From an uncultured Lachnospiraceae bacterium (GTDB lineage: Bacteria; Bacillota; Clostridia; Lachnospirales; Lachnospiraceae), in contig CAMEDC010000003.1 of the NCBI GenBank assembly GCA_945913255.1, positions 62,001-126,000 on the forward strand: a DNA stretch of 64,000 nt, in the 5' to 3' direction. The first letter of the stretch is position 1. Every line of letters starts with the position of its first letter. Below, piece after piece: positions 1 to 64,000 of the stretch. Below the pieces are notes generated by a model, which saw nothing but the letters and a program-made list of their open reading frames with translations, did no database searches and had not been told where the DNA came from. The position numbers and the translations under genes were made by a program.

Positions 1-957
1 CTCCAGGGTAAGGAGATTGAGGTGGATGCTGTCTGCGACGGTACTGACATCCTGATTCCGGGTATCATGGAGCATATCGAGAGAACCGGTGTGCATTCGG
101 GTGACAGTATCTCCGTTTATCCCGCGCATACCATCGGAAAGATTGTCAAAGACAAGATTGCGGAGTATACCAGAAGGCTTGCAATGGCACTTCACGTAAA
201 GGGTCTGATTAATATTCAGTTTATTGCAATCGGTGAGGATGTGTATGTCATCGAGGTAAATCCCCGTTCCTCCCGTACCGTGCCATATATCAGCAAAGTG
301 ACCGGTATTCCCATTGTGGATCTGGCAACGGAGGTTATCATCGGCAAGACGATAAAAGAGCTTGGCTACAAGCCCGGTCTGCAGCCGGAGGCAGAGTATT
401 ATGCAATCAAGATGCCCGTGTTCTCCTTTGAGAAGATTCGCGGTGCGGAAATCAGCCTTGGACCTGAAATGAAATCCACCGGTGAGTGCCTGGGTATTGC
501 AAAGACCTTTAACGAGGCTCTGTATAAGGCCTTCCTCGGAGCAGGTGTGAACTTACCGAAGTATAAGAACCTGATTATGACCGTAAAGGATGCAGATAAG
601 GGTGAGGCAATCGAAATCGGACGCCGTTTTGAGAAGCTGGGCTACACCATATATGCGACGAGAAGCACGGCGGCAGCATTGAATGAGGCCGGTGTCAAGG
701 CAAGAAAGGTGAACAAGATTTCCCAGGAATCCCCTACAGTAATGGATTTGATTCTGGGACACAAGATTGATCTGGTAATCGATACGCCGACCCAGGGAAG
801 AGATAAGACGAGAGACGGCTTCCTGATTCGCCGTACTTCCATTGAAACCGGTGTGAATGTTATCACAGCAATGGACACGGCAAGAGCATTGGTGACCAGT
901 CTGGAAAATAATGAGAGCAATGAAAAGCTGACATTGGTGGATATTGCGCAGCTGTAA
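1..957 (+). CDS. carB: Carbamoyl-phosphate synthase large subunit, C-terminal part
   Basis: The gene is cut by the left edge of the window; 318 residues remain. CarB makes carbamoyl phosphate from glutamine-derived ammonia, bicarbonate and two ATP for pyrimidine and arginine synthesis. The remaining part begins in the second ATP-grasp domain (the EVNPRSSRTVPYISK stretch near residues 82-96 is typical of its metal/ATP site) and ends with the MGS-like allosteric domain, about residues 185-310, where UMP or ornithine binds in the family. It is followed by a clear intrinsic terminator, so transcription probably ends here. The partner carA is not in the window. Confidence 0.95.
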   Translation, partial: LQGKEIEVDAVCDGTDILIPGIMEHIERTGVHSGDSISVYPAHTIGKIVKDKIAEYTRRLAMALHVKGLINIQFIAIGEDVYVIEVNPRSSRTVPYISKVTGIPIVDLATEVIIGKTIKELGYKPGLQPEAEYYAIKMPVFSFEKIRGAEISLGPEMKSTGECLGIAKTFNEALYKAFLGAGVNLPKYKNLIMTVKDADKGEAIEIGRRFEKLGYTIYATRSTAAALNEAGVKARKVNKISQESPTVMDLILGHKIDLVIDTPTQGRDKTRDGFLIRRTSIETGVNVITAMDTARALVTSLENNESNEKLTLVDIAQL

Positions 958-972
958 ATAAATAGTCCGGTG

Positions 973-1010
973 AGAAGTCTGTATGTTTCGGCATACAGGC
1001 TTCTTTTTTT
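973..1010 (+). terminator. Intrinsic terminator after carB
   Basis: A 13-bp stem (AGAAGTCTGTATG paired with CATACAGGCTTCT, G-U pairs allowed) with a TTTCGG-type loop runs straight into seven T residues. It lies 15 bases after the carB stop codon. Confidence 0.9.
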
Positions 1011-1085
1011 GAATGAATAAACCAAACAGGACTGCATAAAATATACACGACTATGTAAACCTTTCTTTTGTGGGAGAAATAAATA

Positions 1086-1721
1086 ATGAAAGCAGAAACC
1101 TATCCCTTTGTTGTCCGTCCTTTACCTTACGAGTATGATGCTTTGATTCCCGTCCTGGATGAGGAGACGCTGCACTTTCACCATGACAAGCACTATAAGA
1201 CCTATGTGGACAATCTGAACAATATTCTTGCAGATTATCCGGAATTGCAGAAGATGAGTCTGGAAGAATTACTTACCGATATTGAGGAGTTACCCGCAGC
1301 AGCCCAGACACCGATTCGGAATAACGGAGGCGGCGTTTATAATCATGAGCTGTATTTCGATGCCATGAAGAGTCCTGTGGGGCAGGAACCGGACGGTGCA
1401 TTGTCGGAAGCCATCAATCGGGATTTTGGCTCGTATAAACAGTGGAAAGAGCAGATGAAACAAGCTGCTGTCAGCAAGTTCGGCTCCGGCTGGGCGTGGC
1501 TTGTAACAGACGGTACAGGTAAATTATCCATTCTCCAGACAGCGAATCAGGATGTGCCGGATTTGAAAGAATATACACCAATCTTTCCGGTAGATGTCTG
1601 GGAGCATGCCTATTATCTGCAATATCAGAACAGAAGAGCGGACTATGTGGAAGGCTGGTTCGATTTAATCAACTGGCGCAAAGCAGCGAAACGATATGAG
1701 GATGCGGTAAGTGGGCAGTGA
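1086..1721 (+). CDS. sodA: Superoxide dismutase, Fe/Mn family
   Basis: This cytoplasmic enzyme converts superoxide to hydrogen peroxide and oxygen using one Fe or Mn ion. The 211-residue length is normal for the family. Metal ligands are recognisable: His in the HFHHDKHYKTYV stretch, His in NHELYF, and Asp and His in DVWEHAYY near the C-terminus. It is preceded by a GGGAGAAATAAATA ribosome site and stands alone between carB and queH. The helical N-terminal and alpha/beta C-terminal halves are both complete. The residues that separate Fe from Mn enzymes were not resolved, so the symbol sodA is only the usual label. A SOD in an otherwise strictly anaerobic-looking genome points to protection during oxygen exposure. 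Confidence 0.9.
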   Translation: MKAETYPFVVRPLPYEYDALIPVLDEETLHFHHDKHYKTYVDNLNNILADYPELQKMSLEELLTDIEELPAAAQTPIRNNGGGVYNHELYFDAMKSPVGQEPDGALSEAINRDFGSYKQWKEQMKQAAVSKFGSGWAWLVTDGTGKLSILQTANQDVPDLKEYTPIFPVDVWEHAYYLQYQNRRADYVEGWFDLINWRKAAKRYEDAVSGQ

Positions 1722-1775
1722 GCATTCGAGAGAAGATCCGGCAGAGAGTGTTACCGGGCAATAAGTACCCGACAG

Positions 1776-1805
1776 TTGCAGGATGGAAAAATTCTGTGGT
1801 AATAT
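1776..1805 (+). promoter_or_regulatory. Candidate sigma-A promoter for queH and the signalling genes
   Basis: TTGCAG and TAATAT are separated by 18 bases, 39 bases before the queH start. Spacing and sequence fit a vegetative promoter, but only by inspection. Confidence 0.45.
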
Positions 1806-1843
1806 GTAAATGTTCAGAGCTATTCGTCGGGAGATAACAATTT

Positions 1844-2509
1844 ATGAATCAGATAAATTACCAGAAAGAACTGGAAAAAATATTGGAAGGATTGAGGCAG
1901 AACAGGGAACAAAAAGATGGGACAGTCCCGTCGGAAACGGCTGTCGTGCCAAGACTGTTTCTACACAGCTGCTGCGCACCCTGCAGCAGCTATGTACTGG
2001 AATATTTGAGCCCGTATTTTCGAATTACGGTCTTTTACTATAATCCAAATATCTCTGCCTCTGAAGAATATCAGAAACGCGTGGCGGAGCAGAAACGCCT
2101 GATTGCTGCCTATAACAGAGAAAAAAAGGGATATCCCATTTCCGTGGTGGAAGGTGATTACGAGCCGGAGAAATTTTATGAGATTGCAAAAGGCTTTGAG
2201 ATTTGTCCCGAGGGCGGAGAGAGATGTTTCCGGTGCTTTGACCTGCGGCTTCGGGAGACGGCGAAACGCGCAAAGACGGGCAGTTACGATTATTTTGCCA
2301 CAACCCTTACCATCAGCCCACTGAAAAATGCACAGAAACTCAATGAGATTGGGGAGAAGCTATCCGCCGAGTATGGGGTTTGCTGGCTCCCTTCCGATTT
2401 CAAGAAAAAGAACGGATACAAGCGCTCTATTGAGTTGTCTGCAGAATACGAACTGTACAGACAGAATTATTGTGGGTGTGCATATTCAAAGGCGCAAGAA
2501 ATTGATTGA
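1844..2509 (+). CDS. queH: Epoxyqueuosine reductase QueH
   Basis: QueH reduces epoxyqueuosine to queuosine in tRNA, the last step of this wobble-base modification, and replaces the unrelated QueG in many anaerobes. The 221-residue protein shows the family cysteines: adjacent Cys-Cys in LHSCCAPCSS (near residues 42-49), a CFRCFD pair in the middle and a CGCAY motif near the C-terminus, which together bind the Fe-S cluster and metal. The first methionine is preceded by GGGAGATAAC. It may be transcribed with the three signalling genes that follow, the first of which starts 51 bases downstream. No other queuosine gene is in the window. Confidence 0.88.
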   Translation: MNQINYQKELEKILEGLRQNREQKDGTVPSETAVVPRLFLHSCCAPCSSYVLEYLSPYFRITVFYYNPNISASEEYQKRVAEQKRLIAAYNREKKGYPISVVEGDYEPEKFYEIAKGFEICPEGGERCFRCFDLRLRETAKRAKTGSYDYFATTLTISPLKNAQKLNEIGEKLSAEYGVCWLPSDFKKKNGYKRSIELSAEYELYRQNYCGCAYSKAQEID

Positions 2510-2560
2510 GTTGCAGCACTTTTCGCAGTACAATAGTAATAGCTTGAGAGGGTGTATACG

Positions 2561-4231
2561 ATGGATAAAACGGAAACGTTGAGTTTGGAAATAAATATAA
2601 ATGAAAATGCGCAGACGGAAGATGTGTCTGCGATTGATGGCCTGGATGTTGCAGAAGGAATCAAGAACTGTGGTTCTATAAAATTGTTCTTAAGCCTGCT
2701 GGGGGATTTTTACAGACTGATAGAGCCTAAGTGCGGTAAGCTGGAAAAGTGCCTTGCGGAAGGAAAGCTACGGGAATATACCATTGAGGTGCATGCACTG
2801 AAAAATACGGCGAGAATGATAGGTGCCATGGAATTGTCAGAGATGTTCTACCGAATGGAACAGCTCGGAAACGCAGGGGAGCAGGAAGAGATTGAGAGGC
2901 ACATGCCGGAGCTTCTGAAACTGTTTCGAAGCTACAGCGGGGTGCTGGCGCCGTACGGCAATACAGTGGCAGAGAATCAAAAGAGAGTACTGCCGAAGGT
3001 TATCATAAAGACCTTGACCCGGCTTCATGATGCAATAGACTGTTTTGAACTGGATGAGGCAGATTCGGCAATGAAGACATTGGATACTTACATACTCCCG
3101 CCTGATTTACAGCCTATGGCGGAGCAGCTGAAGGTATGTCTGGCGGATGTGGCAATGGAGGATGTCTTAAAACTGACAACGGAAATGTGCGAAAGGCTGG
3201 AGACAGAGCAGTCACCTCCGCTTATCCTGATTGTGGATGATGATGAAATCAGTAGCAAGGCAGTCATGGGGATGTTGCAGGATACCTATTGTGTTAGTTC
3301 CGCCAAATCGGGAGAGGAAGCGTTTGGACTGTTTAAGGAACAGATACCGGATTTGGTTTTGTTGGATGTGCATATGCCGGATATGGACGGTCATGATGTA
3401 CTTCGAAATATAAAGAAAAATCCCGATTATGCAGATGTTCCGGTCATTTTTCTTACCTCCGATGAAGATGAAAGAACAGAGATACAGGGTCTGGACGAAG
3501 GGGCAATTGATTTTCTGAGAAAACCTTTCCAAAAGGCTGTTGCCAGGCAGAGAATCCGCCGGATTCTGGAACTTTCCTATCTTCAAAAAAACTTAAAGAG
3601 CGAGGTTGAGCGTCAGACGAATGTGGCGGAGAGGCGCAGACAGCGTGTGGAACGAATGGCTTTGCAGATGGTACAGACACTGGCAAATACGATTGATGCC
3701 AAAGATTCCTATACAAACGGGCATTCTACAAGAGTTGCCAGATATTCGGTTCTGCTTGCGGAGAGGATGGGCTATTCCGGTGAAAGGCTGGAGCAGCTGC
3801 AATTTGCGGCACTTCTTCATGACATCGGGAAAATCGGGATACCGAACGAAATTATTAACAAGCCTTCAAAGTTGACGGATGAGGAGTATGACATCATCAA
3901 AACACATCCGGTAATCGGCGGTAACATTTTACGCGAGATATCGGAGATACCGGACATTGCGATTGGCGCAAGGTGGCATCATGAGCGATATGACGGAAAA
4001 GGCTATCCGGATGGACTGAAAGGAGAGGAAATCCCGGAAATTGCAAGAATTATCGGTGTCGCGGATGCCTATGATGCCATGACTTCAAAACGCAGCTACC
4101 GGGATGTGCTGCCTCAGGAGGTAGCAGCCGGTGAAATTGAAAAGGCAAAAGGCAGTCAGTTTGACCCGAAAATTGCAGAAATAATGTTGAAGCTTATTCG
4201 GGAAGATTTGCATTACAGGATGCATGAATAG
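2561..4231 (+). CDS. HPt - receiver - HD-GYP cyclic-di-GMP phosphodiesterase
   Basis: This is a 556-residue cytoplasmic signalling protein. Domains in order: an HPt-like domain (about residues 35-125, with the phosphorylatable His in HALKNTARMIG), a receiver domain (about 222-340, LLDVHMPDMDG with the phospho-acceptor Asp), and an HD-GYP domain (about 365-550, with HDIGKIG and the GYP-type HHERYDGKGYP). HD-GYP domains hydrolyse c-di-GMP. ATG 2561 is chosen because GAGAGG lies in front; an upstream GTG at 2552 lacks one. The HPt domain is a close paralogue of the one at the end of the hybrid kinase two genes downstream, which suggests a shared phosphorelay. The input signal is unknown. Confidence 0.85.
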   Translation: MDKTETLSLEININENAQTEDVSAIDGLDVAEGIKNCGSIKLFLSLLGDFYRLIEPKCGKLEKCLAEGKLREYTIEVHALKNTARMIGAMELSEMFYRMEQLGNAGEQEEIERHMPELLKLFRSYSGVLAPYGNTVAENQKRVLPKVIIKTLTRLHDAIDCFELDEADSAMKTLDTYILPPDLQPMAEQLKVCLADVAMEDVLKLTTEMCERLETEQSPPLILIVDDDEISSKAVMGMLQDTYCVSSAKSGEEAFGLFKEQIPDLVLLDVHMPDMDGHDVLRNIKKNPDYADVPVIFLTSDEDERTEIQGLDEGAIDFLRKPFQKAVARQRIRRILELSYLQKNLKSEVERQTNVAERRRQRVERMALQMVQTLANTIDAKDSYTNGHSTRVARYSVLLAERMGYSGERLEQLQFAALLHDIGKIGIPNEIINKPSKLTDEEYDIIKTHPVIGGNILREISEIPDIAIGARWHHERYDGKGYPDGLKGEEIPEIARIIGVADAYDAMTSKRSYRDVLPQEVAAGEIEKAKGSQFDPKIAEIMLKLIREDLHYRMHE

Positions 4232-4256
4232 CGGCAGTACCGGATGAGGAGCAGAG

Positions 4257-6338
4257 ATGAGGAATAAAGATACTAAGGAAGAGATGCGAAATAAAGGCAC
4301 AAAAGAAAAGAGAGTTGAGAAATTCAGGAAGAAAAGATTCTGGCCGGCAATCGTGGTATTTATCGGTGTAACTTTTTTCAGTGTCAGCATGGTGATGGCG
4401 TTTGTAGCCTTTTTTACCACTTATGTGGGAGCAACCAAAATTTCCAGGATGCATGAAGAAGCAGTATATGCGGGTGCAAGCTTTGACCGCCTGATGGAAA
4501 GCGGGATGACCGCAAAGGAAGCCGGTGAGGAACTGCAGGTGCTGCTGAACGGTGACACGGAACTGTATCTGCTGGACTCCGGCAGAAATATGATAATGTC
4601 GACAGGCACTTCCAGACCAAGATTTGACGTGTCAGTGGACTTTTCGCTGGGCGGGAATGAGGTAGTGCTTGTTGACTCTGTCGAAGAGAGCCTTGCGGCT
4701 TATAACGATGAGAGTCTGATGAACATCATAATGGACCTTGCTTTTAAGGGCGTATACGGAAAAAGTGAGTTTAGCAGAAGAGATGCCGGATGGCTGCAGG
4801 AAGGTATATTTGAGCAGAAATTCTGGATGCAGTCACCAATTAAGCAACCGAACTATTTTTTATATACAAGGCAGGAACTGAAAATTCAGCGTCAGGATAT
4901 TTTTTATATTGGTATGCTGGGTACGTTTGCATTGTTTGCATTTCTGGTGCCCAGTGCTTTTCTGTTTATCAATACCATTCGCGCCATTGTTGTGCAGCGG
5001 AGAATGGCAAATCTGATGTATCTGGATATCGTTACGGGTGGCCGAAACTGGATTTACTTTCAGGATATGGCTGGTAAGATTGTGACCAGACATAGAAACA
5101 GAAGGAAGACATATGCCGTTGTTGAACTGCATATGGAGAGATATCATAACTACTGTGCCTGCTATGGCGTGAGTGCCGGGGAAGAATTGCTGGAAAGCAT
5201 GGATGGATTCCTGGAGGCAAGAACGGATAAGGGAGAATTGCATGCCAGGTATGAGGGGGCAGACTTTGCCCTGCTGTTCTGTTGTAAAGGGGAGAGCGAG
5301 CAGGAGTGCCGGGAAAAGATTCTAAGGAGAGTTCGTTCTTTGCTGGCAGAGCTGACAGGATTAAGACCGGAACAGAAGCTTCACTTTCATGCAGGAATCT
5401 GCCTGATTTGCCCGAATCTCACGGAGAGAGGAAGACATTACGCGGACAGAAAGAATGTAGATATCAGAGAGATGTACAGCTGTGCCAATACGGCAAGATT
5501 GGAGACCAACTGCATGCTGGAGCAGAGATTTGCCTTTTTCGAACCGGAAATGCAGGAAAAACAGCTTTGGAGCCGGAGCGTGGTGGAAAACGTGGAGGCG
5601 GCGCTGCACCAGGAGGTCTTTCAGGTATATTTGCAGCCCAAATACAGTCCTTCCGACAAAAAAATTGTCGGAGCGGAGGCGTTGGCCCGTTGGGTTAACG
5701 AGGCTGGAGAGGTTATCCAGCCGGATCGCTTTATTTCGATTATGGAGGAAAACGGACTGATTACAAAGCTTGACGATTATATGATTTCCCATGTGGCGAA
5801 GCTGTTGTCAGAGTGGACGATTCAGGGGAAAAAGGTAATGCCGATTTCCATTAATCTGTCAAAGGCACATTTGTCACAGGAAGGGTTGGCAGAGCATATT
5901 TGCCGGCTTGTGGATGCCTATGGTCCCAGACATGAGCTGATTGAACTGGAGGTGAAGGAAGGCGCATTCTTTGAGGAAAAGGATATCCTGACTGAGACGG
6001 TAAAGCGGCTGAAGGACTATGGATTCGGTGTCTCTCTGGACGATTTCGGAACAGGCTATTCTTCCTTGAATTCCCTTAAGGATATGCAGTTGGATGCAGT
6101 GAAACTGGATACCGGCTTCTTCCGGGGCGAGAGCGATTCCAGGCGTGGGGAACTCATTGTACGGGAAGTGATTCGAATGGTTAGAGGTTTAGATATGCGC
6201 GTAGTTGCAGAGGGAGTCGAAAAAGAGGAACAGGTTGATTTTCTGACAGAATCCGGGTGTGATATGATACAGGGATTTTATTTTGCCAGACCAATGCCGG
6301 TGTGCGAGTTTGAGAAAAAAGTGGAGATGGATGGCTGA
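4257..6338 (+). CDS. Membrane GGDEF-like/EAL cyclic-di-GMP phosphodiesterase
   Basis: The 693-residue protein has two transmembrane segments (about residues 25-50 and 222-245) around an extracytoplasmic sensor region, then a GGDEF-like domain and an EAL domain. The GGDEF signature is degenerate (EGADF), so cyclase activity is unlikely; it may bind GTP or be structural. The EAL domain looks intact: GAEALARW, an Asn in SINLSKAHL, a Glu in LEVKEG, DDFGTGYSSL, KLD and VAEGVE are all present, as expected of active phosphodiesterases. It lies 25 bases after the HD-GYP gene and overlaps the next gene by one base, so the three genes are almost certainly one operon. Confidence 0.87.
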   Translation: MRNKDTKEEMRNKGTKEKRVEKFRKKRFWPAIVVFIGVTFFSVSMVMAFVAFFTTYVGATKISRMHEEAVYAGASFDRLMESGMTAKEAGEELQVLLNGDTELYLLDSGRNMIMSTGTSRPRFDVSVDFSLGGNEVVLVDSVEESLAAYNDESLMNIIMDLAFKGVYGKSEFSRRDAGWLQEGIFEQKFWMQSPIKQPNYFLYTRQELKIQRQDIFYIGMLGTFALFAFLVPSAFLFINTIRAIVVQRRMANLMYLDIVTGGRNWIYFQDMAGKIVTRHRNRRKTYAVVELHMERYHNYCACYGVSAGEELLESMDGFLEARTDKGELHARYEGADFALLFCCKGESEQECREKILRRVRSLLAELTGLRPEQKLHFHAGICLICPNLTERGRHYADRKNVDIREMYSCANTARLETNCMLEQRFAFFEPEMQEKQLWSRSVVENVEAALHQEVFQVYLQPKYSPSDKKIVGAEALARWVNEAGEVIQPDRFISIMEENGLITKLDDYMISHVAKLLSEWTIQGKKVMPISINLSKAHLSQEGLAEHICRLVDAYGPRHELIELEVKEGAFFEEKDILTETVKRLKDYGFGVSLDDFGTGYSSLNSLKDMQLDAVKLDTGFFRGESDSRRGELIVREVIRMVRGLDMRVVAEGVEKEEQVDFLTESGCDMIQGFYFARPMPVCEFEKKVEMDG

Positions 6339-9300
6339 TGCATAATTTACTTATTATACTTCAATACATAGGAATCATAGTCCTTTTTTGGGAAGCGCGG
6401 TATGTACTGTGTCAGAAGCCCTCAAGACAGCAGAATCTCATGATGCTGACTATTTTTTCACTTCTGGTGAATTTTATCGGCTATTTATTTGAAATGCAGG
6501 CGCGCTCCATGGGAGAGGCGCTGCAGGCGGTTAAATTCATTTATCTGGGGAAACCGTTTATTGTTCTCGGTATATTTTTGTTTATCATGGAATATTGTCG
6601 AGTTTTTATGCCACGGTGGCTGAAGCAGCTGCTGACTGTTTGTCATATGGCAGTCAGTTTTCTGGTATTGACCTGTGAACATAACAGGCTTTATTACGCA
6701 AGCATTGATTTCGTGGATGATGGTATTTTTCCACATCTGGTCTTGGGACACGGACCGGTTTACCTGCTCTATCATGGCGTTGTTGCTTTGTATTTCATAG
6801 TGATGTTCGCAGTTTGTTTTCGACGGTTTATTGTAGTGAAGAGTCAGGCAGAGAAACGTCGGATTGTCTATTTCTTCCTTATACTGATTGTCATGATGAC
6901 AGGATTGCTGGGATTCATGTCAGGGAAAACCAGGGGATATGATTCCACACTGATTGCATATCTGGTATCCATACTGTTGATAGGGATTTCTCTGTTTCAT
7001 GACAGACTGCTGGATACATTGTCCATGGCAAAGGATCAGGCAATTGACGAGTTGTCCGATGGTTTGATTGTTCTGAACCGGGACAACGAGATTATTTATT
7101 GCAACAGGCAGGCGGAAAGACTTTATGCTTATGCAGGTACGTCGAATAAGTCGGAAGCTCTGGAAAAACTGGATGATTGTATCCTGAATAAACAGATGAT
7201 TTTTACCGGAAATCTTGTCTATGAAGTGCAAAGCCGCCTGCTGACCGAGAAAAATATATATTACGGTAAGATGTATGTTCTTAAGGATATTACGGAAAGC
7301 TATCATTTCACAAAGCATGCACAGGAACAGGCAGAGATAATGAAAGCCTTAAAAGATCAGGCGGAGACGGCGAATCAGGCTAAGTCTGCATTTGTTTCAA
7401 ATATGTCCCACGAAATCAGAACTCCCATGAATGCCATTGTCGGCATGACGGAAATTTTGCTGCGGGAGGAACTGCCCCCACAGGACAGGGGATATCTGAT
7501 GAATATCAAACGTTCCGGCAATGCCCTTTTAAATATTATTAATGATATTCTGGATTTCTCAAAAATAGAGTCCGGCAGGATGGAGCTTGTTGAGGAAGAG
7601 TATGAGACAATGTCCATGCTTTGTGATCTGAGCATGATTTTCCTGACGCGTATCGGAGAAAAGAAAGTGGAACTTCTGTTTGACATTGACGAGAAGCTTC
7701 CACAGAAGCTTTGGGGTGATTCTCTGCGTATCCGGCAGGTTATCATCAATATCGTCAATAACGCCATTAAATTTACGGATACGGGTTATGTGAAGCTGCA
7801 GATTCTGGTGGGAAAAGTGTCCGGAGATGATATGGAACTTCTGGTTTCGGTTTCAGATACCGGACAGGGTATCCGTGAAGAGGATCTGGGAAAATTGTTT
7901 GGCTCCTTCCAACAGGTTGATACAAAGAAAAACCACGGAAAAGAGGGAACAGGTCTTGGGTTGGCCATCTCAAAGCAGCTGGTGGAGATGATGGGCGGAA
8001 AGATCGGAGTAAAGAGTACCTACGGAGAAGGCAGTGAATTTTATTTCAATATTCATCAAAAAATTGAGGGAGAGGAACCGGCAGCGGAAATACACGATAA
8101 AGCAATTGAAGCCAGATTACGTGTCGGGGGATTTTTTGAAAAAGCATCTCTCGGTGAAATGCTGTGCAGGGTGGCTGAGAGATACCATGTTACCTGCATC
8201 CCTTATGGGCAGTGGAAGGAGACAAGGGAACCACTCGATTATTTCTTCACGGATGTTCACGGATATGCGCTTCTTGAGGAGGAAATAAAACAATACCGGG
8301 AGCAAATGGGAGAGATTTGCATTTTGCAAAATCCGATGCTTGAGGAATGTTCGGCGGACGGTGTGACTTTGCTGAATAAGCCGCTTTACAGTCTGAATTT
8401 CTGTCAGGCAATCAATCATGAAATGCCGGATTTCGGAGAGGTGACAGAGGAATACAGGAGCTTTACTGCTCCGGAGGCTTCCGTGTTAATTGTGGATGAC
8501 AATGAAATGAATCTGAAAGTTGCAGTGGGACTGCTACAGCCGCTCGGGATGAAAATAGATACGGCAGAAAGCGGAAAACGTGCGTTGCAGATGATTCAGA
8601 AGAAAAAGTACCATATCATATTCATGGATCATATGATGCCTGTCATGGACGGTATTGAGACAACGCAGAAACTTCGTGCCATGGAAGGTGAGTACTATCA
8701 TAATGTTCCGGTGGTGGCATTGACGGCAAATGCGCTGACGGATGCGAGGGAGAAATTTACCCGGGCAGGTATGGATGATTTCGTGGCAAAACCGATTGAA
8801 ATGAAGGAAATCTGTAACTGTATTAAAAAATGGCTTCCGAGAGAGCTGGTTCTGAAGGCAGCTGACGGAACCGGGAGGGAAAATGCGGCGGAAGAACAGC
8901 CGCAGGAAATATTGAAGGAGGAGGCAGAACTGTTAGGCAGTGCGGGGATTGATGCAGAAGCGGGAATCCGGTGCTCCGGCGGGGAGAAATTATGGCGCAG
9001 CCTCCTGGGCGATTTTTACAAGCTGATTGATGTGAAGGCAAATAAACTGGAGAAGTGTCTGGCAGACGGATTGATTCGGGATTATACCATTGAGGTGCAT
9101 GCGTTGAAGAATACGGCGCGTATGATTGGTGCAAACGATCTGTCCGAATGGTTTCACCGGATGGAGGATTGCGGTAACGGGCAGGATGTGGAGACCATTA
9201 CAAAGGAGACACCTGAACTTTTACAGGCATTTCGGAGCATAAAAGATGTGCTTCGTCCTTACGGAGAAATTCAGAATCAGGAAAAACGGGAAGCATCCGA

Positions 9301-9526
9301 AGAAGAACTGACAGAGCTGTTAACGGGAATCAAAGAAGCCATGAATCAGTTCGATATTGACGGTGTGGATGAGCGTATGCGTGAACTGGAAAAGTGCAGG
9401 ATACCGAAACAGTGCGAGAAGTATATGGATACCTTAAGAGCGTGTGTTGCGGATGTCATGATGGATGAAGTGATGAGCACAGCCGAAGAGTTTATACGTG
9501 CATTGGCATCCGATACGGACAGGTGA
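6338..9526 (+). CDS. Hybrid sensor histidine kinase (7TM - PAS-like - HisKA - HATPase - REC - HPt)
   Basis: This 1062-residue membrane kinase starts with seven predicted transmembrane helices (about residues 1-220, resembling the histidine-kinase 7TM sensor), then a PAS-like linker, a HisKA domain (SNMSHEIRTPMN), and an ATPase domain with N box (NNAIKF), DTGQGI and GTGLGLAI. A receiver-like stretch with no obvious phospho-acceptor (about 575-700) precedes an intact receiver (MDHMMPVMDG, about 715-845) and a C-terminal HPt domain (HALKNTARMIGA, about 895-980). The start ATG overlaps the preceding TGA. All relay steps are present in one chain; the final output is probably the neighbouring HD-GYP protein, whose HPt is about as similar as a recent duplicate. 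Confidence 0.87.
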   Translation: MHNLLIILQYIGIIVLFWEARYVLCQKPSRQQNLMMLTIFSLLVNFIGYLFEMQARSMGEALQAVKFIYLGKPFIVLGIFLFIMEYCRVFMPRWLKQLLTVCHMAVSFLVLTCEHNRLYYASIDFVDDGIFPHLVLGHGPVYLLYHGVVALYFIVMFAVCFRRFIVVKSQAEKRRIVYFFLILIVMMTGLLGFMSGKTRGYDSTLIAYLVSILLIGISLFHDRLLDTLSMAKDQAIDELSDGLIVLNRDNEIIYCNRQAERLYAYAGTSNKSEALEKLDDCILNKQMIFTGNLVYEVQSRLLTEKNIYYGKMYVLKDITESYHFTKHAQEQAEIMKALKDQAETANQAKSAFVSNMSHEIRTPMNAIVGMTEILLREELPPQDRGYLMNIKRSGNALLNIINDILDFSKIESGRMELVEEEYETMSMLCDLSMIFLTRIGEKKVELLFDIDEKLPQKLWGDSLRIRQVIINIVNNAIKFTDTGYVKLQILVGKVSGDDMELLVSVSDTGQGIREEDLGKLFGSFQQVDTKKNHGKEGTGLGLAISKQLVEMMGGKIGVKSTYGEGSEFYFNIHQKIEGEEPAAEIHDKAIEARLRVGGFFEKASLGEMLCRVAERYHVTCIPYGQWKETREPLDYFFTDVHGYALLEEEIKQYREQMGEICILQNPMLEECSADGVTLLNKPLYSLNFCQAINHEMPDFGEVTEEYRSFTAPEASVLIVDDNEMNLKVAVGLLQPLGMKIDTAESGKRALQMIQKKKYHIIFMDHMMPVMDGIETTQKLRAMEGEYYHNVPVVALTANALTDAREKFTRAGMDDFVAKPIEMKEICNCIKKWLPRELVLKAADGTGRENAAEEQPQEILKEEAELLGSAGIDAEAGIRCSGGEKLWRSLLGDFYKLIDVKANKLEKCLADGLIRDYTIEVHALKNTARMIGANDLSEWFHRMEDCGNGQDVETITKETPELLQAFRSIKDVLRPYGEIQNQEKREASEEELTELLTGIKEAMNQFDIDGVDERMRELEKCRIPKQCEKYMDTLRACVADVMMDEVMSTAEEFIRALASDTDR

Positions 9527-9543
9527 CTGTTTCAAAATCTTGT

Positions 9544-9572
9544 TGCGCGGAAAGCGAAATTACGGTATAGTA
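9544..9572 (+). promoter_or_regulatory. Candidate sigma-A promoter for argS
   Basis: TTGCGC and TATAGT are separated by 17 bases, 48 bases before argS. It separates argS from the signalling operon. Confidence 0.55.
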
Positions 9573-9619
9573 GAATGTGCGTAATTTGTGAGACAGTACG
9601 TTTGAGAGGTTAAGAGATA

Positions 9620-11386
9620 ATGAAAAAAATTCTGGAATTGTTATCGGAAGAAATGGGAAAGGCTTTTGAGGCGGCAGGATATGACAGCGCGCTGGGAAAG
9701 GTAAGCCTTTCCAACCGTCCGGATCTGTGTGAATATCAGTGTAACGGTGCTATGGCGGGAGCAAAGCAGTACCACAAAGCTCCCATTATGATCGCTAATG
9801 ATGTGGCAGAAAAGCTGGCAGACAGCAAGGTATTCAAGGAGGCAGCAGCAGTAGCGCCCGGTTTCCTGAATCTGAAGCTTTCGGAGGAGTTTTTGCTGGA
9901 AGTGGTGGAAACCATGGCAGCAGAACCGAAATTCGGGCTGGAAGCGCCTGAGAAGATAAAAAAGATTATTATTGACTACGGCGGAGCGAATGTGGCAAAG
10001 CCTTTGCATGTGGGACATATTCGTTCCGCGGTTATCGGGGAGAGCATTAAGCGTATCTGCCGCTATGTGGGACATGAGGTTATCGGGGATGTGCACCTTG
10101 GGGACTGGGGTCTGCAGATGGGACTTGTCATCATGGGACTGAAAGAGAGACAGCCCGATTTGATTTATTTTGATGAGAGCTATGAGGGAGAATATCCCAC
10201 AGAGGCACCCTTCACCATTTCCGAACTGGAGGAAATCTATCCGGCATCCAGCGCAAAATCCAAAGAAGATCCGGATTATAAGGCAAAGGCCATGGAGGCT
10301 ACCTTCAAACTTCAGAACGGCGTAAGAGGGTATCGTGCCCTCTGGAAGCATATTCTAAATGTTTCCGTGGCAGACTTAAAGAAAAATTACAGCAGCCTGA
10401 ATGTGGAATTTGATTTGTGGAAGGGCGAGAGTGATGTCCATGACCTGATTCCCGAGATGGTAGCCTATATGAAGGATAACGGTTATGCTTATATCAGCGA
10501 GGGTGCGCTGGTTGTGGATGTCAAAGAGGAGAGCGATACAAAGGAAGTACCTCCCTGCATGATTTTGAAATCGGACGGCGCTTCTCTTTACAATACAACG
10601 GACCTGGCGACAATAATGGAGCGCATGCGTCTTTATCATCCTGACGAATTGATCTATCTGACGGATAAACGTCAGGATTTGTACTTTGACCAGGTGTTCC
10701 GCTGCGCGCGCAAGACAAAGCTTGTTGAGCCGGAGACGGAACTGAAGTGGATTGGTTTCGGTACCATGAACGGGAAGGATGGTAAGCCTTTTAAGACCAG
10801 GGATGGCGGCGTCATGCGTCTGGAGACCTTGATTCGTGAGACGAAGGATGAGATGTACAGGAAGATCCGGGAAGGCAGAGAAATGTCGGAGGAAGAAGCA
10901 AGAAAGGTAGCTGACCAGGTGGCGGTTTCCGCATTGCTTTACGGTGATCTTTCCAATCAGGCGTCCAAGGATTATGTGTTTGATATTGACAGGTTTACTT
11001 CTTTCGAGGGAGATACAGGTCCTTATATCCTGTATACCATTGTGCGTATCAAGTCCATTTTGACAAAGTACAGGGAGCAGGGCGGCAGCCTGGAAGGACT
11101 GAACTTCCGAAAAGCGGAAAACGAGTCCGAGAAGGCACTGATGATGGAGCTGGTGCAGTTCAATACCATGATGCAGAATGCGGCAGAGGAGACGGCACCT
11201 CATAAGGTTTGCGCCTATATCTATGATTTGGCAAATGCCTTTAATCATTTTTACCACGAAACGAAGATTCTGGGTGAAGAGAATGAGGATAGAAAGCAGG
11301 GGCTGATTGCATTGCTTGTATTAACCAGAAATGTACTGGAAACCTGTATTGATGTGCTGGGCTTTTCGGCACCGGAAAAGATGTAA
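9620..11386 (+). CDS. argS: Arginyl-tRNA synthetase
   Basis: This class I synthetase charges tRNA-Arg. The 588-residue protein has the N-terminal Arg-tRNA-synthetase additional domain (about 1-95), a Rossmann catalytic domain with the HIGH-equivalent HVGHIRS after YGGANVAKPL, and a C-terminal DALR anticodon-binding helix bundle. The canonical KMSKS is replaced by a degenerate FKTRDGG stretch, as in many ArgRS. It has its own likely promoter and a ribosome site GAGAGGTTAAGAGAT. A strong hairpin follows it. Confidence 0.95.
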   Translation: MKKILELLSEEMGKAFEAAGYDSALGKVSLSNRPDLCEYQCNGAMAGAKQYHKAPIMIANDVAEKLADSKVFKEAAAVAPGFLNLKLSEEFLLEVVETMAAEPKFGLEAPEKIKKIIIDYGGANVAKPLHVGHIRSAVIGESIKRICRYVGHEVIGDVHLGDWGLQMGLVIMGLKERQPDLIYFDESYEGEYPTEAPFTISELEEIYPASSAKSKEDPDYKAKAMEATFKLQNGVRGYRALWKHILNVSVADLKKNYSSLNVEFDLWKGESDVHDLIPEMVAYMKDNGYAYISEGALVVDVKEESDTKEVPPCMILKSDGASLYNTTDLATIMERMRLYHPDELIYLTDKRQDLYFDQVFRCARKTKLVEPETELKWIGFGTMNGKDGKPFKTRDGGVMRLETLIRETKDEMYRKIREGREMSEEEARKVADQVAVSALLYGDLSNQASKDYVFDIDRFTSFEGDTGPYILYTIVRIKSILTKYREQGGSLEGLNFRKAENESEKALMMELVQFNTMMQNAAEETAPHKVCAYIYDLANAFNHFYHETKILGEENEDRKQGLIALLVLTRNVLETCIDVLGFSAPEKM

Positions 11387-11397
11387 CGAAGAGAAAT

Positions 11398-11438
11398 GAA
11401 TGGAGGAATCATTCAGTTTTTGGGTGATTCCTCCATTC
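11398..11438 (+). terminator. Perfect 14-bp hairpin between argS and the helicase gene
   Basis: GAATGGAGGAATCA at 11398 pairs perfectly with TGATTCCTCCATTC ending at 11438; the loop is 13 bases. Only three T residues follow, so termination would be weak. It sits 17 bases before the helicase start codon, so it could be a leaky argS terminator or an element in the helicase leader. Confidence 0.65.
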
Positions 11439-11455
11439 TTTGGAAAGGCATAAAA

Positions 11456-12982
11456 ATGAGTAAAATAGAAGAGTTTGAAAGATTGGATGAGCGCATTTTG
11501 CGCGCAGTGAAAGAGATGGGGTTTGAGCAGCTTTCACCAATTCAGGAGCAGGCAATTCCGTTCCTGCTGGAGGGAGAGGACATTATCGGACAGGCACAGA
11601 CCGGAACCGGAAAGACGGCGGCATTCGGCATTCCGGTATTGCAGAAGGTAAATCCGAATTTACGAAAACTGCAGACTCTGATTCTCTGTCCCACCAGGGA
11701 ACTGGCCATTCAGGCTGCGGAGGAACTGCGCAAGATGGCAAAGTATATGCACGGTATCAAGGTTTTACCCATTTACGGCGGACAGGAAATCAGCAGACAG
11801 ATCAATGCACTGCGGGGCGTACAGATTATCGTGGGAACGCCGGGACGCGTTATGGATCATATGCGCAGGCATACCATCAAACTGGACAATGTAAATATGG
11901 TAGTGCTGGATGAGGCGGATGAGATGCTGAATATGGGATTTCGGGAGGACATGGAACTGATTCTGGGGCAGATTCCCAATGAACATCAGACAGCATTGTT
12001 TTCGGCTACCATGCCCAAACCCATTCTTGATATCACAGACCAGTTTCAGAAGAATGCAAGGCTGGTGAAGGTGGCGTCGAAGGAACTGACAATCCCTCTG
12101 GTATCCCAGAGATACTACCGGGTGGCAAGACAGGATAAAGATGCTGCATGTATTCGCCTTTTGGAATACTATCAGCCAAAGTTGTGTCTGATTTTCTGCA
12201 ATACCAAGTCAAAGGTGGATGAACTGGCAGAGTGCTTGAAAAAAGCAGGGTTTATGGCTGAGGGGCTGCATGGTGATATGTCGCAGCATCAGCGAGATGT
12301 GGCTATGAACCGGTTCAGAAACGGCAGTACCAATATTCTGATTGCAACGGATGTGGCAGCGAGAGGAATTGATGTGGACAATGTGGAAGCGGTAATCAAT
12401 TACGACATTCCTCAGGACATAGAGTATTACGTTCATCGTATCGGCAGAACGGGCAGAGCCGGAAAGACCGGTAGGGCATTTACTCTTGCAGGCAGCCGGG
12501 AAATTTACCGGATACGTGAAATTGAGAAGGTATGCCATACGACCATTCAGGAGAAAAAACTACCGGGCGCTTCAAAGGTTCTGAAGGCAAAGGCAGACAA
12601 ATATCTGAACCGAGCCTGGGAACTTCATGAGCACGAGGACATGGAGCTGATGAAGAGCTTTCTGCAGAGGAAAATGGAAGAAGAGGGCTGTGATGTCCTG
12701 GAGCTTGCCGCTGCCATGCTGAAATTGCAGGTGGGTGACAAGGGACCTGAAATTGTCACGGAAAAGGAGCCGGAGCGGCGCGGCAGGCGTTTCGGGGAGC
12801 GGCGTAGCGAATACCGTGATGACCGAGGTGGCGCACGCAGAGGCGAAAGACGCAGCGGATATCGCGATGAACGAAACGGGGATCATAGAGGCGAAAGACG
12901 CAGCTCCCGCCCGAGGGATATCAGAAGGGACGGCAGCGAAAGGGGAACCGCGTTTGCGCGCCCCAGGCGAAAGAAGCAGTAA
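11456..12982 (+). CDS. DEAD-box ATP-dependent RNA helicase with RG-rich tail
   Basis: The 508-residue RNA helicase has all core motifs: Q motif (FEQLSPIQEQAIP), Walker A (AQTGTGKTAA), DEAD (VLDEADEML), SAT (FSATMP) and motif VI (HRIGRTGRAGKTG). Such enzymes (CshA/DeaD group) unwind mRNA and rRNA helices in ribosome assembly, cold growth and RNA decay. The C-terminal ~70 residues are rich in Arg, Gly, Glu and Asp in repeated GERRS-like units, a typical RNA-binding tail. ATG 11456 is preferred because AAAGG precedes it; an in-frame ATG at 11396 would translate through the hairpin described separately. Confidence 0.93.
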   Translation: MSKIEEFERLDERILRAVKEMGFEQLSPIQEQAIPFLLEGEDIIGQAQTGTGKTAAFGIPVLQKVNPNLRKLQTLILCPTRELAIQAAEELRKMAKYMHGIKVLPIYGGQEISRQINALRGVQIIVGTPGRVMDHMRRHTIKLDNVNMVVLDEADEMLNMGFREDMELILGQIPNEHQTALFSATMPKPILDITDQFQKNARLVKVASKELTIPLVSQRYYRVARQDKDAACIRLLEYYQPKLCLIFCNTKSKVDELAECLKKAGFMAEGLHGDMSQHQRDVAMNRFRNGSTNILIATDVAARGIDVDNVEAVINYDIPQDIEYYVHRIGRTGRAGKTGRAFTLAGSREIYRIREIEKVCHTTIQEKKLPGASKVLKAKADKYLNRAWELHEHEDMELMKSFLQRKMEEEGCDVLELAAAMLKLQVGDKGPEIVTEKEPERRGRRFGERRSEYRDDRGGARRGERRSGYRDERNGDHRGERRSSRPRDIRRDGSERGTAFARPRRKKQ

Positions 12983-13011
12983 TTGCTATTTTTCTGAGAA
13001 TAGGGTAAAAT
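12983..13011 (+). promoter_or_regulatory. Candidate sigma-A promoter for the membrane protein gene at 13096
   Basis: TTGCTA and TAAAAT have a 17-base spacer and begin one base after the helicase stop codon, so the next gene probably has its own transcript. Confidence 0.5.
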
Positions 13012-13095
13012 ATACGCGAGCAAAAAAACAAGCGGCGCCGGAGGCGGCATTTGTTTTTGCCGCAAATCTTATGGTATGGAAAGGCAGGTTTTGGA

Positions 13096-14697
13096 ATGGC
13101 GGATAAAATCAGAAAATTTGGGCCATATGTTTTTCTGGGTGCAGTTTTTGTGATGCTGATATGGTTGAACATTTCTTATCAGATGAACTGGCTGGATTCG
13201 GATATGGCGGCTGAGATGCGTTTTTCCAAGCTGCTTGCAGAAGAAGGTCGCCTGATTGCAACACCGAACTGGTATTATTCCACGGAATTCCGCGTGTTGT
13301 ATACCCAGCTGATTATGGGACCGCTGTTCCGGATTACGGACAACTGGCATGTGATCAGAACAATTACAAACCTTGTTTTTTATGGCTTTTTACTGGCATC
13401 TTATTATTACTGTATGAAACCGCTGAAAATCAGAAAACAGCTGGTGATATTGACATCGGTAATTCTACTGCTGCCTTTTTCGGAAACGGTTATGACGCAT
13501 GTGCACATTGGCAATACTTACATTGCACATATGATTCTGATTTTCCTGTTCCTGGGGATGTATTTGCGGTTGACACAGGGAAAAACATTTGGAAAATTAA
13601 GAAGGGCGGAAATCTGCTGCTTCTATCTGATACTTGCAGCTGTCTGCGGGATATCAGGCGTGAGGTATTTACTGGTGCTTCAGTGTCCGCTTCTTTTGAC
13701 GGCAGTGATTATTCTTTTTCGTTCCGATGAGTTTGGGCAGTTTAGAAAAGAGCCCGGAAGAAAGCAGATTGGAGTATTGGCGGCGTCCGAGGCCGGAAGA
13801 AGTTTTGGATATACTGCTCTGGGAATTCTGGGGAGCATTCTGGGATACGCAGCCAACGTGTTCTATATCGGGGAAGCGTTCACCTTTCAAAGCTACGATT
13901 TTACGAACTTTATCGCTGTGGAAGAGGGCTTTTTTGACAGAATCCAGTATGCACTCGGGTGTATGCTGCTGATGCTGGGGTATATTCCGGACAGGAGCGT
14001 GCTCTCTCTGCGCGGAGTTGTCACGATTTCCGTATTTTTGCTGTTGGGTGTTCTGGTATTCTGTACGGTGAAAGCATTTCGAAGAGCACATGGGAACCGC
14101 CTGTTTGTGACATTATTTCTGATTGTTTCCTTTGTGCTGAATCTGTTTGTATTTGTCTTTACCACAAGTACGATGGTACCGCGGTATTTCCTGCCGGTTT
14201 TCATTCTGGTTCTTCCCGTGCTCTGTGTCTACGGAGAGGAAGAGGAACTGAGATTTGACAGGGCGGCAGTGACAGTACTGCTGGCGGGATGTCTGCTTCT
14301 GGGTACGGCGAAGACAGTGGTTTCTCTTGTAGAAAATGATCGGAATGAGCGGAAAGAGAAGGTAGCGGAATTCCTGAAAAACAGCGAATATCATTTCGGG
14401 TTTGCCACCTATTGGAATGCCAACATCCTGACTGAGATGACAGATGGCGAAGTGGAGGTTGCCAATATTACAGACCCCGAAACACTGGAATATTTTATGT
14501 GGTCATCTCCTGCAAAATACTATGAGGAGAATTATCACGAGGGAAGTGTATTCCTGCTGGTTTCCTGGGAGGAAGAAGTGGAATGGCTGGAGAGCAGGAC
14601 GTTGCAGACAGGACAGGAGATTTATGATGACGGCGGATATTCCGTTTATGTGTTTGATTCGGTAGAGGCACTGAAAGCCTGTGGTGTCTCGGAATAG
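13096..14697 (+). CDS. Polytopic membrane protein of unknown function
   Basis: A 533-residue protein with about ten hydrophobic helices spread over residues 10-400 and a soluble C-terminal region of ~130 residues. The pattern (short N-terminal cytoplasmic segment, an early acidic LDSDMAAEM stretch in the first extracytoplasmic loop, many helices, soluble tail) resembles GT-C fold, dolichyl-phosphate-mannose-mannosyltransferase-like glycosyltransferases, but no diagnostic motif was confirmed. ATG 13096 is taken as start; a TTG at 13051 in the same frame lacks a ribosome site. It lies 22 bases upstream of ispF, so the two may be cotranscribed, but nothing links it to isoprenoid synthesis. Confidence 0.7.
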   Translation: MADKIRKFGPYVFLGAVFVMLIWLNISYQMNWLDSDMAAEMRFSKLLAEEGRLIATPNWYYSTEFRVLYTQLIMGPLFRITDNWHVIRTITNLVFYGFLLASYYYCMKPLKIRKQLVILTSVILLLPFSETVMTHVHIGNTYIAHMILIFLFLGMYLRLTQGKTFGKLRRAEICCFYLILAAVCGISGVRYLLVLQCPLLLTAVIILFRSDEFGQFRKEPGRKQIGVLAASEAGRSFGYTALGILGSILGYAANVFYIGEAFTFQSYDFTNFIAVEEGFFDRIQYALGCMLLMLGYIPDRSVLSLRGVVTISVFLLLGVLVFCTVKAFRRAHGNRLFVTLFLIVSFVLNLFVFVFTTSTMVPRYFLPVFILVLPVLCVYGEEEELRFDRAAVTVLLAGCLLLGTAKTVVSLVENDRNERKEKVAEFLKNSEYHFGFATYWNANILTEMTDGEVEVANITDPETLEYFMWSSPAKYYEENYHEGSVFLLVSWEEEVEWLESRTLQTGQEIYDDGGYSVYVFDSVEALKACGVSE

Positions 14698-14718
14698 CGG
14701 AGTGAGGGAGAACAGAGT

Positions 14719-15252
14719 ATGAGAGTTGGAATGGGATATGATGTACACAGACTTGTGGAGGACAGAGCACTGATTCTGGGCGGTGTGACGATTCCATATG
14801 AGAAGGGTCTGCTGGGGCATTCGGATGCGGATGTCCTTCTGCATGCCATTATGGATGCCCTGCTCGGTGCGTCGGCACTGGGGGATATCGGAAAGCACTT
14901 TCCGGACAGTGACCCCGCGTATAAAGGAATTTCTTCTATGCTGCTTCTGGAGAAGGTGGGGGCGCTCCTTGCGGAGAAAGGCTTTTTGATAGAAAACATA
15001 GATGCCACAATTATCGCACAGGCTCCCAAAATGCGTCCCTATATTGATACCATGCGGGAAAACATTGCAAGGGCGTTGGAAATGGATATCAGCTGTGTCA
15101 ATGTGAAGGCTACGACAGAGGAAGGACTGGGATTTACCGGCACGGGAGAGGGAATTTCCTCCCAGGCTGTCTGCCTGCTGACAAGCCCCTTTGACCTGAC
15201 AGCGCAGCAGATTCCGGGCGGCTGTGAAGGCTGCAGCGGCTGCAGAAAATAG
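14719..15252 (+). CDS. ispF: 2-C-methyl-D-erythritol 2,4-cyclodiphosphate synthase
   Basis: IspF catalyses the fifth step of the MEP isoprenoid pathway, releasing CMP to form the cyclic diphosphate. Motifs: GYDVHRL (metal-binding Asp and His) at residues 7-13, [18 protein letters not shown], and [11 protein letters not shown]. The family is usually about 158 residues; this one has 177, the excess being a C-terminal tail that ends [11 protein letters not shown] with three Cys, not part of the catalytic fold. The ribosome site is GGGAGAACAGAGT. Position near cysE matches the gene order seen in other Firmicutes. Confidence 0.95.
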
Positions 15253-15289
15253 GTTGACAAAATCGGGATTATTGCATATTCTGTTTAGT

Positions 15290-15556
15290 AGGAATAAGAG
15301 AAATGCAAAGAACGGAAAGAGTACTTTTTCGAAAAGATGCCAGAGAGAAACCGTAGGTGTGCTGTGAGCGGTTTTCATCGGAGAAAAGGGAAGTGCATCC
15401 GGGAGCAGGTTTGCAGAGTGTGGTGGAAAACTACAGGTAGGTGAACCCGTGAGCGCGCGTTAAGCGAATGGAGTGAAAGGTATTTTATTTACCTTTAATG
15501 AGAGTGGAACCGCGGATAAATTCGTCTCTTGGGATGGATTTGTCCGTTTTTCTTTT
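15290..15556 (+). promoter_or_regulatory. T-box leader, cysteine-specific, before cysE-cysS
   Basis: The T-box core AGAGTGGAACCGCGG is at 15501-15515. It is followed by an intrinsic terminator whose 15-bp stem (15514-15528 with 15531-15545) competes with it and ends in a T run. The TGGA of the core can pair with a UCCA acceptor end, as expected for tRNA-Cys, whose discriminator base is U. A TGC triplet at 15394-15396 in the stem I region is a good candidate specifier codon, though its loop was not folded. Uncharged tRNA-Cys should therefore switch on serine acetyltransferase and cysteinyl-tRNA synthetase. The 5' boundary is approximate. Confidence 0.9.
15514..15556 (+). terminator. T-box regulated intrinsic terminator
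   Basis: A 15-bp stem rich in G-U pairs with a two-base loop is followed by GTTTTTCTTTT. Its 5' arm overlaps the T-box core, so formation is exclusive with the antiterminator. Confidence 0.88.
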
Positions 15557-15597
15557 GCTGTTCAGGAAGAACTTGGTGACGGATAGGAGTGCGAAAA

Positions 15598-16290
15598 ATG
15601 AGTTTTATCAGGAATGTGATGGAAGAAATTGCAATCGTCAGAGAACGTGACCCTGCAATTCATTCTTCCATGGAAGTTTTTTTATACCCCAGTTTCAAGG
15701 TGATGCTGCATTACCGTGTGGCGCATAAATTGTATGAGAAAGGGCACTTTTTTCTTGCAAGATGGGTTTCCCAGAGGGGTGTGAGAAAGACAGGAATTGA
15801 GATTCATCCGGGTGCCAGAATCGGAAAAGGCTTTTTTATTGATCATGGAAACGGTGTCATCATCGGTGAGACGACAATAATCGGGGACAATGTGACTTTG
15901 TACCAGGGAGTTACTCTGGGAGGTACCGGTAAAGAGCACGGGAAACGTCACCCGACCATCGGTAATAATGTGATGATCAGTGCCGGAGCGAAGGTGTTGG
16001 GCTCCTTTACCATCGGGGACAATTCGAAAATCGGAGCAGGCAGCGTGGTGCTGAGCGAGGTTCCGCCCAACTCCACGGTTGTTGGTGTTCCGGGACGTGT
16101 TGTGAAGCGCAACAATATGGCACTGCCGCAGGAATCCATGAATCAGACGGATTTGCCCGATCCGGTCAAAGAGGATATTGCCGGATTGCAAAAGGCGAAT
16201 TCGGAGCTGACGAACAGGCTGCTGGAATTGGAAAAGGAACTGCGCGTATTGCAGAGAAAAGAAACGGACAGTAATGTCAAACCGCAATAG
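15598..16290 (+). CDS. cysE: Serine O-acetyltransferase
   Basis: CysE transfers acetyl from acetyl-CoA to L-serine, giving O-acetylserine for cysteine synthesis. The 230-residue protein has a short helical N-terminal region and the left-handed beta-helix of hexapeptide repeats (IHPGARIGKGFFIDHGNG, IGETTIIGDNVTLYQGVTLG), with the catalytic His in the IDHGNG stretch. Short forms like this lack part of the N-terminal domain of enterobacterial CysE. ATG 15598 follows TAGGAG at the right distance; a GTG at 15589 is inside that site. The C-terminal ~35 residues are probably coiled coil. Controlled by the Cys T-box; overlaps no gene but ends 20 bases before cysS. Confidence 0.93.
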   Translation: MSFIRNVMEEIAIVRERDPAIHSSMEVFLYPSFKVMLHYRVAHKLYEKGHFFLARWVSQRGVRKTGIEIHPGARIGKGFFIDHGNGVIIGETTIIGDNVTLYQGVTLGGTGKEHGKRHPTIGNNVMISAGAKVLGSFTIGDNSKIGAGSVVLSEVPPNSTVVGVPGRVVKRNNMALPQESMNQTDLPDPVKEDIAGLQKANSELTNRLLELEKELRVLQRKETDSNVKPQ

Positions 16291-16309
16291 AGAAAACGGA
16301 GGAATGATG

Positions 16310-17731
16310 ATGGAGAACAAACTTTATTTTTACAATACCCTGACAAGAAAGGTGGAGCAGTTCGTGCCCAATGTGGACGGAAAGGTGGCAATGTATACTT
16401 GCGGACCTACCGTATATCACTACGCGCATATCGGAAATTTAAGAAGCTATATTATGGAGGATTTGCTGGAGAAGACTCTGCGCTATATCGGCTATGATGT
16501 GAAGCGGGTTATGAATATCACGGATGTGGGCCATTTGTCCAGCGATGCGGATACAGGCGAGGATAAGATGCTGAAAGGGGCAAAACGGGAACATAAGACC
16601 GTTATGGAAATCGCAAAGTTCTACACTGATGCATTTTTCAGCGACTGCGCCAAGCTGAATATCAAAACACCGGATGTGGTGGAGCCTGCAACGAATTGCA
16701 TTTCCGAATTCATTCATATGATTGAAGTGCTGCTGGAAAAGGGGTTTGCTTATGAGGCTGGCGGCAATATCTATTTTGATACTTCCAAATTGAAGGATTA
16801 TTATGTGTTTTCCAATCAGAGCGAGAAGGAGCTGCTTGTAGGTGTCCGCGATGATGTGGAGGAAGACGACAACAAGAAGAATAAGAGCGATTTTGTGCTC
16901 TGGTTTACCAAGTCCAAGTTTGAGGATCAGGAGCTGAAATGGGAGAGCCCATGGGGACTGGGATATCCGGGCTGGCATATTGAGTGCTCCTGCATCAGCA
17001 TGAAGCATCTCGGGGATTATATGGATATTCACTGCGGCGGCGTGGATAATATCTTCCCGCACCATACCAATGAAATTGCCCAGAGTGAGTCCTATCTTGG
17101 GCATAAGTGGTGTAACTACTGGTTCCATGTACACCATCTCAATGATAAATCCGGAAAAATGAGTAAATCCAAAGGAGACTTCCTGACGGTTTCTCTGCTG
17201 GAATCCAAGGGATACAATCCGGTTGTTTACAGAATGTTCTGTCTGCAGTCCCATTATCGCAAGCCTCTGGAGTTTTCCTATGAGGTGCTGGATAACATGA
17301 GTGCCGCATATGATAAGCTGGTGAAAAAAATCGGTACTCTGGACAAAAACGGGGTAGTGGACAAAGAGAAGTTTGCCGCTTACAGAGAGCAGTTTGAAGC
17401 AGCTCTCTGCGATGATTTGAATTCTTCCATGGCAATCACAGTGCTGTATGACATGCTGAAATCGGATATTTCGGATGCCACCAAATATGCGCTGGCAGAG
17501 AGCTTTGATGAGGTGCTTTCCCTCGACCTGACGACCGCACATGCTGCGAAGGAGGCAGAAAGCCAGGTTGATGCAGAACTGGAGGCTTATGTGCTTGCAA
17601 AGATTGAGGAGAGAAAGGCAGCCAAGAAGGAAAAGGATTTTGCAAAAGCAGACGCAATCCGTGAGGAACTGCTGAACAAGGGTATTATTCTGGAAGATAC
17701 ACGTGAGGGTGTGAAATGGAAGAAAGCATAA
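16310..17731 (+). CDS. cysS: Cysteinyl-tRNA synthetase
   Basis: This class I synthetase charges tRNA-Cys. The 473-residue protein has the TCGPTVYHYAHIGN stretch (Zn-ligand Cys and HIGH-equivalent HIGN), the zinc site ECSCISMKHLG, and KMSKSKGDF. Three in-frame ATGs occur together; 16310 is chosen because GGAGG at 16298-16302 is seven bases away from it and too close to the other two. Same T-box-controlled transcript as cysE. The 3' end overlaps mrnC by 16 bases, indicating translational coupling. Confidence 0.95.
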   Translation: MENKLYFYNTLTRKVEQFVPNVDGKVAMYTCGPTVYHYAHIGNLRSYIMEDLLEKTLRYIGYDVKRVMNITDVGHLSSDADTGEDKMLKGAKREHKTVMEIAKFYTDAFFSDCAKLNIKTPDVVEPATNCISEFIHMIEVLLEKGFAYEAGGNIYFDTSKLKDYYVFSNQSEKELLVGVRDDVEEDDNKKNKSDFVLWFTKSKFEDQELKWESPWGLGYPGWHIECSCISMKHLGDYMDIHCGGVDNIFPHHTNEIAQSESYLGHKWCNYWFHVHHLNDKSGKMSKSKGDFLTVSLLESKGYNPVVYRMFCLQSHYRKPLEFSYEVLDNMSAAYDKLVKKIGTLDKNGVVDKEKFAAYREQFEAALCDDLNSSMAITVLYDMLKSDISDATKYALAESFDEVLSLDLTTAHAAKEAESQVDAELEAYVLAKIEERKAAKKEKDFAKADAIREELLNKGIILEDTREGVKWKKA

Positions 17732-18156
17732 GTTTACTTGCTGCCATTCGTGAAACCTTCCCCGGGAAACAGCAGGATATCCGCAGTTACTCTCCCCTGA
17801 CGCTTGCCTATATCGGAGATGCAATCTATGATCTGATAATCCGCACGGTGGTGGTGGAGCGTGCGAACCGCCCGGCAAACGACCTGCACCGGATTACCGT
17901 GCGGTATGTCAGTGCAACCGCGCAATCAAGAATTGTGGAGGCACTGATGGACAGGCTTACGGAGGAGGAACAGTCCGTATACCGCCGCGGGAGAAATTCC
18001 AAACCGCATACTACGGCGAAAAACGCTACCACGGCTGATTACATGAAGGCTACCGGCTTTGAGGCGGTACTGGGTTTTCTTTATCTGAACGGTGAGATGA
18101 AGCGGGCGCTGGAGTTGGTAAAGGAAGGTATAGGCTTGGCGGGTATGGAACTGTAA
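17716..18156 (+). CDS. mrnC: Mini-ribonuclease III
   Basis: MrnC trims the ends of 23S rRNA precursor in Firmicutes. It has an RNase III catalytic domain but no double-stranded RNA-binding domain, which fits the 146-residue length. The signature YSPLTLAYIGDAIYDL (residues 25-40) contains the metal-binding acidic residue, and the second acidic site is in EAVLGFLYLNG. The start lies inside cysS and uses that gene's context; gene order cysS-mrnC-rlmB is conserved in Firmicutes. Confidence 0.93.
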   Translation: MEESISLLAAIRETFPGKQQDIRSYSPLTLAYIGDAIYDLIIRTVVVERANRPANDLHRITVRYVSATAQSRIVEALMDRLTEEEQSVYRRGRNSKPHTTAKNATTADYMKATGFEAVLGFLYLNGEMKRALELVKEGIGLAGMEL

Positions 18157-18212
18157 GATGGAACAGGGCGCAAAACCCGGAAACCAAAGGAATGAGGCAG
18201 AAAGGAAACAAT

Positions 18213-18965
18213 ATGGCATACGAAGAATTTACCATAGAGGGGCGCAACGCCGTGATTGAGGCGTTCCGTTCCGGCAAAACGATAGATAAGCTTTATGTGT
18301 TGGACGGGTGTCAGGACGGCCCGATTATGACAATCAAGCGCGAGGCAAAAAAGCAGGATACACTGGTGAAATTTGTCACAAAGGAACGCCTTGACCAGAT
18401 GTCCGAGACGGGAAAACACCAGGGTGTTATCGCTGTGGCTGCGGCTTACGAATATGCGGAGGTGGAGGACATTCTGCAGGCAGCAAGGGACAAGGGGGAG
18501 CCTCCTTTTATCTTTCTGCTGGATAATATCGAGGATCCGCATAACCTGGGAGCCATCATTCGTACCGCGAATCTGGCCGGAGCGCATGGGGTGATTATCC
18601 CGAAAAACAGAGCGGCAGGACTGACGGCGACTGTGGCAAGAACTTCTGCAGGCGCCTTGAATTACACACCGGTGGCAAAGGTTACGAATCTGGCAAAAAC
18701 CATTGAGGACTTAAAGAAAGAAGGACTGTGGTTTGTCTGCGCGGACATGGGAGGCACCACAATGTATCAGCTTGATTTGAAAGGAGCGATCGGTCTTGTG
18801 ATTGGAAATGAGGGCGAGGGTGTCGGCAGGCTGGTAAAGGAAAAGTGTGATATGGTGGCATCCATCCCCATGAAGGGAAATATTGATTCCCTGAATGCTT
18901 CGGTGGCGGCGGGTGTATTGGCATATGAAATTGTGCGACAGAGACTGCAGGGCTGCCAATCGTAG
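18213..18965 (+). CDS. rlmB: 23S rRNA 2'-O-methyltransferase, RlmB/TrmH family
   Basis: This SpoU-class enzyme methylates a ribose in 23S rRNA (G2251 in E. coli numbering) using SAM through a knotted fold. Motifs: N-terminal substrate-binding domain from EGRNAVIEAF, then LDNIEDPHNLGAIIRT (motif 1), VIGNEGEGVGRLV (motif 2) and SLNASVAAGVLAYE (motif 3). The 250-residue length is normal. ATG 18213 follows GAAAGGAAACAAT; an in-frame ATG at 18192 has a weaker context. The gene sits 56 bases after mrnC in the conserved operon. Assignment to RlmB over other SpoU members rests mainly on synteny. Confidence 0.88.
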   Translation: MAYEEFTIEGRNAVIEAFRSGKTIDKLYVLDGCQDGPIMTIKREAKKQDTLVKFVTKERLDQMSETGKHQGVIAVAAAYEYAEVEDILQAARDKGEPPFIFLLDNIEDPHNLGAIIRTANLAGAHGVIIPKNRAAGLTATVARTSAGALNYTPVAKVTNLAKTIEDLKKEGLWFVCADMGGTTMYQLDLKGAIGLVIGNEGEGVGRLVKEKCDMVASIPMKGNIDSLNASVAAGVLAYEIVRQRLQGCQS

Positions 18966-19002
18966 GATGGGATTTGACGCAGGCAGAGGATTGAGAGGGA
19001 GT

Positions 19003-19638
19003 ATGGCAGGAAAATATTCCGATTATGAGAACTGTACGGATGATGAACTGATTGACAGACTGCGCCGGGGTGAGGAAACTATTATGGATTACGTCTGTGA
19101 CAAATACAAAAATCTTGTGCGCAGCAAGGCAAAGTCCATGTTTATCCTGGGAGCAGATAATGATGATTTGATACAGGAAGGTATGATTGGGCTGTTTAAG
19201 GCAGTACGTGATTATGACATGGGACGAGATGCCAGCTTTTATACCTTTGCGGAACTTTGCATCAGCAGGCAGATGTATACGGCGGTGCAGGCTTCCAAAA
19301 GGCAGAAACATCGTCCGTTGAATACTTATATTTCCCTGGATATCGGTACGCAAACAAATCATGATGAGCAGGAGGGAACGAACCTTGCGGAGATTCTGGC
19401 GGATAAGGCAGAACTGAGCCCCGAGGAACTGATTCTGGACAAAGAGAGAGTTACGTATCTGGAGAAGGCAATCGAGGAAGGCCTCAGCGATTTTGAAAAG
19501 CAGGTGTTGGACTTGTACATGACAGGTATGAGTTACACACAGATTGCAAAGGTGCTGGGACGGGACGAGAAAGCCACGGACAATGCCTTAAGCCGTGCCA
19601 AACAGAAAGTACGGGAGCTTTTGAAAAAAGAAAAGTAA
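19003..19638 (+). CDS. sigH: RNA polymerase sigma factor SigH
   Basis: SigH (Spo0H) is the early-stationary/sporulation sigma factor in Firmicutes. The 211-residue protein has sigma-70 region 2 (DDLIQEGMIGLFKAVRDYD and the following aromatic FYTFAELCISRQM) and region 4 (an HTH in SYTQIAKVLGRDEKATDNALSRAKQKV). ATG 19003 follows GAGAGGGAG; longer in-frame starts would run into rlmB. In Bacillus the order is rlmB-yacP-sigH; yacP is absent here. Its presence suggests a spore-forming lineage, although other uses of SigH are possible. Confidence 0.9.
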   Translation: MAGKYSDYENCTDDELIDRLRRGEETIMDYVCDKYKNLVRSKAKSMFILGADNDDLIQEGMIGLFKAVRDYDMGRDASFYTFAELCISRQMYTAVQASKRQKHRPLNTYISLDIGTQTNHDEQEGTNLAEILADKAELSPEELILDKERVTYLEKAIEEGLSDFEKQVLDLYMTGMSYTQIAKVLGRDEKATDNALSRAKQKVRELLKKEK

Positions 19639-19717
19639 AATTTTAGATTTATTTAATGGATTTTGATGGAAGTTCGTGGTAACTTGCTAAGTAGGTTTTA
19701 TTTTAGCGAGGTGAACA

Positions 19718-22700
19718 ATGGAAAAATTCAGCGTCAAGAAACCCTTTACCATACTGGTAATGGTGGTGGCAATTATCGTGCTCGGGGTTGTCAGTCTGAC
19801 CGGAATGACAACAGATTTATTGCCTGAAATGAGTCTTCCCTATCTGATGGTAATTACTACATATCCGGGTGCCAGCCCGGAGAAGGTCGAGACCAGTGTA
19901 TGTGAGCCGATGGAAAGTGCGTTGGGTTCTGTTTCCGGTGTGAAAAATGTCTACAGCATGTCCTATGAAAACTATGGCATTGTGGAACTGGAATTTACGG
20001 ACGGAACAGATATGGACTCGGCCATGGTAAAGGTGTCAAGTGCTCTGGACAGTGTGGAAGCGGCGTTGCCGGACGAATGCGGAACACCGAATATCCTGGA
20101 AATCAGTATGGATATGATGGCGTCAGTTTATCTGGCAGCAGCATATGAAGGGAAGGATATTCAGGAAACCTCGAGATTTGTGGAGGATACGGTGATTCCC
20201 TATCTGGAAAGACAGGAGGGTGTTACCAGTGTTTCGACCATGGGTCTGGTGGAAAATTCTGTTGTAGTAGAGTTAAACGCCGACAAAGTGGATGCGCTGA
20301 ATGAAAAAATCCTCGCAAAGACGAATGACGCTTTTGCCGATGCAATGGAGCAGCTGGAGGATGCGAGAAAACAGCTGAAGGAATCGGAACAGAAGCTTGC
20401 AGACAGTAAGCAGGATCTGATTGACGGACAGAAGGAAATCGACGATGGTAGAAACGAACTGGCGGATGCACAGGATGAACTGGATGACGCGAAATCAAAG
20501 CTGCAGGATTCCAAGGACGAATTAAAGGAACAGCAGTCCGAAACGGAAGAGAAGCTGGCGAAAGCAAGTGCCGCTTTGGATCAGCTGAGCGCATTACAGA
20601 CCGATTTGCTTTCCCTGCAGGCGCAGCAGACGGCACTGCAGACGGCAAAGACGCAGATTGACAGCTCTTTGGAGGCACAGGGCAAGACTATAGATGATGT
20701 ACCGGGTATGGTAGCGGAAATGGATGTTACCATAAGCAGCCTTGATACGAATAAGTCTTTTATGGCGATGATGACGAGTGCTGAACTTTTGGTGAGTCCG
20801 GTACCTGTTGATGTAACAGCTTTTGGCATTGCAGCAGATGCCTGGGACGTAATGAGCCCTGAGCAGAGAGAAGCAGCGCTGGGGAACGTGGTTGATGGTT
20901 TAAAAGCACAGAGGGATACACTGGATTCTACCTATACAGTTTATTCAGATTACGTATCTTCCCTGAACAGTCTTGAGGTAGAAATTGCCGGAGTGAAAGC
21001 GGCGGTTTCTGTAGCGGAAGCAAAGCTTGCCGAGACAGGTGTTTCCTATAATGATATTGAAAAGGCGAAGCTGGAGGCGGCAGCAGGCTTCGGAAGTGCA
21101 TCGGCACAGATTTCTGCGGGTGAAAGTGCCCTTGATTCCGCTCAGACAAACATAGATACCGGAAAGGAAAATCTGGATGCTGCCCAGGAGCAGATTGATG
21201 CCGGTTGGGATTCTGTTTCAGACGGGCAGAAACAAATTGCAGACGGCTGGGATGACTACTACGAAGCAGTGGAAAACTTTGAAATCCAAAAAGCAGAGGC
21301 ACTTCGTTCAGCCAATGCGGATCAGCTTCTTGACATCAATACACTGGCACAGCTGATTTATGCGCAGAATTTTGCCATGCCTGCGGGCTATGTGGATGAT
21401 GTTTATGATGCTTCCTGGCTTCTGAAGATTGGTAACAATTTTGAGAGTGTGGAAGAACTGACCAATATCGTTCTGACAAATATTGAGGATATCGGAGATG
21501 TCCGTCTTTGTGATGTGGCAGACATCACCGTGATTGACAACGCAGATGAAAGTTACGCAAAGCTGAACGGTGAGGCGGCAATCATTCTGTCTGTATTCAA
21601 GAGTTCCACGGCGGGAACCAATGAAGTCAGCAAAAACGTGACGGCTGCGATTGAGGAACTGGAGGCCCAGTACCCGGAACTTTCGGTTCTGTCACTGATG
21701 GATCAGGGTGATTACATTACCATGATTATCAATGGCGTGCTGCAGAGTATGATTGTGGGCGCGGCACTGGCCATTGTGATTCTGGCGCTGTTTTTAAAAG
21801 ATGTAAAGCCTACTATTGTCGTAGCGGTCAGCATTCCCCTGTCTGTATTGACGGCACTGGTGCTGATGTATTTTACGGGTATTACCTTAAATATGATGTC
21901 TCTGGCGGGCCTGTCTCTGGGAATCGGTATGCTGGTTGACAACTCCATCGTTGTCATCGAGAATATCTACAGACTTCGTTCCAGGGGTGTTGGTGCAGCG
22001 AGAGCTGCTGTTCAGGGAACCAGACAGGTGTCCGGTGCAATTATTGCATCTACGCTGACGACAATCTGTGTATTTGCACCAATGGTGTTTACGACAGGAA
22101 CGGTGCGTCAATTGATGATGCCAATCTGTCTGACCATTATCTTTACACTGGGTGCTTCCCTGGTAATCGCCATGACAGTAGTGCCTGCAGCGGGCTCTAC
22201 GCTGTTAAAGAATACCAAAGAAAAGAAACACCCGTTATTTGATAAGGTTCAGGATATTTATGGAAAGATACTTGCTTTCTGTCTGAAGGTGAAAATAGTT
22301 CCCCTTACCATAGCCGTAGCACTTCTTGCCTTCAGTATCTGGTCTGTGATGCGTATGGGACTTGTCATGATACCCGAGATGACATCCAACCAGATTCAGA
22401 TATCCGTGCAGATGCCGGAAGATACGGATAAGGAAGAATGCTATAAACGTGCTGACCAGGTGATGGACGCAGTGATGTCGGTAGATGGGGTAGCAAGTGT
22501 CGGAGCCATGGCAGGCGGTACTGTATCGCTGGTTGCATCTTCTTCCGGAGCCGGGGCGGATGTATACGATAATTTCTCGTTTATGGTAATTACCGAAAAT
22601 GAGGATGCAGGCAAAAGCGAAGTGAAGCAGATATGCAGTGATATTCAGGAGCGGACAGCGGATATTGACTGCGAGATTACCATTGCAACCGGCATGGAGG

Positions 22701-23956
22701 AAATGAGTTCTATGATGGGTTCCGGTCTTTCCATCAATGTGTACGGAGACGATTTGGAAACATTGACCTCCATTACGGAAGATATTATGGATATGGTTGC
22801 GTCCATTGAGGGATTTGAAAATATATCCAATGGACAGGATGAACCGGATCAGGTCATTCACCTTGTTCTGGACAGAGATGCTGCCATGAGGAAAGGCCTG
22901 ACGGTTGCACAGATTTTTGCGGAACTAAACAGTGCGTTGAATGAATCCGCAAGTGCGGCAACGGTGACGATTGATGGCGTTGAGATGGAAATCGTTGTGA
23001 AGGATGCCAGAGAACCGCTGACGAAGGAAAATCTGCTGGATTACAATTTTGAAATCAAGACAACAGATGATAATGGAAATACCGTGACGGAAGACCATCC
23101 TCTTTCCGAGTTTGCACATACCGAGATTGAGGAGGGTGTTCAGTCGATTAACCGTGAGAATCAGAGCCGGTATATGACGGTGACGGCTTCAGTGGCGGAG
23201 GGGTATAATGCGACACTTCTATCCAGAGAACTGGAGCCGATGCTGGAGGATTATGAACTGCCTGCCGGTTACAGCATTGACTCCGTCGGTGAGTCGGATA
23301 CGGTCAATGAAATGATTTTCCAGATGAGCAAAGTACTGCTTTTGGGTCTGGCATTCATTTATCTTGTTATGGTAGCGCAGTTCCAGAGCCTGCTCAGCCC
23401 GTTTATCGTGTTGTTCACGGTACCCCTTGCCTTTACGGGTGGTCTGATAGGACTTCTTGTTATGGGAGAGCCGCTGTCCGTCATGGGTATGATGGGATTT
23501 ATCGTATTGCTTGGAACGGTTGTTAATAACGGAATTGTGTTTGTGGACTATGCAAATCAGCTCAGACTGGGCGGTCTGGAGAGAAGAGATGCTTTGATTG
23601 CGACTGGCAAGACGAGAATGCGTCCCATTCTGATGACAGCACTTACCACGATTCTTGCCATGGCAAGCCTCCTTGTGGGAGACGACCTTGCAAGCCAGAT
23701 GTCACGCGGCATGGCAGTTGTTGTAGCGGGTGGTCTTGCATATGCAACCCTGATGACACTGTTTATTATCCCTGTTATGTACGACATTCTCTTTAAACGT
23801 AAGCCGATTCAGGTGGATATCGGAAGCGAGAATCTGGACGATGTACCGGATGATGCGGTAGAATATTTGCATAAGAAACAAGAGACTGAAAAGGCAAACA
23901 GGAAGAATAAGGAAATAGAGGCTGAAAAGGAGAAAAAGGAGAAGAAAAATCAATAG
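19718..23956 (+). CDS. RND-family exporter with long coiled-coil insertion
   Basis: This is a 1412-residue AcrB-like (HAE1-type) transporter. The first transmembrane helix is at about residues 10-30, helices 2-6 near 675-850, then a second extracytoplasmic domain and helices near 1200-1360. The PLSVLTALVLMY and GIGMLVDNSIVVIENI stretches are typical of the family's helix 4 region with its proton-relay aspartate. The unusual part is about 330 residues (about 200-530) in the first extracytoplasmic loop, rich in Asp, Lys, Gln, Glu and Ala in heptads, predicted to be coiled coil. No membrane-fusion protein or outer-membrane partner is encoded nearby, consistent with a Gram-positive host. Substrate unknown. 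The C-terminus is highly charged. Confidence 0.85.
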   Translation: MEKFSVKKPFTILVMVVAIIVLGVVSLTGMTTDLLPEMSLPYLMVITTYPGASPEKVETSVCEPMESALGSVSGVKNVYSMSYENYGIVELEFTDGTDMDSAMVKVSSALDSVEAALPDECGTPNILEISMDMMASVYLAAAYEGKDIQETSRFVEDTVIPYLERQEGVTSVSTMGLVENSVVVELNADKVDALNEKILAKTNDAFADAMEQLEDARKQLKESEQKLADSKQDLIDGQKEIDDGRNELADAQDELDDAKSKLQDSKDELKEQQSETEEKLAKASAALDQLSALQTDLLSLQAQQTALQTAKTQIDSSLEAQGKTIDDVPGMVAEMDVTISSLDTNKSFMAMMTSAELLVSPVPVDVTAFGIAADAWDVMSPEQREAALGNVVDGLKAQRDTLDSTYTVYSDYVSSLNSLEVEIAGVKAAVSVAEAKLAETGVSYNDIEKAKLEAAAGFGSASAQISAGESALDSAQTNIDTGKENLDAAQEQIDAGWDSVSDGQKQIADGWDDYYEAVENFEIQKAEALRSANADQLLDINTLAQLIYAQNFAMPAGYVDDVYDASWLLKIGNNFESVEELTNIVLTNIEDIGDVRLCDVADITVIDNADESYAKLNGEAAIILSVFKSSTAGTNEVSKNVTAAIEELEAQYPELSVLSLMDQGDYITMIINGVLQSMIVGAALAIVILALFLKDVKPTIVVAVSIPLSVLTALVLMYFTGITLNMMSLAGLSLGIGMLVDNSIVVIENIYRLRSRGVGAARAAVQGTRQVSGAIIASTLTTICVFAPMVFTTGTVRQLMMPICLTIIFTLGASLVIAMTVVPAAGSTLLKNTKEKKHPLFDKVQDIYGKILAFCLKVKIVPLTIAVALLAFSIWSVMRMGLVMIPEMTSNQIQISVQMPEDTDKEECYKRADQVMDAVMSVDGVASVGAMAGGTVSLVASSSGAGADVYDNFSFMVITENEDAGKSEVKQICSDIQERTADIDCEITIATGMEEMSSMMGSGLSINVYGDDLETLTSITEDIMDMVASIEGFENISNGQDEPDQVIHLVLDRDAAMRKGLTVAQIFAELNSALNESASAATVTIDGVEMEIVVKDAREPLTKENLLDYNFEIKTTDDNGNTVTEDHPLSEFAHTEIEEGVQSINRENQSRYMTVTASVAEGYNATLLSRELEPMLEDYELPAGYSIDSVGESDTVNEMIFQMSKVLLLGLAFIYLVMVAQFQSLLSPFIVLFTVPLAFTGGLIGLLVMGEPLSVMGMMGFIVLLGTVVNNGIVFVDYANQLRLGGLERRDALIATGKTRMRPILMTALTTILAMASLLVGDDLASQMSRGMAVVVAGGLAYATLMTLFIIPVMYDILFKRKPIQVDIGSENLDDVPDDAVEYLHKKQETEKANRKNKEIEAEKEKKEKKNQ

Positions 23957-23997
23957 AAGCAGATGCGGAATTGTGTGAAAAAAATAGAAAATTTATG

Positions 23998-24026
23998 TTG
24001 ACAAACCATACCCGGTTTGCTATAAT
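23998..24026 (+). promoter_or_regulatory. Sigma-A promoter of tRNA-Thr
   Basis: Consensus TTGACA and TATAAT with a 17-base spacer, 47 bases before the tRNA. The spacer carries an AAACC/GGTTT inverted repeat. Confidence 0.85.
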
Positions 24027-24072
24027 GAATCACGGTGATTGTGAGAGGAACATAACTTCTCAGTCACGTGAT

Positions 24073-24145
24073 GCTGCTGTGGCTCAGTCGGTAGAGCGTC
24101 GCATTGGTAGTGCGGAGGTCACGGGTCCGATTCCCGTCAGCAGCT
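24073..24145 (+). tRNA. tRNA-Thr (anticodon GGT)
   Basis: A full cloverleaf can be drawn: acceptor GCTGCTG/CAGCAGC, D arm GCTC/GAGC, anticodon arm TCGCA-TTGGTAG-TGCGG giving anticodon GGT, variable AGGTC, T arm ACGGG-TCCGATT-CCCGT, discriminator T. The CCA end is not encoded. A T run follows directly. Confidence 0.95.
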
Positions 24146-24160
24146 TTTTTTATGCCTTGA

Positions 24161-24205
24161 AAATGGCTCATTTCCTTGAAAATACTGAGGATTTGAGCCA
24201 TTTTT
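24161..24205 (+). terminator. Hairpin terminator downstream of tRNA-Thr
   Basis: AAATGGCTCA at 24161 pairs with TGAGCCATTT ending at 24203 and is followed by TT. The loop of 23 bases is long, so efficiency is uncertain. Confidence 0.5.
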
Positions 24206-24256
24206 CGTTATTTCAGTGAAACCGTAAATTTCATTCAAAAAGTACATTTTTCGAAA

Positions 24257-24280
24257 ATTTACCCACGAATTTACCCACGA
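24257..24280 (+). repeat. Two tandem copies of ATTTACCCACGA
   Basis: Two perfect, adjacent 12-base copies lie between tRNA-Thr and the integrase remnant. In integrated elements such short direct repeats next to int are often arm-type integrase sites; that role is inferred here only from position. Confidence 0.6.
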
Positions 24281-24324
24281 AATTTTCAATTAAAAAGCTC
24301 TTTTGAGAGCTTATCCGCGGCGCT

Positions 24325-24504
24325 TTACTTTGCTGATTTGTCCTTATCAATCATGGAATGCCGGTATACGGTCTTCATTACATCATCACTCTGCCAGCCA
24401 CCCATATGCAGGATATCAGCTTCCGGTACTCCAAGAGCAGACATGCGGCTTGCAAAGTAGTGCCGGAGCTTGTGCATACTGAAATGAGGTATTATCCAAT
24501 TATC
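24325..24504 (-). pseudogene. Tyrosine recombinase (integrase) C-terminal remnant
   Basis: The minus strand encodes about 59 residues in one frame, closed by stops on both sides. It carries the family's box II: HKLRHYFAS (His-x-x-Arg), then GGWQSDD (the His/Trp position) and VYRHSM with the nucleophilic Tyr. Everything N-terminal is missing: a stop codon precedes the fragment and the sequence beyond it does not continue. It lies 180 bases from the 3' end of tRNA-Thr, a classic integration target, so it is probably the scar of a lost island or prophage. It cannot be functional alone. Confidence 0.85.
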
Positions 24505-24525
24505 TTAGAGGGTAATTGGATTTTT
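24494..24525 (+). terminator. Intrinsic terminator-like hairpin
   Basis: ATCCAATTA and TAATTGGAT form a 9-bp stem with a 10-base loop and four T residues after it. It may isolate the antiporter transcript or be part of the old element boundary. Confidence 0.5.
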
Positions 24526-24581
24526 CCTTTCTCTCATTTCGGGAATAGTATGGGCAGTTAATGAGAGAATATGCAATTTAA

Positions 24582-25754
24582 TCACTCCAACAGTTTCCGA
24601 TAAAAATTGTCAATGCAGATGGCACCGAAAGGGGCTGTAATCAGGATGGACAGAACCGCAACCGTTAAGACAATCTGCCCACAGGCAAGCCCCATTGTAA
24701 GAGGAATTGAGCCGATAGCTGCCTGTACGGTTGCCTTGGGTGTGTAAGCCAACATACAGAACAGTCTTTCACGTTTTGTGAGATTTGTTTTGAGCAGGGA
24801 AATGGAAACGCCCAACATGCGGAAGCACAGAGCGCCCAAAACAACGAATACAGGGGCTATGCCTGCGGAAATGGCATATTTTATGTCGACAGCGGCACCA
24901 ACAAGTACAAACAGGAATACTTCTGCACCTACCCACAGCTTGTTATATTTTCCGGATAATCTGATTGCCAGCCGGTCATACTTATGTTTTATGATTAGTC
25001 CAAGACTCATAATTGCCAGGAGACCGGAGATGGGAACAATACCTTCCAGCCGGTTCTGGACTTCCAGAAGCAGAAATGAAAAGCTGAGAATGATAAGCAA
25101 CTTAACAGAATCTCTCATATGGAATTTTTGGAAGAAGAGTACCAGAATGCTTCCTGCAAACACACCCAGCAGAATGCCGAGGGAAATCGAGACCGGGATT
25201 TGCAGAAAGCTGCCTGCAGATATGGTACCGCTGGAAGCAAGAGCAGTAAAGGCAGTAAAGACGACAATAACAAAGACATCGTCGACGGATGCTCCCGCCA
25301 GAATCAGCTGGGGAATACAATGTTCTCTGCCGTGGCCTTCTTCCATAAGCCGAATCATCCTGGGAACGACAACAGCCGGGGATACGGCAGCAATCACGCT
25401 TCCCATGATAGCAGCGTCTAAGGTGTTTACGCCAAGAAGCAGGGGAGCAAGAATAACAGTACCTGCAATTTCAACACAGGCAGGTACAAAGCACATGAGA
25501 ACGGCAGGTCTCCCCACTTTCTTCAAATCGGATATATCTAGGGATAAGCCAGCTCTTGTGAGGATGATAACCAGTGCAATCTGACGCAAATCAGCTGATA
25601 TTTCCAGAATGGACCCATCAATCAGGTTGAGTGCATGAGGACCGAGAACCATACCTACAATGATCATGCCGAGGAGACTCGGAAGCTTCAGCTTTGAGAA
25701 GATACTTCCCAGCAATAATCCCGACAACAAAATAATGGCAATACTTGTTAGCAT
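24582..25754 (-). CDS. Cation:proton antiporter family protein, under fluoride riboswitch control
   Basis: A 390-residue membrane protein with about 12 transmembrane helices and the fold-typical order of monovalent cation/proton antiporters (CPA superfamily): LLLGSIFSKLKLPSLLGMII near the N-terminus, a TRAGLSLD stretch, and the ASVDDVFVIVVF segment whose paired Asp residues occupy the ion site of this group. ATG 25754 has AGGAGG six bases upstream. The 3' end is 77 bases from the integrase remnant. The leader is a fluoride riboswitch, so the likely role is fluoride resistance, either exporting fluoride or offsetting the acid load it brings; the sequence alone does not say which. The usual crcB or CLC-F genes are not beside it. 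Confidence 0.85.
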   Translation of the reverse strand: MLTSIAIILLSGLLLGSIFSKLKLPSLLGMIIVGMVLGPHALNLIDGSILEISADLRQIALVIILTRAGLSLDISDLKKVGRPAVLMCFVPACVEIAGTVILAPLLLGVNTLDAAIMGSVIAAVSPAVVVPRMIRLMEEGHGREHCIPQLILAGASVDDVFVIVVFTAFTALASSGTISAGSFLQIPVSISLGILLGVFAGSILVLFFQKFHMRDSVKLLIILSFSFLLLEVQNRLEGIVPISGLLAIMSLGLIIKHKYDRLAIRLSGKYNKLWVGAEVFLFVLVGAAVDIKYAISAGIAPVFVVLGALCFRMLGVSISLLKTNLTKRERLFCMLAYTPKATVQAAIGSIPLTMGLACGQIVLTVAVLSILITAPFGAICIDNFYRKLLE

Positions 25755-25800
25755 ATGTTACCTCCTGAAATTTTCTTCATTTTTCCCTGAAATAAAGGAA

Positions 25801-25890
25801 TAAAAAAGCTGATAATTTCTGCATGGATTTGCAGAAGTCATCAGCATAAATGCGGTTTAGGTTTCCCAGGGGAGAACTTCATTCCCAACT
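25801..25890 (-). promoter_or_regulatory. Fluoride (crcB-type) riboswitch with terminator platform
   Basis: Read on the minus strand, the leader begins GGGAATGAAGTTCTCCC (25886-25870) and continues to AAACCGC, a GCAT/ATGC hairpin and GCTGATGACTTCTGC (25845-25831). This matches the crcB motif: a GGGA/TCCC stem, the AAACCGC joint and GCTGATGAC. The loop GAAGTT (25880-25875) pairs with GACTTC (25839-25834), the pseudoknot that defines the fold. GCTGATGACTTCTGC also pairs with GCAGAAATTATCAGC (25822-25808) to form a terminator followed by six U, so aptamer folding and termination exclude each other. Fluoride should therefore turn on the antiporter. Confidence 0.92.
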
Positions 25891-25896
25891 GGAAGT

Positions 25897-25926
25897 ATTA
25901 TAGCAGAGAGAAAGTGAATGTGTCAA
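25897..25926 (-). promoter_or_regulatory. Sigma-A promoter of the riboswitch-antiporter transcript
   Basis: On the minus strand TTGACA (25926-25921) and TATAAT (25902-25897) are separated by 18 bases; transcription would start a few bases before the aptamer. Confidence 0.85.
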
Positions 25927-26174
25927 TGAGAATTGGACCAGTTCCTTTTGAAAGTTTCATATATCTTGGCTTTTTGATCTGAGGGTGTCCTTATTATAGG
26001 CAAAATGATATAATACATTTTATAGACTGCTAAATGAGGATTGCATAGTCGGTGACACGGCGGAATGATAAAAAATTGAGTGATTCAAAGGGAACGATAG
26101 ATACCGGAAGTAAGGATGCTATACAGAGCATGGACACAAAGAATAATACAAAGGGAAAGGATAATATTAAGGGA

Positions 26175-26834
26175 ATGCGTGTTACAAAAGGAAAATGTAT
26201 TGTTATCGGAGCCGGGGATTTAACACTGGGACAGATTCCTGTTGCAGAAAATGATTTTGTAATCGCGGTGGACGGAGGACTTGGCTATTGTAGTGTTCTG
26301 GAGGTTGAGCCGGATTTGATTCTGGGGGATTTTGATTCTGTCAGTGAGGGGGAAGCGAAAGCGATTGAAACACTGGAACGGCAGATTCCGGAGAGGATTA
26401 TTCGACTGCCACGGGAAAAAGATGATACGGATATGTTGGCAGCATTAAAAGAAGGGCTTTCCAGAGGTTACACACAATTTCGTATTTATGCGGGAACAGG
26501 AGGACGCTTTGACCATACATTTGCCAATATTCAGTGTCTCTTGTTCCTGAAAAATCACGATGCGGTCGGATATCTGGTGGATGGAACCGGCATGATGTTA
26601 GTGATTCAAAATGAGGCGGTGCATTTCCAGAAGAGTCTGGAGGGTGTATTGTCACTGTTTTCTCTGACAGAAGAATCCAGAGGGGTGACGATAGAAGGAA
26701 TGAAATATCTCTTGCAGGGTGCTTCGGTGAGGAATGATTTCCCGATTGGTATCAGCAATGAGTTTATCGGAGAAGAAGCTATGGTGTCAGTGGAGGACGG
26801 AACACTGGTGTGTATGATTTCTTATGCAGAATAA
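26175..26834 (+). CDS. thiN: Thiamine pyrophosphokinase
   Basis: ThiN transfers pyrophosphate from ATP to thiamine, giving the cofactor TPP. Seen are the AVDGGLGYCSVL stretch, the LILGDFDSVSE motif that binds ATP/Mg, KDDTDMLAAL and GGRFDHTFANIQCL. ATG 26175 gives 219 residues, the usual size. The same frame is open to a GTG at 26052 that would add 41 residues rich in Lys, Asp, Asn and Ser unlike any part of the family; none of the starts has a strong ribosome site, so the N-terminus is uncertain. No TPP riboswitch precedes it. It faces azlD head to tail on the other strand. Confidence 0.88.
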   Translation: MRVTKGKCIVIGAGDLTLGQIPVAENDFVIAVDGGLGYCSVLEVEPDLILGDFDSVSEGEAKAIETLERQIPERIIRLPREKDDTDMLAALKEGLSRGYTQFRIYAGTGGRFDHTFANIQCLLFLKNHDAVGYLVDGTGMMLVIQNEAVHFQKSLEGVLSLFSLTEESRGVTIEGMKYLLQGASVRNDFPIGISNEFIGEEAMVSVEDGTLVCMISYAE

Positions 26835-26841
26835 AGAAACA

Positions 26842-26869
26842 ACAGTATCTGAGGGAAAACAGATACTGT
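26842..26869. terminator. Hairpin between convergent thiN and azlD
   Basis: ACAGTATCTG and CAGATACTGT form a perfect 10-bp stem with an eight-base loop 8 bases past the thiN stop. No T run follows on either strand, so termination is only inferred from its position. Confidence 0.5.
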
Positions 26870-26899
26870 CGTGTTGAAACAGCGATGAAAAAAGGAATC

Positions 26900-27208
26900 C
26901 TACACCAGAAACAATTCCAGTACGAAAACAACAATACAGCACAACACGGATACAGGGAACAGTCCGGCACCCAGCCAGGCGGCGACAATTCCCACAATCA
27001 GGGCAGCAGCTCCGGCGATGGGTGACTGTGTGACATCCATGATGGCAGGGAAGGTCATAACTGCCAGGGTTACATAGGGAACATAATATAGGAAAGATTG
27101 TAAAAATCTGTTTTTAATCTGTTTGCGAATCAGGGTCAGAGGCAGAACACGGATTGCGTAGGTGACTCCGGCCATGATTGCTATATAGATATAAATATTA
27201 TGCGTCAT
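26900..27208 (-). CDS. azlD: AzlD-family branched-chain amino acid transport protein
   Basis: A 102-residue membrane protein with about four helices; the small subunit of the AzlCD exporter of branched-chain amino acids and analogues. The TYAIRVLPLTLI segment near residue 17 and the absence of soluble domains are typical. ATG 27208 is preceded by AGGAGGAAAATC. It overlaps the azlC end by 11 bases, so the two are translationally coupled. Confidence 0.88.
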   Translation of the reverse strand: MTHNIYIYIAIMAGVTYAIRVLPLTLIRKQIKNRFLQSFLYYVPYVTLAVMTFPAIMDVTQSPIAGAAALIVGIVAAWLGAGLFPVSVLCCIVVFVLELFLV

Positions 27209-27923
27209 GATTTTCCTCCTCTTCCTGCTTGACAGGGAACAATGCGGCCACAATGCCGGAGATTACGATGGTGAGGATAATTGTTCTGGTTCCATCGGAA
27301 AGCTGAGAAACTACAGGAAGCTTTGAAGCGGCAAAGCTTGCAATAAAACTGACGAGGACAGCACCGGCCACAACCCTGCTTTTTCTGGAGGGCGGAATGA
27401 TAATGGCAAGGAACATTCCAAACAGTGCCACACTCAGAGCGCTGACTACCCGTGGTGGGAGGACATTGCCCGCTACGACACCGAGAGCGGTACCGCATGC
27501 CCAGCAGGGGGCGGCAATGAGAATTGCACCATAGGTATAAAATGGATCTATTTGCCCGGACCTGGCGATGGTGATACCGAAAATCTCATCCGTGACATCG
27601 TATCCAACCAGAAGTCGGTGGAACAGAGGAGTATCCGGAGAAAAACGCTGGCTCAGAGCACAACTCATGAGAAGATAACGCGCGTTTGCAATCAGTGTCA
27701 TGAGTACCATTTCAATATAGGGTGCATTTGACGCAATGACTGTGATTCCGGCATATTCTCCGGCAGAAGCATTGTTTAGCAGACTGATCAGGAAACCCTG
27801 AAAGGCAGACAGTCCGGCATTTCTTGCAGCAACACCAAGGGAAAAGGAAACAGCGAGATACCCTAAGCCAATAGGAATACCGTCACGAAAGCCTTCCCGT
27901 AATACTTTACTGTGAGAGTTCAT
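27198..27923 (-). CDS. azlC: AzlC-family branched-chain amino acid exporter
   Basis: A 241-residue inner-membrane protein with about six to seven helices, the large subunit of the AzlCD exporter. Family features seen are FRDGIPIGLGYLAVSFSLG near the N-terminus, NNASAGEYAG and YDVTDEIFG. The start ATG is preceded by AAGG within a structured leader described separately. Physiological substrates in this organism cannot be told from sequence; homologues export leucine analogues or similar amino acids. Confidence 0.9.
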   Translation of the reverse strand: MNSHSKVLREGFRDGIPIGLGYLAVSFSLGVAARNAGLSAFQGFLISLLNNASAGEYAGITVIASNAPYIEMVLMTLIANARYLLMSCALSQRFSPDTPLFHRLLVGYDVTDEIFGITIARSGQIDPFYTYGAILIAAPCWACGTALGVVAGNVLPPRVVSALSVALFGMFLAIIIPPSRKSRVVAGAVLVSFIASFAASKLPVVSQLSDGTRTIILTIVISGIVAALFPVKQEEEENHDA

Positions 27924-27929
27924 TTTAAT

Positions 27930-28026
27930 ACCTTATCTTTCCCGTATCAGCCGTCTATGTAGGTGAGCGGCTGTTTACGTACCAATATGGCGCTGACTGT
28001 TTTCGACATCGCCAAGTGACATTATA
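27930..28026 (-). promoter_or_regulatory. Structured leader of azlCD with extended -10 promoter
   Basis: On the minus strand TGCTATAAT (TATAAT at 28026-28021) begins a leader of about 90 bases. Its 3' half forms CGTA-CAGCCG / CGGCTG-TACG (27979-27976 and 27973-27968 with 27953-27948 and 27946-27943). The hairpin loop contains ACCT (27964-27961), complementary to AGGT in the azlC ribosome site (27933-27930), so the loop could mask translation. It matches no riboswitch class known to me. Confidence 0.5.
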
Positions 28027-28059
28027 GCAGTACTGAGAGGAGAAGTAAAATAAAATCTT

Positions 28060-29382
28060 ATGAAGAAAAGTAATAATCTGGCCGAAGGAAATGTGACAAA
28101 AGCATTACTTGCATTCGCGGGGCCAATGATTCTGGGAAATCTTCTGCAGCAATTCTATAATATTGTAGATACCTGGGTAGTGGGGAGATTTGTCGGTGCA
28201 GATGCATTGGCGGCGGCAGGCTCTGCCTATACGCTCATGACTTTTCTTACTTCCATTTTGATTGGGCTCTGTATGGGAAGCGGAGCGCTTCTTTCTTTTT
28301 ATTATGGAAGCGGAGAACATGAGAAAATGCGTGACAGTATGCACGCTGCATTTGAACTGACCGGGATAATTGCGTTTGTCCTGTTTGCTTTGGTTCGCAT
28401 TTTTACAGAACCGATTCTGTCTTTCCTGAGAATTCCGTCGGAATTGCGTTTTATGATGCGTGAGTATGTGGTGATTGTGTTTTGGGGTATTTTCTTTGTA
28501 TTTCTATATAACTTTTATGCATTCCTGCTTCGTGCTGTCGGAAATTCTGTGATACCACTGGCGGCACTTGGAATTGCTTCCATTCTGAATATTGTGCTTG
28601 ATTTGATTTTTGTGGTGGGTTTGGGATATGGCATGAGAGGTGCGGCGTGGGCAACGGTGATTGCGCAGGGAGTATCCGGCATTTTACTTGTCTGTTATGT
28701 CCGGGTTAAACTGCCGGATTTTCGGCTTTCAAGGAACGGCTTTGCATCGGGAAAGCGTTATGTGGGGGAAATACTTCGGTATTCTGTCACCACATCGGCG
28801 CAGCAGTCGGTCATGAATTTTGGCATCCTTCTGGTACAGGGTCTTGTAAACAGTTTTGGTGCGGAAGTTATGGCAGCTTTTGCTGCTGCAGTGAAAATTG
28901 ATACATTTGCTTATATGCCCGCCCAGGAGTTCGGAAATGCCTATTCTATTTTTGTGTCCCAGAATTATGGTGCAGGAAAACCGGAGAGGCTGAAGCAGGG
29001 TACGAAAAGAGCATTCCTTATGTCAACTGTATTTTGTGCAGCTATTTCGGGAATTGTATTCTGCCTGGCAAAATACCTGATGATGATATTTGTGGATGGT
29101 ACAGAAACGGAAATTATCCGAATTGGGATAGAATATCTTCGAACAGAAGGTGCTTTCTACATGGGAATCGGCATTTTATTCCTGCTGTATGGATATTTCA
29201 GAGGGATAGGAAAGCCGGGAGTTTCTCTTGTGCTGACCGTAGTTTCACTGGGAACAAGAGTAATTCTGGCGTATGGACTGGCGGCAATCCCTGCTGTTGG
29301 AGTTTTGGGAATCTGGTGGGCAATTCCCGTCGGCTGGGCACTTGCCGATTTGACAGGGGTTCTGTTTATAAGGCAAAAGTGA
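28060..29382 (+). CDS. MATE-family multidrug/toxin exporter
   Basis: A 440-residue membrane protein with 12 predicted helices in two repeats. The N-terminal FAGPMILGNLLQQFYNIVDT and GADALAAAGSA stretches are typical of the DinF/NorM-like MATE group, which exports organic cations or other drugs coupled to sodium or protons. It is divergent from azlC. The ribosome site is weak (GGAGA 17 bases upstream). Substrate unknown. A second, clearly different MATE protein lies at 35351. Confidence 0.9.
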   Translation: MKKSNNLAEGNVTKALLAFAGPMILGNLLQQFYNIVDTWVVGRFVGADALAAAGSAYTLMTFLTSILIGLCMGSGALLSFYYGSGEHEKMRDSMHAAFELTGIIAFVLFALVRIFTEPILSFLRIPSELRFMMREYVVIVFWGIFFVFLYNFYAFLLRAVGNSVIPLAALGIASILNIVLDLIFVVGLGYGMRGAAWATVIAQGVSGILLVCYVRVKLPDFRLSRNGFASGKRYVGEILRYSVTTSAQQSVMNFGILLVQGLVNSFGAEVMAAFAAAVKIDTFAYMPAQEFGNAYSIFVSQNYGAGKPERLKQGTKRAFLMSTVFCAAISGIVFCLAKYLMMIFVDGTETEIIRIGIEYLRTEGAFYMGIGILFLLYGYFRGIGKPGVSLVLTVVSLGTRVILAYGLAAIPAVGVLGIWWAIPVGWALADLTGVLFIRQK

Positions 29383-29391
29383 CAGCGGTAC

Positions 29392-29682
29392 TTATAAATA
29401 TTGATTTTGTGATTTCCGCATCAGGAATTTGACATGGTAACCCTTTTCGTCACAGATGGAACGTACCACGTCTTCGGCAGTGTCTTTTACATTTTCGTTG
29501 ACACAGATGATACAGGTATCCTTCTTTCGGTTAAAAAGAGATGGCTTAGGCCAGCGGATGTAGAAAGAAATGCGTTCTTTTAATAGCTCATGTTCAATCA
29601 TTTTTTTACATTCCAAATCAGATATTTCGCAGAGCTCAATTTCATTGCAAACTTTCATTGCAGTATATAATGGCTGTTCCAT
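29392..29682 (-). CDS. Small hypothetical protein
   Basis: A 96-residue protein, mixed alpha/beta by residue pattern, with five Cys scattered along it (two in NEIELCEISDLECKK, one CIIC pair in the middle). No family was recognised. ATG 29682 is preceded by CAGGAGGCACAATT, a strong ribosome site, which supports it being real. Longer in-frame starts lack one. It points away from the next gene and is convergent with the MATE gene, ten bases apart. Confidence 0.65.
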   Translation of the reverse strand: MEQPLYTAMKVCNEIELCEISDLECKKMIEHELLKERISFYIRWPKPSLFNRKKDTCIICVNENVKDTAEDVVRSICDEKGYHVKFLMRKSQNQYL

Positions 29683-29832
29683 AATTGTGCCTCCTGAGTA
29701 AGTATCGCCGTTCTCATGTATTGTACCACATTTCCATGGAAATGTGCAAGAAATCTTCTTCATTCATCAAGGTAGACGAACAGGAAAAGTTGCGCTATAC
29801 TATAGCTATCAATTCAGAAAGGAGCAGGTAAA

Positions 29833-30111
29833 ATGGATTTTTTGAATAAACTTGGAGATACGATTACCGCAAAGGGAAAAGAAGTAGCTGACAAGGCAAA
29901 GGAGACGGCAGAAATCGTGAACCTGAAGAGCCAGATTTCCACGTGTGAAGAAGTGATTAAAAAGAATTATCTGGAGATCGGAAAGATGTATTTTGAACAG
30001 TACGGTGATATGCCGGAAGAAGGATTCAAAAAGCAGTGTACTGCAATCAAAAATGCGCAGAATGGTGTAAAAGAATTGCAGAAACAGATTGATGAATTGA
30101 AGGGTCTGTAG
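29833..30111 (+). CDS. Small helical coiled-coil protein
   Basis: A 92-residue, strongly charged, all-helical protein: an N-terminal amphipathic stretch rich in Lys, Ala and Glu (about 1-30) and two heptad-containing segments (about 31-50 and 72-90) separated by YFEQYGDMPEEGFKK. No signal peptide or metal site. The same architecture, with a C-terminal zinc ribbon, occurs in Lachnospiraceae hypothetical proteins; the zinc ribbon is missing here. Ribosome site AAAGGAGCAGGT. Function unknown. Confidence 0.7.
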   Translation: MDFLNKLGDTITAKGKEVADKAKETAEIVNLKSQISTCEEVIKKNYLEIGKMYFEQYGDMPEEGFKKQCTAIKNAQNGVKELQKQIDELKGL

Positions 30112-30164
30112 AGCATAGCGGAAAGACGCGCAAAAGCAGAACAGAAAAGAGATAGTAACAGTTA

Positions 30165-30208
30165 AAGAAAAGCCCATGGTACATTATTTGGTACCATGGG
30201 CTTTTCTT
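30165..30208. terminator. Bidirectional terminator
   Basis: An 18-bp stem (AAGAAAAGCCCATGGTAC with its complement) with an eight-base loop carries A runs on one side and T runs on the other, so it can stop transcription from the small protein gene and from the PBP gene on the opposite strand. Confidence 0.9.
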
Positions 30209-30240
30209 TGCATTGTCGACAGGCTTACGATTCGGCAGCA

Positions 30241-32946
30241 TTACTCATCATCGTCGTCATCATCAATTCCGTCACCGCGCTGATTCATTTCCCACTGCTG
30301 ACTGTTCAGAATGGACTCGTATTCAGGGTTTGCGAAGAAGGTTGCATCATGCTGACAGTGGTTGGTGGACGGAGGTGTCACAAGAGTCTGTGTACCGTCC
30401 GGATTCTCGATAATTGTAGTGGAACCGCTGAGCAGGGAAGGATCTTCGACCAAAGGCAACTCGGCACGTCCGTATGTCTTGAAGGGACATTCGGGGCTGG
30501 CGGGCAGATGGTCATAAGCGCACAACTCACCTTCATAATGAATGTCACAGCTTTCCGTGGGTTCTGTGCCTTCCGCAAAGTATTCCGAACGAACACAGCC
30601 GTCACAAAATCCGGGAACCGGCAGCTTACCTGACTGTGTACAGATGTCCATTTTGACGATTCCCTGAGGCATTGCAAACTGTTCATTGGGCAGGTTTTCG
30701 TGGACACGTTTCATGACGGCACGCCACAATGTCTTCGAGATAGCCGATTCGTTGTTAGGGCTCTTGGTGGACATGCTGATATTATTATCATAACCGGTCC
30801 ATACGGTACAGGTGTAATACGGCGTGTAACCTGCGAACCATACATCACGGGTGGCTGTGGAAGTACCGGTTTTTCCTGCAACTGCCATGCCGGTCTCTCT
30901 TCCGAAGTTAGCGCTGGCACCCGTACCGGTCGTTACAACATCGACCATGGCATCCGTGAGCAGGAATGCTGTCGTTTCCTTCAGCACCTGTCTGGAATAA
31001 GGGTCTGTATTGTCGAGAATTACATTACCGTCGGGATCGGTTACCTTTGTGTAAAGCTTCGGTTCCACATAGGTTCCCATGTTGGCAATGGTAGCGTAGC
31101 CTGCATTCAGCTCATAAGGAGTGGCACCGTAAGTCAGACCGCCCAGAGCCAGGGTCTGGTTGACATCGGTATAAATCTTATCACCGATAATGATGCCGTC
31201 TGTCAGAGTCGTAAAACCGAAGTTCAGCAGATAATCATAGCCAAGCTGCGGCGTAATGACAGTTTCTGTTTTTACCGCAATGATATTCATGGACTCGCGG
31301 ATTGCTTCACGGATGGAGTTGATACCGCGATAGCCCGTCTTGTACCAGTTGTTGACAGGAGTTCCGTCATCATAGTTGAAAGGAGCATCGTTGTATACGG
31401 TTGCAAGGGTCTGACCGGCGCTGTCAAGAGCAGGAGCGAAGGCTGCAAGAACCTTGAAGGTAGAGCCGGGGGAGCGCATTGCATCCATGGCACGGTTCAG
31501 GGTTCGTCTTCCTTCCTTGCTGCCGCGGCCGCCGACCATGGCAACCACATAACCGGTGTGCTGATCCTCAATCACCATGGCAGCCTGAGGCTGAGGGGTC
31601 ATGGAAACGGATTCCTCGTAATTGTCCGTTGTCTCTGTGACACCGAGTTCCGCCATCATGGCAGCCCGGTAGGTATCAATTGCCGCATAGGCATCATCCT
31701 GGGAAGAGAAAATCAGATTAAAGCTTTTGTTCCCGTTTTCCTTAAACCAGGAGGTCATATTCTCTTTGCTGTAATTATGGTTCTCTTTTGCATTATCGGT
31801 GATGGTCAGAGCGTAATCCAAAAGCCATTTCACGCTTTCGGGGAAATTGTCGGGGTTGGCAAATTCTTCATCTGCGATGGCCTGAATTTTCGGATCCATG
31901 GTGGATTCAATACGTAGGCCACCGGAAGTCAGCAGCTTCTGTGCCATGGTCTCATTGTATCCGGCTACGTTAATCAAATCATCCAAAACCTGCTCGTAAA
32001 GGGCATCGGAGAAGTAGGAACCGGAAGTAGCATTGGTGCTTTCACGATAGTCCACATCATAGAGCCCGATGCGCTCATATACTGCGTCTGTGTCGGCAAT
32101 TGCTTCGTCATATTGCGCTTTTGTAATGAACTCCAGCTCCAGCATTTTGTCGAGACATTTCTTTCGGCGTGTCGCATTATCATCGGGATGACGGATTGGA
32201 TTATAACCGGACGGATTCTGGGTGATGCTGGCGATGACTGCGGCTTCGGAGATAGTCAGATCGCTGGCTGATTTTCCGAAGTAACGCTTGGAAGCAGCTT
32301 CCACACCAAGGGTATTCTGCCCCAGGTTAATTGCATTCATGTACTCCAGAAGCACCTGGTCTTTGGAATAGTATTTGGAAATTTCCAGAGCAAGGTACTG
32401 TTCCTGAAGCTTTCTCTTGATTTTTTTTATCTTGTTTTTTCCTTCCGAGGTCCATTCCGTAAATACGGTGTTTTTCAGAAGCTGCTGGGTAATGGTACTT
32501 GCACCCTGAGCCTCTCTGCCGCCTGTTTTTATAAACTGATAGCCAGCGCGGAGCATGGCTTTAAAGTCAATGCCGTTGTGCTGATAAAAACGTTCATCTT
32601 CGATAGCGACGACGGCTTTGCCCAGATAATCGGGCAGCTCGTCCATGGACTCAATGCGGAGGCGGTTTGAATTGGAGCTGACATACTGGTCAATCTCGTT
32701 GCCTTCACAGTCATAGACAATGGTAGCCTGACCGGAGGCAACCACATCTCCGAGACGGATATTCGGGGTGGAAGCAAGGATACCCTTGTAGGCACCGATT
32801 CCTGCGGACACACCGCATATGCCGATACCGATGAGGGCAATCAGAGCCAGTTCCACCAGAGAGAGCAGAATTTTTTTCTGCCATTTTACTGCTTTAGAAT
32901 TAAGTGCCTTCTGCTTTGCACGGACACCTTTCTTTCCGTAATTCAT
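30241..32946 (-). CDS. Class A penicillin-binding protein (PBP1A-like)
   Basis: A 901-residue bifunctional peptidoglycan synthase: a transmembrane anchor near residues 28-50, a GT51 glycosyltransferase domain (EDERFYQHNGID with the catalytic Glu, then GASTITQQL), and a C-terminal transpeptidase domain with the SxxK nucleophile in SPGSTFK, SxN in SMN and the KTGTS motif in AGKTGTST. It builds and cross-links cell-wall glycan outside the membrane. The C-terminus contains a Cys-rich stretch and ends in a run of Asp residues. ATG 32946 follows AAAGGTGAACC. The gene shares its upstream region with yigZ. Confidence 0.95.
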   Translation of the reverse strand: MNYGKKGVRAKQKALNSKAVKWQKKILLSLVELALIALIGIGICGVSAGIGAYKGILASTPNIRLGDVVASGQATIVYDCEGNEIDQYVSSNSNRLRIESMDELPDYLGKAVVAIEDERFYQHNGIDFKAMLRAGYQFIKTGGREAQGASTITQQLLKNTVFTEWTSEGKNKIKKIKRKLQEQYLALEISKYYSKDQVLLEYMNAINLGQNTLGVEAASKRYFGKSASDLTISEAAVIASITQNPSGYNPIRHPDDNATRRKKCLDKMLELEFITKAQYDEAIADTDAVYERIGLYDVDYRESTNATSGSYFSDALYEQVLDDLINVAGYNETMAQKLLTSGGLRIESTMDPKIQAIADEEFANPDNFPESVKWLLDYALTITDNAKENHNYSKENMTSWFKENGNKSFNLIFSSQDDAYAAIDTYRAAMMAELGVTETTDNYEESVSMTPQPQAAMVIEDQHTGYVVAMVGGRGSKEGRRTLNRAMDAMRSPGSTFKVLAAFAPALDSAGQTLATVYNDAPFNYDDGTPVNNWYKTGYRGINSIREAIRESMNIIAVKTETVITPQLGYDYLLNFGFTTLTDGIIIGDKIYTDVNQTLALGGLTYGATPYELNAGYATIANMGTYVEPKLYTKVTDPDGNVILDNTDPYSRQVLKETTAFLLTDAMVDVVTTGTGASANFGRETGMAVAGKTGTSTATRDVWFAGYTPYYTCTVWTGYDNNISMSTKSPNNESAISKTLWRAVMKRVHENLPNEQFAMPQGIVKMDICTQSGKLPVPGFCDGCVRSEYFAEGTEPTESCDIHYEGELCAYDHLPASPECPFKTYGRAELPLVEDPSLLSGSTTIIENPDGTQTLVTPPSTNHCQHDATFFANPEYESILNSQQWEMNQRGDGIDDDDDDE

Positions 32947-33005
32947 TTTGGTTCACCTTTCTGATTGATACAAAAAACATATTCTGAACAAAACATATCC
33001 AACTC

Positions 33006-33011
33006 ATTATA
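33006..33011 (-). promoter_or_regulatory. Extended -10 box for the PBP gene
   Basis: TGCTATAAT read on the minus strand, 60 bases upstream of the PBP start. A convincing -35 box is lacking (TTTATT at 17 bases). Confidence 0.45.
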
Positions 33012-33169
33012 GCAAAAAAAAATATGTAAATAAAGGTTTTATTTAATTCTTAACAATTCGTAACTATTATTTCACATTTGTGAAAAATTATGCTACCATG
33101 GGAGACAGTAAAAGAAAAGATGTGTAACAAGAAATGTAATGGGAAAGAAAAACGGAGATAACACGCGTT

Positions 33170-33814
33170 ATGAATGAAAACAGTGCGAATTCCTACAGAG
33201 TTTTACTGACGGGCGGTGAGGGTGAGTATGTGGAAAAAAAGTCACGCTTTATCGCTACAATCAGAAAATGTGAGAGTGAAGAGGAAGCATCTGCCTTTAT
33301 CGATGAGATGAAGAAGAAATACTGGGATGCAAGACATAACTGCTCGGCGTTTGTAATAGGAAGCAGAGGAGAACTGACCCGGTGCAGCGATGACGGGGAG
33401 CCCAGCGGAACGGCAGGGCGTCCCATGCTGGAAGTTTTAATGGGAGAAGGAATCCGCAATATCGTTGTTGTGGTTACTAGGTATTTCGGAGGAGTGCTGC
33501 TGGGAACAGGAGGACTTGTAAGAGCTTATACCCAGGCGGTGAAGGAAGGACTGAAGAACTGCACGGTGGGCAGAATGCGCTCCGGGCAGGAGGTGGAGGT
33601 TACCACCGATTACAATGGCATCGGAAAGATTCTGTATCTTCTGGGAAACGCAGGCATAGAACCGGTGTCCAGTGACTATACTGATAAAGTGCTACTGCGT
33701 CTTATCATCCCTTCGGAAGAGGTGGAGCAAATACATAAGGATATGGTGGAAATAACAGGGGGGAAAGTGGGCTTTCGAAAAATAAAAGAGCTCTATTTCG
33801 TTGACAAAGAATAG
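33170..33814 (+). CDS. yigZ: YigZ/IMPACT family protein
   Basis: A 214-residue protein with an N-terminal IMPACT-like domain (residues ~8-125, SRGELTRCSDDGEPSGTAG is the family signature) and a C-terminal DUF1949-type ferredoxin-like domain. In bacteria the family is of uncertain function; eukaryotic relatives modulate translation control. ATG 33170 follows an AACGGAGATAAC site. It is divergent from the PBP gene. Confidence 0.88.
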   Translation: MNENSANSYRVLLTGGEGEYVEKKSRFIATIRKCESEEEASAFIDEMKKKYWDARHNCSAFVIGSRGELTRCSDDGEPSGTAGRPMLEVLMGEGIRNIVVVVTRYFGGVLLGTGGLVRAYTQAVKEGLKNCTVGRMRSGQEVEVTTDYNGIGKILYLLGNAGIEPVSSDYTDKVLLRLIIPSEEVEQIHKDMVEITGGKVGFRKIKELYFVDKE

Positions 33815-33884
33815 TGGCGTGGATAAAATAAAGAGTGGAGTTTAGTCATGAAAATATAGCATTTTGAAAGGTGGTGGTTTTTTT

Positions 33885-34007
33885 ATGAAGAGTAATCAGA
33901 TAAGCAGTGATAACCCTCTTCCCGGTCGAAGTTGCAGGCAAATTATAAAAAAATCACATAAGGAGAAGTGCTATGGAAACAATGAACGAACTGGAGGAGC
34001 TGCGTGA
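33885..34007 (+). CDS. Candidate 40-residue leader ORF overlapping mgtE start
   Basis: ATG 33885 follows GAAAGGTGGTGG and opens a 40-codon frame that ends inside mgtE at 34007, in another frame. It could couple or attenuate mgtE translation. The amino acid composition (Lys, Arg, Ser, Asn) does not identify a function, so it could also be chance. Confidence 0.3.
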   Translation: MKSNQISSDNPLPGRSCRQIIKKSHKEKCYGNNERTGGAA

Positions 34008-35322
34008 GCTCCTTGAAACCAAGCAGTACACCAAGCTTCGGCAGTTTCTGGCAGAACTGAACGAAGCGGACATTGCCGCACTGATGGAAGAACTGGAGGA
34101 GAAGGATATTCTGAAGGTTTATCGTATCTTACCGAAGGATCTGGCGGCGGATGTTTTCTCTTATCTGGATGTGGAAGTGCAGCAGCTGATCATTAATTCC
34201 CTTTCGGATAAGGATGCGGCGAGTGTCATAGATAACCTGATGGCGGATGACGCTGTGGATTTGCTGGAAGAAATGCCGGCCAATGTGGTGGATAAACTTC
34301 TGGAGAATGCAAGACCGGATACCAGAAAGGCAATCAATCATCTGCTTCGCTATCCGGAGGATTCTGCCGGAAGCATTATGACGGTGGAGTATGTTTCTCT
34401 GAAAGAAAATCTGACGGTGAATCAGGCCATTGAGCATATCCGTAAGGTTGGACTTGACAGTGAGACAATCAATATCTGCTATGTGCTGGATGCCCAGAGG
34501 AAGCTGGTAGGTACGGTGGCTTTGCGCTATCTGCTTTTGAGTGACGGCGATGAAATCATCGGCGATCTGATGCATGAGAATGTAATCGCCATCAATACCC
34601 TTATGGACCAGGAGCAGGTTGCTGCACAATTCAAGAAATATGACTTTACTGCGATGCCGGTTGTGGATAATGAAGACAGACTGGTGGGAATTATCACCGT
34701 TGACGATATCGTGGATATCATGGAAGAAGAGACCACGGAGGATATGGAAAAGATGGCGGCTATCGTTCCCAGCGACAAGCCGTACATGAGAACCGGAGTG
34801 ACGGAAACTTACAGGAAAAGGATTCCCTGGCTGTTGCTTTTAATGGTATCTGCGACTTTTACGGGAGCGATTATTTCTTCTTTTGAGGAGGCACTTAGCG
34901 TCTATGCAGCGCTGATTGCTTTTATTCCCATGCTCATGGATACCGGCGGAAATGCGGGCGGACAGGCAAGTGTTACGGTAATCCGCGGATTGTCTCTGGG
35001 GGAGATTGAATACAGAGATGTGCCCAGGGTAATCTGGAAGGAAATCAGAGTGGCAATTCTCTGCGGATTGACGTTGTCGGTGGCGAATTTTGCCAAGTTG
35101 ATGCTTTTTGACAGAGTGGGACTGTACGTGTCCTTTACGGTATGTCTGACCCTGGTGGCAGCAGTGTTGATGGCAATGCTGGTGGGATGTCTTCTGCCCA
35201 TCGGTGCCAAGAAGCTGGGATTTGACCCGGCAGTGATGGCGAGCCCGTTTATCACAACGATTGTGGATGCCTTGTCGCTGCTTGTATACTTTAGATTTGC
35301 AACGATTATTCTGGGAATATAA
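33973..35322 (+). CDS. mgtE: MgtE-type magnesium transporter
   Basis: A 449-residue magnesium channel: an N-terminal superhelical MgtE_N domain (about 10-130), two CBS domains (about 135-255) that sense cytoplasmic Mg, a connecting helix and five transmembrane helices (about 280-449). The conserved DTGGNAGGQASVTVIRGL segment lies in the pore. ATG 33973 has AAGGAGAAGTGCT upstream. No M-box riboswitch was seen in the 157 bases before it; instead a short overlapping ORF is present (described separately). Confidence 0.95.
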   Translation: METMNELEELRELLETKQYTKLRQFLAELNEADIAALMEELEEKDILKVYRILPKDLAADVFSYLDVEVQQLIINSLSDKDAASVIDNLMADDAVDLLEEMPANVVDKLLENARPDTRKAINHLLRYPEDSAGSIMTVEYVSLKENLTVNQAIEHIRKVGLDSETINICYVLDAQRKLVGTVALRYLLLSDGDEIIGDLMHENVIAINTLMDQEQVAAQFKKYDFTAMPVVDNEDRLVGIITVDDIVDIMEEETTEDMEKMAAIVPSDKPYMRTGVTETYRKRIPWLLLLMVSATFTGAIISSFEEALSVYAALIAFIPMLMDTGGNAGGQASVTVIRGLSLGEIEYRDVPRVIWKEIRVAILCGLTLSVANFAKLMLFDRVGLYVSFTVCLTLVAAVLMAMLVGCLLPIGAKKLGFDPAVMASPFITTIVDALSLLVYFRFATIILGI

Positions 35323-35350
35323 TGGATTCAGAGTGAAAGAGTGAAAGAGT

Positions 35351-36733
35351 ATGGAACAGGAGAAAGAGAATAAAGAACAAAACAAGCTGGCGGTGATGCC
35401 TGTGGGGAAGCTTCTCGCTTCCCTGGCGGCTCCCGCCATTGCTGCGCAGATTGTAAATCTTCTTTATAATATGGTAGACAGAATTTATATCGGACATATC
35501 CCGGGAGTCGGCGCCCTGGCTTTGACGGGACTCGGCGTTACTCTGCCGGTAATAACACTGGTATCGGCTTTTGCAGCGTTAATCGGTTTCGGTGGAGCAC
35601 CCAGAGCCTCTATCGCCATGGGAAAAGGGGATAATGAAAAGGCGGAGAAGATACTGGGAAATTGTGTGTTTACCCTGATTGTGCTGGCCGTGCTGCTGAC
35701 CGTTTTTTTTACAATCTTTGCGGAACCGATTCTTTATGCGTTTGGTGCCAGTAAAGACACGATTGTCTATGCACTTCCTTATCTGAGAATATATGTGTGC
35801 GGAAGCATCTGCGTGATGTTTACTACAGGACTGAATGCGTTTATTACCTCCCAGGGTTTTGCATCCGTCGGAATGAAGACGGTAATGATAGGCGCAGGAC
35901 TGAATATTGTACTTGACCCTGTTTTTATTTTCGGGCTGCATATGGGCGTCAGGGGAGCGGCACTTGCCACAGTACTTTCTCAGGCGGTTTCCGCTGTCTG
36001 GGTATTGAGTTTCCTGTGCGGAAAGAAGACAATCCTGCGTATAAAAAAGAAAAATATGAAATTTCGATTTGATATTATGGGACCTGTTCTGGCATTGGGA
36101 ATTTCTCCGTTTATCATGCAGTCGACGGAAAGCCTGCTCTCTGTATGCTTCAATACTTCTCTGCAGAAATACGGCGGAGACATCGCAGTGGGAGCCATGA
36201 CAATTCTGGCAAGCGTGATGCAGTTTTCCATGATGCCTTTGCAGGGACTTTCCCAGGGAATGCAGCCGATTGTCAGCTATAATTACGGGGCGGGCAATAT
36301 GGAACGCGTGAGGAAGGCATTCCTACTGACCCTGAGGAGCTGCCTGTGCTATTCTTTGACAATTTGGGCGCTGGCAATGTTGATTCCGGGAGGACTTGCA
36401 AAGATATTTTCTTCCGATTCGGCAACGGTGGAGTACACGCGTTGGGCAATGCGGATTTATATGGCGGCAGCCGGTATCTTTGGTGCACAGATTGCCTGCC
36501 AGCAGACCTTCGTGGCGCTCGGCAAGGCGGTGCATTCACTGTTTTTGGCAGTGCTCAGAAAGATTATTCTGCTGATTCCCATGATTTACATTTTGCCGCA
36601 CTTTTTTGAGAATAAGGTGTTTGCCGTATTCCTGGCAGAGCCGGTTTCGGATTTGCTGGCGGTGACAACCACGGTAACGCTGTTCTTCTGTACCGCATGG
36701 AAGCTGATGAATCCGAAGAAACAGGAAGCATGA
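35351..36733 (+). CDS. MATE-family exporter
   Basis: A 460-residue, 12-helix MATE protein with the N-terminal PVGKLLASLAAPAIAAQI and NMVDRIYIGHIPGVGALALTG stretches typical of this family's subgroup. It starts 28 bases after mgtE with GAAAGAGT before the ATG, so the two may be cotranscribed. Substrate not predictable. Distinct in sequence from the MATE protein at 28060. Confidence 0.9.
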   Translation: MEQEKENKEQNKLAVMPVGKLLASLAAPAIAAQIVNLLYNMVDRIYIGHIPGVGALALTGLGVTLPVITLVSAFAALIGFGGAPRASIAMGKGDNEKAEKILGNCVFTLIVLAVLLTVFFTIFAEPILYAFGASKDTIVYALPYLRIYVCGSICVMFTTGLNAFITSQGFASVGMKTVMIGAGLNIVLDPVFIFGLHMGVRGAALATVLSQAVSAVWVLSFLCGKKTILRIKKKNMKFRFDIMGPVLALGISPFIMQSTESLLSVCFNTSLQKYGGDIAVGAMTILASVMQFSMMPLQGLSQGMQPIVSYNYGAGNMERVRKAFLLTLRSCLCYSLTIWALAMLIPGGLAKIFSSDSATVEYTRWAMRIYMAAAGIFGAQIACQQTFVALGKAVHSLFLAVLRKIILLIPMIYILPHFFENKVFAVFLAEPVSDLLAVTTTVTLFFCTAWKLMNPKKQEA

Positions 36734-36774
36734 CAAGTGTGGAAGAGAGAAGAATTCGCCGATAAATAAGAGTA

Positions 36775-36846
36775 GGTAGTACATGGATACTACCGTGAAA
36801 TAAGGAAATTTAGCAGGAGGTAGTAGAAAAATACTACCTCTTTTTT
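36775..36846 (+). terminator. Tandem GGTAGTA hairpins ending in a terminator
   Basis: A first hairpin GGTAGTA-CATGGA-TACTACC (36775-36794) is followed by a second, GAGGTAGTA / TACTACCTC (36817-36840), with six T residues. Because both stems share the same arm sequences they can also pair crosswise, giving alternative structures. Confidence 0.75.
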
Positions 36847-36996
36847 GTGGGGGAGTATTGAAATAACAGGCGTTCTCATTTTACCATAAAGGTGTACCTG
36901 CAGGGTTCGCGGCAGCTAAACCGGAAGAAAAACAGAGAAAGCTGCTGCAAAATGGGTAAGGCAAAAACAAGAACACAGAGAAACGGGGAAGATGAT

Positions 36997-37734
36997 ATGA
37001 AAAAAATGTGGAGAAGAGTTACAAAGAATTTAAATGGCAGGATGCTGTCAGCGGAAATTGCGCTTATTGTATTTGTGCTGTTAACGATTTTGACGACGGC
37101 GGGAACAGGGGCTTTTTATGAGTATATTGATACACCGACACTGCTTTATATGAGCGTATTTACCGTGCTGATTCTGCCATTTACTGATAAAGGGAAGCAC
37201 TTTTTCAATGGAATGCGGATTGCTTTTTCCAGAAAATGTGAAGGGGTGTCCAGAATGGAACTGGAAAAGGCTATAACGGCAATGAAATTTATCAAGAATG
37301 TGGTGTTTCTGGAGGCTGGAATTACGGTAGCCATCTGTTTTGTGGATCTGTTGTATCACATGGACGATCCGGCTTGTTTGGGACCAGCGCTGGCGGTTTC
37401 CGGCTTAAGCTTTTTCTATGCATCTGTTTTTGCTCTGTTTATCCTGTTGATGATGGGGAAACTGGAGAGCATGGTGGTGGCTTATATGGAGGAAACCACT
37501 GGAGAGGAGACCGCGGAGGACAGCCAGACTGTTTATTTCAAGTTACGTGCCCTGGGACTGACGGACAGGGAAGCGGAGGTGGCGCGGCTTGTGAGCTGCG
37601 AGATGACAAATAAGGAGATTGGGCAGATGCTGTATATATCCGATACCACTGTGAAAAAACACATTACTCATATACTGGAGAAGACAGGGATGGAGGACAG
37701 AGAAAAGCTGACTGAGATGATAAAAAAGCTGTAG
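36997..37734 (+). CDS. Membrane-anchored LuxR-type transcription regulator
   Basis: A 245-residue protein with four hydrophobic helices in the first ~155 residues (about 20-40, 48-66, 98-118, 130-155) and a LuxR-type HTH at the C-terminus (about 185-245, LTDREAEVARLV, NKEIGQMLYISDTTVKKHI). It would sense a membrane or external cue and bind DNA from the membrane. ATG 36997 is chosen because GGGGAAG precedes it; a longer frame from 36892 lacks a ribosome site. No target can be named; the adjacent MATE gene is a candidate. Confidence 0.8.
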   Translation: MKKMWRRVTKNLNGRMLSAEIALIVFVLLTILTTAGTGAFYEYIDTPTLLYMSVFTVLILPFTDKGKHFFNGMRIAFSRKCEGVSRMELEKAITAMKFIKNVVFLEAGITVAICFVDLLYHMDDPACLGPALAVSGLSFFYASVFALFILLMMGKLESMVVAYMEETTGEETAEDSQTVYFKLRALGLTDREAEVARLVSCEMTNKEIGQMLYISDTTVKKHITHILEKTGMEDREKLTEMIKKL

Positions 37735-37839
37735 TGATTCAGAAAGTCATACTGTTAAAAAGTGAATAAAAAAGATGACTTTTTCCGTAAAAAAAGGTAA
37801 AATAAATAAGAGAAAAAGGATGTCAGGAGAAAAAACAGT

Positions 37840-38706
37840 ATGATGCAGGAAAGCATAAATAGTGAAGATCTTGTGATGGAAGACCTGAACCCCACCTTCC
37901 TCTTTACATGGAAGGGAACTCGGCAAAAGGACAGGGATGAAGCAACCTTCCACAGTCATGATCATCTGGAGATGGCATTTATCCTGTCGGGAGAAGGGAA
38001 ATATCGTTTTGAAGACGGTATCTGCCCTGTGAAAGAAGGGGATTTACTGATTTTGAATCCTGGAGTAAAGCATCAGGCACTGGCTTGCCCGGAGGCGGAG
38101 ACACCGACGACGGAATTCTTTGTTGGGGTAATGGACCTTCAGATTGGGAAGCTTCCTGCCAATACACTGCCTGTACCGGGCGGGGGACATATCTTGCATA
38201 CCTCAGGGGAATTGCGCCAGAAGCTGTTTCGCATCTGCTCTGCCATGGAAGCGGAAAATGCAGTGTGCAGACAGGGAAGGTATTTTATGCTGAAATCCTA
38301 TCTGATGCAGATGCTGCTTCTTGTAATCAGAGAGCAGTGTGAGCCTGTGGAACATACAGGAGGTTATGCCTTCGAATCTGTCAATAAGAAATATGTGGTG
38401 GAACAAATTGTGAATTATTTTGAAGATCATTACAACGAAAAGGTTTCTCTTGACCAGATTGCGGAAAATATGTACCTGAGTCCTTTTTATATTTCAAAAA
38501 TTTTCAAAAGTGAGACAGGCGATACGCCCATCCGGCATTTGATTAACATCAGGCTCGAGAAAGCGAAGGAGCTGCTGGAAGATGGCTGTGCAGAAAGTAT
38601 TCAGGAGGTTGCCGCATCTGTTGGCTATGATGATGCCTACCATTTCAGTAAATTGTTTAAAAAACATTATGGAATGACACCGTCTCAGGCACGGAAAAAA
38701 AGGTAA
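37840..38706 (+). CDS. AraC-family transcription regulator
   Basis: A 288-residue regulator with an N-terminal cupin-like ligand domain (HSHDHLEMAFILSGEGKY, about residues 34-51) and a C-terminal pair of HTH motifs (about 190-288, including DQIAENMYLSPFYISKIFK and ending in FSKLFKKHYGMTPSQAR). This family usually controls sugar use. Ligand unknown. The ribosome site is CAGGAGAAAAAACAGT. It stands alone between the LuxR-type gene and the next orphan. Confidence 0.9.
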   Translation: MMQESINSEDLVMEDLNPTFLFTWKGTRQKDRDEATFHSHDHLEMAFILSGEGKYRFEDGICPVKEGDLLILNPGVKHQALACPEAETPTTEFFVGVMDLQIGKLPANTLPVPGGGHILHTSGELRQKLFRICSAMEAENAVCRQGRYFMLKSYLMQMLLLVIREQCEPVEHTGGYAFESVNKKYVVEQIVNYFEDHYNEKVSLDQIAENMYLSPFYISKIFKSETGDTPIRHLINIRLEKAKELLEDGCAESIQEVAASVGYDDAYHFSKLFKKHYGMTPSQARKKR

Positions 38707-38823
38707 AGCTTGTTTATTTTTTAACTTATGGAAAAACTGTTTTCAAGGCGGAAAGAATTTGATACAATAACCGGCAGAAAACAGAATACATGAGACAGGT
38801 GTATGATATGGAGGTAAAACCAA

Positions 38824-39492
38824 ATGAGATATTTTTTTGAATCCAAAGTGGAAAAGAAGGAAAAAGGGTATATGATTCAGATTCCCTTTAATGTATGGGA
38901 GGTCTGCAAACAGAGAGATGTCATTCAGGGAGAGGTTGTACTGGACAACAAGATTATTGACTGTGAACTGCTTCCCAAGGAAAAAGGAAACTATGAAATT
39001 CACATTGAGGATGAGGATGCTGTCAGCGTGGAGCTTGGCGTACCGCACAAGATTCTGCTTCATGTGACAGGTTCCCTGATTCGTATGGATCAGAACAGTC
39101 CTTACAGCTTTGACAAGCCTATCCGTAAGATTGACAGCATGGATGTGATTATCCAGCCGGAGGATGGACTTTGCGGACAGTCCTGTGTGGCTATGCTGGC
39201 GGGTGTTACGATTGCCGAGGTTATCAGTGTGATGGACTGCCGCGAGTGGCAGGCAACGATGGGCCGTGTGATTTCCGCATTGAATTATTATGGAATCGAT
39301 CACAGCGATATTATTGTTTACACGGAGGGAAGGGATGCCGTGCTTCCCAAGTGCTGTATCATGATGGAGAAGATGGGGCGTTTCTGCCATTATCTTGTTC
39401 ATTATGACGGCAAGTTCTATGATTCCAACCTGGGCGTATTGGAAGAGTACGATATGTCCAAGCTGCTGGGGTATCTGGAAATTAAGTGCTAA
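38824..39492 (+). CDS. Two-domain protein with C39-peptidase-like active site
   Basis: A 222-residue protein of no named family. The first ~100 residues look like a small beta-barrel (ending in HVTGSLIRMDQN), resembling DUF1905-type domains. The second half has a papain/C39-like arrangement: Gln111 six residues before Cys117 in QPEDGLCGQSC, then His189 in CHYLVHYDG and Asp200 in FYDSN, the expected oxyanion Gln, Cys, His and Asp. No signal peptide or membrane helix is seen, so it is probably cytoplasmic, unlike bacteriocin-processing C39 domains. AGGTAAAACCAA-type spacing from ATGGAGG gives a good ribosome site. Confidence 0.7.
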   Translation: MRYFFESKVEKKEKGYMIQIPFNVWEVCKQRDVIQGEVVLDNKIIDCELLPKEKGNYEIHIEDEDAVSVELGVPHKILLHVTGSLIRMDQNSPYSFDKPIRKIDSMDVIIQPEDGLCGQSCVAMLAGVTIAEVISVMDCREWQATMGRVISALNYYGIDHSDIIVYTEGRDAVLPKCCIMMEKMGRFCHYLVHYDGKFYDSNLGVLEEYDMSKLLGYLEIKC

Positions 39493-39535
39493 GGATACGA
39501 AGAACTTCTTTCGAATTGAATAGTTTTGAGTAGGA

Positions 39536-39563
39536 CCGTCTGTGTAAACACAGGCGGTTTTTT
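39536..39563 (+). terminator. Intrinsic terminator
   Basis: CCGTCTGT pairs with ACAGGCGG (one G-U pair) and six T residues follow; 44 bases after the C39-like gene. Confidence 0.85.
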
Positions 39564-39605
39564 GAGCCGGTAAGAGGCTGTTTATTCTTGATTTTTTGTC
39601 TCTGA

Positions 39606-39689
39606 GGGTACAGGAGAGGATTTAGCGCAGATGTACCTTCTGACTTTCGGATTTGTGGGTACAGGAAATGATTTTGAGCAGTAATACCC
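39606..39689 (+). repeat. Two imperfect 51-base-period repeats
   Basis: Two related units begin GGGTACAGGA at 39606 and 39657; each ends with a partial complement of its start (GTACC, TACCC), so each can form a hairpin. The minus strand can be read as a short Pro/Ser/Cys-rich ORF with the pattern KS(F/S)PVP(T/S), which looks like translation of the repeat, not a gene. Probably one of the intergenic repeats common in this lineage. Confidence 0.55.
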
Positions 39690-39930
39690 ACAGGTTTCCA
39701 GAGTTGCGGCACAGTTTTTAGATTTCAACTGACACATGATTATCCGGTATTGGTCACTCGGATATACGTGTGCCGGCTATCTACAGGTCAATGGTCCGCC
39801 GCGAGTTCCACCGTCATAGTTTATGAGACATAAACACCATATTCATTAATACATTTATTACAGTATCAATCCACACTATCAATAAAAGAAGAAAAGGCAT
39901 CCTAAACAGCACTGTGGAACCAGAACACCC

Positions 39931-40125
39931 TCACCGGTACATCAGCAGAGTTGCTTTTACCATATGATGCACTCCTGCCGGTGCTAAAAAGGACATCCCT
40001 TCATGAATGGCAACTTCTGTCTCGTCAATTTTCACCATTCCTTCTCCCGACAATACGAAAAAGCCCTTCGGATTTTCATGAATTCCACTTTTTCCGTATT
40101 CTGATATGTAATGACCTCTTGTCAA
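39931..40125 (-). pseudogene. Cupin-domain protein fragment
   Basis: The minus strand encodes about 64 residues with the cupin pattern GFFVLSGEGMVKIDE and EGMSFLAPAGVHHMVK, as in AraC N-terminal or small cupin proteins. There is no start with a ribosome site, and its N-terminal end meets the TnpB tail at about 40130, so the rest was probably lost there. Not expected to be functional. Confidence 0.6.
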
Positions 40126-40157
40126 GTACAAATTAACAGAAATGACAAATAGAATAA

Positions 40158-40259
40158 GAAGCATATATAGGGCAGGGACTGCCCGAATTAACGCCTGTGG
40201 AGATAGTAGGGCACGAGGTCAATGAAGCACGAAGCTCATTGGCTATAGACAATGGGTAA
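40158..40259 (+). pseudogene. tnpB: TnpB C-terminal remnant (IS200/IS605 family)
   Basis: A stop-bounded frame gives 33 residues ending LPELTPVEIVGHEVNEARSS and a few more, the characteristic tail of TnpB proteins. All catalytic parts are missing. A CATTG/CAATG hairpin overlaps the end, as at IS605 right ends. It marks an old insertion beside the cupin fragment. Confidence 0.7.
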
Positions 40260-40416
40260 TTCACAACGTAGCAGAGAAGGCTTGTGGTATAAGAATAAAT
40301 CAATTCTAAAATAAGTATTAAATTGCCCCAACAAGGTCAAAATGAGAAAATAAGAGAAAAAAAGAGATATTATGAGAAAATGAGAGAATAATAATTATGT
40401 ATAACCATGAATACGG

Positions 40417-40445
40417 TTGAAAAAGTCTGCATATAAAACTAATAT
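40417..40445 (+). promoter_or_regulatory. Sigma-A promoter of groESL
   Basis: TTGAAA and TAATAT with a 17-base spacer; the CIRCE operator begins 13 bases after the -10 box. Confidence 0.8.
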
Positions 40446-40457
40446 ATGTTCTAGTAA

Positions 40458-40484
40458 TTAGCACTCAAATAAAATGAGTGCTAA
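40458..40484 (+). promoter_or_regulatory. CIRCE operator (HrcA binding site)
   Basis: Perfect TTAGCACTC-N9-GAGTGCTAA, the consensus operator of the heat-shock repressor HrcA, placed at the start of the groESL transcript. Confidence 0.97.
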
Positions 40485-40519
40485 CAAAAGAATAGCTAGT
40501 CGATAAGGAGGCAATTATA

Positions 40520-40804
40520 ATGAAATTAGTACCTTTAGGTGACAGAGTTGTATTAAAGCAGTTGGTTGCTGAGGAGACAACCAAATCCGGTATCGTTCTT
40601 CCCGGACAGAATAAGGAGAAGCCCCAGCAGGCTGAGGTAATCGCAGTTGGCCCCGGCGGAGTGGTAGACGGCAAGGAGATTAAGATGGAAGTCAAGGTTG
40701 GCGACCAGGTTATTTATTCCAAATATGCCGGAACAGAAGTAAAGCTTGAGGATGAAGAGTACATTGTTGTAAAACAGAACGATATCCTGGCTGTCATTGA
40801 ATAG
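40520..40804 (+). CDS. groES: Co-chaperonin GroES
   Basis: The 94-residue lid of the GroEL chaperonin. The mobile loop TKSGIVLPG and the VPLGDRVVLK-type start (here LVPLGDRVVLKQL) are typical. AAGGAGGCAATTATA precedes the ATG. It lies 36 bases behind CIRCE and 49 bases before groEL, so heat and misfolded protein should induce both through HrcA. Confidence 0.97.
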   Translation: MKLVPLGDRVVLKQLVAEETTKSGIVLPGQNKEKPQQAEVIAVGPGGVVDGKEIKMEVKVGDQVIYSKYAGTEVKLEDEEYIVVKQNDILAVIE

Positions 40805-40835
40805 TGCAGAATATTTCTATTAAAAATGAGAATAA

Positions 40836-42477
<1,642 letters not shown>

Positions 42478-42479
<2 letters not shown>

Positions 42480-42543
42480 CATGTCAGCAGGAAATCAAGC
42501 GCCGCGCATTGCGCGGCATTTGATTTCACCTGACATGTTATCG
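42478..42543 (+). repeat. Long imperfect inverted repeat after groEL
   Basis: AACATGTCAG at the groEL stop pairs with CTGACATGTT 46 bases later; inside are AAATCAA/TTGATTT and GCCGCGC/GCGCGGC. Together they form an extended hairpin of about 24 pairs with small internal loops and no T run. It may protect the groESL mRNA 3' end or slow the polymerase before the terminator downstream. Confidence 0.8.
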
Positions 42544-42596
42544 AGAAGAAGCAAGAGTGCGAAAGCACGCTGGTATTTTTATTCCTTGAAAATTTC

Positions 42597-42628
42597 GGCA
42601 TAGTCGTTTATTCGGCTATGCCTTTTTT
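42597..42628 (+). terminator. Intrinsic terminator of groESL
   Basis: A 10-bp stem GGCATAGTCG/CGGCTATGCC with a TTTATT loop and six T residues. Confidence 0.92.
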
Positions 42629-42691
42629 GTTTTTTGAAGATCAAACGATAAAACAATATTTCTCATTGTTACTGAGGGGCCTTATATCGCA

Positions 42692-42720
42692 TTGAAAACG
42701 TGTCCTGTATATGGTATGCT
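42692..42720 (+). promoter_or_regulatory. Sigma-A promoter of the STAND-TPR gene
   Basis: TTGAAA and TATGCT with a 17-base spacer, 43 bases before the start codon. Confidence 0.65.
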
Positions 42721-42763
42721 TGATAAAAATGCAGGCTTACCAAAAGGCAGGGGGAGGATAGTT

Positions 42764-45046
42764 ATGTCGAAAAAACCGGAGCAGCAGTATGTAATAGAAC
42801 CAAAATCAGCAAAGGAAATGTTTACGGACAGAGAGGAACCGAGGGCGGCATTTTGGGAGGTTTATAACAAGATACAGCAGGGGGAATATGATGTTATACA
42901 CTATTACGGAATAGGTGGAATTGGAAAGACTACATTGCTGAAACAAATACGATGGGAGATAAGCAAAAAGTTTCATGATTCCCATGAGATGAGTATATAT
43001 TATAATTTTGAGAAGAATCAGTCCAAAGAGGACTTCCTGTTTGTCCTTTCGCGTCAGATTATGCTGCGAAATAAGGAAGCCAGATTCCCTGTATTTGACT
43101 ATGCATTTGAAAAGCGGATGGCAGATGCCGGAAAAACAAAAGCAGAAATAAGCAGTTATATTGCGACGAAAGAGAATGAAATCCTGACCATAGAGGGAGC
43201 CATTGACCAGATCAGTGGAATTGCCAGCGATTTTCTGCCATTTGTGAATGTAGCAACAGTGGCTGCAAAAGGGGTTATCAGTCTGTGCGAGAAGGAATAT
43301 CAGAAGCATATTTTAACGAATAATGAAAACAGAAGAATTGTTTATGAAATCAATTCTTTAAAAGGAGATGAGATTGGAAAAAATCTTGTCAGGTATTTTG
43401 CCCATGATGCCTTTCAGATTTTTAACAAATTCACCAGCCCGTTTGTAATCTTGTTAGATGGCTATGAAGCTTTGGTAAGTATTTTAAGAGACGGAGATGA
43501 GAGGGCAAACCTTGCAGATGCCTGGATTCACGAAGAAGGCTGTGGCTTGGTGCGCCAACTGCCGAATGTATGTTGGGTAGTGGCAGGAAGAGAACAGCTA
43601 CAATGGGATAAAGAGTTATTGCCGGATAATCAAAAGCACTTGATGGGACGAATTTCATCTATGGATGCCAGAGGTTATTTCAATCGGATTGGTATCTGGG
43701 ATGAGGAACTGATTAAAGGATTATATGGACTTACCGGCGGAACACCGGTATATATGGACTGGTGCTACAAAAAATATCTCCAGTTATTAGGGAAGAAGGA
43801 ATCCGGTTATCAGTTCAGGATAGATGATTTTGGAAAAAGTACAACGGATTTGGCAGAGCGTTATCTGAGAGATATGTCATCGGTTCATCTGAATACGGTG
43901 CGGATTATGTGTTGTCTGCCGGATATCTGGAATAACGAAATGTTTTCGTGGGTTGCCCGGAAAGCGGGTTATCTGGAATGCCTGGGAGAAGAGGGAAACC
44001 AGATTAAGGAATTGTCTTTGATTGAAAAGATGGACAATTACTTCAGGGTGCATGAAACCTTCCGTACGATTGTTACCAATGTGATAAACGAGAAGAAACG
44101 GGAACAATTATCAGAAATTGTTTTTCAATATCTCTTTGCGATATTGGATGGAGAGTGCACTGTTAATGAAAAATCTGTCATCATAAAAAGTTATGTTCAG
44201 TCCCTGGAGCGGATCGGAAAATGTGTGAAGTGGAATGACGAGAAGCTGAGCAAGTTAGTTGACTGTGTTGTTGCTCTATACAGGGAAGGCGATTATCAAG
44301 TTCAAACGGATATAGCAGAAAGTATCTGTGAGTATGTTAAGGCAAAGGTGAATGATGAGGAAAATGTCAGTTATCTGAAAGGATTGTATTATGTTGCAGC
44401 GTCATATAGTTTTGCCGGCAAGTATAAAGAAGCGAAAGAACTATGGGAAAAGGTGTATGAAGCCCGGAAGCGTGTGTTGGGAGAGGAACACCCGGATACA
44501 CTGGTCTGCCTGAATGATTTGGCAGCTATTTATGGCTTTTTGGGAGATTATGAGAAATTAAAAGAGATAAATGAGAGGGTTTATGAAGTCCGGAGCCGGG
44601 TATTGGGAGATGGACACCCGGATACACTGGTCAGCATGCATAATCTGGCAATCACCTATGGTATTTTAGGGGATTATGAGAAGTCGAAGAAGTTAAGTGA
44701 ACTAATTTATGAAATCCGTAGCCGGGCATTGGGAGAGGAACATCCGGATACGCTGGTCAGCCTACACAGTCTGGCAATTTCCTATGGAAACCTGGGAGAT
44801 TATGAGAAGTCGAAGGAGTTAGCGGAAAAGTTGTATGAAGCCCGTTGCAGGGTATTGGGAGAGGAACATCCGAGTACTCTGAATAGCCTGGGCAATTTGG
44901 CAATTTCCTACGGCAATTTGGGAGATTATGAGAAGTCGAAGGAGTTAGCGGAAAAGTTGTATGAAGCCCGTTGCAGGGTATTGGGAGAGGAACATCCGAG
45001 TACCCAGGCCATCTCTCATTATCTGGCAGCGCTTTATAAGTATTAG
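42764..45046 (+). CDS. STAND-type NTPase with kinesin-light-chain-like TPR repeats
   Basis: A 760-residue cytoplasmic protein. After ~48 residues with no recognised effector comes a P-loop, GIGGIGKTT (residues 49-57), then a NACHT/NB-ARC-like module with a Walker B-like FVILLDGYEAL (about 227) and VCWVVAGREQL, a helical winged region, and from about residue 545 at least five 42-residue TPRs of the LGEEHPDTL type. STAND proteins use NTP hydrolysis to oligomerise on a ligand, often phage or stress signals, sensed by the repeats. The last two repeats share an 85-base identical DNA stretch, so the array was duplicated recently. ATG 42764 has GGAGG upstream. It lacks any neighbouring effector; the gene is more A+T-rich than its neighbours. 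Confidence 0.8.
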   Translation: MSKKPEQQYVIEPKSAKEMFTDREEPRAAFWEVYNKIQQGEYDVIHYYGIGGIGKTTLLKQIRWEISKKFHDSHEMSIYYNFEKNQSKEDFLFVLSRQIMLRNKEARFPVFDYAFEKRMADAGKTKAEISSYIATKENEILTIEGAIDQISGIASDFLPFVNVATVAAKGVISLCEKEYQKHILTNNENRRIVYEINSLKGDEIGKNLVRYFAHDAFQIFNKFTSPFVILLDGYEALVSILRDGDERANLADAWIHEEGCGLVRQLPNVCWVVAGREQLQWDKELLPDNQKHLMGRISSMDARGYFNRIGIWDEELIKGLYGLTGGTPVYMDWCYKKYLQLLGKKESGYQFRIDDFGKSTTDLAERYLRDMSSVHLNTVRIMCCLPDIWNNEMFSWVARKAGYLECLGEEGNQIKELSLIEKMDNYFRVHETFRTIVTNVINEKKREQLSEIVFQYLFAILDGECTVNEKSVIIKSYVQSLERIGKCVKWNDEKLSKLVDCVVALYREGDYQVQTDIAESICEYVKAKVNDEENVSYLKGLYYVAASYSFAGKYKEAKELWEKVYEARKRVLGEEHPDTLVCLNDLAAIYGFLGDYEKLKEINERVYEVRSRVLGDGHPDTLVSMHNLAITYGILGDYEKSKKLSELIYEIRSRALGEEHPDTLVSLHSLAISYGNLGDYEKSKELAEKLYEARCRVLGEEHPSTLNSLGNLAISYGNLGDYEKSKELAEKLYEARCRVLGEEHPSTQAISHYLAALYKY

Positions 45047-45082
45047 AGGATTATGAATTAACAACTCGAATTCACAAACTAC

Positions 45083-45111
45083 TTGACATAGTATTAAAAA
45101 CCATGTATTGT
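45083..45111 (+). promoter_or_regulatory. Candidate promoter upstream of the gene at 45225
   Basis: TTGACA and TATTGT with a 17-base spacer. A second extended -10 (TGCTATAAT, TATAAT at 45159-45164) is nearer the gene and may be the true start. Confidence 0.5.
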
Positions 45112-45224
45112 ATCTAGTGAGCATCAAACCACTTCTTTATGTTTGAAATAAGATATGCTATAATGTACGCTATGATGTTCACGGGTCAAAACTCGAATGC
45201 CACATTTGCAAAGGAGAAATCATT

Positions 45225-45986
45225 TTGAACGCGAGGATTTATCGTCTGCATTATCGAGGACAACTGAAAGAAGATGTTTCCGAGGAGGCATTGAAAGAAG
45301 CAACAGAACAGTGCGTCGCCAATGTGAGACAGGCACAGAAAACAGGAAGAGTGCTGACGGCAGCGCTGTATCGGTCTGAGAGAATGTTGTTTTTCTACTA
45401 TGAAGCTGTTGGGGAACCGCTTTCTGTAACAGAGCCGATTTTGATGGTACAGGCTGATAAGAGTCAGGAGAAAATACCGGAGTCGGGAGAGGATGTGCAG
45501 ACTACATGTCTATATCCGGACGAACTGCTTGCGGCACTGAACCCCTATCTGCAGGTTTGGCCCGGACAAAGAGATGACAGATTGTGGGTACATATGTATC
45601 ACATTTATTATCATCAGATACCAAAGTCTGTGGAACAGTGGAGCAGAGCGACCCGCCCTGTGAAGCGGCGTGGAAGGATTGCGTTCCTGCGGGATGGTAA
45701 ACTGTTCAGCTATACTTATTTTCATAAGGCGATTGTGGATGAAGGGCTTCTGACCGGAGACAAGTATCAGTCAATAGCGCTTCATGAGAACATTTTGTTT
45801 TCTTACTTTGAGGAGCCGAAGACCATGGTAAATGTGAAAAATGATGATATCGGGGAGTCGGAAGTGATAAAGGAATGGCTGGCTGTGGATCCGGAGTCAC
45901 ATTTCATTCATATGCCGGAAGGACAGGGGGAGAATTTCATGTTTCTGCCCGCGGTGTTTGCGATTGGAGTGGAGGACTTTACATAA
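45225..45986 (+). CDS. Hypothetical protein
   Basis: A 253-residue protein of unknown function. It seems to have two alpha/beta halves that both end in an LFFYYE or LFSYFE motif (residues ~55 and ~195), so an internal duplication is likely. The pattern weakly recalls small dimeric alpha-beta barrel enzymes such as the rhamnose mutarotase group, but this is a guess. The start is a TTG at 45225 preceded by AAGGAGAAATCAT; no in-frame ATG fits as well. It stands between the STAND gene and a small conserved ORF. Confidence 0.7.
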   Translation: MNARIYRLHYRGQLKEDVSEEALKEATEQCVANVRQAQKTGRVLTAALYRSERMLFFYYEAVGEPLSVTEPILMVQADKSQEKIPESGEDVQTTCLYPDELLAALNPYLQVWPGQRDDRLWVHMYHIYYHQIPKSVEQWSRATRPVKRRGRIAFLRDGKLFSYTYFHKAIVDEGLLTGDKYQSIALHENILFSYFEEPKTMVNVKNDDIGESEVIKEWLAVDPESHFIHMPEGQGENFMFLPAVFAIGVEDFT

Positions 45987-46075
45987 GCAGAGGCAGAATC
46001 CTTTATTTGAAAGGGATAGAAAATAGGATTTGCAAAGGTCTGTAGGATTTTATGAATCAGGAGCGGAGATTACTT

Positions 46076-46252
46076 ATGAATCGGTTTGAATACATTGTGG
46101 TGGAGATTGACGGAGACTACGCGCATTTGAAGCGTATTGATGAGGAGACGGATGAACTGAAGCTGGTGGCAAGAGCACTTCTGCCGCCTGAAATAACGGA
46201 GGGCACGAAGCTCCGTTACGAGTGGATGTCCTACTCCATTATGGATGAATAA
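46076..46252 (+). CDS. Small DUF3006-like protein
   Basis: A 58-residue protein with beta-rich pattern, IDGDYAHLKRIDEE and a short C-terminal helix, similar to DUF3006 proteins (unknown function). ATG 46076 is preferred because GGAGCGGAG is nearby; an in-frame ATG at 46052 would add eight residues. It lies 110 bases before the first glycosyltransferase. Confidence 0.55.
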   Translation: MNRFEYIVVEIDGDYAHLKRIDEETDELKLVARALLPPEITEGTKLRYEWMSYSIMDE

Positions 46253-46361
46253 AGCGGAAGAGTTGGTGCGGACAGTTGCATGTTTTTCCGGATAGCCGGA
46301 AAAGCGTCGGACGGGCTGTAAATAGAGGAACAAAGCTTCGGCTTTTGGAAAGAGGAAAAAG

Positions 46362-47192
46362 ATGATTCACATATTATTGTGCGGGAACAGAAAGGTTTTT
46401 GACGGTGCATTGACGCAGCTGATTTCCATGACCAACAGGACAAAGGAAAGCCTTCATGTGTTCCTGATGACGATGAATCTGGAACGGGTGAGGGAAGATT
46501 ATCTTCCAATCACGGAGGAACAGACAGCATTTCTGGACAGGGTACTAAAGGAAAAGAATACGGAAAATCTGGTGGAAAGACTGGATGTGACGGATATTTA
46601 TGAGAGGGAATTCCACAAGTGCGTCAATGAAACAGCGTATTGTACACCTTATACACTGCTCAGACTTCTGGCGGATTTGTTGCCGGAGATTCCCGACAAG
46701 CTGCTTTATCTTGACATTGATATGATGATTGCGGGGGATATTAAACAGCTTTGGGATATTGATGTGACGGAGTATGAATATGCGGCGGTGAAAGAGAAAT
46801 ACGGCTGCTGGCTGATTCGACCGGATTATTTCAATGCAGGGATGCTTCTGTTGAATATGAAGAAAATACGGGAAACAGGCCTGCTGCGTAAGGCGCGGGA
46901 ACTGATACGTACAAAGAAACTGCTTTTTGCAGACCAGTCGGCAATCTTCAAGTCTACAACGAGAAAGAAGCTGATTCCCAGAATTTATAATGAACAGTCA
47001 AAATTTGATAAGAAAGATACGATTGTCTGTCACTTCTGCAAGAGACTCATGTTCCTGCCCTATCCGCATACGGAGAATTACAAACAATGGCAGGTGGATG
47101 AGATACATAAATATCTGCATTGTTATACTTTTGATGCGGATTTGGAAGAGTATCTTGCGAGAAAACATGAATTTGACAAGTGCGAAAAATAG
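46362..47192 (+). CDS. Family 8 glycosyltransferase
   Basis: A 276-residue cytosolic GT8 enzyme. The DxD metal site is DIDMM (in LLYLDIDMMIAGD) and the FNAGMLLLN stretch follows as in other retaining family 8 enzymes (LgtC-like), which move galactose or glucose from UDP-sugars. The C-terminal HFCKRLMFLPYPH region contains the usual His of the metal site. Acceptor unknown. The ribosome site AGAGGAAAAAG precedes the ATG. A second GT8 gene follows 77 bases later. Confidence 0.88.
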   Translation: MIHILLCGNRKVFDGALTQLISMTNRTKESLHVFLMTMNLERVREDYLPITEEQTAFLDRVLKEKNTENLVERLDVTDIYEREFHKCVNETAYCTPYTLLRLLADLLPEIPDKLLYLDIDMMIAGDIKQLWDIDVTEYEYAAVKEKYGCWLIRPDYFNAGMLLLNMKKIRETGLLRKARELIRTKKLLFADQSAIFKSTTRKKLIPRIYNEQSKFDKKDTIVCHFCKRLMFLPYPHTENYKQWQVDEIHKYLHCYTFDADLEEYLARKHEFDKCEK

Positions 47193-47269
47193 ATAAGTGT
47201 AAAAGAGTGCGTAAAGAGAAAGCGTAAGAGAGAAACATAAGAGAGAAAGCGTAAAAGGAGAAAAGTAAA

Positions 47270-48208
47270 ATGGCTAATATAATTTCAAAGGAAATCCCCA
47301 TTTTTTTTGCAGTGGATGACGGCTATTGCCCTTTTCTGGCAGTGGCTATCCAGTCTCTGATAGACAATGCGTCCCCGGAAAATAAGTATTTGATTAAAGT
47401 ACTGAACACAGATGTCAGCATGGAGAACAAAAAGAAAATCTCAAAATACGAGAGAGAAAACGTGGATATTGAGTTTGTTGATCTGAATTACTATATTCAG
47501 AAGGTGAAGGATAAACTCTATACCAGGGATTACTATTCCAAGACAACTTATTTCAGATTGTTCCTGCCGAACCTATATCCTCAGTATGACAAAGTGCTGT
47601 ATCTTGATAGTGACATCGTCATTCTGGATGATATCGCCAAGCTTTACAACACCGATATGGGTGACAATCTGGTGGCGGCGGCACCGGATGATGTCATTCA
47701 GTTCAATGAGGTGTTTCAGGTATATGTGGAAAAGGTAGTAGGCGTGGCTGATTACCGCAGATATTTTAACGCCGGTATTCTTCTGATGAATCTGGATCAA
47801 ATGCGCAAATTTAAATTTCAGGAAAAATTTCTGTTTTTATTGGACAGAATTACCTTCGCAGTTGCGCAGGATCAGGATTATCTGAACAGGATGTGTAAGG
47901 GTCGTGTCAAGCTGATTGACCGAGTGTGGAACAGAATGCCGATTGCCGACCCGAAGATAAAGACGGAAAATGTGAAACTGGTTCATTACAATCTGGCTTT
48001 TAAACCCTGGCACTTTGAGGACATTCTCTATAAGGAGTTCTTCTGGATGTATGCGCAGGAAACCGAGTATTTCGATGCGATTCAGCAGATCAAGGAGAAC
48101 TTTACAGAGGAAGACCGCATCAGGGGCGAACAGTCCCATGAAAAGTTGGCTAAGCTTGCCAGAAAAGAGTCTGACTGTGTGGGTGACGACAGAAAATACA
48201 GAAAGTAA
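47270..48208 (+). CDS. Family 8 glycosyltransferase
   Basis: A 312-residue GT8 enzyme with DSDIV as DxD motif (LYLDSDIVILDD), YFNAGILLMNL and a late metal-binding His in LVHYNLAFKPWH. It is more typical of the family than the previous gene. Between the two genes lies a purine-rich stretch of repeated GAGAAAGCGTAA-like units with an AAGGAGAAAAGTAAA ribosome site. The two GT8 genes and the acyltransferases that follow probably act on one glycolipid or polymer. Confidence 0.9.
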   Translation: MANIISKEIPIFFAVDDGYCPFLAVAIQSLIDNASPENKYLIKVLNTDVSMENKKKISKYERENVDIEFVDLNYYIQKVKDKLYTRDYYSKTTYFRLFLPNLYPQYDKVLYLDSDIVILDDIAKLYNTDMGDNLVAAAPDDVIQFNEVFQVYVEKVVGVADYRRYFNAGILLMNLDQMRKFKFQEKFLFLLDRITFAVAQDQDYLNRMCKGRVKLIDRVWNRMPIADPKIKTENVKLVHYNLAFKPWHFEDILYKEFFWMYAQETEYFDAIQQIKENFTEEDRIRGEQSHEKLAKLARKESDCVGDDRKYRK

Positions 48209-48290
48209 CCCATATATGAGGAAAATCCGAAAAACAGCGTGTACACAAGAATGATTCGAAGAGTAACAAGTGATATTTTTAGAGGGAAAG

Positions 48291-49208
48291 ATGAAAAAGA
48301 GAGATAGTGAAGTGAAAAATAAGAGTATGGATAGCAAAACCGAAGAAAGTGTTCAGGTGCCCCGGAAGGCGCCTGACAGGCTTGCGGTTCTGGAACGAAT
48401 CGCGCAGCTGGAGCGGGAGGGAAAATTTGATGTGGATGCGGAGGCGGATCCGCCTACCTTGCCTTTGATGCCGGATGAAATCGACTATCTCAGGGTAAAA
48501 CCGTCCAGCAAGGCGAAGGTAAAGCTGTCCTATGCCATTGCCGGTAAGTTTGTGGATGGTCTCTTGAGGGACGGCAAGCTGGTATTGAAGAAAATACAGG
48601 GAATGGAAAACTTAAATAAGCTGCAATCAGGCGCAATCATTACCTGTAATCATTTCAATCCGTTTGACTGCTTTACCGTGGAGCATCTGTTCCGCATTTC
48701 CGAGCACCAGGGGAAAAAACAGCTCTTTAAGGTAATCCGTGAGGGAAACTACACCAATTTCCCCGGTTTTTACGGATTCCTTTTCCGCAACTGCAATACA
48801 CTGCCTTTAAGCCAGAACAAAAAGACCATGTATAACTTTTTGCAGGCAGTGGATACCATTTTGAAGCGAGGGGATTTTATCCTGATTTATCCGGAACAGA
48901 GCCTGTGGTGGAATTACAGGAAGCCGAAGCCTTTGAAGAACGGTGCATTTAAGTTCGCCGCAAAAAACCAGGTTCCGGTGCTGCCCATATTCATTACGAT
49001 GGAGGACAGCGAGCGTATTGGTGAGGATGGGTTCCCGCTACAGGAGTATTCTGTGTTTATCGAAAAGCCGATTTATCCGCAGGCAGGTTTATCTGAACGG
49101 GAACAGGTGATTGCGATGCGGGATAAGAACTATGAAGTCTGGAAAAGGATCTATGAGGAATTCTATGGTATTCCATTAAGTTACACAACAGAGCAGACGG
49201 AAGGCTAA
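48291..49208 (+). CDS. PlsC-like 1-acyl-glycerol-phosphate acyltransferase family protein
   Basis: A 305-residue protein with a charged N-terminal extension (~80 residues) and a PlsC-like domain. The HX4D motif is HFNPFD (in ITCNHFNPFDCF), and IYPEQSLWW is the family's motif III region. Such enzymes acylate lysophospholipids or other acceptors at the membrane. ATG 48291 follows AGAGGGAAAG; a GTG at 48270 lies in the ribosome site context. Its stop codon lies in the loop of a terminator hairpin. Confidence 0.8.
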   Translation: MKKRDSEVKNKSMDSKTEESVQVPRKAPDRLAVLERIAQLEREGKFDVDAEADPPTLPLMPDEIDYLRVKPSSKAKVKLSYAIAGKFVDGLLRDGKLVLKKIQGMENLNKLQSGAIITCNHFNPFDCFTVEHLFRISEHQGKKQLFKVIREGNYTNFPGFYGFLFRNCNTLPLSQNKKTMYNFLQAVDTILKRGDFILIYPEQSLWWNYRKPKPLKNGAFKFAAKNQVPVLPIFITMEDSERIGEDGFPLQEYSVFIEKPIYPQAGLSEREQVIAMRDKNYEVWKRIYEEFYGIPLSYTTEQTEG

Positions 49209-49221
49209 TGCCTTCCGTTTT
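49197..49221 (+). terminator. Hairpin terminator across the acyltransferase stop codon
   Basis: ACGGAAGGC and GCCTTCCGT form a 9-bp stem with a TAAT loop that holds the stop codon; four T residues follow, the first of them the last base of the stem. Termination is probably partial. Confidence 0.75.
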
Positions 49222-49280
49222 GTAACTTGCAGACAGGTGGCTTACCTGCGACAGTCAGAGGCTTTATATACGGGCGCTTT

Positions 49281-49290
49281 GGGGGGGGGG
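49281..49290 (+). repeat. G10 homopolymer before the second acyltransferase
   Basis: Ten consecutive G residues end just before AGAAGAGC-ATG at 49299 and partly form the ribosome site. The frame from 49227 also runs through the tract, so length change could alter either translation initiation or an N-terminal extension. Confidence 0.9.
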
Positions 49291-49298
49291 AGAAGAGC

Positions 49299-50093
49299 AT
49301 GGAAGAAAGAAAAGTAATTTATTATACCGATGAACTGAATGAGGAGTTCTCTGAGGCACAGATTACACCCAGGGTGATAGATAAGGATTTCCCTTATTTT
49401 CACAACAGAATCTGGGATATCTGCTCACTGGCAATACAGAATATATTCAGCATGCCCATAAAGATTCTTTATCAAAAGTTAAAGTTCCATTTAAGATATG
49501 TGGGAAAGGAAAAACTGAAGGAATGCAAAAACGGGGGTTATTTTATTTATGGTAACCATACGCAGCCCTTTGCAGATACCTTTATTCCCAGTGTAGCGAA
49601 TTATCCCCACAGAAATTTTTTTATTGTTAATCCGGAGAATGTGTCCATGCCGGGACTTCATGTACTTGTGGAGATGCTGGGGGCGATTCCGATACCCTGT
49701 GATATGGGCGGAATGAAGCATTTTGTGAAATCTGTGGAGGATAAAATCAGGCGAGGATATTCTGTCACGATCTATCCGGAAGCTCACATCTGGCCCTATT
49801 ATATCGGAATCAGACCTTTTAAGTCCGTGTCCTTTCAATATCCGGTGAAGCTGGACTGCCCGGTTTATGCGTTGACCAATACCTATCATGGGAGAAAGGG
49901 AAAACCGGGTAAGGTAGACATCGTTACTTATATTGACGGCCCGTTCTATCCGGATACAAGTCTGAAACCGAAGGAGAGGCAGCAGGACTTGCGGGACAGG
50001 GTTTATCAGTGTATGTCAGAGCGGAGTAAAGAGAGTGATTATGAGGTTATCCGGTATGTAAAAAAGGAAGAAGAAACGTCTTCCGGCAGATAA
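49299..50093 (+). CDS. PlsC-like acyltransferase family protein, atypical HX5D
   Basis: A 264-residue protein of the PlsC-like group. The active-site motif reads NHTQPFAD, which places five rather than four residues between His and Asp; if Asp is not the one used, a different acid may serve. Motif III is IYPEAHIWPYY, similar to that of the preceding acyltransferase. One hydrophobic stretch near the N-terminus may dip into the membrane. ATG 49299 is preferred; the G tract supplies its ribosome site. It starts after a terminator, so it may be expressed separately. Confidence 0.75.
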   Translation: MEERKVIYYTDELNEEFSEAQITPRVIDKDFPYFHNRIWDICSLAIQNIFSMPIKILYQKLKFHLRYVGKEKLKECKNGGYFIYGNHTQPFADTFIPSVANYPHRNFFIVNPENVSMPGLHVLVEMLGAIPIPCDMGGMKHFVKSVEDKIRRGYSVTIYPEAHIWPYYIGIRPFKSVSFQYPVKLDCPVYALTNTYHGRKGKPGKVDIVTYIDGPFYPDTSLKPKERQQDLRDRVYQCMSERSKESDYEVIRYVKKEEETSSGR

Positions 50094-50104
50094 GGGGAAG
50101 GAAT

Positions 50105-50135
50105 AAAAAGGAGGAGGTCTTATCGCCTCCTTTTT
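50105..50135 (+). terminator. Intrinsic terminator
   Basis: AAAAAGGAGG and CCTCCTTTTT form a 10-bp stem ending in T residues, 11 bases after the acyltransferase. Confidence 0.85.
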
Positions 50136-50230
50136 GTTACGCTCCGTGCACCCTCCTCGATAGCGGAAGTAAACGTGTTGATGGAAACTGCAATTTCATC
50201 AAAGGTGTGCTTGAAATTGTCTGTCTTGCG
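50120..50230 (-). pseudogene. Methyl-accepting chemotaxis protein C-terminal remnant
   Basis: A minus-strand frame of about 37 codons contains FDEIAVSINTFTSAIEEG, close to the C-terminal helix of methyl-accepting chemotaxis proteins (usually INTITTAIEEG). It ends at the stop 50120-50122, inside the terminator above. The upstream sequence does not look coding. It is a relic, and the only sign of chemotaxis in the window. Confidence 0.5.
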
Positions 50231-50360
50231 GAGATTTTTACTTCTCAGGCACAAAAACTTACCACATGCGCAAAAACCATTTACATCCTTTCGTTTCTCT
50301 GTATACTGTAATCATGAGCATTGAGCAATGCTAAAAAGTCGCGGCAGTAAAGGAAATACT

Positions 50361-50822
50361 ATGAGGGTAAAAATTGAGATTGAGGAGGGGCTGGCAGAGG
50401 AAGAAGTCATTATCCGATGCGGAAGTCTGAACAATTCCATTATCAGCCTGCAGAATTACATATCGAAACAGAACAATGGAAAACGTTGTCTTTCATTGAC
50501 AAGCGGGGAGACGGAATTTTATATTCCCATGGAGGATATTTATTTTTTTGAGACGGAGGGAAGGGAAATCAGGGCACATACCGCAGATAAAATATTTTCC
50601 TGCAGTTACAAGCTCTATGAACTGGAGGAAATGCTTCCGGGCAGCTTCATGAGAATTTCGAAATCGACCATTGCCAATCTGGATGCTATTTATTCCATTA
50701 CAAGGAATCTGACAGCCTCCAGCATCGTAGAATTTATCGGAAGCAACAAAAAGGCACTGGTATCCAGAGGCTATTATAAAATGCTGATAGAGCGGCTGAG
50801 CGCAAGAAGGCTGGAGAGATAA
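50361..50822 (+). CDS. LytTR-domain DNA-binding regulator
   Basis: A 153-residue protein with a short N-terminal region and a LytTR DNA-binding domain (about 50-150: DIYFFETEGREI, SFMRISKSTIANLDAI, SRGYYKML). There is no receiver domain, as in the small LytTR regulators that are paired with a membrane partner. ATG 50361 follows AAAGGAAATACT. The gene for a LiaF-like membrane protein follows 141 bases later, so the two probably form a regulator/membrane-sensor pair. A 23-codon ORF from 50848 lies between them and may be spurious. Confidence 0.85.
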   Translation: MRVKIEIEEGLAEEEVIIRCGSLNNSIISLQNYISKQNNGKRCLSLTSGETEFYIPMEDIYFFETEGREIRAHTADKIFSCSYKLYELEEMLPGSFMRISKSTIANLDAIYSITRNLTASSIVEFIGSNKKALVSRGYYKMLIERLSARRLER

Positions 50823-50963
50823 TAAGTATAAGAAAAGGAACGAAAATATGGTAAGAACGGCAGAACAAGTGCCGGAAACCGGAAGTTATGAGAAAGATGA
50901 GGTAAAAATATGCAGATAGTTGTTGGAACAGATGATGAATTACAGGAAGTAGGGAGGGATAAT

Positions 50964-51686
50964 ATGGCAGTTGTGGAAAGAAAACGCGGGAAAAAAGCAA
51001 AAAAGGTGTTTTGGGGAGTGATGCTCCTCTTGGGAGCGGTTGCGCTTCTGGTAAACAAGATGGGATTTCTGGAGGGCTTCGGTTTCTGGTCGATTCTGTT
51101 TTCCATTATTCTTGTGGGAATTTTTGTGGATGGACTGGTAAAGAGGAGTTTTGGACAGATTTTGTTTTCACTGGCATTTCTGGTGATTGTCAATGATGAA
51201 TTGCTGCATTTGGAACAGATTACGCCATGGCCTGTGCTGGGGGCAGCACTGCTCGGAACCATTGGACTGAATATCCTGTTTCCGAGATTCGGAAAAGGAG
51301 CACATATCAGTGTGAACGGAAAGACACGCAGCAAAGTGGATTCGGAAAACAGGGAAGGAAGCAGGATTTCCTATGAAAATTGCTTTGGGGAAAGCGTGAA
51401 GTACATCACGGGGGAAGTGAGTGATGTGAACATTGAGTCCAGCTTTGGTGCCATACAGGTTTATTTTTCCGATGCTGTACTGAAAGAGCTCAGAGCAAAT
51501 GCTCATGTGGAAGTTTCCTTTGGCAGTGCGGTACTGTATGTCCCTTCTGACTGGAAGGTTGTATTAAATATGGATACTGCATTCGGAAGTACAAACGAGA
51601 AGGGAAGCTGTAATCCCGATGGCGAAAATGTGCTGTATGTGAGCGGCGAAGTATCCTTCGGAGAACTGCAGATCAGGTATATTTAG
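50964..51686 (+). CDS. LiaF-like membrane protein
   Basis: A 240-residue protein with three or four hydrophobic helices at about 15-100 and a C-terminal beta-rich domain of the LiaF/DUF2154-type (repeated S-F-G motifs such as ESSFGAIQVYF, EVSFGSAVLYV, DTAFGSTN, EVSFGELQIRY). LiaF proteins repress envelope-stress two-component systems; here no LiaRS pair is nearby, but a LytTR regulator is. ATG 50964 follows AGGGAGGGATAAT. Confidence 0.75.
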   Translation: MAVVERKRGKKAKKVFWGVMLLLGAVALLVNKMGFLEGFGFWSILFSIILVGIFVDGLVKRSFGQILFSLAFLVIVNDELLHLEQITPWPVLGAALLGTIGLNILFPRFGKGAHISVNGKTRSKVDSENREGSRISYENCFGESVKYITGEVSDVNIESSFGAIQVYFSDAVLKELRANAHVEVSFGSAVLYVPSDWKVVLNMDTAFGSTNEKGSCNPDGENVLYVSGEVSFGELQIRYI

Positions 51687-51780
51687 TGCTCTAATACCTC
51701 ATCGAAAGTGTAAGCACTTACATGATGGAGGCTGCCATGAGTCGATTAAAATCGCTACACCCAATACGGCACAGCTGACA

Positions 51781-54700
51781 GTGGAACGACTGTATAAGGA
51801 TTTAGAGCGCCGTATTATTGCAAGTCCTCCCGGACTGTGCCCGGTGGATCTGCAATTATCATTTTTGAAGCTTTGCCATGCGCAGACCTGTGGAAAATGC
51901 TCTCCGTGTCGTATCGGACTGGGGCAGCTTCAGAATCTTCTTGAGGATGTGCTGGAGGGAAGAGCAAGTTTAAAAACCCTGGACTTAATCCGGAAGACGG
52001 CATCCGATATTATGGATTCCGCAGATTGTGCCATCGGGTATGAGGCGGCACATATGGTACTGACAGGTATGGATGGATTTATGGAAGACTATAAGCATCA
52101 TATTGAACACGGAAAGTGTTCCTGCCATATTACACAGCCGGTACCCTGTGTGGCTTTGTGCCCGGCAGGTGTGGATATTCCCGGCTATATTGCACTGGTG
52201 AAAGAGGAGCGCTATGCCGATGCTGTGAGGCTGATTCGAAAGGATAATCCCTTCCCGACGGCATGTGCTTTGATTTGTGAGCATCCCTGTGAGGCCAGAT
52301 GCCGCAGAAACATGATTGACAGTTCGGTCAATATCAGAGGCCTGAAGCGAATGGCGGTGGATAATGCGAGAGCGAATACGGTTCCGGTGCCTCCAAAAGC
52401 AGAGAGTACCGGAAAAAGAATTGCCATCGTGGGCGGAGGTCCCGGCGGGCTGTCGGCAGCATATTATCTGGAACTGATGGGACATCATGCAGTTGTGTTT
52501 GAGGAAAAGAGCAAGCTTGGCGGTATGCTGCGTTACGGTATTCCAAACTACCGGTTTCCCAGAGAACGTCTTCAGGAGGATATAGATGCTATACTTTCCA
52601 CCGGAGTTGAGGTTCACCTGAATACAAGAATCGGTAACGGAGAAGGGGAAATTCCTTTTGAACAACTGAGAAAGGAATTTGATGCGGTACATGTGGCAAT
52701 CGGTGCGCATACAGATAAAAAGATCGGAATTGAGGGGGAAAATTCCGTGGGCGTGATGTCTGCCGTGGAGATGTTGCGCAGCATCGGAGATGAAAATATG
52801 CCCGATTTCAAAGACAAGACCGTTATCGTGGTAGGCGGTGGAAATGTGGCGATGGACTGTACACGCTCTGCAATCCGTCTCGGTGCAAAAAAAGTGGGAA
52901 TTGCTTACAGAAGGCGTCAGGACGATATGACTGCACTGCCTGAGGAGGTTGAGGGGGCAATCGCCGAGGGAGCAGAGCTTTACAGCCTGAAAGCTCCTCA
53001 TAAAATCGAGGCGGATGAGAACGGTAATGTGACTGCACTTTGGGTGGAACCGCAGATAATCGGACCGATTGATGCTTGGGGAAGAGCCCGTTCCATTCAG
53101 GCGGATGTGCCTCTGATGAGAATTCCCTGTGACATTGTGGTGGTTGCCATCGGACAGGGAATTGAAACGCGGCATTTTGAAGAAGCCGGTCTGTCTGTTA
53201 AGAGGGGAACTATCACCGCCATGAGTGACAGTGAAGTAAAGGATGTGCCCGGCGTGTTTGCCGGTGGTGACTGTGTGACCGGCCCTGCTACCGTGATCCG
53301 TGCCATCGCTTCCGGCAAGGTTGCGGCAGCAAATATTGACGAGTATCTGGGATTTCATCATGTGATTTCCTGTGATGTGGAAATACCGCCTGTTACTTAC
53401 GAGGACAAGGAGCCCTGTGGCAGAATTCAGTTGTCTGAGAGAGAAGCAGGTGAGAGAAAGAAGAACTTTGATGCCTTTGAGTGCGGCAATATGGTAAATC
53501 TGACGATTGACGGTCTTTCCGTTTCCGTTCCCGAGCAGACTACGGTGATGAAAGCAGCGCTGGAACTTGGAATTGAAATACCGCATCTCTGTTTTCTGGA
53601 GGGCATCAACGAAATCAGCGCCTGCAAGGTATGTGTGGTTGAACTTCAGGGCAAGAAAAAGCTGATTACGGCCTGCAACAGCCCGGTGGAGGAGGGAATG
53701 GTTATTTACACCAATTCTCCGAAGGTCAGGCGTGTGCGCAGAACAAATGTCGAATTAATTCTTTCCCAACACGATTGCCACTGTGCAACCTGTGTCAGAA
53801 GCGGAAACTGTAATTTACAGAAAATTTCCAATGATCTGGGAATTCTGGAAGTGCCCTTTTGCGAGGAAGTTCCTGAGACTCCTTGGGATCACAGCTTTCC
53901 CCTGATTCGGGATTCCAGAAAATGTATCAAATGTATGCGCTGTGTGCAGATTTGCGATAAGGTGCAGGATATGCATGTGTGGGATGTACAGAATACCGGT
54001 TCACGCACAACGGTGGATGTGGCCTGTAATAAGACAATCGAAAATTCCGACTGTACACTGTGCGGTCAGTGCATTACGCATTGTCCGACCGGCGCGTTGC
54101 GTGAGAGGAACGACATCCCCAAGGTGTTTGAGGCATTGGCAGATCCTGAAAAAATAACCGTTGTACAAGTGGCACCCGCTGTCCGCACTGCATGGGGTGA
54201 GGAACTGGGGCTTTCTTCGGAGGAGGCAAGCGAAGGCAAAATGGTGGCCGCTTTGAAACGAATGGGCTTTGACTATGTATTTGACACCAACTTTGCTGCC
54301 GACCTTACCATTATGGAGGAGGGCAGCGAGCTTCTGGAGAGATTGGAGCATCCCGGAAAATTTGCATGGCCCATGTTTACCTCCTGTTGCCCGGGGTGGG
54401 TAAGCTTTGTGGCAAAAAGGTATCCGAAATACCTGCGTAATTTGTCCACGGCAAAGTCTCCCCAGCAGATGTTTGGTGCCATGACAAAGTCTTGTTTTGC
54501 ACAGAAAACGGGTATTGACCCACATAATATCTGCAGTATTTCCATTATGCCCTGTGTTTCCAAAAAGAGAGAGGCATCGCTGTCTTATATGAGAAGTGCG
54601 GGAGCAGGGCAGGATGTGGATATTGTTCTGACCACGAGGGAATTTGTGCGGATGATTCGTTCCGAGCACATCAATCCCGGGTTCTTAAAAGAGCAGAAGT

Positions 54701-55233
54701 TTGACTCCCCGTTGGGAGAGAGCACCGGTGCCGGTGTCATTTTCGGTGTGACAGGCGGTGTCATGGAGGCGGCCCTCAGAACAGCATATGCAGTGGCGGA
54801 GGATAAAAATCCAGAGCCGGATGCATTCCGGGCGGTCCGTGGAGAGAACGGCAGAAGAGAGGCTGACTTTGTCCTTGGCGGTAAAACCTTACATACCTGT
54901 ACGGTCAGCGGGCTTGGAAATGCAGAGAAGCTGATGCGGGATATTATGGATGGAAAGGTTTCTTATGATTTTGTGGAAGTGATGGCATGTCCCGGCGGCT
55001 GTGTGGGCGGAGGCGGTCAGCCCATCCATGACGGCTGCGAGATGGCGACGCAGCGTGGCGGGAGGCTTTATCAACTTGACAGTGAGAGAAATCTGCGGTT
55101 CTCCCATGAGAATCCCGAAGTGCAGAAGGCTTATGAGGAATTCCTGGGTAAGCCTTTGAGCAACAAGGCACACGAGTTGCTGCATTCGGAGCATGTGAAT
55201 GAATTGTATTATGAGACGCATAATTATCTGTAA
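51781..55233 (+). CDS. [FeFe] hydrogenase fused to NuoF-like and GltD/NfnB-like domains
   Basis: A 1150-residue cytoplasmic electron-transfer enzyme. Domains: a NuoF-type 4Fe-4S tail (CGKCSPC, residues 37-43); a GltD/NfnB-like flavin module with the FAD motif GGGPGGLSAAYYLE (about 218) and the NAD(P)H motif VVGGGNVAMD (about 350); a NuoG-like 2Fe-2S domain (about 572-650); 4Fe-4S sites (CIKCMRCVQIC and CTLCGQCITHCP); and the H-cluster domain with TSCCPGW (about 867), MPCVSKK (about 923) and CPGGCVGGGGQP (about 1070). All three H-cluster motifs are intact. It probably couples NAD(P)H and ferredoxin to hydrogen. The true start is unclear: coding extends upstream of GTG 51781 and the best ribosome site leads to a frame one base off (see findings). 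Confidence 0.88.
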   Translation: MERLYKDLERRIIASPPGLCPVDLQLSFLKLCHAQTCGKCSPCRIGLGQLQNLLEDVLEGRASLKTLDLIRKTASDIMDSADCAIGYEAAHMVLTGMDGFMEDYKHHIEHGKCSCHITQPVPCVALCPAGVDIPGYIALVKEERYADAVRLIRKDNPFPTACALICEHPCEARCRRNMIDSSVNIRGLKRMAVDNARANTVPVPPKAESTGKRIAIVGGGPGGLSAAYYLELMGHHAVVFEEKSKLGGMLRYGIPNYRFPRERLQEDIDAILSTGVEVHLNTRIGNGEGEIPFEQLRKEFDAVHVAIGAHTDKKIGIEGENSVGVMSAVEMLRSIGDENMPDFKDKTVIVVGGGNVAMDCTRSAIRLGAKKVGIAYRRRQDDMTALPEEVEGAIAEGAELYSLKAPHKIEADENGNVTALWVEPQIIGPIDAWGRARSIQADVPLMRIPCDIVVVAIGQGIETRHFEEAGLSVKRGTITAMSDSEVKDVPGVFAGGDCVTGPATVIRAIASGKVAAANIDEYLGFHHVISCDVEIPPVTYEDKEPCGRIQLSEREAGERKKNFDAFECGNMVNLTIDGLSVSVPEQTTVMKAALELGIEIPHLCFLEGINEISACKVCVVELQGKKKLITACNSPVEEGMVIYTNSPKVRRVRRTNVELILSQHDCHCATCVRSGNCNLQKISNDLGILEVPFCEEVPETPWDHSFPLIRDSRKCIKCMRCVQICDKVQDMHVWDVQNTGSRTTVDVACNKTIENSDCTLCGQCITHCPTGALRERNDIPKVFEALADPEKITVVQVAPAVRTAWGEELGLSSEEASEGKMVAALKRMGFDYVFDTNFAADLTIMEEGSELLERLEHPGKFAWPMFTSCCPGWVSFVAKRYPKYLRNLSTAKSPQQMFGAMTKSCFAQKTGIDPHNICSISIMPCVSKKREASLSYMRSAGAGQDVDIVLTTREFVRMIRSEHINPGFLKEQKFDSPLGESTGAGVIFGVTGGVMEAALRTAYAVAEDKNPEPDAFRAVRGENGRREADFVLGGKTLHTCTVSGLGNAEKLMRDIMDGKVSYDFVEVMACPGGCVGGGGQPIHDGCEMATQRGGRLYQLDSERNLRFSHENPEVQKAYEEFLGKPLSNKAHELLHSEHVNELYYETHNYL

Positions 55234-55904
55234 GAAGGTGAATCCTGCCTCTGCTCTCCGGCGGCAGGATTCATTTCACCGATGTGAAGGCTGATGACTG
55301 TGCTATCCAGCAAGTTAAATGAAATGCTGTCCCCGACCTGTAAATCCTTTAGACTTGCTTCTTCCAGTTCTTTTGTGAAAATCGTACTGTCTGTCACTTC
55401 TATTGTCATGGTTTCGCGTGAGAGATTCTCGAAATCCTTAGGCTCGGGAGCGGGTTCCCGTTCAGCTGGATTCTCGTTATGTGCCTGGTCCTTAGGATTT
55501 TTGGCGGAAGGTTTTTCTGTGGATGGCATTACGGGAAGATTCTGTCCCTCAGGAATCTCCCCTTCCGGTTTTTGACCGACGGTTTCATCCAGCATGACAG
55601 CTTCTACAGTAATGGAAGTGCCGTCGATTGCCGTGACTTCACCGAAATACCGGATACCCTGTTCCGGATTTTCCCGGAAGGTTTCGTGTGCCTCCTGAGT
55701 TTTTCCGTATTCCCCCTGTGTTTTACCGGATTCCCCCTGCACGATATCGGATTCTTGTACCTTTTCCGTTTCCGATAATGTTTGTTCAAACTGTGATGCA
55801 TCTGTTTCTTCTGTATTTCCGCAGGCGGTCATGCTCAATAAGAGCATAGAAGCCAGCGCGATTGTGCATAAATGTTTTTTCCCCTTTTTGTTAAATTTTT
55901 TCAT
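55224..55904 (-). CDS. Putative lipoprotein
   Basis: A 226-residue exported protein. A basic N-terminus (MKKFNKKGKKH), a hydrophobic core and the lipobox LSMTAC at residues 23-28 predict lipid attachment at Cys28. The mature part has a Glu/Gln/Gly-rich linker, then an OB-like beta domain split by a Pro/Glu-rich insert (EVTAIDGTSITVEAVMLD and later MTIEVTDSTIFT, LKDLQVGDSISFNL), like the DUF5666-type secreted domains. Function unknown. It is convergent with the hydrogenase gene and overlaps its end by ten bases, with a hairpin (TGAATCCTGCC/GGCAGGATTCA) there. AAGGAGTGTCACT precedes the start. Confidence 0.75.
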   Translation of the reverse strand: MKKFNKKGKKHLCTIALASMLLLSMTACGNTEETDASQFEQTLSETEKVQESDIVQGESGKTQGEYGKTQEAHETFRENPEQGIRYFGEVTAIDGTSITVEAVMLDETVGQKPEGEIPEGQNLPVMPSTEKPSAKNPKDQAHNENPAEREPAPEPKDFENLSRETMTIEVTDSTIFTKELEEASLKDLQVGDSISFNLLDSTVISLHIGEMNPAAGEQRQDSPSYR

Positions 55905-56204
55905 AGTGACACTCCTTTCTTGAGAAGCTCTCTGCCTCTCATGAATGCAAGTGTACTGTTATTGTATGGTGTTTCTGTGAAGGAAAAATGTTAATTTTGT
56001 GAAAAAGCAGAAGAATATTCTAAAAAGTAAAGCAGGTAATCAAAAACCTATAGCAAAAAAATACCCATTTTGCTATAATCAATACAAAGCATATATTCTT
56101 TGCTTCAGACAGCGCAGCTGTTCTATTAAAATCTATTAGTCATTCAATGAATTCTATGCTTTTAAATCTCATTTAATTTGCATAGTGTGTTGAGTGACGG
56201 TTAG

Positions 56205-56477
56205 GGAAATCCGTCGGAAGAGCTGATGCAATTGCTGCGATATATGGAGAATTCATCCGCGGAGAATGCAAAGACAGAAGGAATTGTATTGGGAAAAGCC
56301 GAGACCTTGCTTATGATATTGGAATCAAAAGGGAAAGTAGCAGAGGATTTGCGTGCCTTAATTATGGAAGAAACTGACACGGCGACACTGGATACCTGGG
56401 TCAGACAGGCATTGTCCTGCTCCGGTGTTGAAGAATTCGCTGCCGGTTTAGGACAAGTGGGAAAGGATGAAGAGTAG
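56205..56477 (+). pseudogene. Rpn-family recombination-promoting nuclease, C-terminal remnant
   Basis: A frame opening after a stop at 56202-56204 gives about 90 residues, including GNPSEELMQLLRYMENS, GKAETLLMILESKGK and IMEETDTATLDTWVRQAL. These match the C-terminal tail of Rpn/PD-(D/E)XK nuclease family transposases common in this lineage. The nuclease domain is absent. The upstream ~300 bases hold only an AT-rich region with an inverted repeat TAGCAAAA/TTTTGCTA around a TATAAT (56051-56078), perhaps the old promoter. It ends two bases before the rhamnosidase. Confidence 0.6.
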
Positions 56478-56479
56478 GG

Positions 56480-59029
56480 ATGAAAATTACAAAATGCAGA
56501 GTCAATCACATGAAAAATCCCATGGGATTTCAGCTGAAGGAACCCACATTTTCCTGGGTGGTTACGGAGACGGATTCGGAAAATCCATTTGAGATGCAAT
56601 ATCGTATCCGAATTCAGAAGGATGGAGCACCGGTTTATCAGACGGAGTGGAAACAGATGAACCCTCTCGGTACAAAGACGAATTTTAGCCCGGAACCAAG
56701 AACCTGCTATGAATGGAATCTGGATGTATGCCGGGAGGATGGAACGACGGAAAGCTTTCCCTGCGGTACTTTTGAAACGGGGAAAATGGAGGAGCCGTGG
56801 CAGGGAAAATGGATATCCTGCGCACAGGGAGAAAGACACCCTGTTTTCACCAAAGAATTCTGTATTCCTGATACGGGGAAAATAAAAAGAGCCAGGCTCT
56901 ACATAACGGGACTTGGTTTGTACGAGGCATATCTGAACGACGAAAAAGTCGGAGACGAATATCTGACACCGGGATGTACTGCTTATGACCATTGGATACA
57001 GGCGCAGACCTATGATGTGACAAAGCAGTTAAAGGATAAAAACAGGCTGTCCGTTTTGCTGGGAAACGGCTGGTATAAGGGACGTTTTGGTTTCTGGAGA
57101 CAGGAAAATGAGTATCGGGACAAAAAGTGGGAGATGCTTGCGGAGTTACATATTGTAATGGAAGACGGCTCTGAGATGGTAGTTTTGTCGGATGAAAGCT
57201 GGCAGGCGGAGCGCAGCAATATCCTTGATTCCGGTATTTACCGAGGTGAGGTGGTTGATGATACGCTGGAAAAAGTGCCTGCGGAGCCGGTAGCTTTGAG
57301 CGAAGGTCCCGGTGTGCCCGTAGAGGACAGACTGGGCATTCCCGTCAGGGCGCGGGAACATTTTCAGGCAGAAAGAATCCTGACGCCTTCCGGAGAAACG
57401 GTTCTTGACCTTGGACAGAATCATGCCGGTCTGTTCCGGGTTCGGGTGCATGAGCCATACGGGAGCAAAATCCGCATTCAGTTCGGAGAAGTCTTGCAGG
57501 ACGGCAATTTTTACAGGGATAATCTGAGAAGTGCGGAAGCGGAGTTCGTGTATGTCTCGGACGGAAAAGAACATATCCTGAGACCTCACTTTACATTCTA
57601 CGGATACCGTTATGCAAAACTGGAAGGCTTTTCAGAATTTCAGGATGGGGATTTTGATGGTTTTGCCATCTATTCTGACTTTGAACAGCGAGGGCAGATA
57701 AAAACGGGGCACAGGGGAATCAATCAGCTGATTTCCAACACCTTCTGGGGGATGAAGAGTAATTTTGTAGATGTTCCTACGGATTGCCCCCAGAGGGATG
57801 AACGGATGGGCTGGACGGGGGATGCGCAGGTCTTTTCTCCCACTGCCCAGTATTATGCAGATGTCTATGCTTTTTATACAAAATACCTTTATGACTGTCG
57901 TATGGAACAGCAGGAAAGGGACGGTAAGGTGCCTGATGTGGTGCCTGCTTTCGGACACAACGGGTGCAGCTGTGCATGGGGAGATGCGACCTGCATTATT
58001 CCCTGGAATATGTATCTTTTTACAGGTGATAAGACCATTCTGGAACAGCATTTTGAATCCATGAAGGCCTGGGTAGACTATATTGCCCGTGTGGACGGGG
58101 AAAACCACGGCTGGAGAAAGGTATTTCACTATGGCGACTGGCTTGCACTTGACTCACCCTATGCCGGGGCAGACCAGGTAAGAGGAGGAACGGATGAGAG
58201 CTTTATCGCAGATGTGTATTACAGAAAGAGCCTTTTGATTGTAGCGAAGACGGCAGAATTGCTTGACAGACCGGGCGAGAGCAGACACTATGAGCAGAAG
58301 GCAGAGGAGGTTCTTGGGGAACTGAAGAAAGAATACTATTCCGAAACAGGAAGATGCTGCATTTTTACGCAGACGGCAGCAGTATTGACTTTGCATGAAC
58401 ATCTGAATGATGAGGAGAGAGCACTGGAGCAGCTGCTTACGTTGTTGGATTACAGACAGGATAAGCTGAGTACGGGCTTTGTGGGAACGCCTATACTTTG
58501 TGAGACACTTGCCGCCTGCGGACAGGAGGAGAAAGCGTATCAGCTGCTTCTCAATGAGGAATATCCCGGCTGGCTGGCGGAGATTAAGCAGGGGGCAACC
58601 ACGGTCTGGGAACGCTGGAATTCTCTGGACGAAACGGGACATATTTCTTCCACGGGAATGAACAGCCTGAATCACTACGCATATGGTTCCGTTGTTGCAT
58701 GGATATGGAACGGCTGTGCAGGATTTAGTCCGCTGGAGGAAGAGCCGGGGTTTCGGAAGGTACGGATTGCACCGAAGGTAAACTACAAACTGCATGAACT
58801 GGATGCGGTATATGATTCTCCGGCAGGAACCTATCATATTTTCTGGGAAATAATCGGCGAGGATACGATTCATCTGAAACTGGAGATTCCCGCAGGCTGT
58901 GAAGCAATTGTGAAACTGCCCTGCTCGGATGAGAAGGAGATATCAGTAAAGGGTGACTATGAAATAAGCTACCGGGCAAATAAAAAAGCGGATAAAACAG
59001 AAAAAAGTATTGACATTTCCTGTAGTTAG
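56480..59029 (+). CDS. GH78 alpha-L-rhamnosidase
   Basis: An 849-residue enzyme that removes terminal alpha-L-rhamnose from plant glycosides or polysaccharides. Architecture: N-terminal beta-sandwich domains, then an (alpha/alpha)6 catalytic barrel with the conserved DVPTDCPQRDERMGWTGD stretch (about 430-450) that carries catalytic acidic residues, and a C-terminal beta domain. No signal peptide, so the substrate is probably imported oligosaccharide. The ribosome site AGTAGGG is weak and lies within the preceding remnant. No transporter or rhamnose catabolism gene is adjacent. Confidence 0.92.
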   Translation: MKITKCRVNHMKNPMGFQLKEPTFSWVVTETDSENPFEMQYRIRIQKDGAPVYQTEWKQMNPLGTKTNFSPEPRTCYEWNLDVCREDGTTESFPCGTFETGKMEEPWQGKWISCAQGERHPVFTKEFCIPDTGKIKRARLYITGLGLYEAYLNDEKVGDEYLTPGCTAYDHWIQAQTYDVTKQLKDKNRLSVLLGNGWYKGRFGFWRQENEYRDKKWEMLAELHIVMEDGSEMVVLSDESWQAERSNILDSGIYRGEVVDDTLEKVPAEPVALSEGPGVPVEDRLGIPVRAREHFQAERILTPSGETVLDLGQNHAGLFRVRVHEPYGSKIRIQFGEVLQDGNFYRDNLRSAEAEFVYVSDGKEHILRPHFTFYGYRYAKLEGFSEFQDGDFDGFAIYSDFEQRGQIKTGHRGINQLISNTFWGMKSNFVDVPTDCPQRDERMGWTGDAQVFSPTAQYYADVYAFYTKYLYDCRMEQQERDGKVPDVVPAFGHNGCSCAWGDATCIIPWNMYLFTGDKTILEQHFESMKAWVDYIARVDGENHGWRKVFHYGDWLALDSPYAGADQVRGGTDESFIADVYYRKSLLIVAKTAELLDRPGESRHYEQKAEEVLGELKKEYYSETGRCCIFTQTAAVLTLHEHLNDEERALEQLLTLLDYRQDKLSTGFVGTPILCETLAACGQEEKAYQLLLNEEYPGWLAEIKQGATTVWERWNSLDETGHISSTGMNSLNHYAYGSVVAWIWNGCAGFSPLEEEPGFRKVRIAPKVNYKLHELDAVYDSPAGTYHIFWEIIGEDTIHLKLEIPAGCEAIVKLPCSDEKEISVKGDYEISYRANKKADKTEKSIDISCS

Positions 59030-59038
59030 GACTATAGT
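59010..59038 (+). promoter_or_regulatory. Sigma-A promoter of the rimP-nusA-infB operon
   Basis: TTGACA and TATAGT with a 17-base spacer; the -35 box lies inside the last codons of the rhamnosidase gene. Confidence 0.8.
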
Positions 59039-59062
59039 CTAGTTGTTAATGATGATTATTGT

Positions 59063-59092
59063 ATTAAGAGTGGCTTGCGAGCCACTCTTAAT
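59063..59092 (+). other. Perfect hairpin in the rimP leader
   Basis: A 13-bp stem ATTAAGAGTGGCT/AGCCACTCTTAAT with a TGCG loop lies about 20 bases after the predicted transcription start. No T run follows, so it is more likely an mRNA leader structure than a terminator. Confidence 0.75.
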
Positions 59093-59131
59093 TCGTGTGT
59101 AGGGGAAAATAAAACGAAAAGGAGGCAGGCA

Positions 59132-59596
59132 ATGTCCCGAAGGGAAGAGTATGAAACAAGGACAGAGGAACTTTTAAAACCCATCGTAGAGGCGAACAAT
59201 GTTACCATTTATGATGTGGAGTACGTAAAGGAAGGAAGCGATTATTATCTGAGAGCTTACATTGACAAACCGGAAGGTGTGAACATTACTGATTGCGAGA
59301 ATGTGAGCCGTGCGCTTTCTGATGCGCTGGATCGGGAAGACTTTATTCCCGACGCGTATATTCTGGAAGTCAGCAGTCCTGGACTGGGCAGAACTTTAAA
59401 AAAGGATAAGCACCTGCAGGCAAGCATCGGGGAAGAGGTTGAGATAAAGCTTTTCAAGCCGATTGATAAGTGTAAGGAGTTTTCGGGAATTCTGGAGAGC
59501 TTTGATGCGGAAAGCATTACGATTACCGAGGGGGAAGTTTCCAGAACTTTTAAACGCCCGGATATTGCACTGATTCGTCTAGCACTGGATTTTTAG
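59132..59596 (+). CDS. rimP: Ribosome maturation factor RimP
   Basis: A 154-residue protein that helps assemble the 30S subunit. Seen: N-terminal alpha/beta domain with YDVEYVKEGSDYYLRAYIDKPEGV and a C-terminal SH3-like barrel (SSPGLGRTLKK). ATG 59132 follows AGGAGG. First gene of the conserved rimP-nusA-ylxR-ylxQ-infB operon. Confidence 0.93.
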   Translation: MSRREEYETRTEELLKPIVEANNVTIYDVEYVKEGSDYYLRAYIDKPEGVNITDCENVSRALSDALDREDFIPDAYILEVSSPGLGRTLKKDKHLQASIGEEVEIKLFKPIDKCKEFSGILESFDAESITITEGEVSRTFKRPDIALIRLALDF

Positions 59597-59697
59597 CTTT
59601 ATACGCATATATCTGATACACATGCATCAGAATAGAAAGAAACGTTACCGGAAAATAAACAAGGCGCTTGCGCCGGAATGGAGGAAAAGGGAAAGAA

Positions 59698-60855
59698 ATG
59701 AACAAGGAATTAATGGAGGCACTGAATATTCTGGAGAAGGAGAAGGAAATCAGCAAGGAGACTTTGTTTGAAGCAATTGAAAATTCATTGCTGACTGCCT
59801 GCAAGAATCATTTTGGTAAGGCGGACAATGTAAAGGTTGAGATTGACCGGGAAACCTGTGATTTCCTGGTTTATGCCGAGAAGGAAGTCGTTCCCACTGC
59901 CGAGGATGTGGAAGATGACTGTCTGCAGATTTCTCTGGAGGATGCAAAGGAAATTTCTTCCAAGGCAAGTGTCGGCGATATGCTTCATGTGGAAATTAAG
60001 TCCAAAGAATTCGGACGAATCGCAACTCAGAATGCAAAGAATGTCATTCTGCAGAAGATTCGCGAGGAAGAGAGAAGCGTTATCTATAACCAGTACTATG
60101 AAAAGGAAAAGGATGTTGTCACCGGTGTGGTACAGCGTTATGTGGGAAAGAACATCAGCATCAATCTCGGTAAGGCAGACGCTATGCTGAATGAGAGTGA
60201 GATGGTGAAGGGAGAAGTGTTCAGACCTACCGAGCGCATCAAGGTTTACATCCTGGAAGTGAAGAACACCCCTAAGGGACCCCGCATCAATGTGAGCCGC
60301 ACCCATCCGGAACTGGTAAAGAGATTGTTTGAATCGGAAGTAACCGAGATTAAGGACGGTACCGTAGAAATCAAGAGCATTGCCCGTGAGGCAGGCAGCC
60401 GTACCAAGATTGCCGTATGGAGCAACAATCCTAATGTAGATGCCGTTGGTGCCTGCGTTGGAATGAACGGAGCCAGAGTCAATGCAATTGTGGAGGAACT
60501 GCGCGGAGAAAAAATTGATATCGTTAACTGGGATGAGAACCCCGGAATTCTGATTCAGAATGCTCTTTCTCCTGCTAAAATTGTTGCTGTGTTTGCTGAT
60601 CCCGATGAAAAGACTGCAAAGGTAGTTGTTCCCGACTATCAGCTTTCTCTTGCAATCGGTAAAGAAGGACAGAATGCAAGACTGGCAGCAAGGCTGACAG
60701 GCTACAAGATTGATATCAAGTCAGAGACACAGGCAAAGGATGCTCCCGGTTTCCGTTATGAGGATTATCTGGATGAAGAAGGATATGAGGACGGCGAGTA
60801 CGAAGAAGGCGGTTACGAAGAAGGGGAATATGAGGAACCCCCTGTTGAGGAGTAA
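59698..60855 (+). CDS. nusA: Transcription termination/antitermination factor NusA
   Basis: A 385-residue RNA polymerase-binding factor controlling pausing, termination and antitermination. Domains: N-terminal polymerase-binding region (about 1-125), S1 (about 130-200), then two KH domains (including SLAIGKEGQNARLAARLTG). The last ~35 residues are an acidic tail of repeated Glu, Gly and Tyr (GYEDGEYEEGG) unique to this group and in place of the E. coli acidic repeats. ATG 59698 follows GGAGGAAAAGGG. Confidence 0.95.
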   Translation: MNKELMEALNILEKEKEISKETLFEAIENSLLTACKNHFGKADNVKVEIDRETCDFLVYAEKEVVPTAEDVEDDCLQISLEDAKEISSKASVGDMLHVEIKSKEFGRIATQNAKNVILQKIREEERSVIYNQYYEKEKDVVTGVVQRYVGKNISINLGKADAMLNESEMVKGEVFRPTERIKVYILEVKNTPKGPRINVSRTHPELVKRLFESEVTEIKDGTVEIKSIAREAGSRTKIAVWSNNPNVDAVGACVGMNGARVNAIVEELRGEKIDIVNWDENPGILIQNALSPAKIVAVFADPDEKTAKVVVPDYQLSLAIGKEGQNARLAARLTGYKIDIKSETQAKDAPGFRYEDYLDEEGYEDGEYEEGGYEEGEYEEPPVEE

Positions 60856-60861
60856 GATTTT

Positions 60862-61134
60862 ATGGCAAAAAAGATTCCTTTGAGACAGTGTGTCGGCTGT
60901 GGTGAAATGAAGGGAAAAAAGGACATGATGAGAGTCCTTAAGACAACCGAAGACGAGATTTGTCTGGATGTAACAGGCAAAAAAAACGGAAGAGGCGCAT
61001 ATGTTTGTAGGAGCAGAGAGTGTCTGCAGAAAGCCAGAAAAAACAAGGGTCTGGAGCGCTCCTTTAAAATGAGCATTCCGAACGAAGTATATGACGCTTT
61101 GGAGAGGGAGTTTGAAAATCTTGAAGCAGAATAA
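60862..61134 (+). CDS. ylxR: YlxR/RnpM family RNA-binding protein
   Basis: A 90-residue basic protein with PLRQCVGCGEMKGKK, GRGAYVCRS and the later C-terminal Arg/Lys region; the family binds RNA and in Bacillus and Clostridia modulates RNase P activity. Ends 14 bases after the next start, typical of translational coupling. Confidence 0.9.
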   Translation: MAKKIPLRQCVGCGEMKGKKDMMRVLKTTEDEICLDVTGKKNGRGAYVCRSRECLQKARKNKGLERSFKMSIPNEVYDALEREFENLEAE

Positions 61135-61432
61135 AATATTATCTCTATTAGGCATTGCTATGAGAGGACGCAACCTGGTCAGCGGCGAGTTTCAGACCCT
61201 GGAGGCAGTGAGAAACGGCTCCGCCATGCTGGTAATCATCGCGGAGGATGCGTCTGACAATACCCGGAAGTTATTTACCGATAAATGTTCCTTTTATGAT
61301 GTCCCGGTATACAGGTACGGAACGAAGGAGACTCTGGGCCGGGCAATCGGAAAAGATATTCGGTCATCGTTGGGCGTATGCGAAGCAGGATTGGCTGAGA
61401 AGATTATCGAACAACTGGAAGAGAAGCAGTAA
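61121..61432 (+). CDS. ylxQ: Ribosomal L7Ae-like protein YlxQ
   Basis: A 103-residue L7Ae/L30e/S12e-like protein that binds kink-turn RNA; role in the operon is unknown. [16 protein letters not shown] and [15 protein letters not shown] are the family stretches. The most likely start is TTG 61121 with GAGGGAG 12 bases ahead; an earlier in-frame start would overlap ylxR much more. Confidence 0.85.
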
Positions 61433-61458
61433 GCCGAAAGGCAGAAATGGAGGAAAGC

Positions 61459-64000
61459 ATGGCGAAGATAAGGATTCATGAACTCGCTAAAGAGCTGGAT
61501 AAGCAGAGTAAAGATATATTGAGCTATTTGCAGGAAAAAGGTATTGAGGCGAAATCTGCAAGCAGTTCAGTGGAAGAAGATGCCGCAGATATGATCAGAA
61601 AGGCATTCGGAAAGGGCGGAGCAAAGACTCAGCCTGAAAAAGAGGTTTCTGTAAAGGAAAGTGCACCAAAGGCAGATGCTACAGCAAAGCCGGAAACTGC
61701 AGAAAAACAGGAGCCATCCAAGGCAGCAGAGCAGCCCAAGGCAGGCGAGCAGCCTAAAAAGAAAAAGACGATTATTTTTGTGAATAATTCACAGAATTCT
61801 AAAATGCCAAACGGCGGACAGCGTCAGGGAGCAGGAAACGGACAGAGCAGACCGGGTGGCGGACAGGGCAGACCTCAGGGCGGATTTACTGACCGCAGAC
61901 CGGAGAAACAGGCACCCCGTACTCCCATTAAGCCTCTGACACCGCCTTCTCCTACTCCCAGTGTGCAGATGGTGTCTTCCAAGCCTCAGCCCAAGGTTCG
62001 ACCGGAACAGACCGAGAAGCAGGAGACAAAAGCACCGGCAAGAGAGACAGAAATTATACAGGTGCAATCTCAGAATAACAGAGCGGAGAGAATTGACAGA
62101 TCTGAAAGAAATGACAGACCCCAGGGGGACAGATCTCAGAACGAGAGATTCCAGACTGACAGATCTCAGGGTGAGCGTCCCGCAAGAGACAATCGTTTCC
62201 AGGACAACAGAAACCGCGATAACCGGGACAACAGAGGAGGTTATCAGGGCGGCACAAGACCGCAGGGAGAGAGACAGGATCGCGGTCAGTTCCAGTCAAG
62301 AGGAGGCAATACAGGTGGCAACCTTAAGGGAGACAGACAGAACGGATTTCAGAGAAATGGCAGACCGGGCTTTGAAGGCGGCCAGGGTGATCGCCGTGGT
62401 CCTGGCGCTGGTCAGGGCAATAACAGGGGCTTTAACGGTGCGCCACGCGATAACAGAGGAAATGGTGGACAGGGAGCTGGATTCAGAGATAAAAATCAGA
62501 GCAAGGGATTTGCAGGAGAAGCTCCGGCAAAGGATATGGAGAAGCGGCGTGAGGATGAAAAGAGACGCGCAAGCAGCATGGAGAAGGACAAACGCTCCAA
62601 GAAGGATCATATCTATGAAGACGATGAGGCTCTGAAAAACAAGCCCGGAAGATTTATAAAGCCTGAGAAGAAAAAGGAAGAAGCAGCACAGGAAGTCATC
62701 AAGGTGATTACACTGCCTGAAACTATCACTATCAAGGATTTAGCGGAAAAGATGAAGCTGCAGCCTTCCGCTATCGTGAAGAAGCTGTTCCTGGAGGGTA
62801 AAATCGTTACCGTAAACCAGGAGATTTCCTACGAGGATGCAGAGAATATTGCCATGGACTATGATATCCTCTGTGAAAAGGAAGTCAAGGTTGATGTCAT
62901 TGAGGAGTTACTGAAGGAGGAGGAAGAGGACGAGAATGCTCTGGTGGAAAGGCCTCCTGTTATCTGCGTTATGGGTCACGTTGACCATGGTAAAACTTCT
63001 CTGCTGGATGCCATCAGAAAGACAAATGTGACCGACAAGGAAGCCGGTGGTATTACACAGCACATCGGTGCATATACTGTAAATGTCGGCGACAGAAAAA
63101 TTACCTTTCTGGATACCCCCGGACATGAGGCATTTACTGCCATGCGTATGCGTGGAGCAAACTCCACGGATATTGCGATTCTGGTGGTCGCTGCCGATGA
63201 CGGTGTGATGCCTCAGACAATCGAGGCAATTAACCATGCCAAGGCAGCAGGCATTGAAATTATTGTTGCTGTCAATAAGATTGATAAGCCTTCTGCAAAC
63301 ATTGATCGTGTAAAGCAGGAGCTGACAGAATATGAGCTGATTGCAACAGATTGGGGCGGAAGCACAGAGTTTGTTCCCGTTTCCGCAAAGTCGGGAGAAG
63401 GTATTGAGGATCTTCTGGAAACCATTCTGCTGACTGCTGATATTTTGGAACTGAAGGCAAATCCGAAGCGTCGAGCAAGAGGACTAGTTATTGAGGCAGA
63501 GCTGGATAAGGGACGCGGGCCTGTTGCAACCGTTCTGGTGCAGAAGGGTACCTTGCATGTGGGTGACTTTATCTCCGCAGGCGCATGTCACGGCAAAGTG
63601 AGAGCCATGATTGATGATAAGGGCAGAAGAGTGAAAGAAGCAGGACCTTCTACACCTGTGGAAATACTGGGACTTTCCGATGTGCCCAGCGCAGGTGAAG
63701 TATTCCTGGCACATGAGAATGACAAGACGGCAAAATCCTATGCAGATACCTACCTTGCTCAGAATAAGGAGAGAAAGCTGGAAGAAACCAAGTCCAAGAT
63801 GTCTCTGGATGACCTGTTCTCCCAGATTCAGGAAGGTAATCTGAAGGAACTGAATCTGATTGTCAAGGCTGACGTTCAGGGTAGTGTGGAAGCTGTTAAA
63901 CAGTCCCTGCTGAAGCTTTCTAACGAAGAAGTTGTTGTAAAGTGTATTCACGGTGGTGTAGGTGCCATCAACGAGTCAGATGTGACGCTGGCAAGTGCAT
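61459..64000 (+). CDS. infB: Translation initiation factor IF-2, N-terminal part
   Basis: IF-2 is the GTPase that brings initiator tRNA to the ribosome. The frame from ATG 61459 (GGAGG six bases ahead) is open to the window's right edge: 847 codons, truncated. The N-terminal IF2_N helix domain ([18 protein letters not shown]) is followed by a long linker of roughly 300 residues rich in Arg, Gly, Gln, Asn and Asp, then a second IF2_N module, and the GTPase domain with G1 [10 protein letters not shown]3 DTPGHEAF and G4 NKID. The linker is much longer and more RG-like than in Bacillus. Confidence 0.95.

Follow-up and report, generated by a model that had tools for sequence, protein, structure and literature searches.

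Two classes of fluoride export proteins have been named (PMC13104614), and a fluoride exporter, either Fluc or CLC-F, was found in more than 85% of strains in a survey cited in a 2024 review (PMC11139923). In passages of this review, Fluc is described as using the membrane potential, Fluc and CLC-F as usually mutually exclusive, with about 3% of strains carrying both, and Na+/H+ antiporters, citing Baker 2012, as the next-most common class linked to fluoride riboswitches after the exporters, where they are read as help with pH (PMC11139923). One such example has been described in C. difficile, where an operon encoding a CLC protein and an NhaP-type antiporter lies behind a fluoride riboswitch (PMC11477304, in part), while the genes listed behind the motif in a passage of another source include mutS and genes for K+ or Cl- transport and formate hydrogen lyase (PMC2864571). 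Among antiporters of the NHA type, the ion site of NHA2 is described in part of PMC8850199 as an aspartate pair with a glutamate-arginine pair, and exchange as electroneutral. Titles and abstract openings of the literature, with subscription papers and preprints lying outside, describe no antiporter other than CLC-F that exports fluoride or replaces an exporter, and these together with text passages hold no statement on how close the riboswitch-linked antiporters are to SLC9B/NHA2.

The locus described here belongs to this riboswitch-antiporter class as a regular member, and the gene class is not new. It lies on the minus strand of the window, by which we mean the whole stretch of 64,000 nucleotides that was analysed. 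The leader begins with a sigma-A type promoter at 25926..25897, in which TTGACA and TATAAT match the consensus in 12/12 positions with a spacer of 18 and a TG before the -10 element; it is the only perfect site among three promoter-like sites in the 321 bases scanned, where shuffles gave 0.9 +/- 0.9. Directly downstream starts a fluoride riboswitch aptamer (RF01734, 25895..25825), which scored 45.6 bits (gathering score 34, E 2e-9) over the full model, 1-64, when Rfam's cmscan was run on the whole window, and which was also read in an alignment with 40 relatives. P1 and P3 are present in the Rfam alignment, and by eye the pseudoknot strand GAAGTT (25880-25875), which falls in mostly conserved columns among the 40 relatives, can pair with GACTTC (25839-25834). 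The second of these strands is shared with an intrinsic terminator at 25845-25802, whose arms read GCTGATGA.TTCTGCA and TGCAGAA.TTATCAGC, then TTTTTT, giving a stem of 8+7 bp with a 1x1 mismatch, a 6-nt loop and six T. This hairpin folds at -20.6 kcal/mol (z -6.4), and none of 200 shuffles was equally stable; it was absent from the output of a simple terminator scan (0 found), probably because the 1-nt mismatch breaks the stem. Since its 5' arm contains P3 bases 25845-25844 as well as the pseudoknot strand at 25839-25834, the aptamer and the terminator are mutually exclusive. A plain fold of 25895-25825, in a model that leaves pseudoknots aside, gave other pairs and was not notable (z -0.85, 41/200 shuffles as stable). 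A Shine-Dalgarno sequence, AGGAGG, follows at 25766-25761.

The first-pass annotation had proposed a crcB-class aptamer with this pseudoknot and a competing terminator, placed directly behind a consensus promoter, and each of these elements was recovered. A chance aptamer was ruled out, as score, promoter, terminator and conservation all agree. Given this anatomy and the known behaviour of the riboswitch class, we infer that the leader is a transcriptional ON fluoride switch. Between P1 and AACCGC, the aptamer also carries a small extra hairpin at about 25868-25858, seen in the alignment with 40 relatives. The same hairpin is present in most Clostridia aptamers that were read, including those before CLC-F and crcB, so that it was rejected as an antiporter-specific feature; across 67 aptamers (L173-L279), its mean Watson-Crick stem is 3.7, compared with 1.7 in shuffles.

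The gene behind this leader (25754..24582, minus strand) encodes a protein of 390 residues that was assigned to the CPA2 antiporters, SLC9B/NHA-like, by its match to Pfam Na_H_Exchanger (PF00999, 139.8 bits) and by NHA2 as the nearest solved structure. No NCBIfam model was over its cut-off (TIGR00932, the CPA2 model, reached 47.7 bits vs 238.3, and the best match 54.4 vs 309). The possibility that the product is CrcB or CLC-F was ruled out, as it matches PF00999 and neither PF02537 nor PF00654, in agreement with the earlier proposal that a CPA antiporter takes the place of crcB or CLC-F at this locus. Among solved proteins, human SLC9B2/NHA2 (7b4l) is closest, with an E-value of 2e-37 when the single sequence was searched and 4e-57 when a 38-sequence profile was used. 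When an AlphaFold2 model of the antiporter (mean pLDDT 85) was searched with Foldseek, NHA2 again ranked first by E-value at a TM score of 0.81, followed by MjNhaP1 and PaNhaP at 0.84-0.88. Residues E95, S125, D158, D159, R312 and K340 occupy invariant columns in the alignment of 38 antiporters (A1, from which L088, with one internal stop, was excluded), and in the profile alignment D158, D159, E95, R312, S125 and K340 stand opposite D278, D279, E215, R432, S245 and K460 of human NHA2. Judged by sequence, the antiporter is a fully equipped NHA-type exchanger.

The host assembly (96.5% complete, 101 contigs) holds a single fluoride riboswitch, and searches of it with PF02537 (CrcB) and PF00654 (CLC) gave 0 matches each; the same searches for the fluoride riboswitch, CrcB and CLC in 14 control genomes found the family in 4, 10 and 12 of them, respectively. 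Elsewhere in the window, a T-box leader (121.9 bits) lies at 15299-15532 on the plus strand. Downstream of the antiporter gene, a 59-residue C-terminal remnant of a tyrosine recombinase (24325-24504, minus strand) lies between it and a tRNA-Thr(GGT) at 24073-24145 (plus strand), an arrangement such as might be left by an old integrated element. The search for an att site as a direct repeat of the tRNA-Thr 3' end found none; there was one match with 2 mismatches, at 9316, where 0.51 is expected by chance.

The pairing seen at this locus was then compared across the family, in a sample of 250 genomes from 249 genera searched for riboswitches with Infernal's stricter filters. A fluoride riboswitch match was found in 55/250 genomes, and it was over the cut-off in 48 genomes at 50 sites, of which 45 precede an orthologue of the antiporter, three a CLC-F gene with the motifs GREGV/GEVTP, one a crcB gene (in G091) and one a MutS-like gene. 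The first-pass annotation had regarded the pairing as unusual, a view that finds no support within the gene's own family, where the antiporter is the target at 45/50 over-cut-off sites, nor in the passage of PMC11139923 that ranks the class next-most common. All antiporter-linked sites but one (44/45) lie within 294 nt of the gene; at the remaining site (L107), the distance is 1,982 nt and a group II intron reading frame (RVT_1, GIIM) lies between. In none of the 44 linked family genomes does an over-cut-off riboswitch stand before another gene.

Relatives beyond this sample show a similar picture. Among 80 named loci, the best 80 of at least 566 relatives, some of which come from the same genomes as those with numbered handles in the sample, an Rfam fluoride match lies upstream in 58, close by in 57, and the riboswitch-positive named relatives include Clostridia, Parabacteroides and other Bacteroidales. 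The exception in distance is Anaerotignum neopropionicum (L184 720-4167), where the riboswitch lies 2.2 kb upstream of the antiporter with other genes between; on one strand, the riboswitch is followed by a weak NifU-like frame that falls slightly short of the Pfam cut-off, then by GGGtGRT (PF14057), Usp and the antiporter. Loci of the class sample (L260-L279, 20 of 29 new ones) gave a match in 17/20. No riboswitch match was found under Infernal's stricter filters in 23/67 antiporter genomes of the family sample, and no Rfam riboswitch in 22/80 of the named loci, the best 80 of at least 566 relatives; fluoride control of the antiporter is therefore not universal. Several variants of the arrangement were also observed: tandem fluoride aptamers (4736-4810 and 4871-4943) before a single antiporter gene in L093, an additional fluoride riboswitch (4634-4694) located downstream of the gene in L193, and the antiporter leaders of L172 and L197, where the terminator half is kept and the 5' half of the riboswitch is missing.

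A quick maximum-likelihood tree of the antiporters was built from 119 of 123 candidate rows, leaving out L170, L172, L215 and L279 (a stop in the matched stretch, or short), with support given by SH-aLRT only, and 51/115 inner branches are weak. Within it, a deep clade of 17 rows (support 99) has no extra hairpin in any of the 11 rows with a recognised aptamer, whereas most recognised aptamers of the other clades carry one; three Bacteroidota genes (support 100) adjoin a Clostridium gene (support 91), and their aptamers are also without the hairpin. Aptamers were subtyped by regular expression, a rough procedure that labelled L196, L197, L274 and L301 wrongly as plain and gave L184 and others no subtype despite an Rfam match, so that only clear cases were used. 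As different lineages carry different aptamer subtypes, the link with fluoride appears to hold across the antiporter clade.

The distribution of the antiporter was also compared with that of the known exporters. The family sample (n=250) holds the antiporter in 67 genomes, crcB in 46 and CLC-F in 12, and every pairwise overlap is 0. With genomes treated as independent, the antiporter would be expected together with crcB in 12.3 genomes (P=9.9e-8) and with CLC-F in 3.2 (P=0.021); for crcB or CLC-F taken together the expectation is 15.5 (P=7e-10, uncorrected for phylogeny). Antiporters were counted at E <= 1e-20 in the family and genus samples and at E <= 1e-60 in the class sample; the 67 are 68 genomes minus G002, which holds a 26% identical paralogue, and they include five partial or broken genes (G008, G063, G131, G169 and G205). 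Dropping these five leaves 62 genomes and an overlap with crcB that is still 0 (P=4e-7), and when completeness of 90% or more and contamination of 5% or less were required of each genome, P for crcB was 1.8e-6. CLC-F was searched in the family sample only, at E <= 1e-72, with a query whose nearest solved structure is CLC-F 6d0j, a search by which a divergent CLC-F could be missed. Other CLC proteins served as a control and occur with the antiporter about as often as expected (37 seen vs 35.4), and with crcB more often than expected (34 seen vs 24.3).

Zero overlap between the antiporter and crcB was likewise found in a genus sample (n=101; 20 and 15 genomes, P=0.027, or 0.036 with the 14 over-cut-off crcB) and in a class sample (n=260; 41 and 49 genomes, P=8.3e-5, or 1.0e-4 with the 48 over-cut-off crcB; two antiporter matches, G367 and G593, being partial), with P values that also treat genomes as independent. 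Eight families of the class sample hold both the antiporter and crcB, in different genomes. In its distribution, the antiporter thus behaves like a third member of the mutually exclusive set of Fluc and CLC-F, although the NhaP-type antiporter of C. difficile, if of the same clade, would count against exclusivity. The new content of the present analysis is that the antiporter is the usual riboswitch target in the family sample and was never found there with the known exporters. These comparative data lend backing to the suggestion, made from the window's sequence, that the gene may serve in fluoride resistance. Half of the family sample (125/250 genomes) holds none of antiporter, crcB and CLC-F, so none of the three is required.

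Among the 67 antiporter genomes, 30 have no CLC and no CrcB match, the window's genome included, and 37 have a CLC protein. That these proteins are hidden CLC-F was rejected on their motifs, set against the GREGT/V and GEVTP of CLC-F, and on the search at E <= 1e-72 (0/67). One CLC was read from each of 35 genomes (G065, G205 and second copies lying outside this set), and 24 of these have GREGA or GKEGA with GEIVP or GEVVP, while 11 have GREGP. The GREGA proteins resemble CLC-F more closely (31-35% identity) than do those with GREGP and, by this likeness, may have a fluoride role of their own; no over-cut-off riboswitch of the family sample precedes a GREGA/GKEGA CLC gene. Proteins with these motifs were read in 26 cases (L111-L134, L059, L060), and the family sample contains many more of similar length.

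Taken together, the comparative genomics supports a reading, which we hold to be fairly probable, in which an ON fluoride riboswitch drives a single-gene unit and the NHA-type CPA2 antiporter stands in for Fluc or CLC-F as the fluoride-resistance transporter of the genome. When fluoride is absent, the terminator would form, sequestering the P3 arm together with one strand of the pseudoknot; when Mg-bound fluoride is present, the aptamer and pseudoknot would hold, the terminator would fail and the antiporter gene would be read. That fluoride turns the gene on is suggested by the leader's anatomy and by the known behaviour of the riboswitch class, and that the product then replaces an exporter is suggested by the genomic pattern. 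For the molecular step, electroneutral exchange of Na+ and H+, by which the pH gradient would be set, is the most likely candidate, at about an even chance, with direct export of fluoride as the main alternative at a distinctly lower probability and other routes taking the rest; both the direction of exchange and the ion transported are our inference. Fluoride arriving as HF would be trapped according to the pH gradient: as HF crosses the membrane and dissociates inside, the ratio of internal to external fluoride scales as 10 raised to the pH difference. By this reasoning, an exchanger that takes up H+ and expels Na+ would reduce trapping, at best to equality across the membrane, whereas exchange that alkalinises the cytoplasm would raise it. 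Fluc, driven by the membrane potential, can go below equality, so that the exclusion with Fluc points towards a strong effect of the antiporter, which may perhaps move fluoride itself; that its cation site is intact points towards Na+/H+ exchange.

The stand-in reading can be sharpened in a form compatible with its first part: the antiporter would export fluoride directly, using the NHA fold with H+ or Na+ as the driving ion, and bacteria would then have a third exporter family next to Fluc and CLC-F. We regard this as possible, if short of an even chance. It would account for the lack of over-cut-off riboswitches before other genes in the 44 linked genomes, for the 30/67 antiporter genomes that lack CLC and CrcB matches, and for an antiporter never found with crcB (three samples) or CLC-F (family sample), as a passage of PMC11139923 describes for Fluc and CLC-F. 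According to part of PMC9174904, one study has also proposed that Nha1 of Drosophila, which belongs to SLC9B, carries out H+-Cl- cotransport; the same part of that source finds no residue change favouring chloride in human NHA1, and the conserved site of the antiporter, with two Asp, Glu, Arg and Ser as in NHA2, is that of a cation/H+ exchanger. The same NHA2-type site suits the published reading of the gene class, given in a passage of PMC11139923, by which the antiporter is only auxiliary, serving pH or sodium homeostasis and offsetting acidification by HF without substituting for an exporter; the CLC paired with an NhaP-type antiporter in C. difficile (PMC11477304, in part) also fits. An auxiliary gene, however, should join exporters at random or more often, and its overlap with crcB is 0 in 250, 101 and 260 genomes, whereas the remaining CLC proteins accompany the antiporter at the expected frequency; we consider this reading unlikely.

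It could also be argued that the avoidance of crcB is an effect of lineage or habitat and not of shared function, since the genomes are not independent and antiporter, crcB and CLC-F are all absent from half of the family sample. Zero overlap nevertheless recurs inside a single genus, though with P at only 0.027, and across the 8 families holding both kinds, and the aptamer subtype before genes of the antiporter clade varies from lineage to lineage, which together make a lineage or habitat effect improbable. In its general form, the proposal would be that bacteria have a third fluoride exporter in a widespread NHA/SLC9B-type clade with members in Clostridia, Bacteroidota, Brachyspira and elsewhere, usually under riboswitch control and interchangeable with Fluc and CLC-F, which we put forward tentatively, as something less than probable. 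If true, an ion-exchanger fold known for Na+ would be able to clear a halide. The stand-in reading has consequences of its own, as 58/250 genomes of the family sample have Fluc or CLC-F and 67 others have the antiporter instead: if the antiporter is a working resistance gene, these anaerobes would owe fluoride tolerance to a source that has so far gone uncounted, and genomes that lack other exporters would allow a direct test of what riboswitch-linked Na+/H+ antiporters do.

Compared with the crcB motif as described by RF01734, the leader of the window has in common the aptamer core, P1, P3, the pseudoknot and an overlapping terminator, and differs by the small extra hairpin between P1 and AACCGC. 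Relative to SLC9B2/NHA2, with which it shares the DD motif and the Glu-Arg pair at 30-32% identity across about 419 aligned columns, the antiporter is a bacterial protein of 390 residues that starts opposite about residue 115 of NHA2, with no counterpart of the residues before, has Y337 at the position of W457, and is encoded under a fluoride riboswitch. With the riboswitch-linked Na+/H+ antiporters of PMC11139923, citing Baker 2012, as described in passages of that review, it shares a fluoride riboswitch directly before a CPA antiporter, the difference being that here the antiporter stands alone, in a genome without a Fluc or CLC match. Lastly, while the protein is unrelated to Fluc/CrcB and CLC-F, it is like them in its control by a fluoride riboswitch and in its mutual exclusion with them in genomes.
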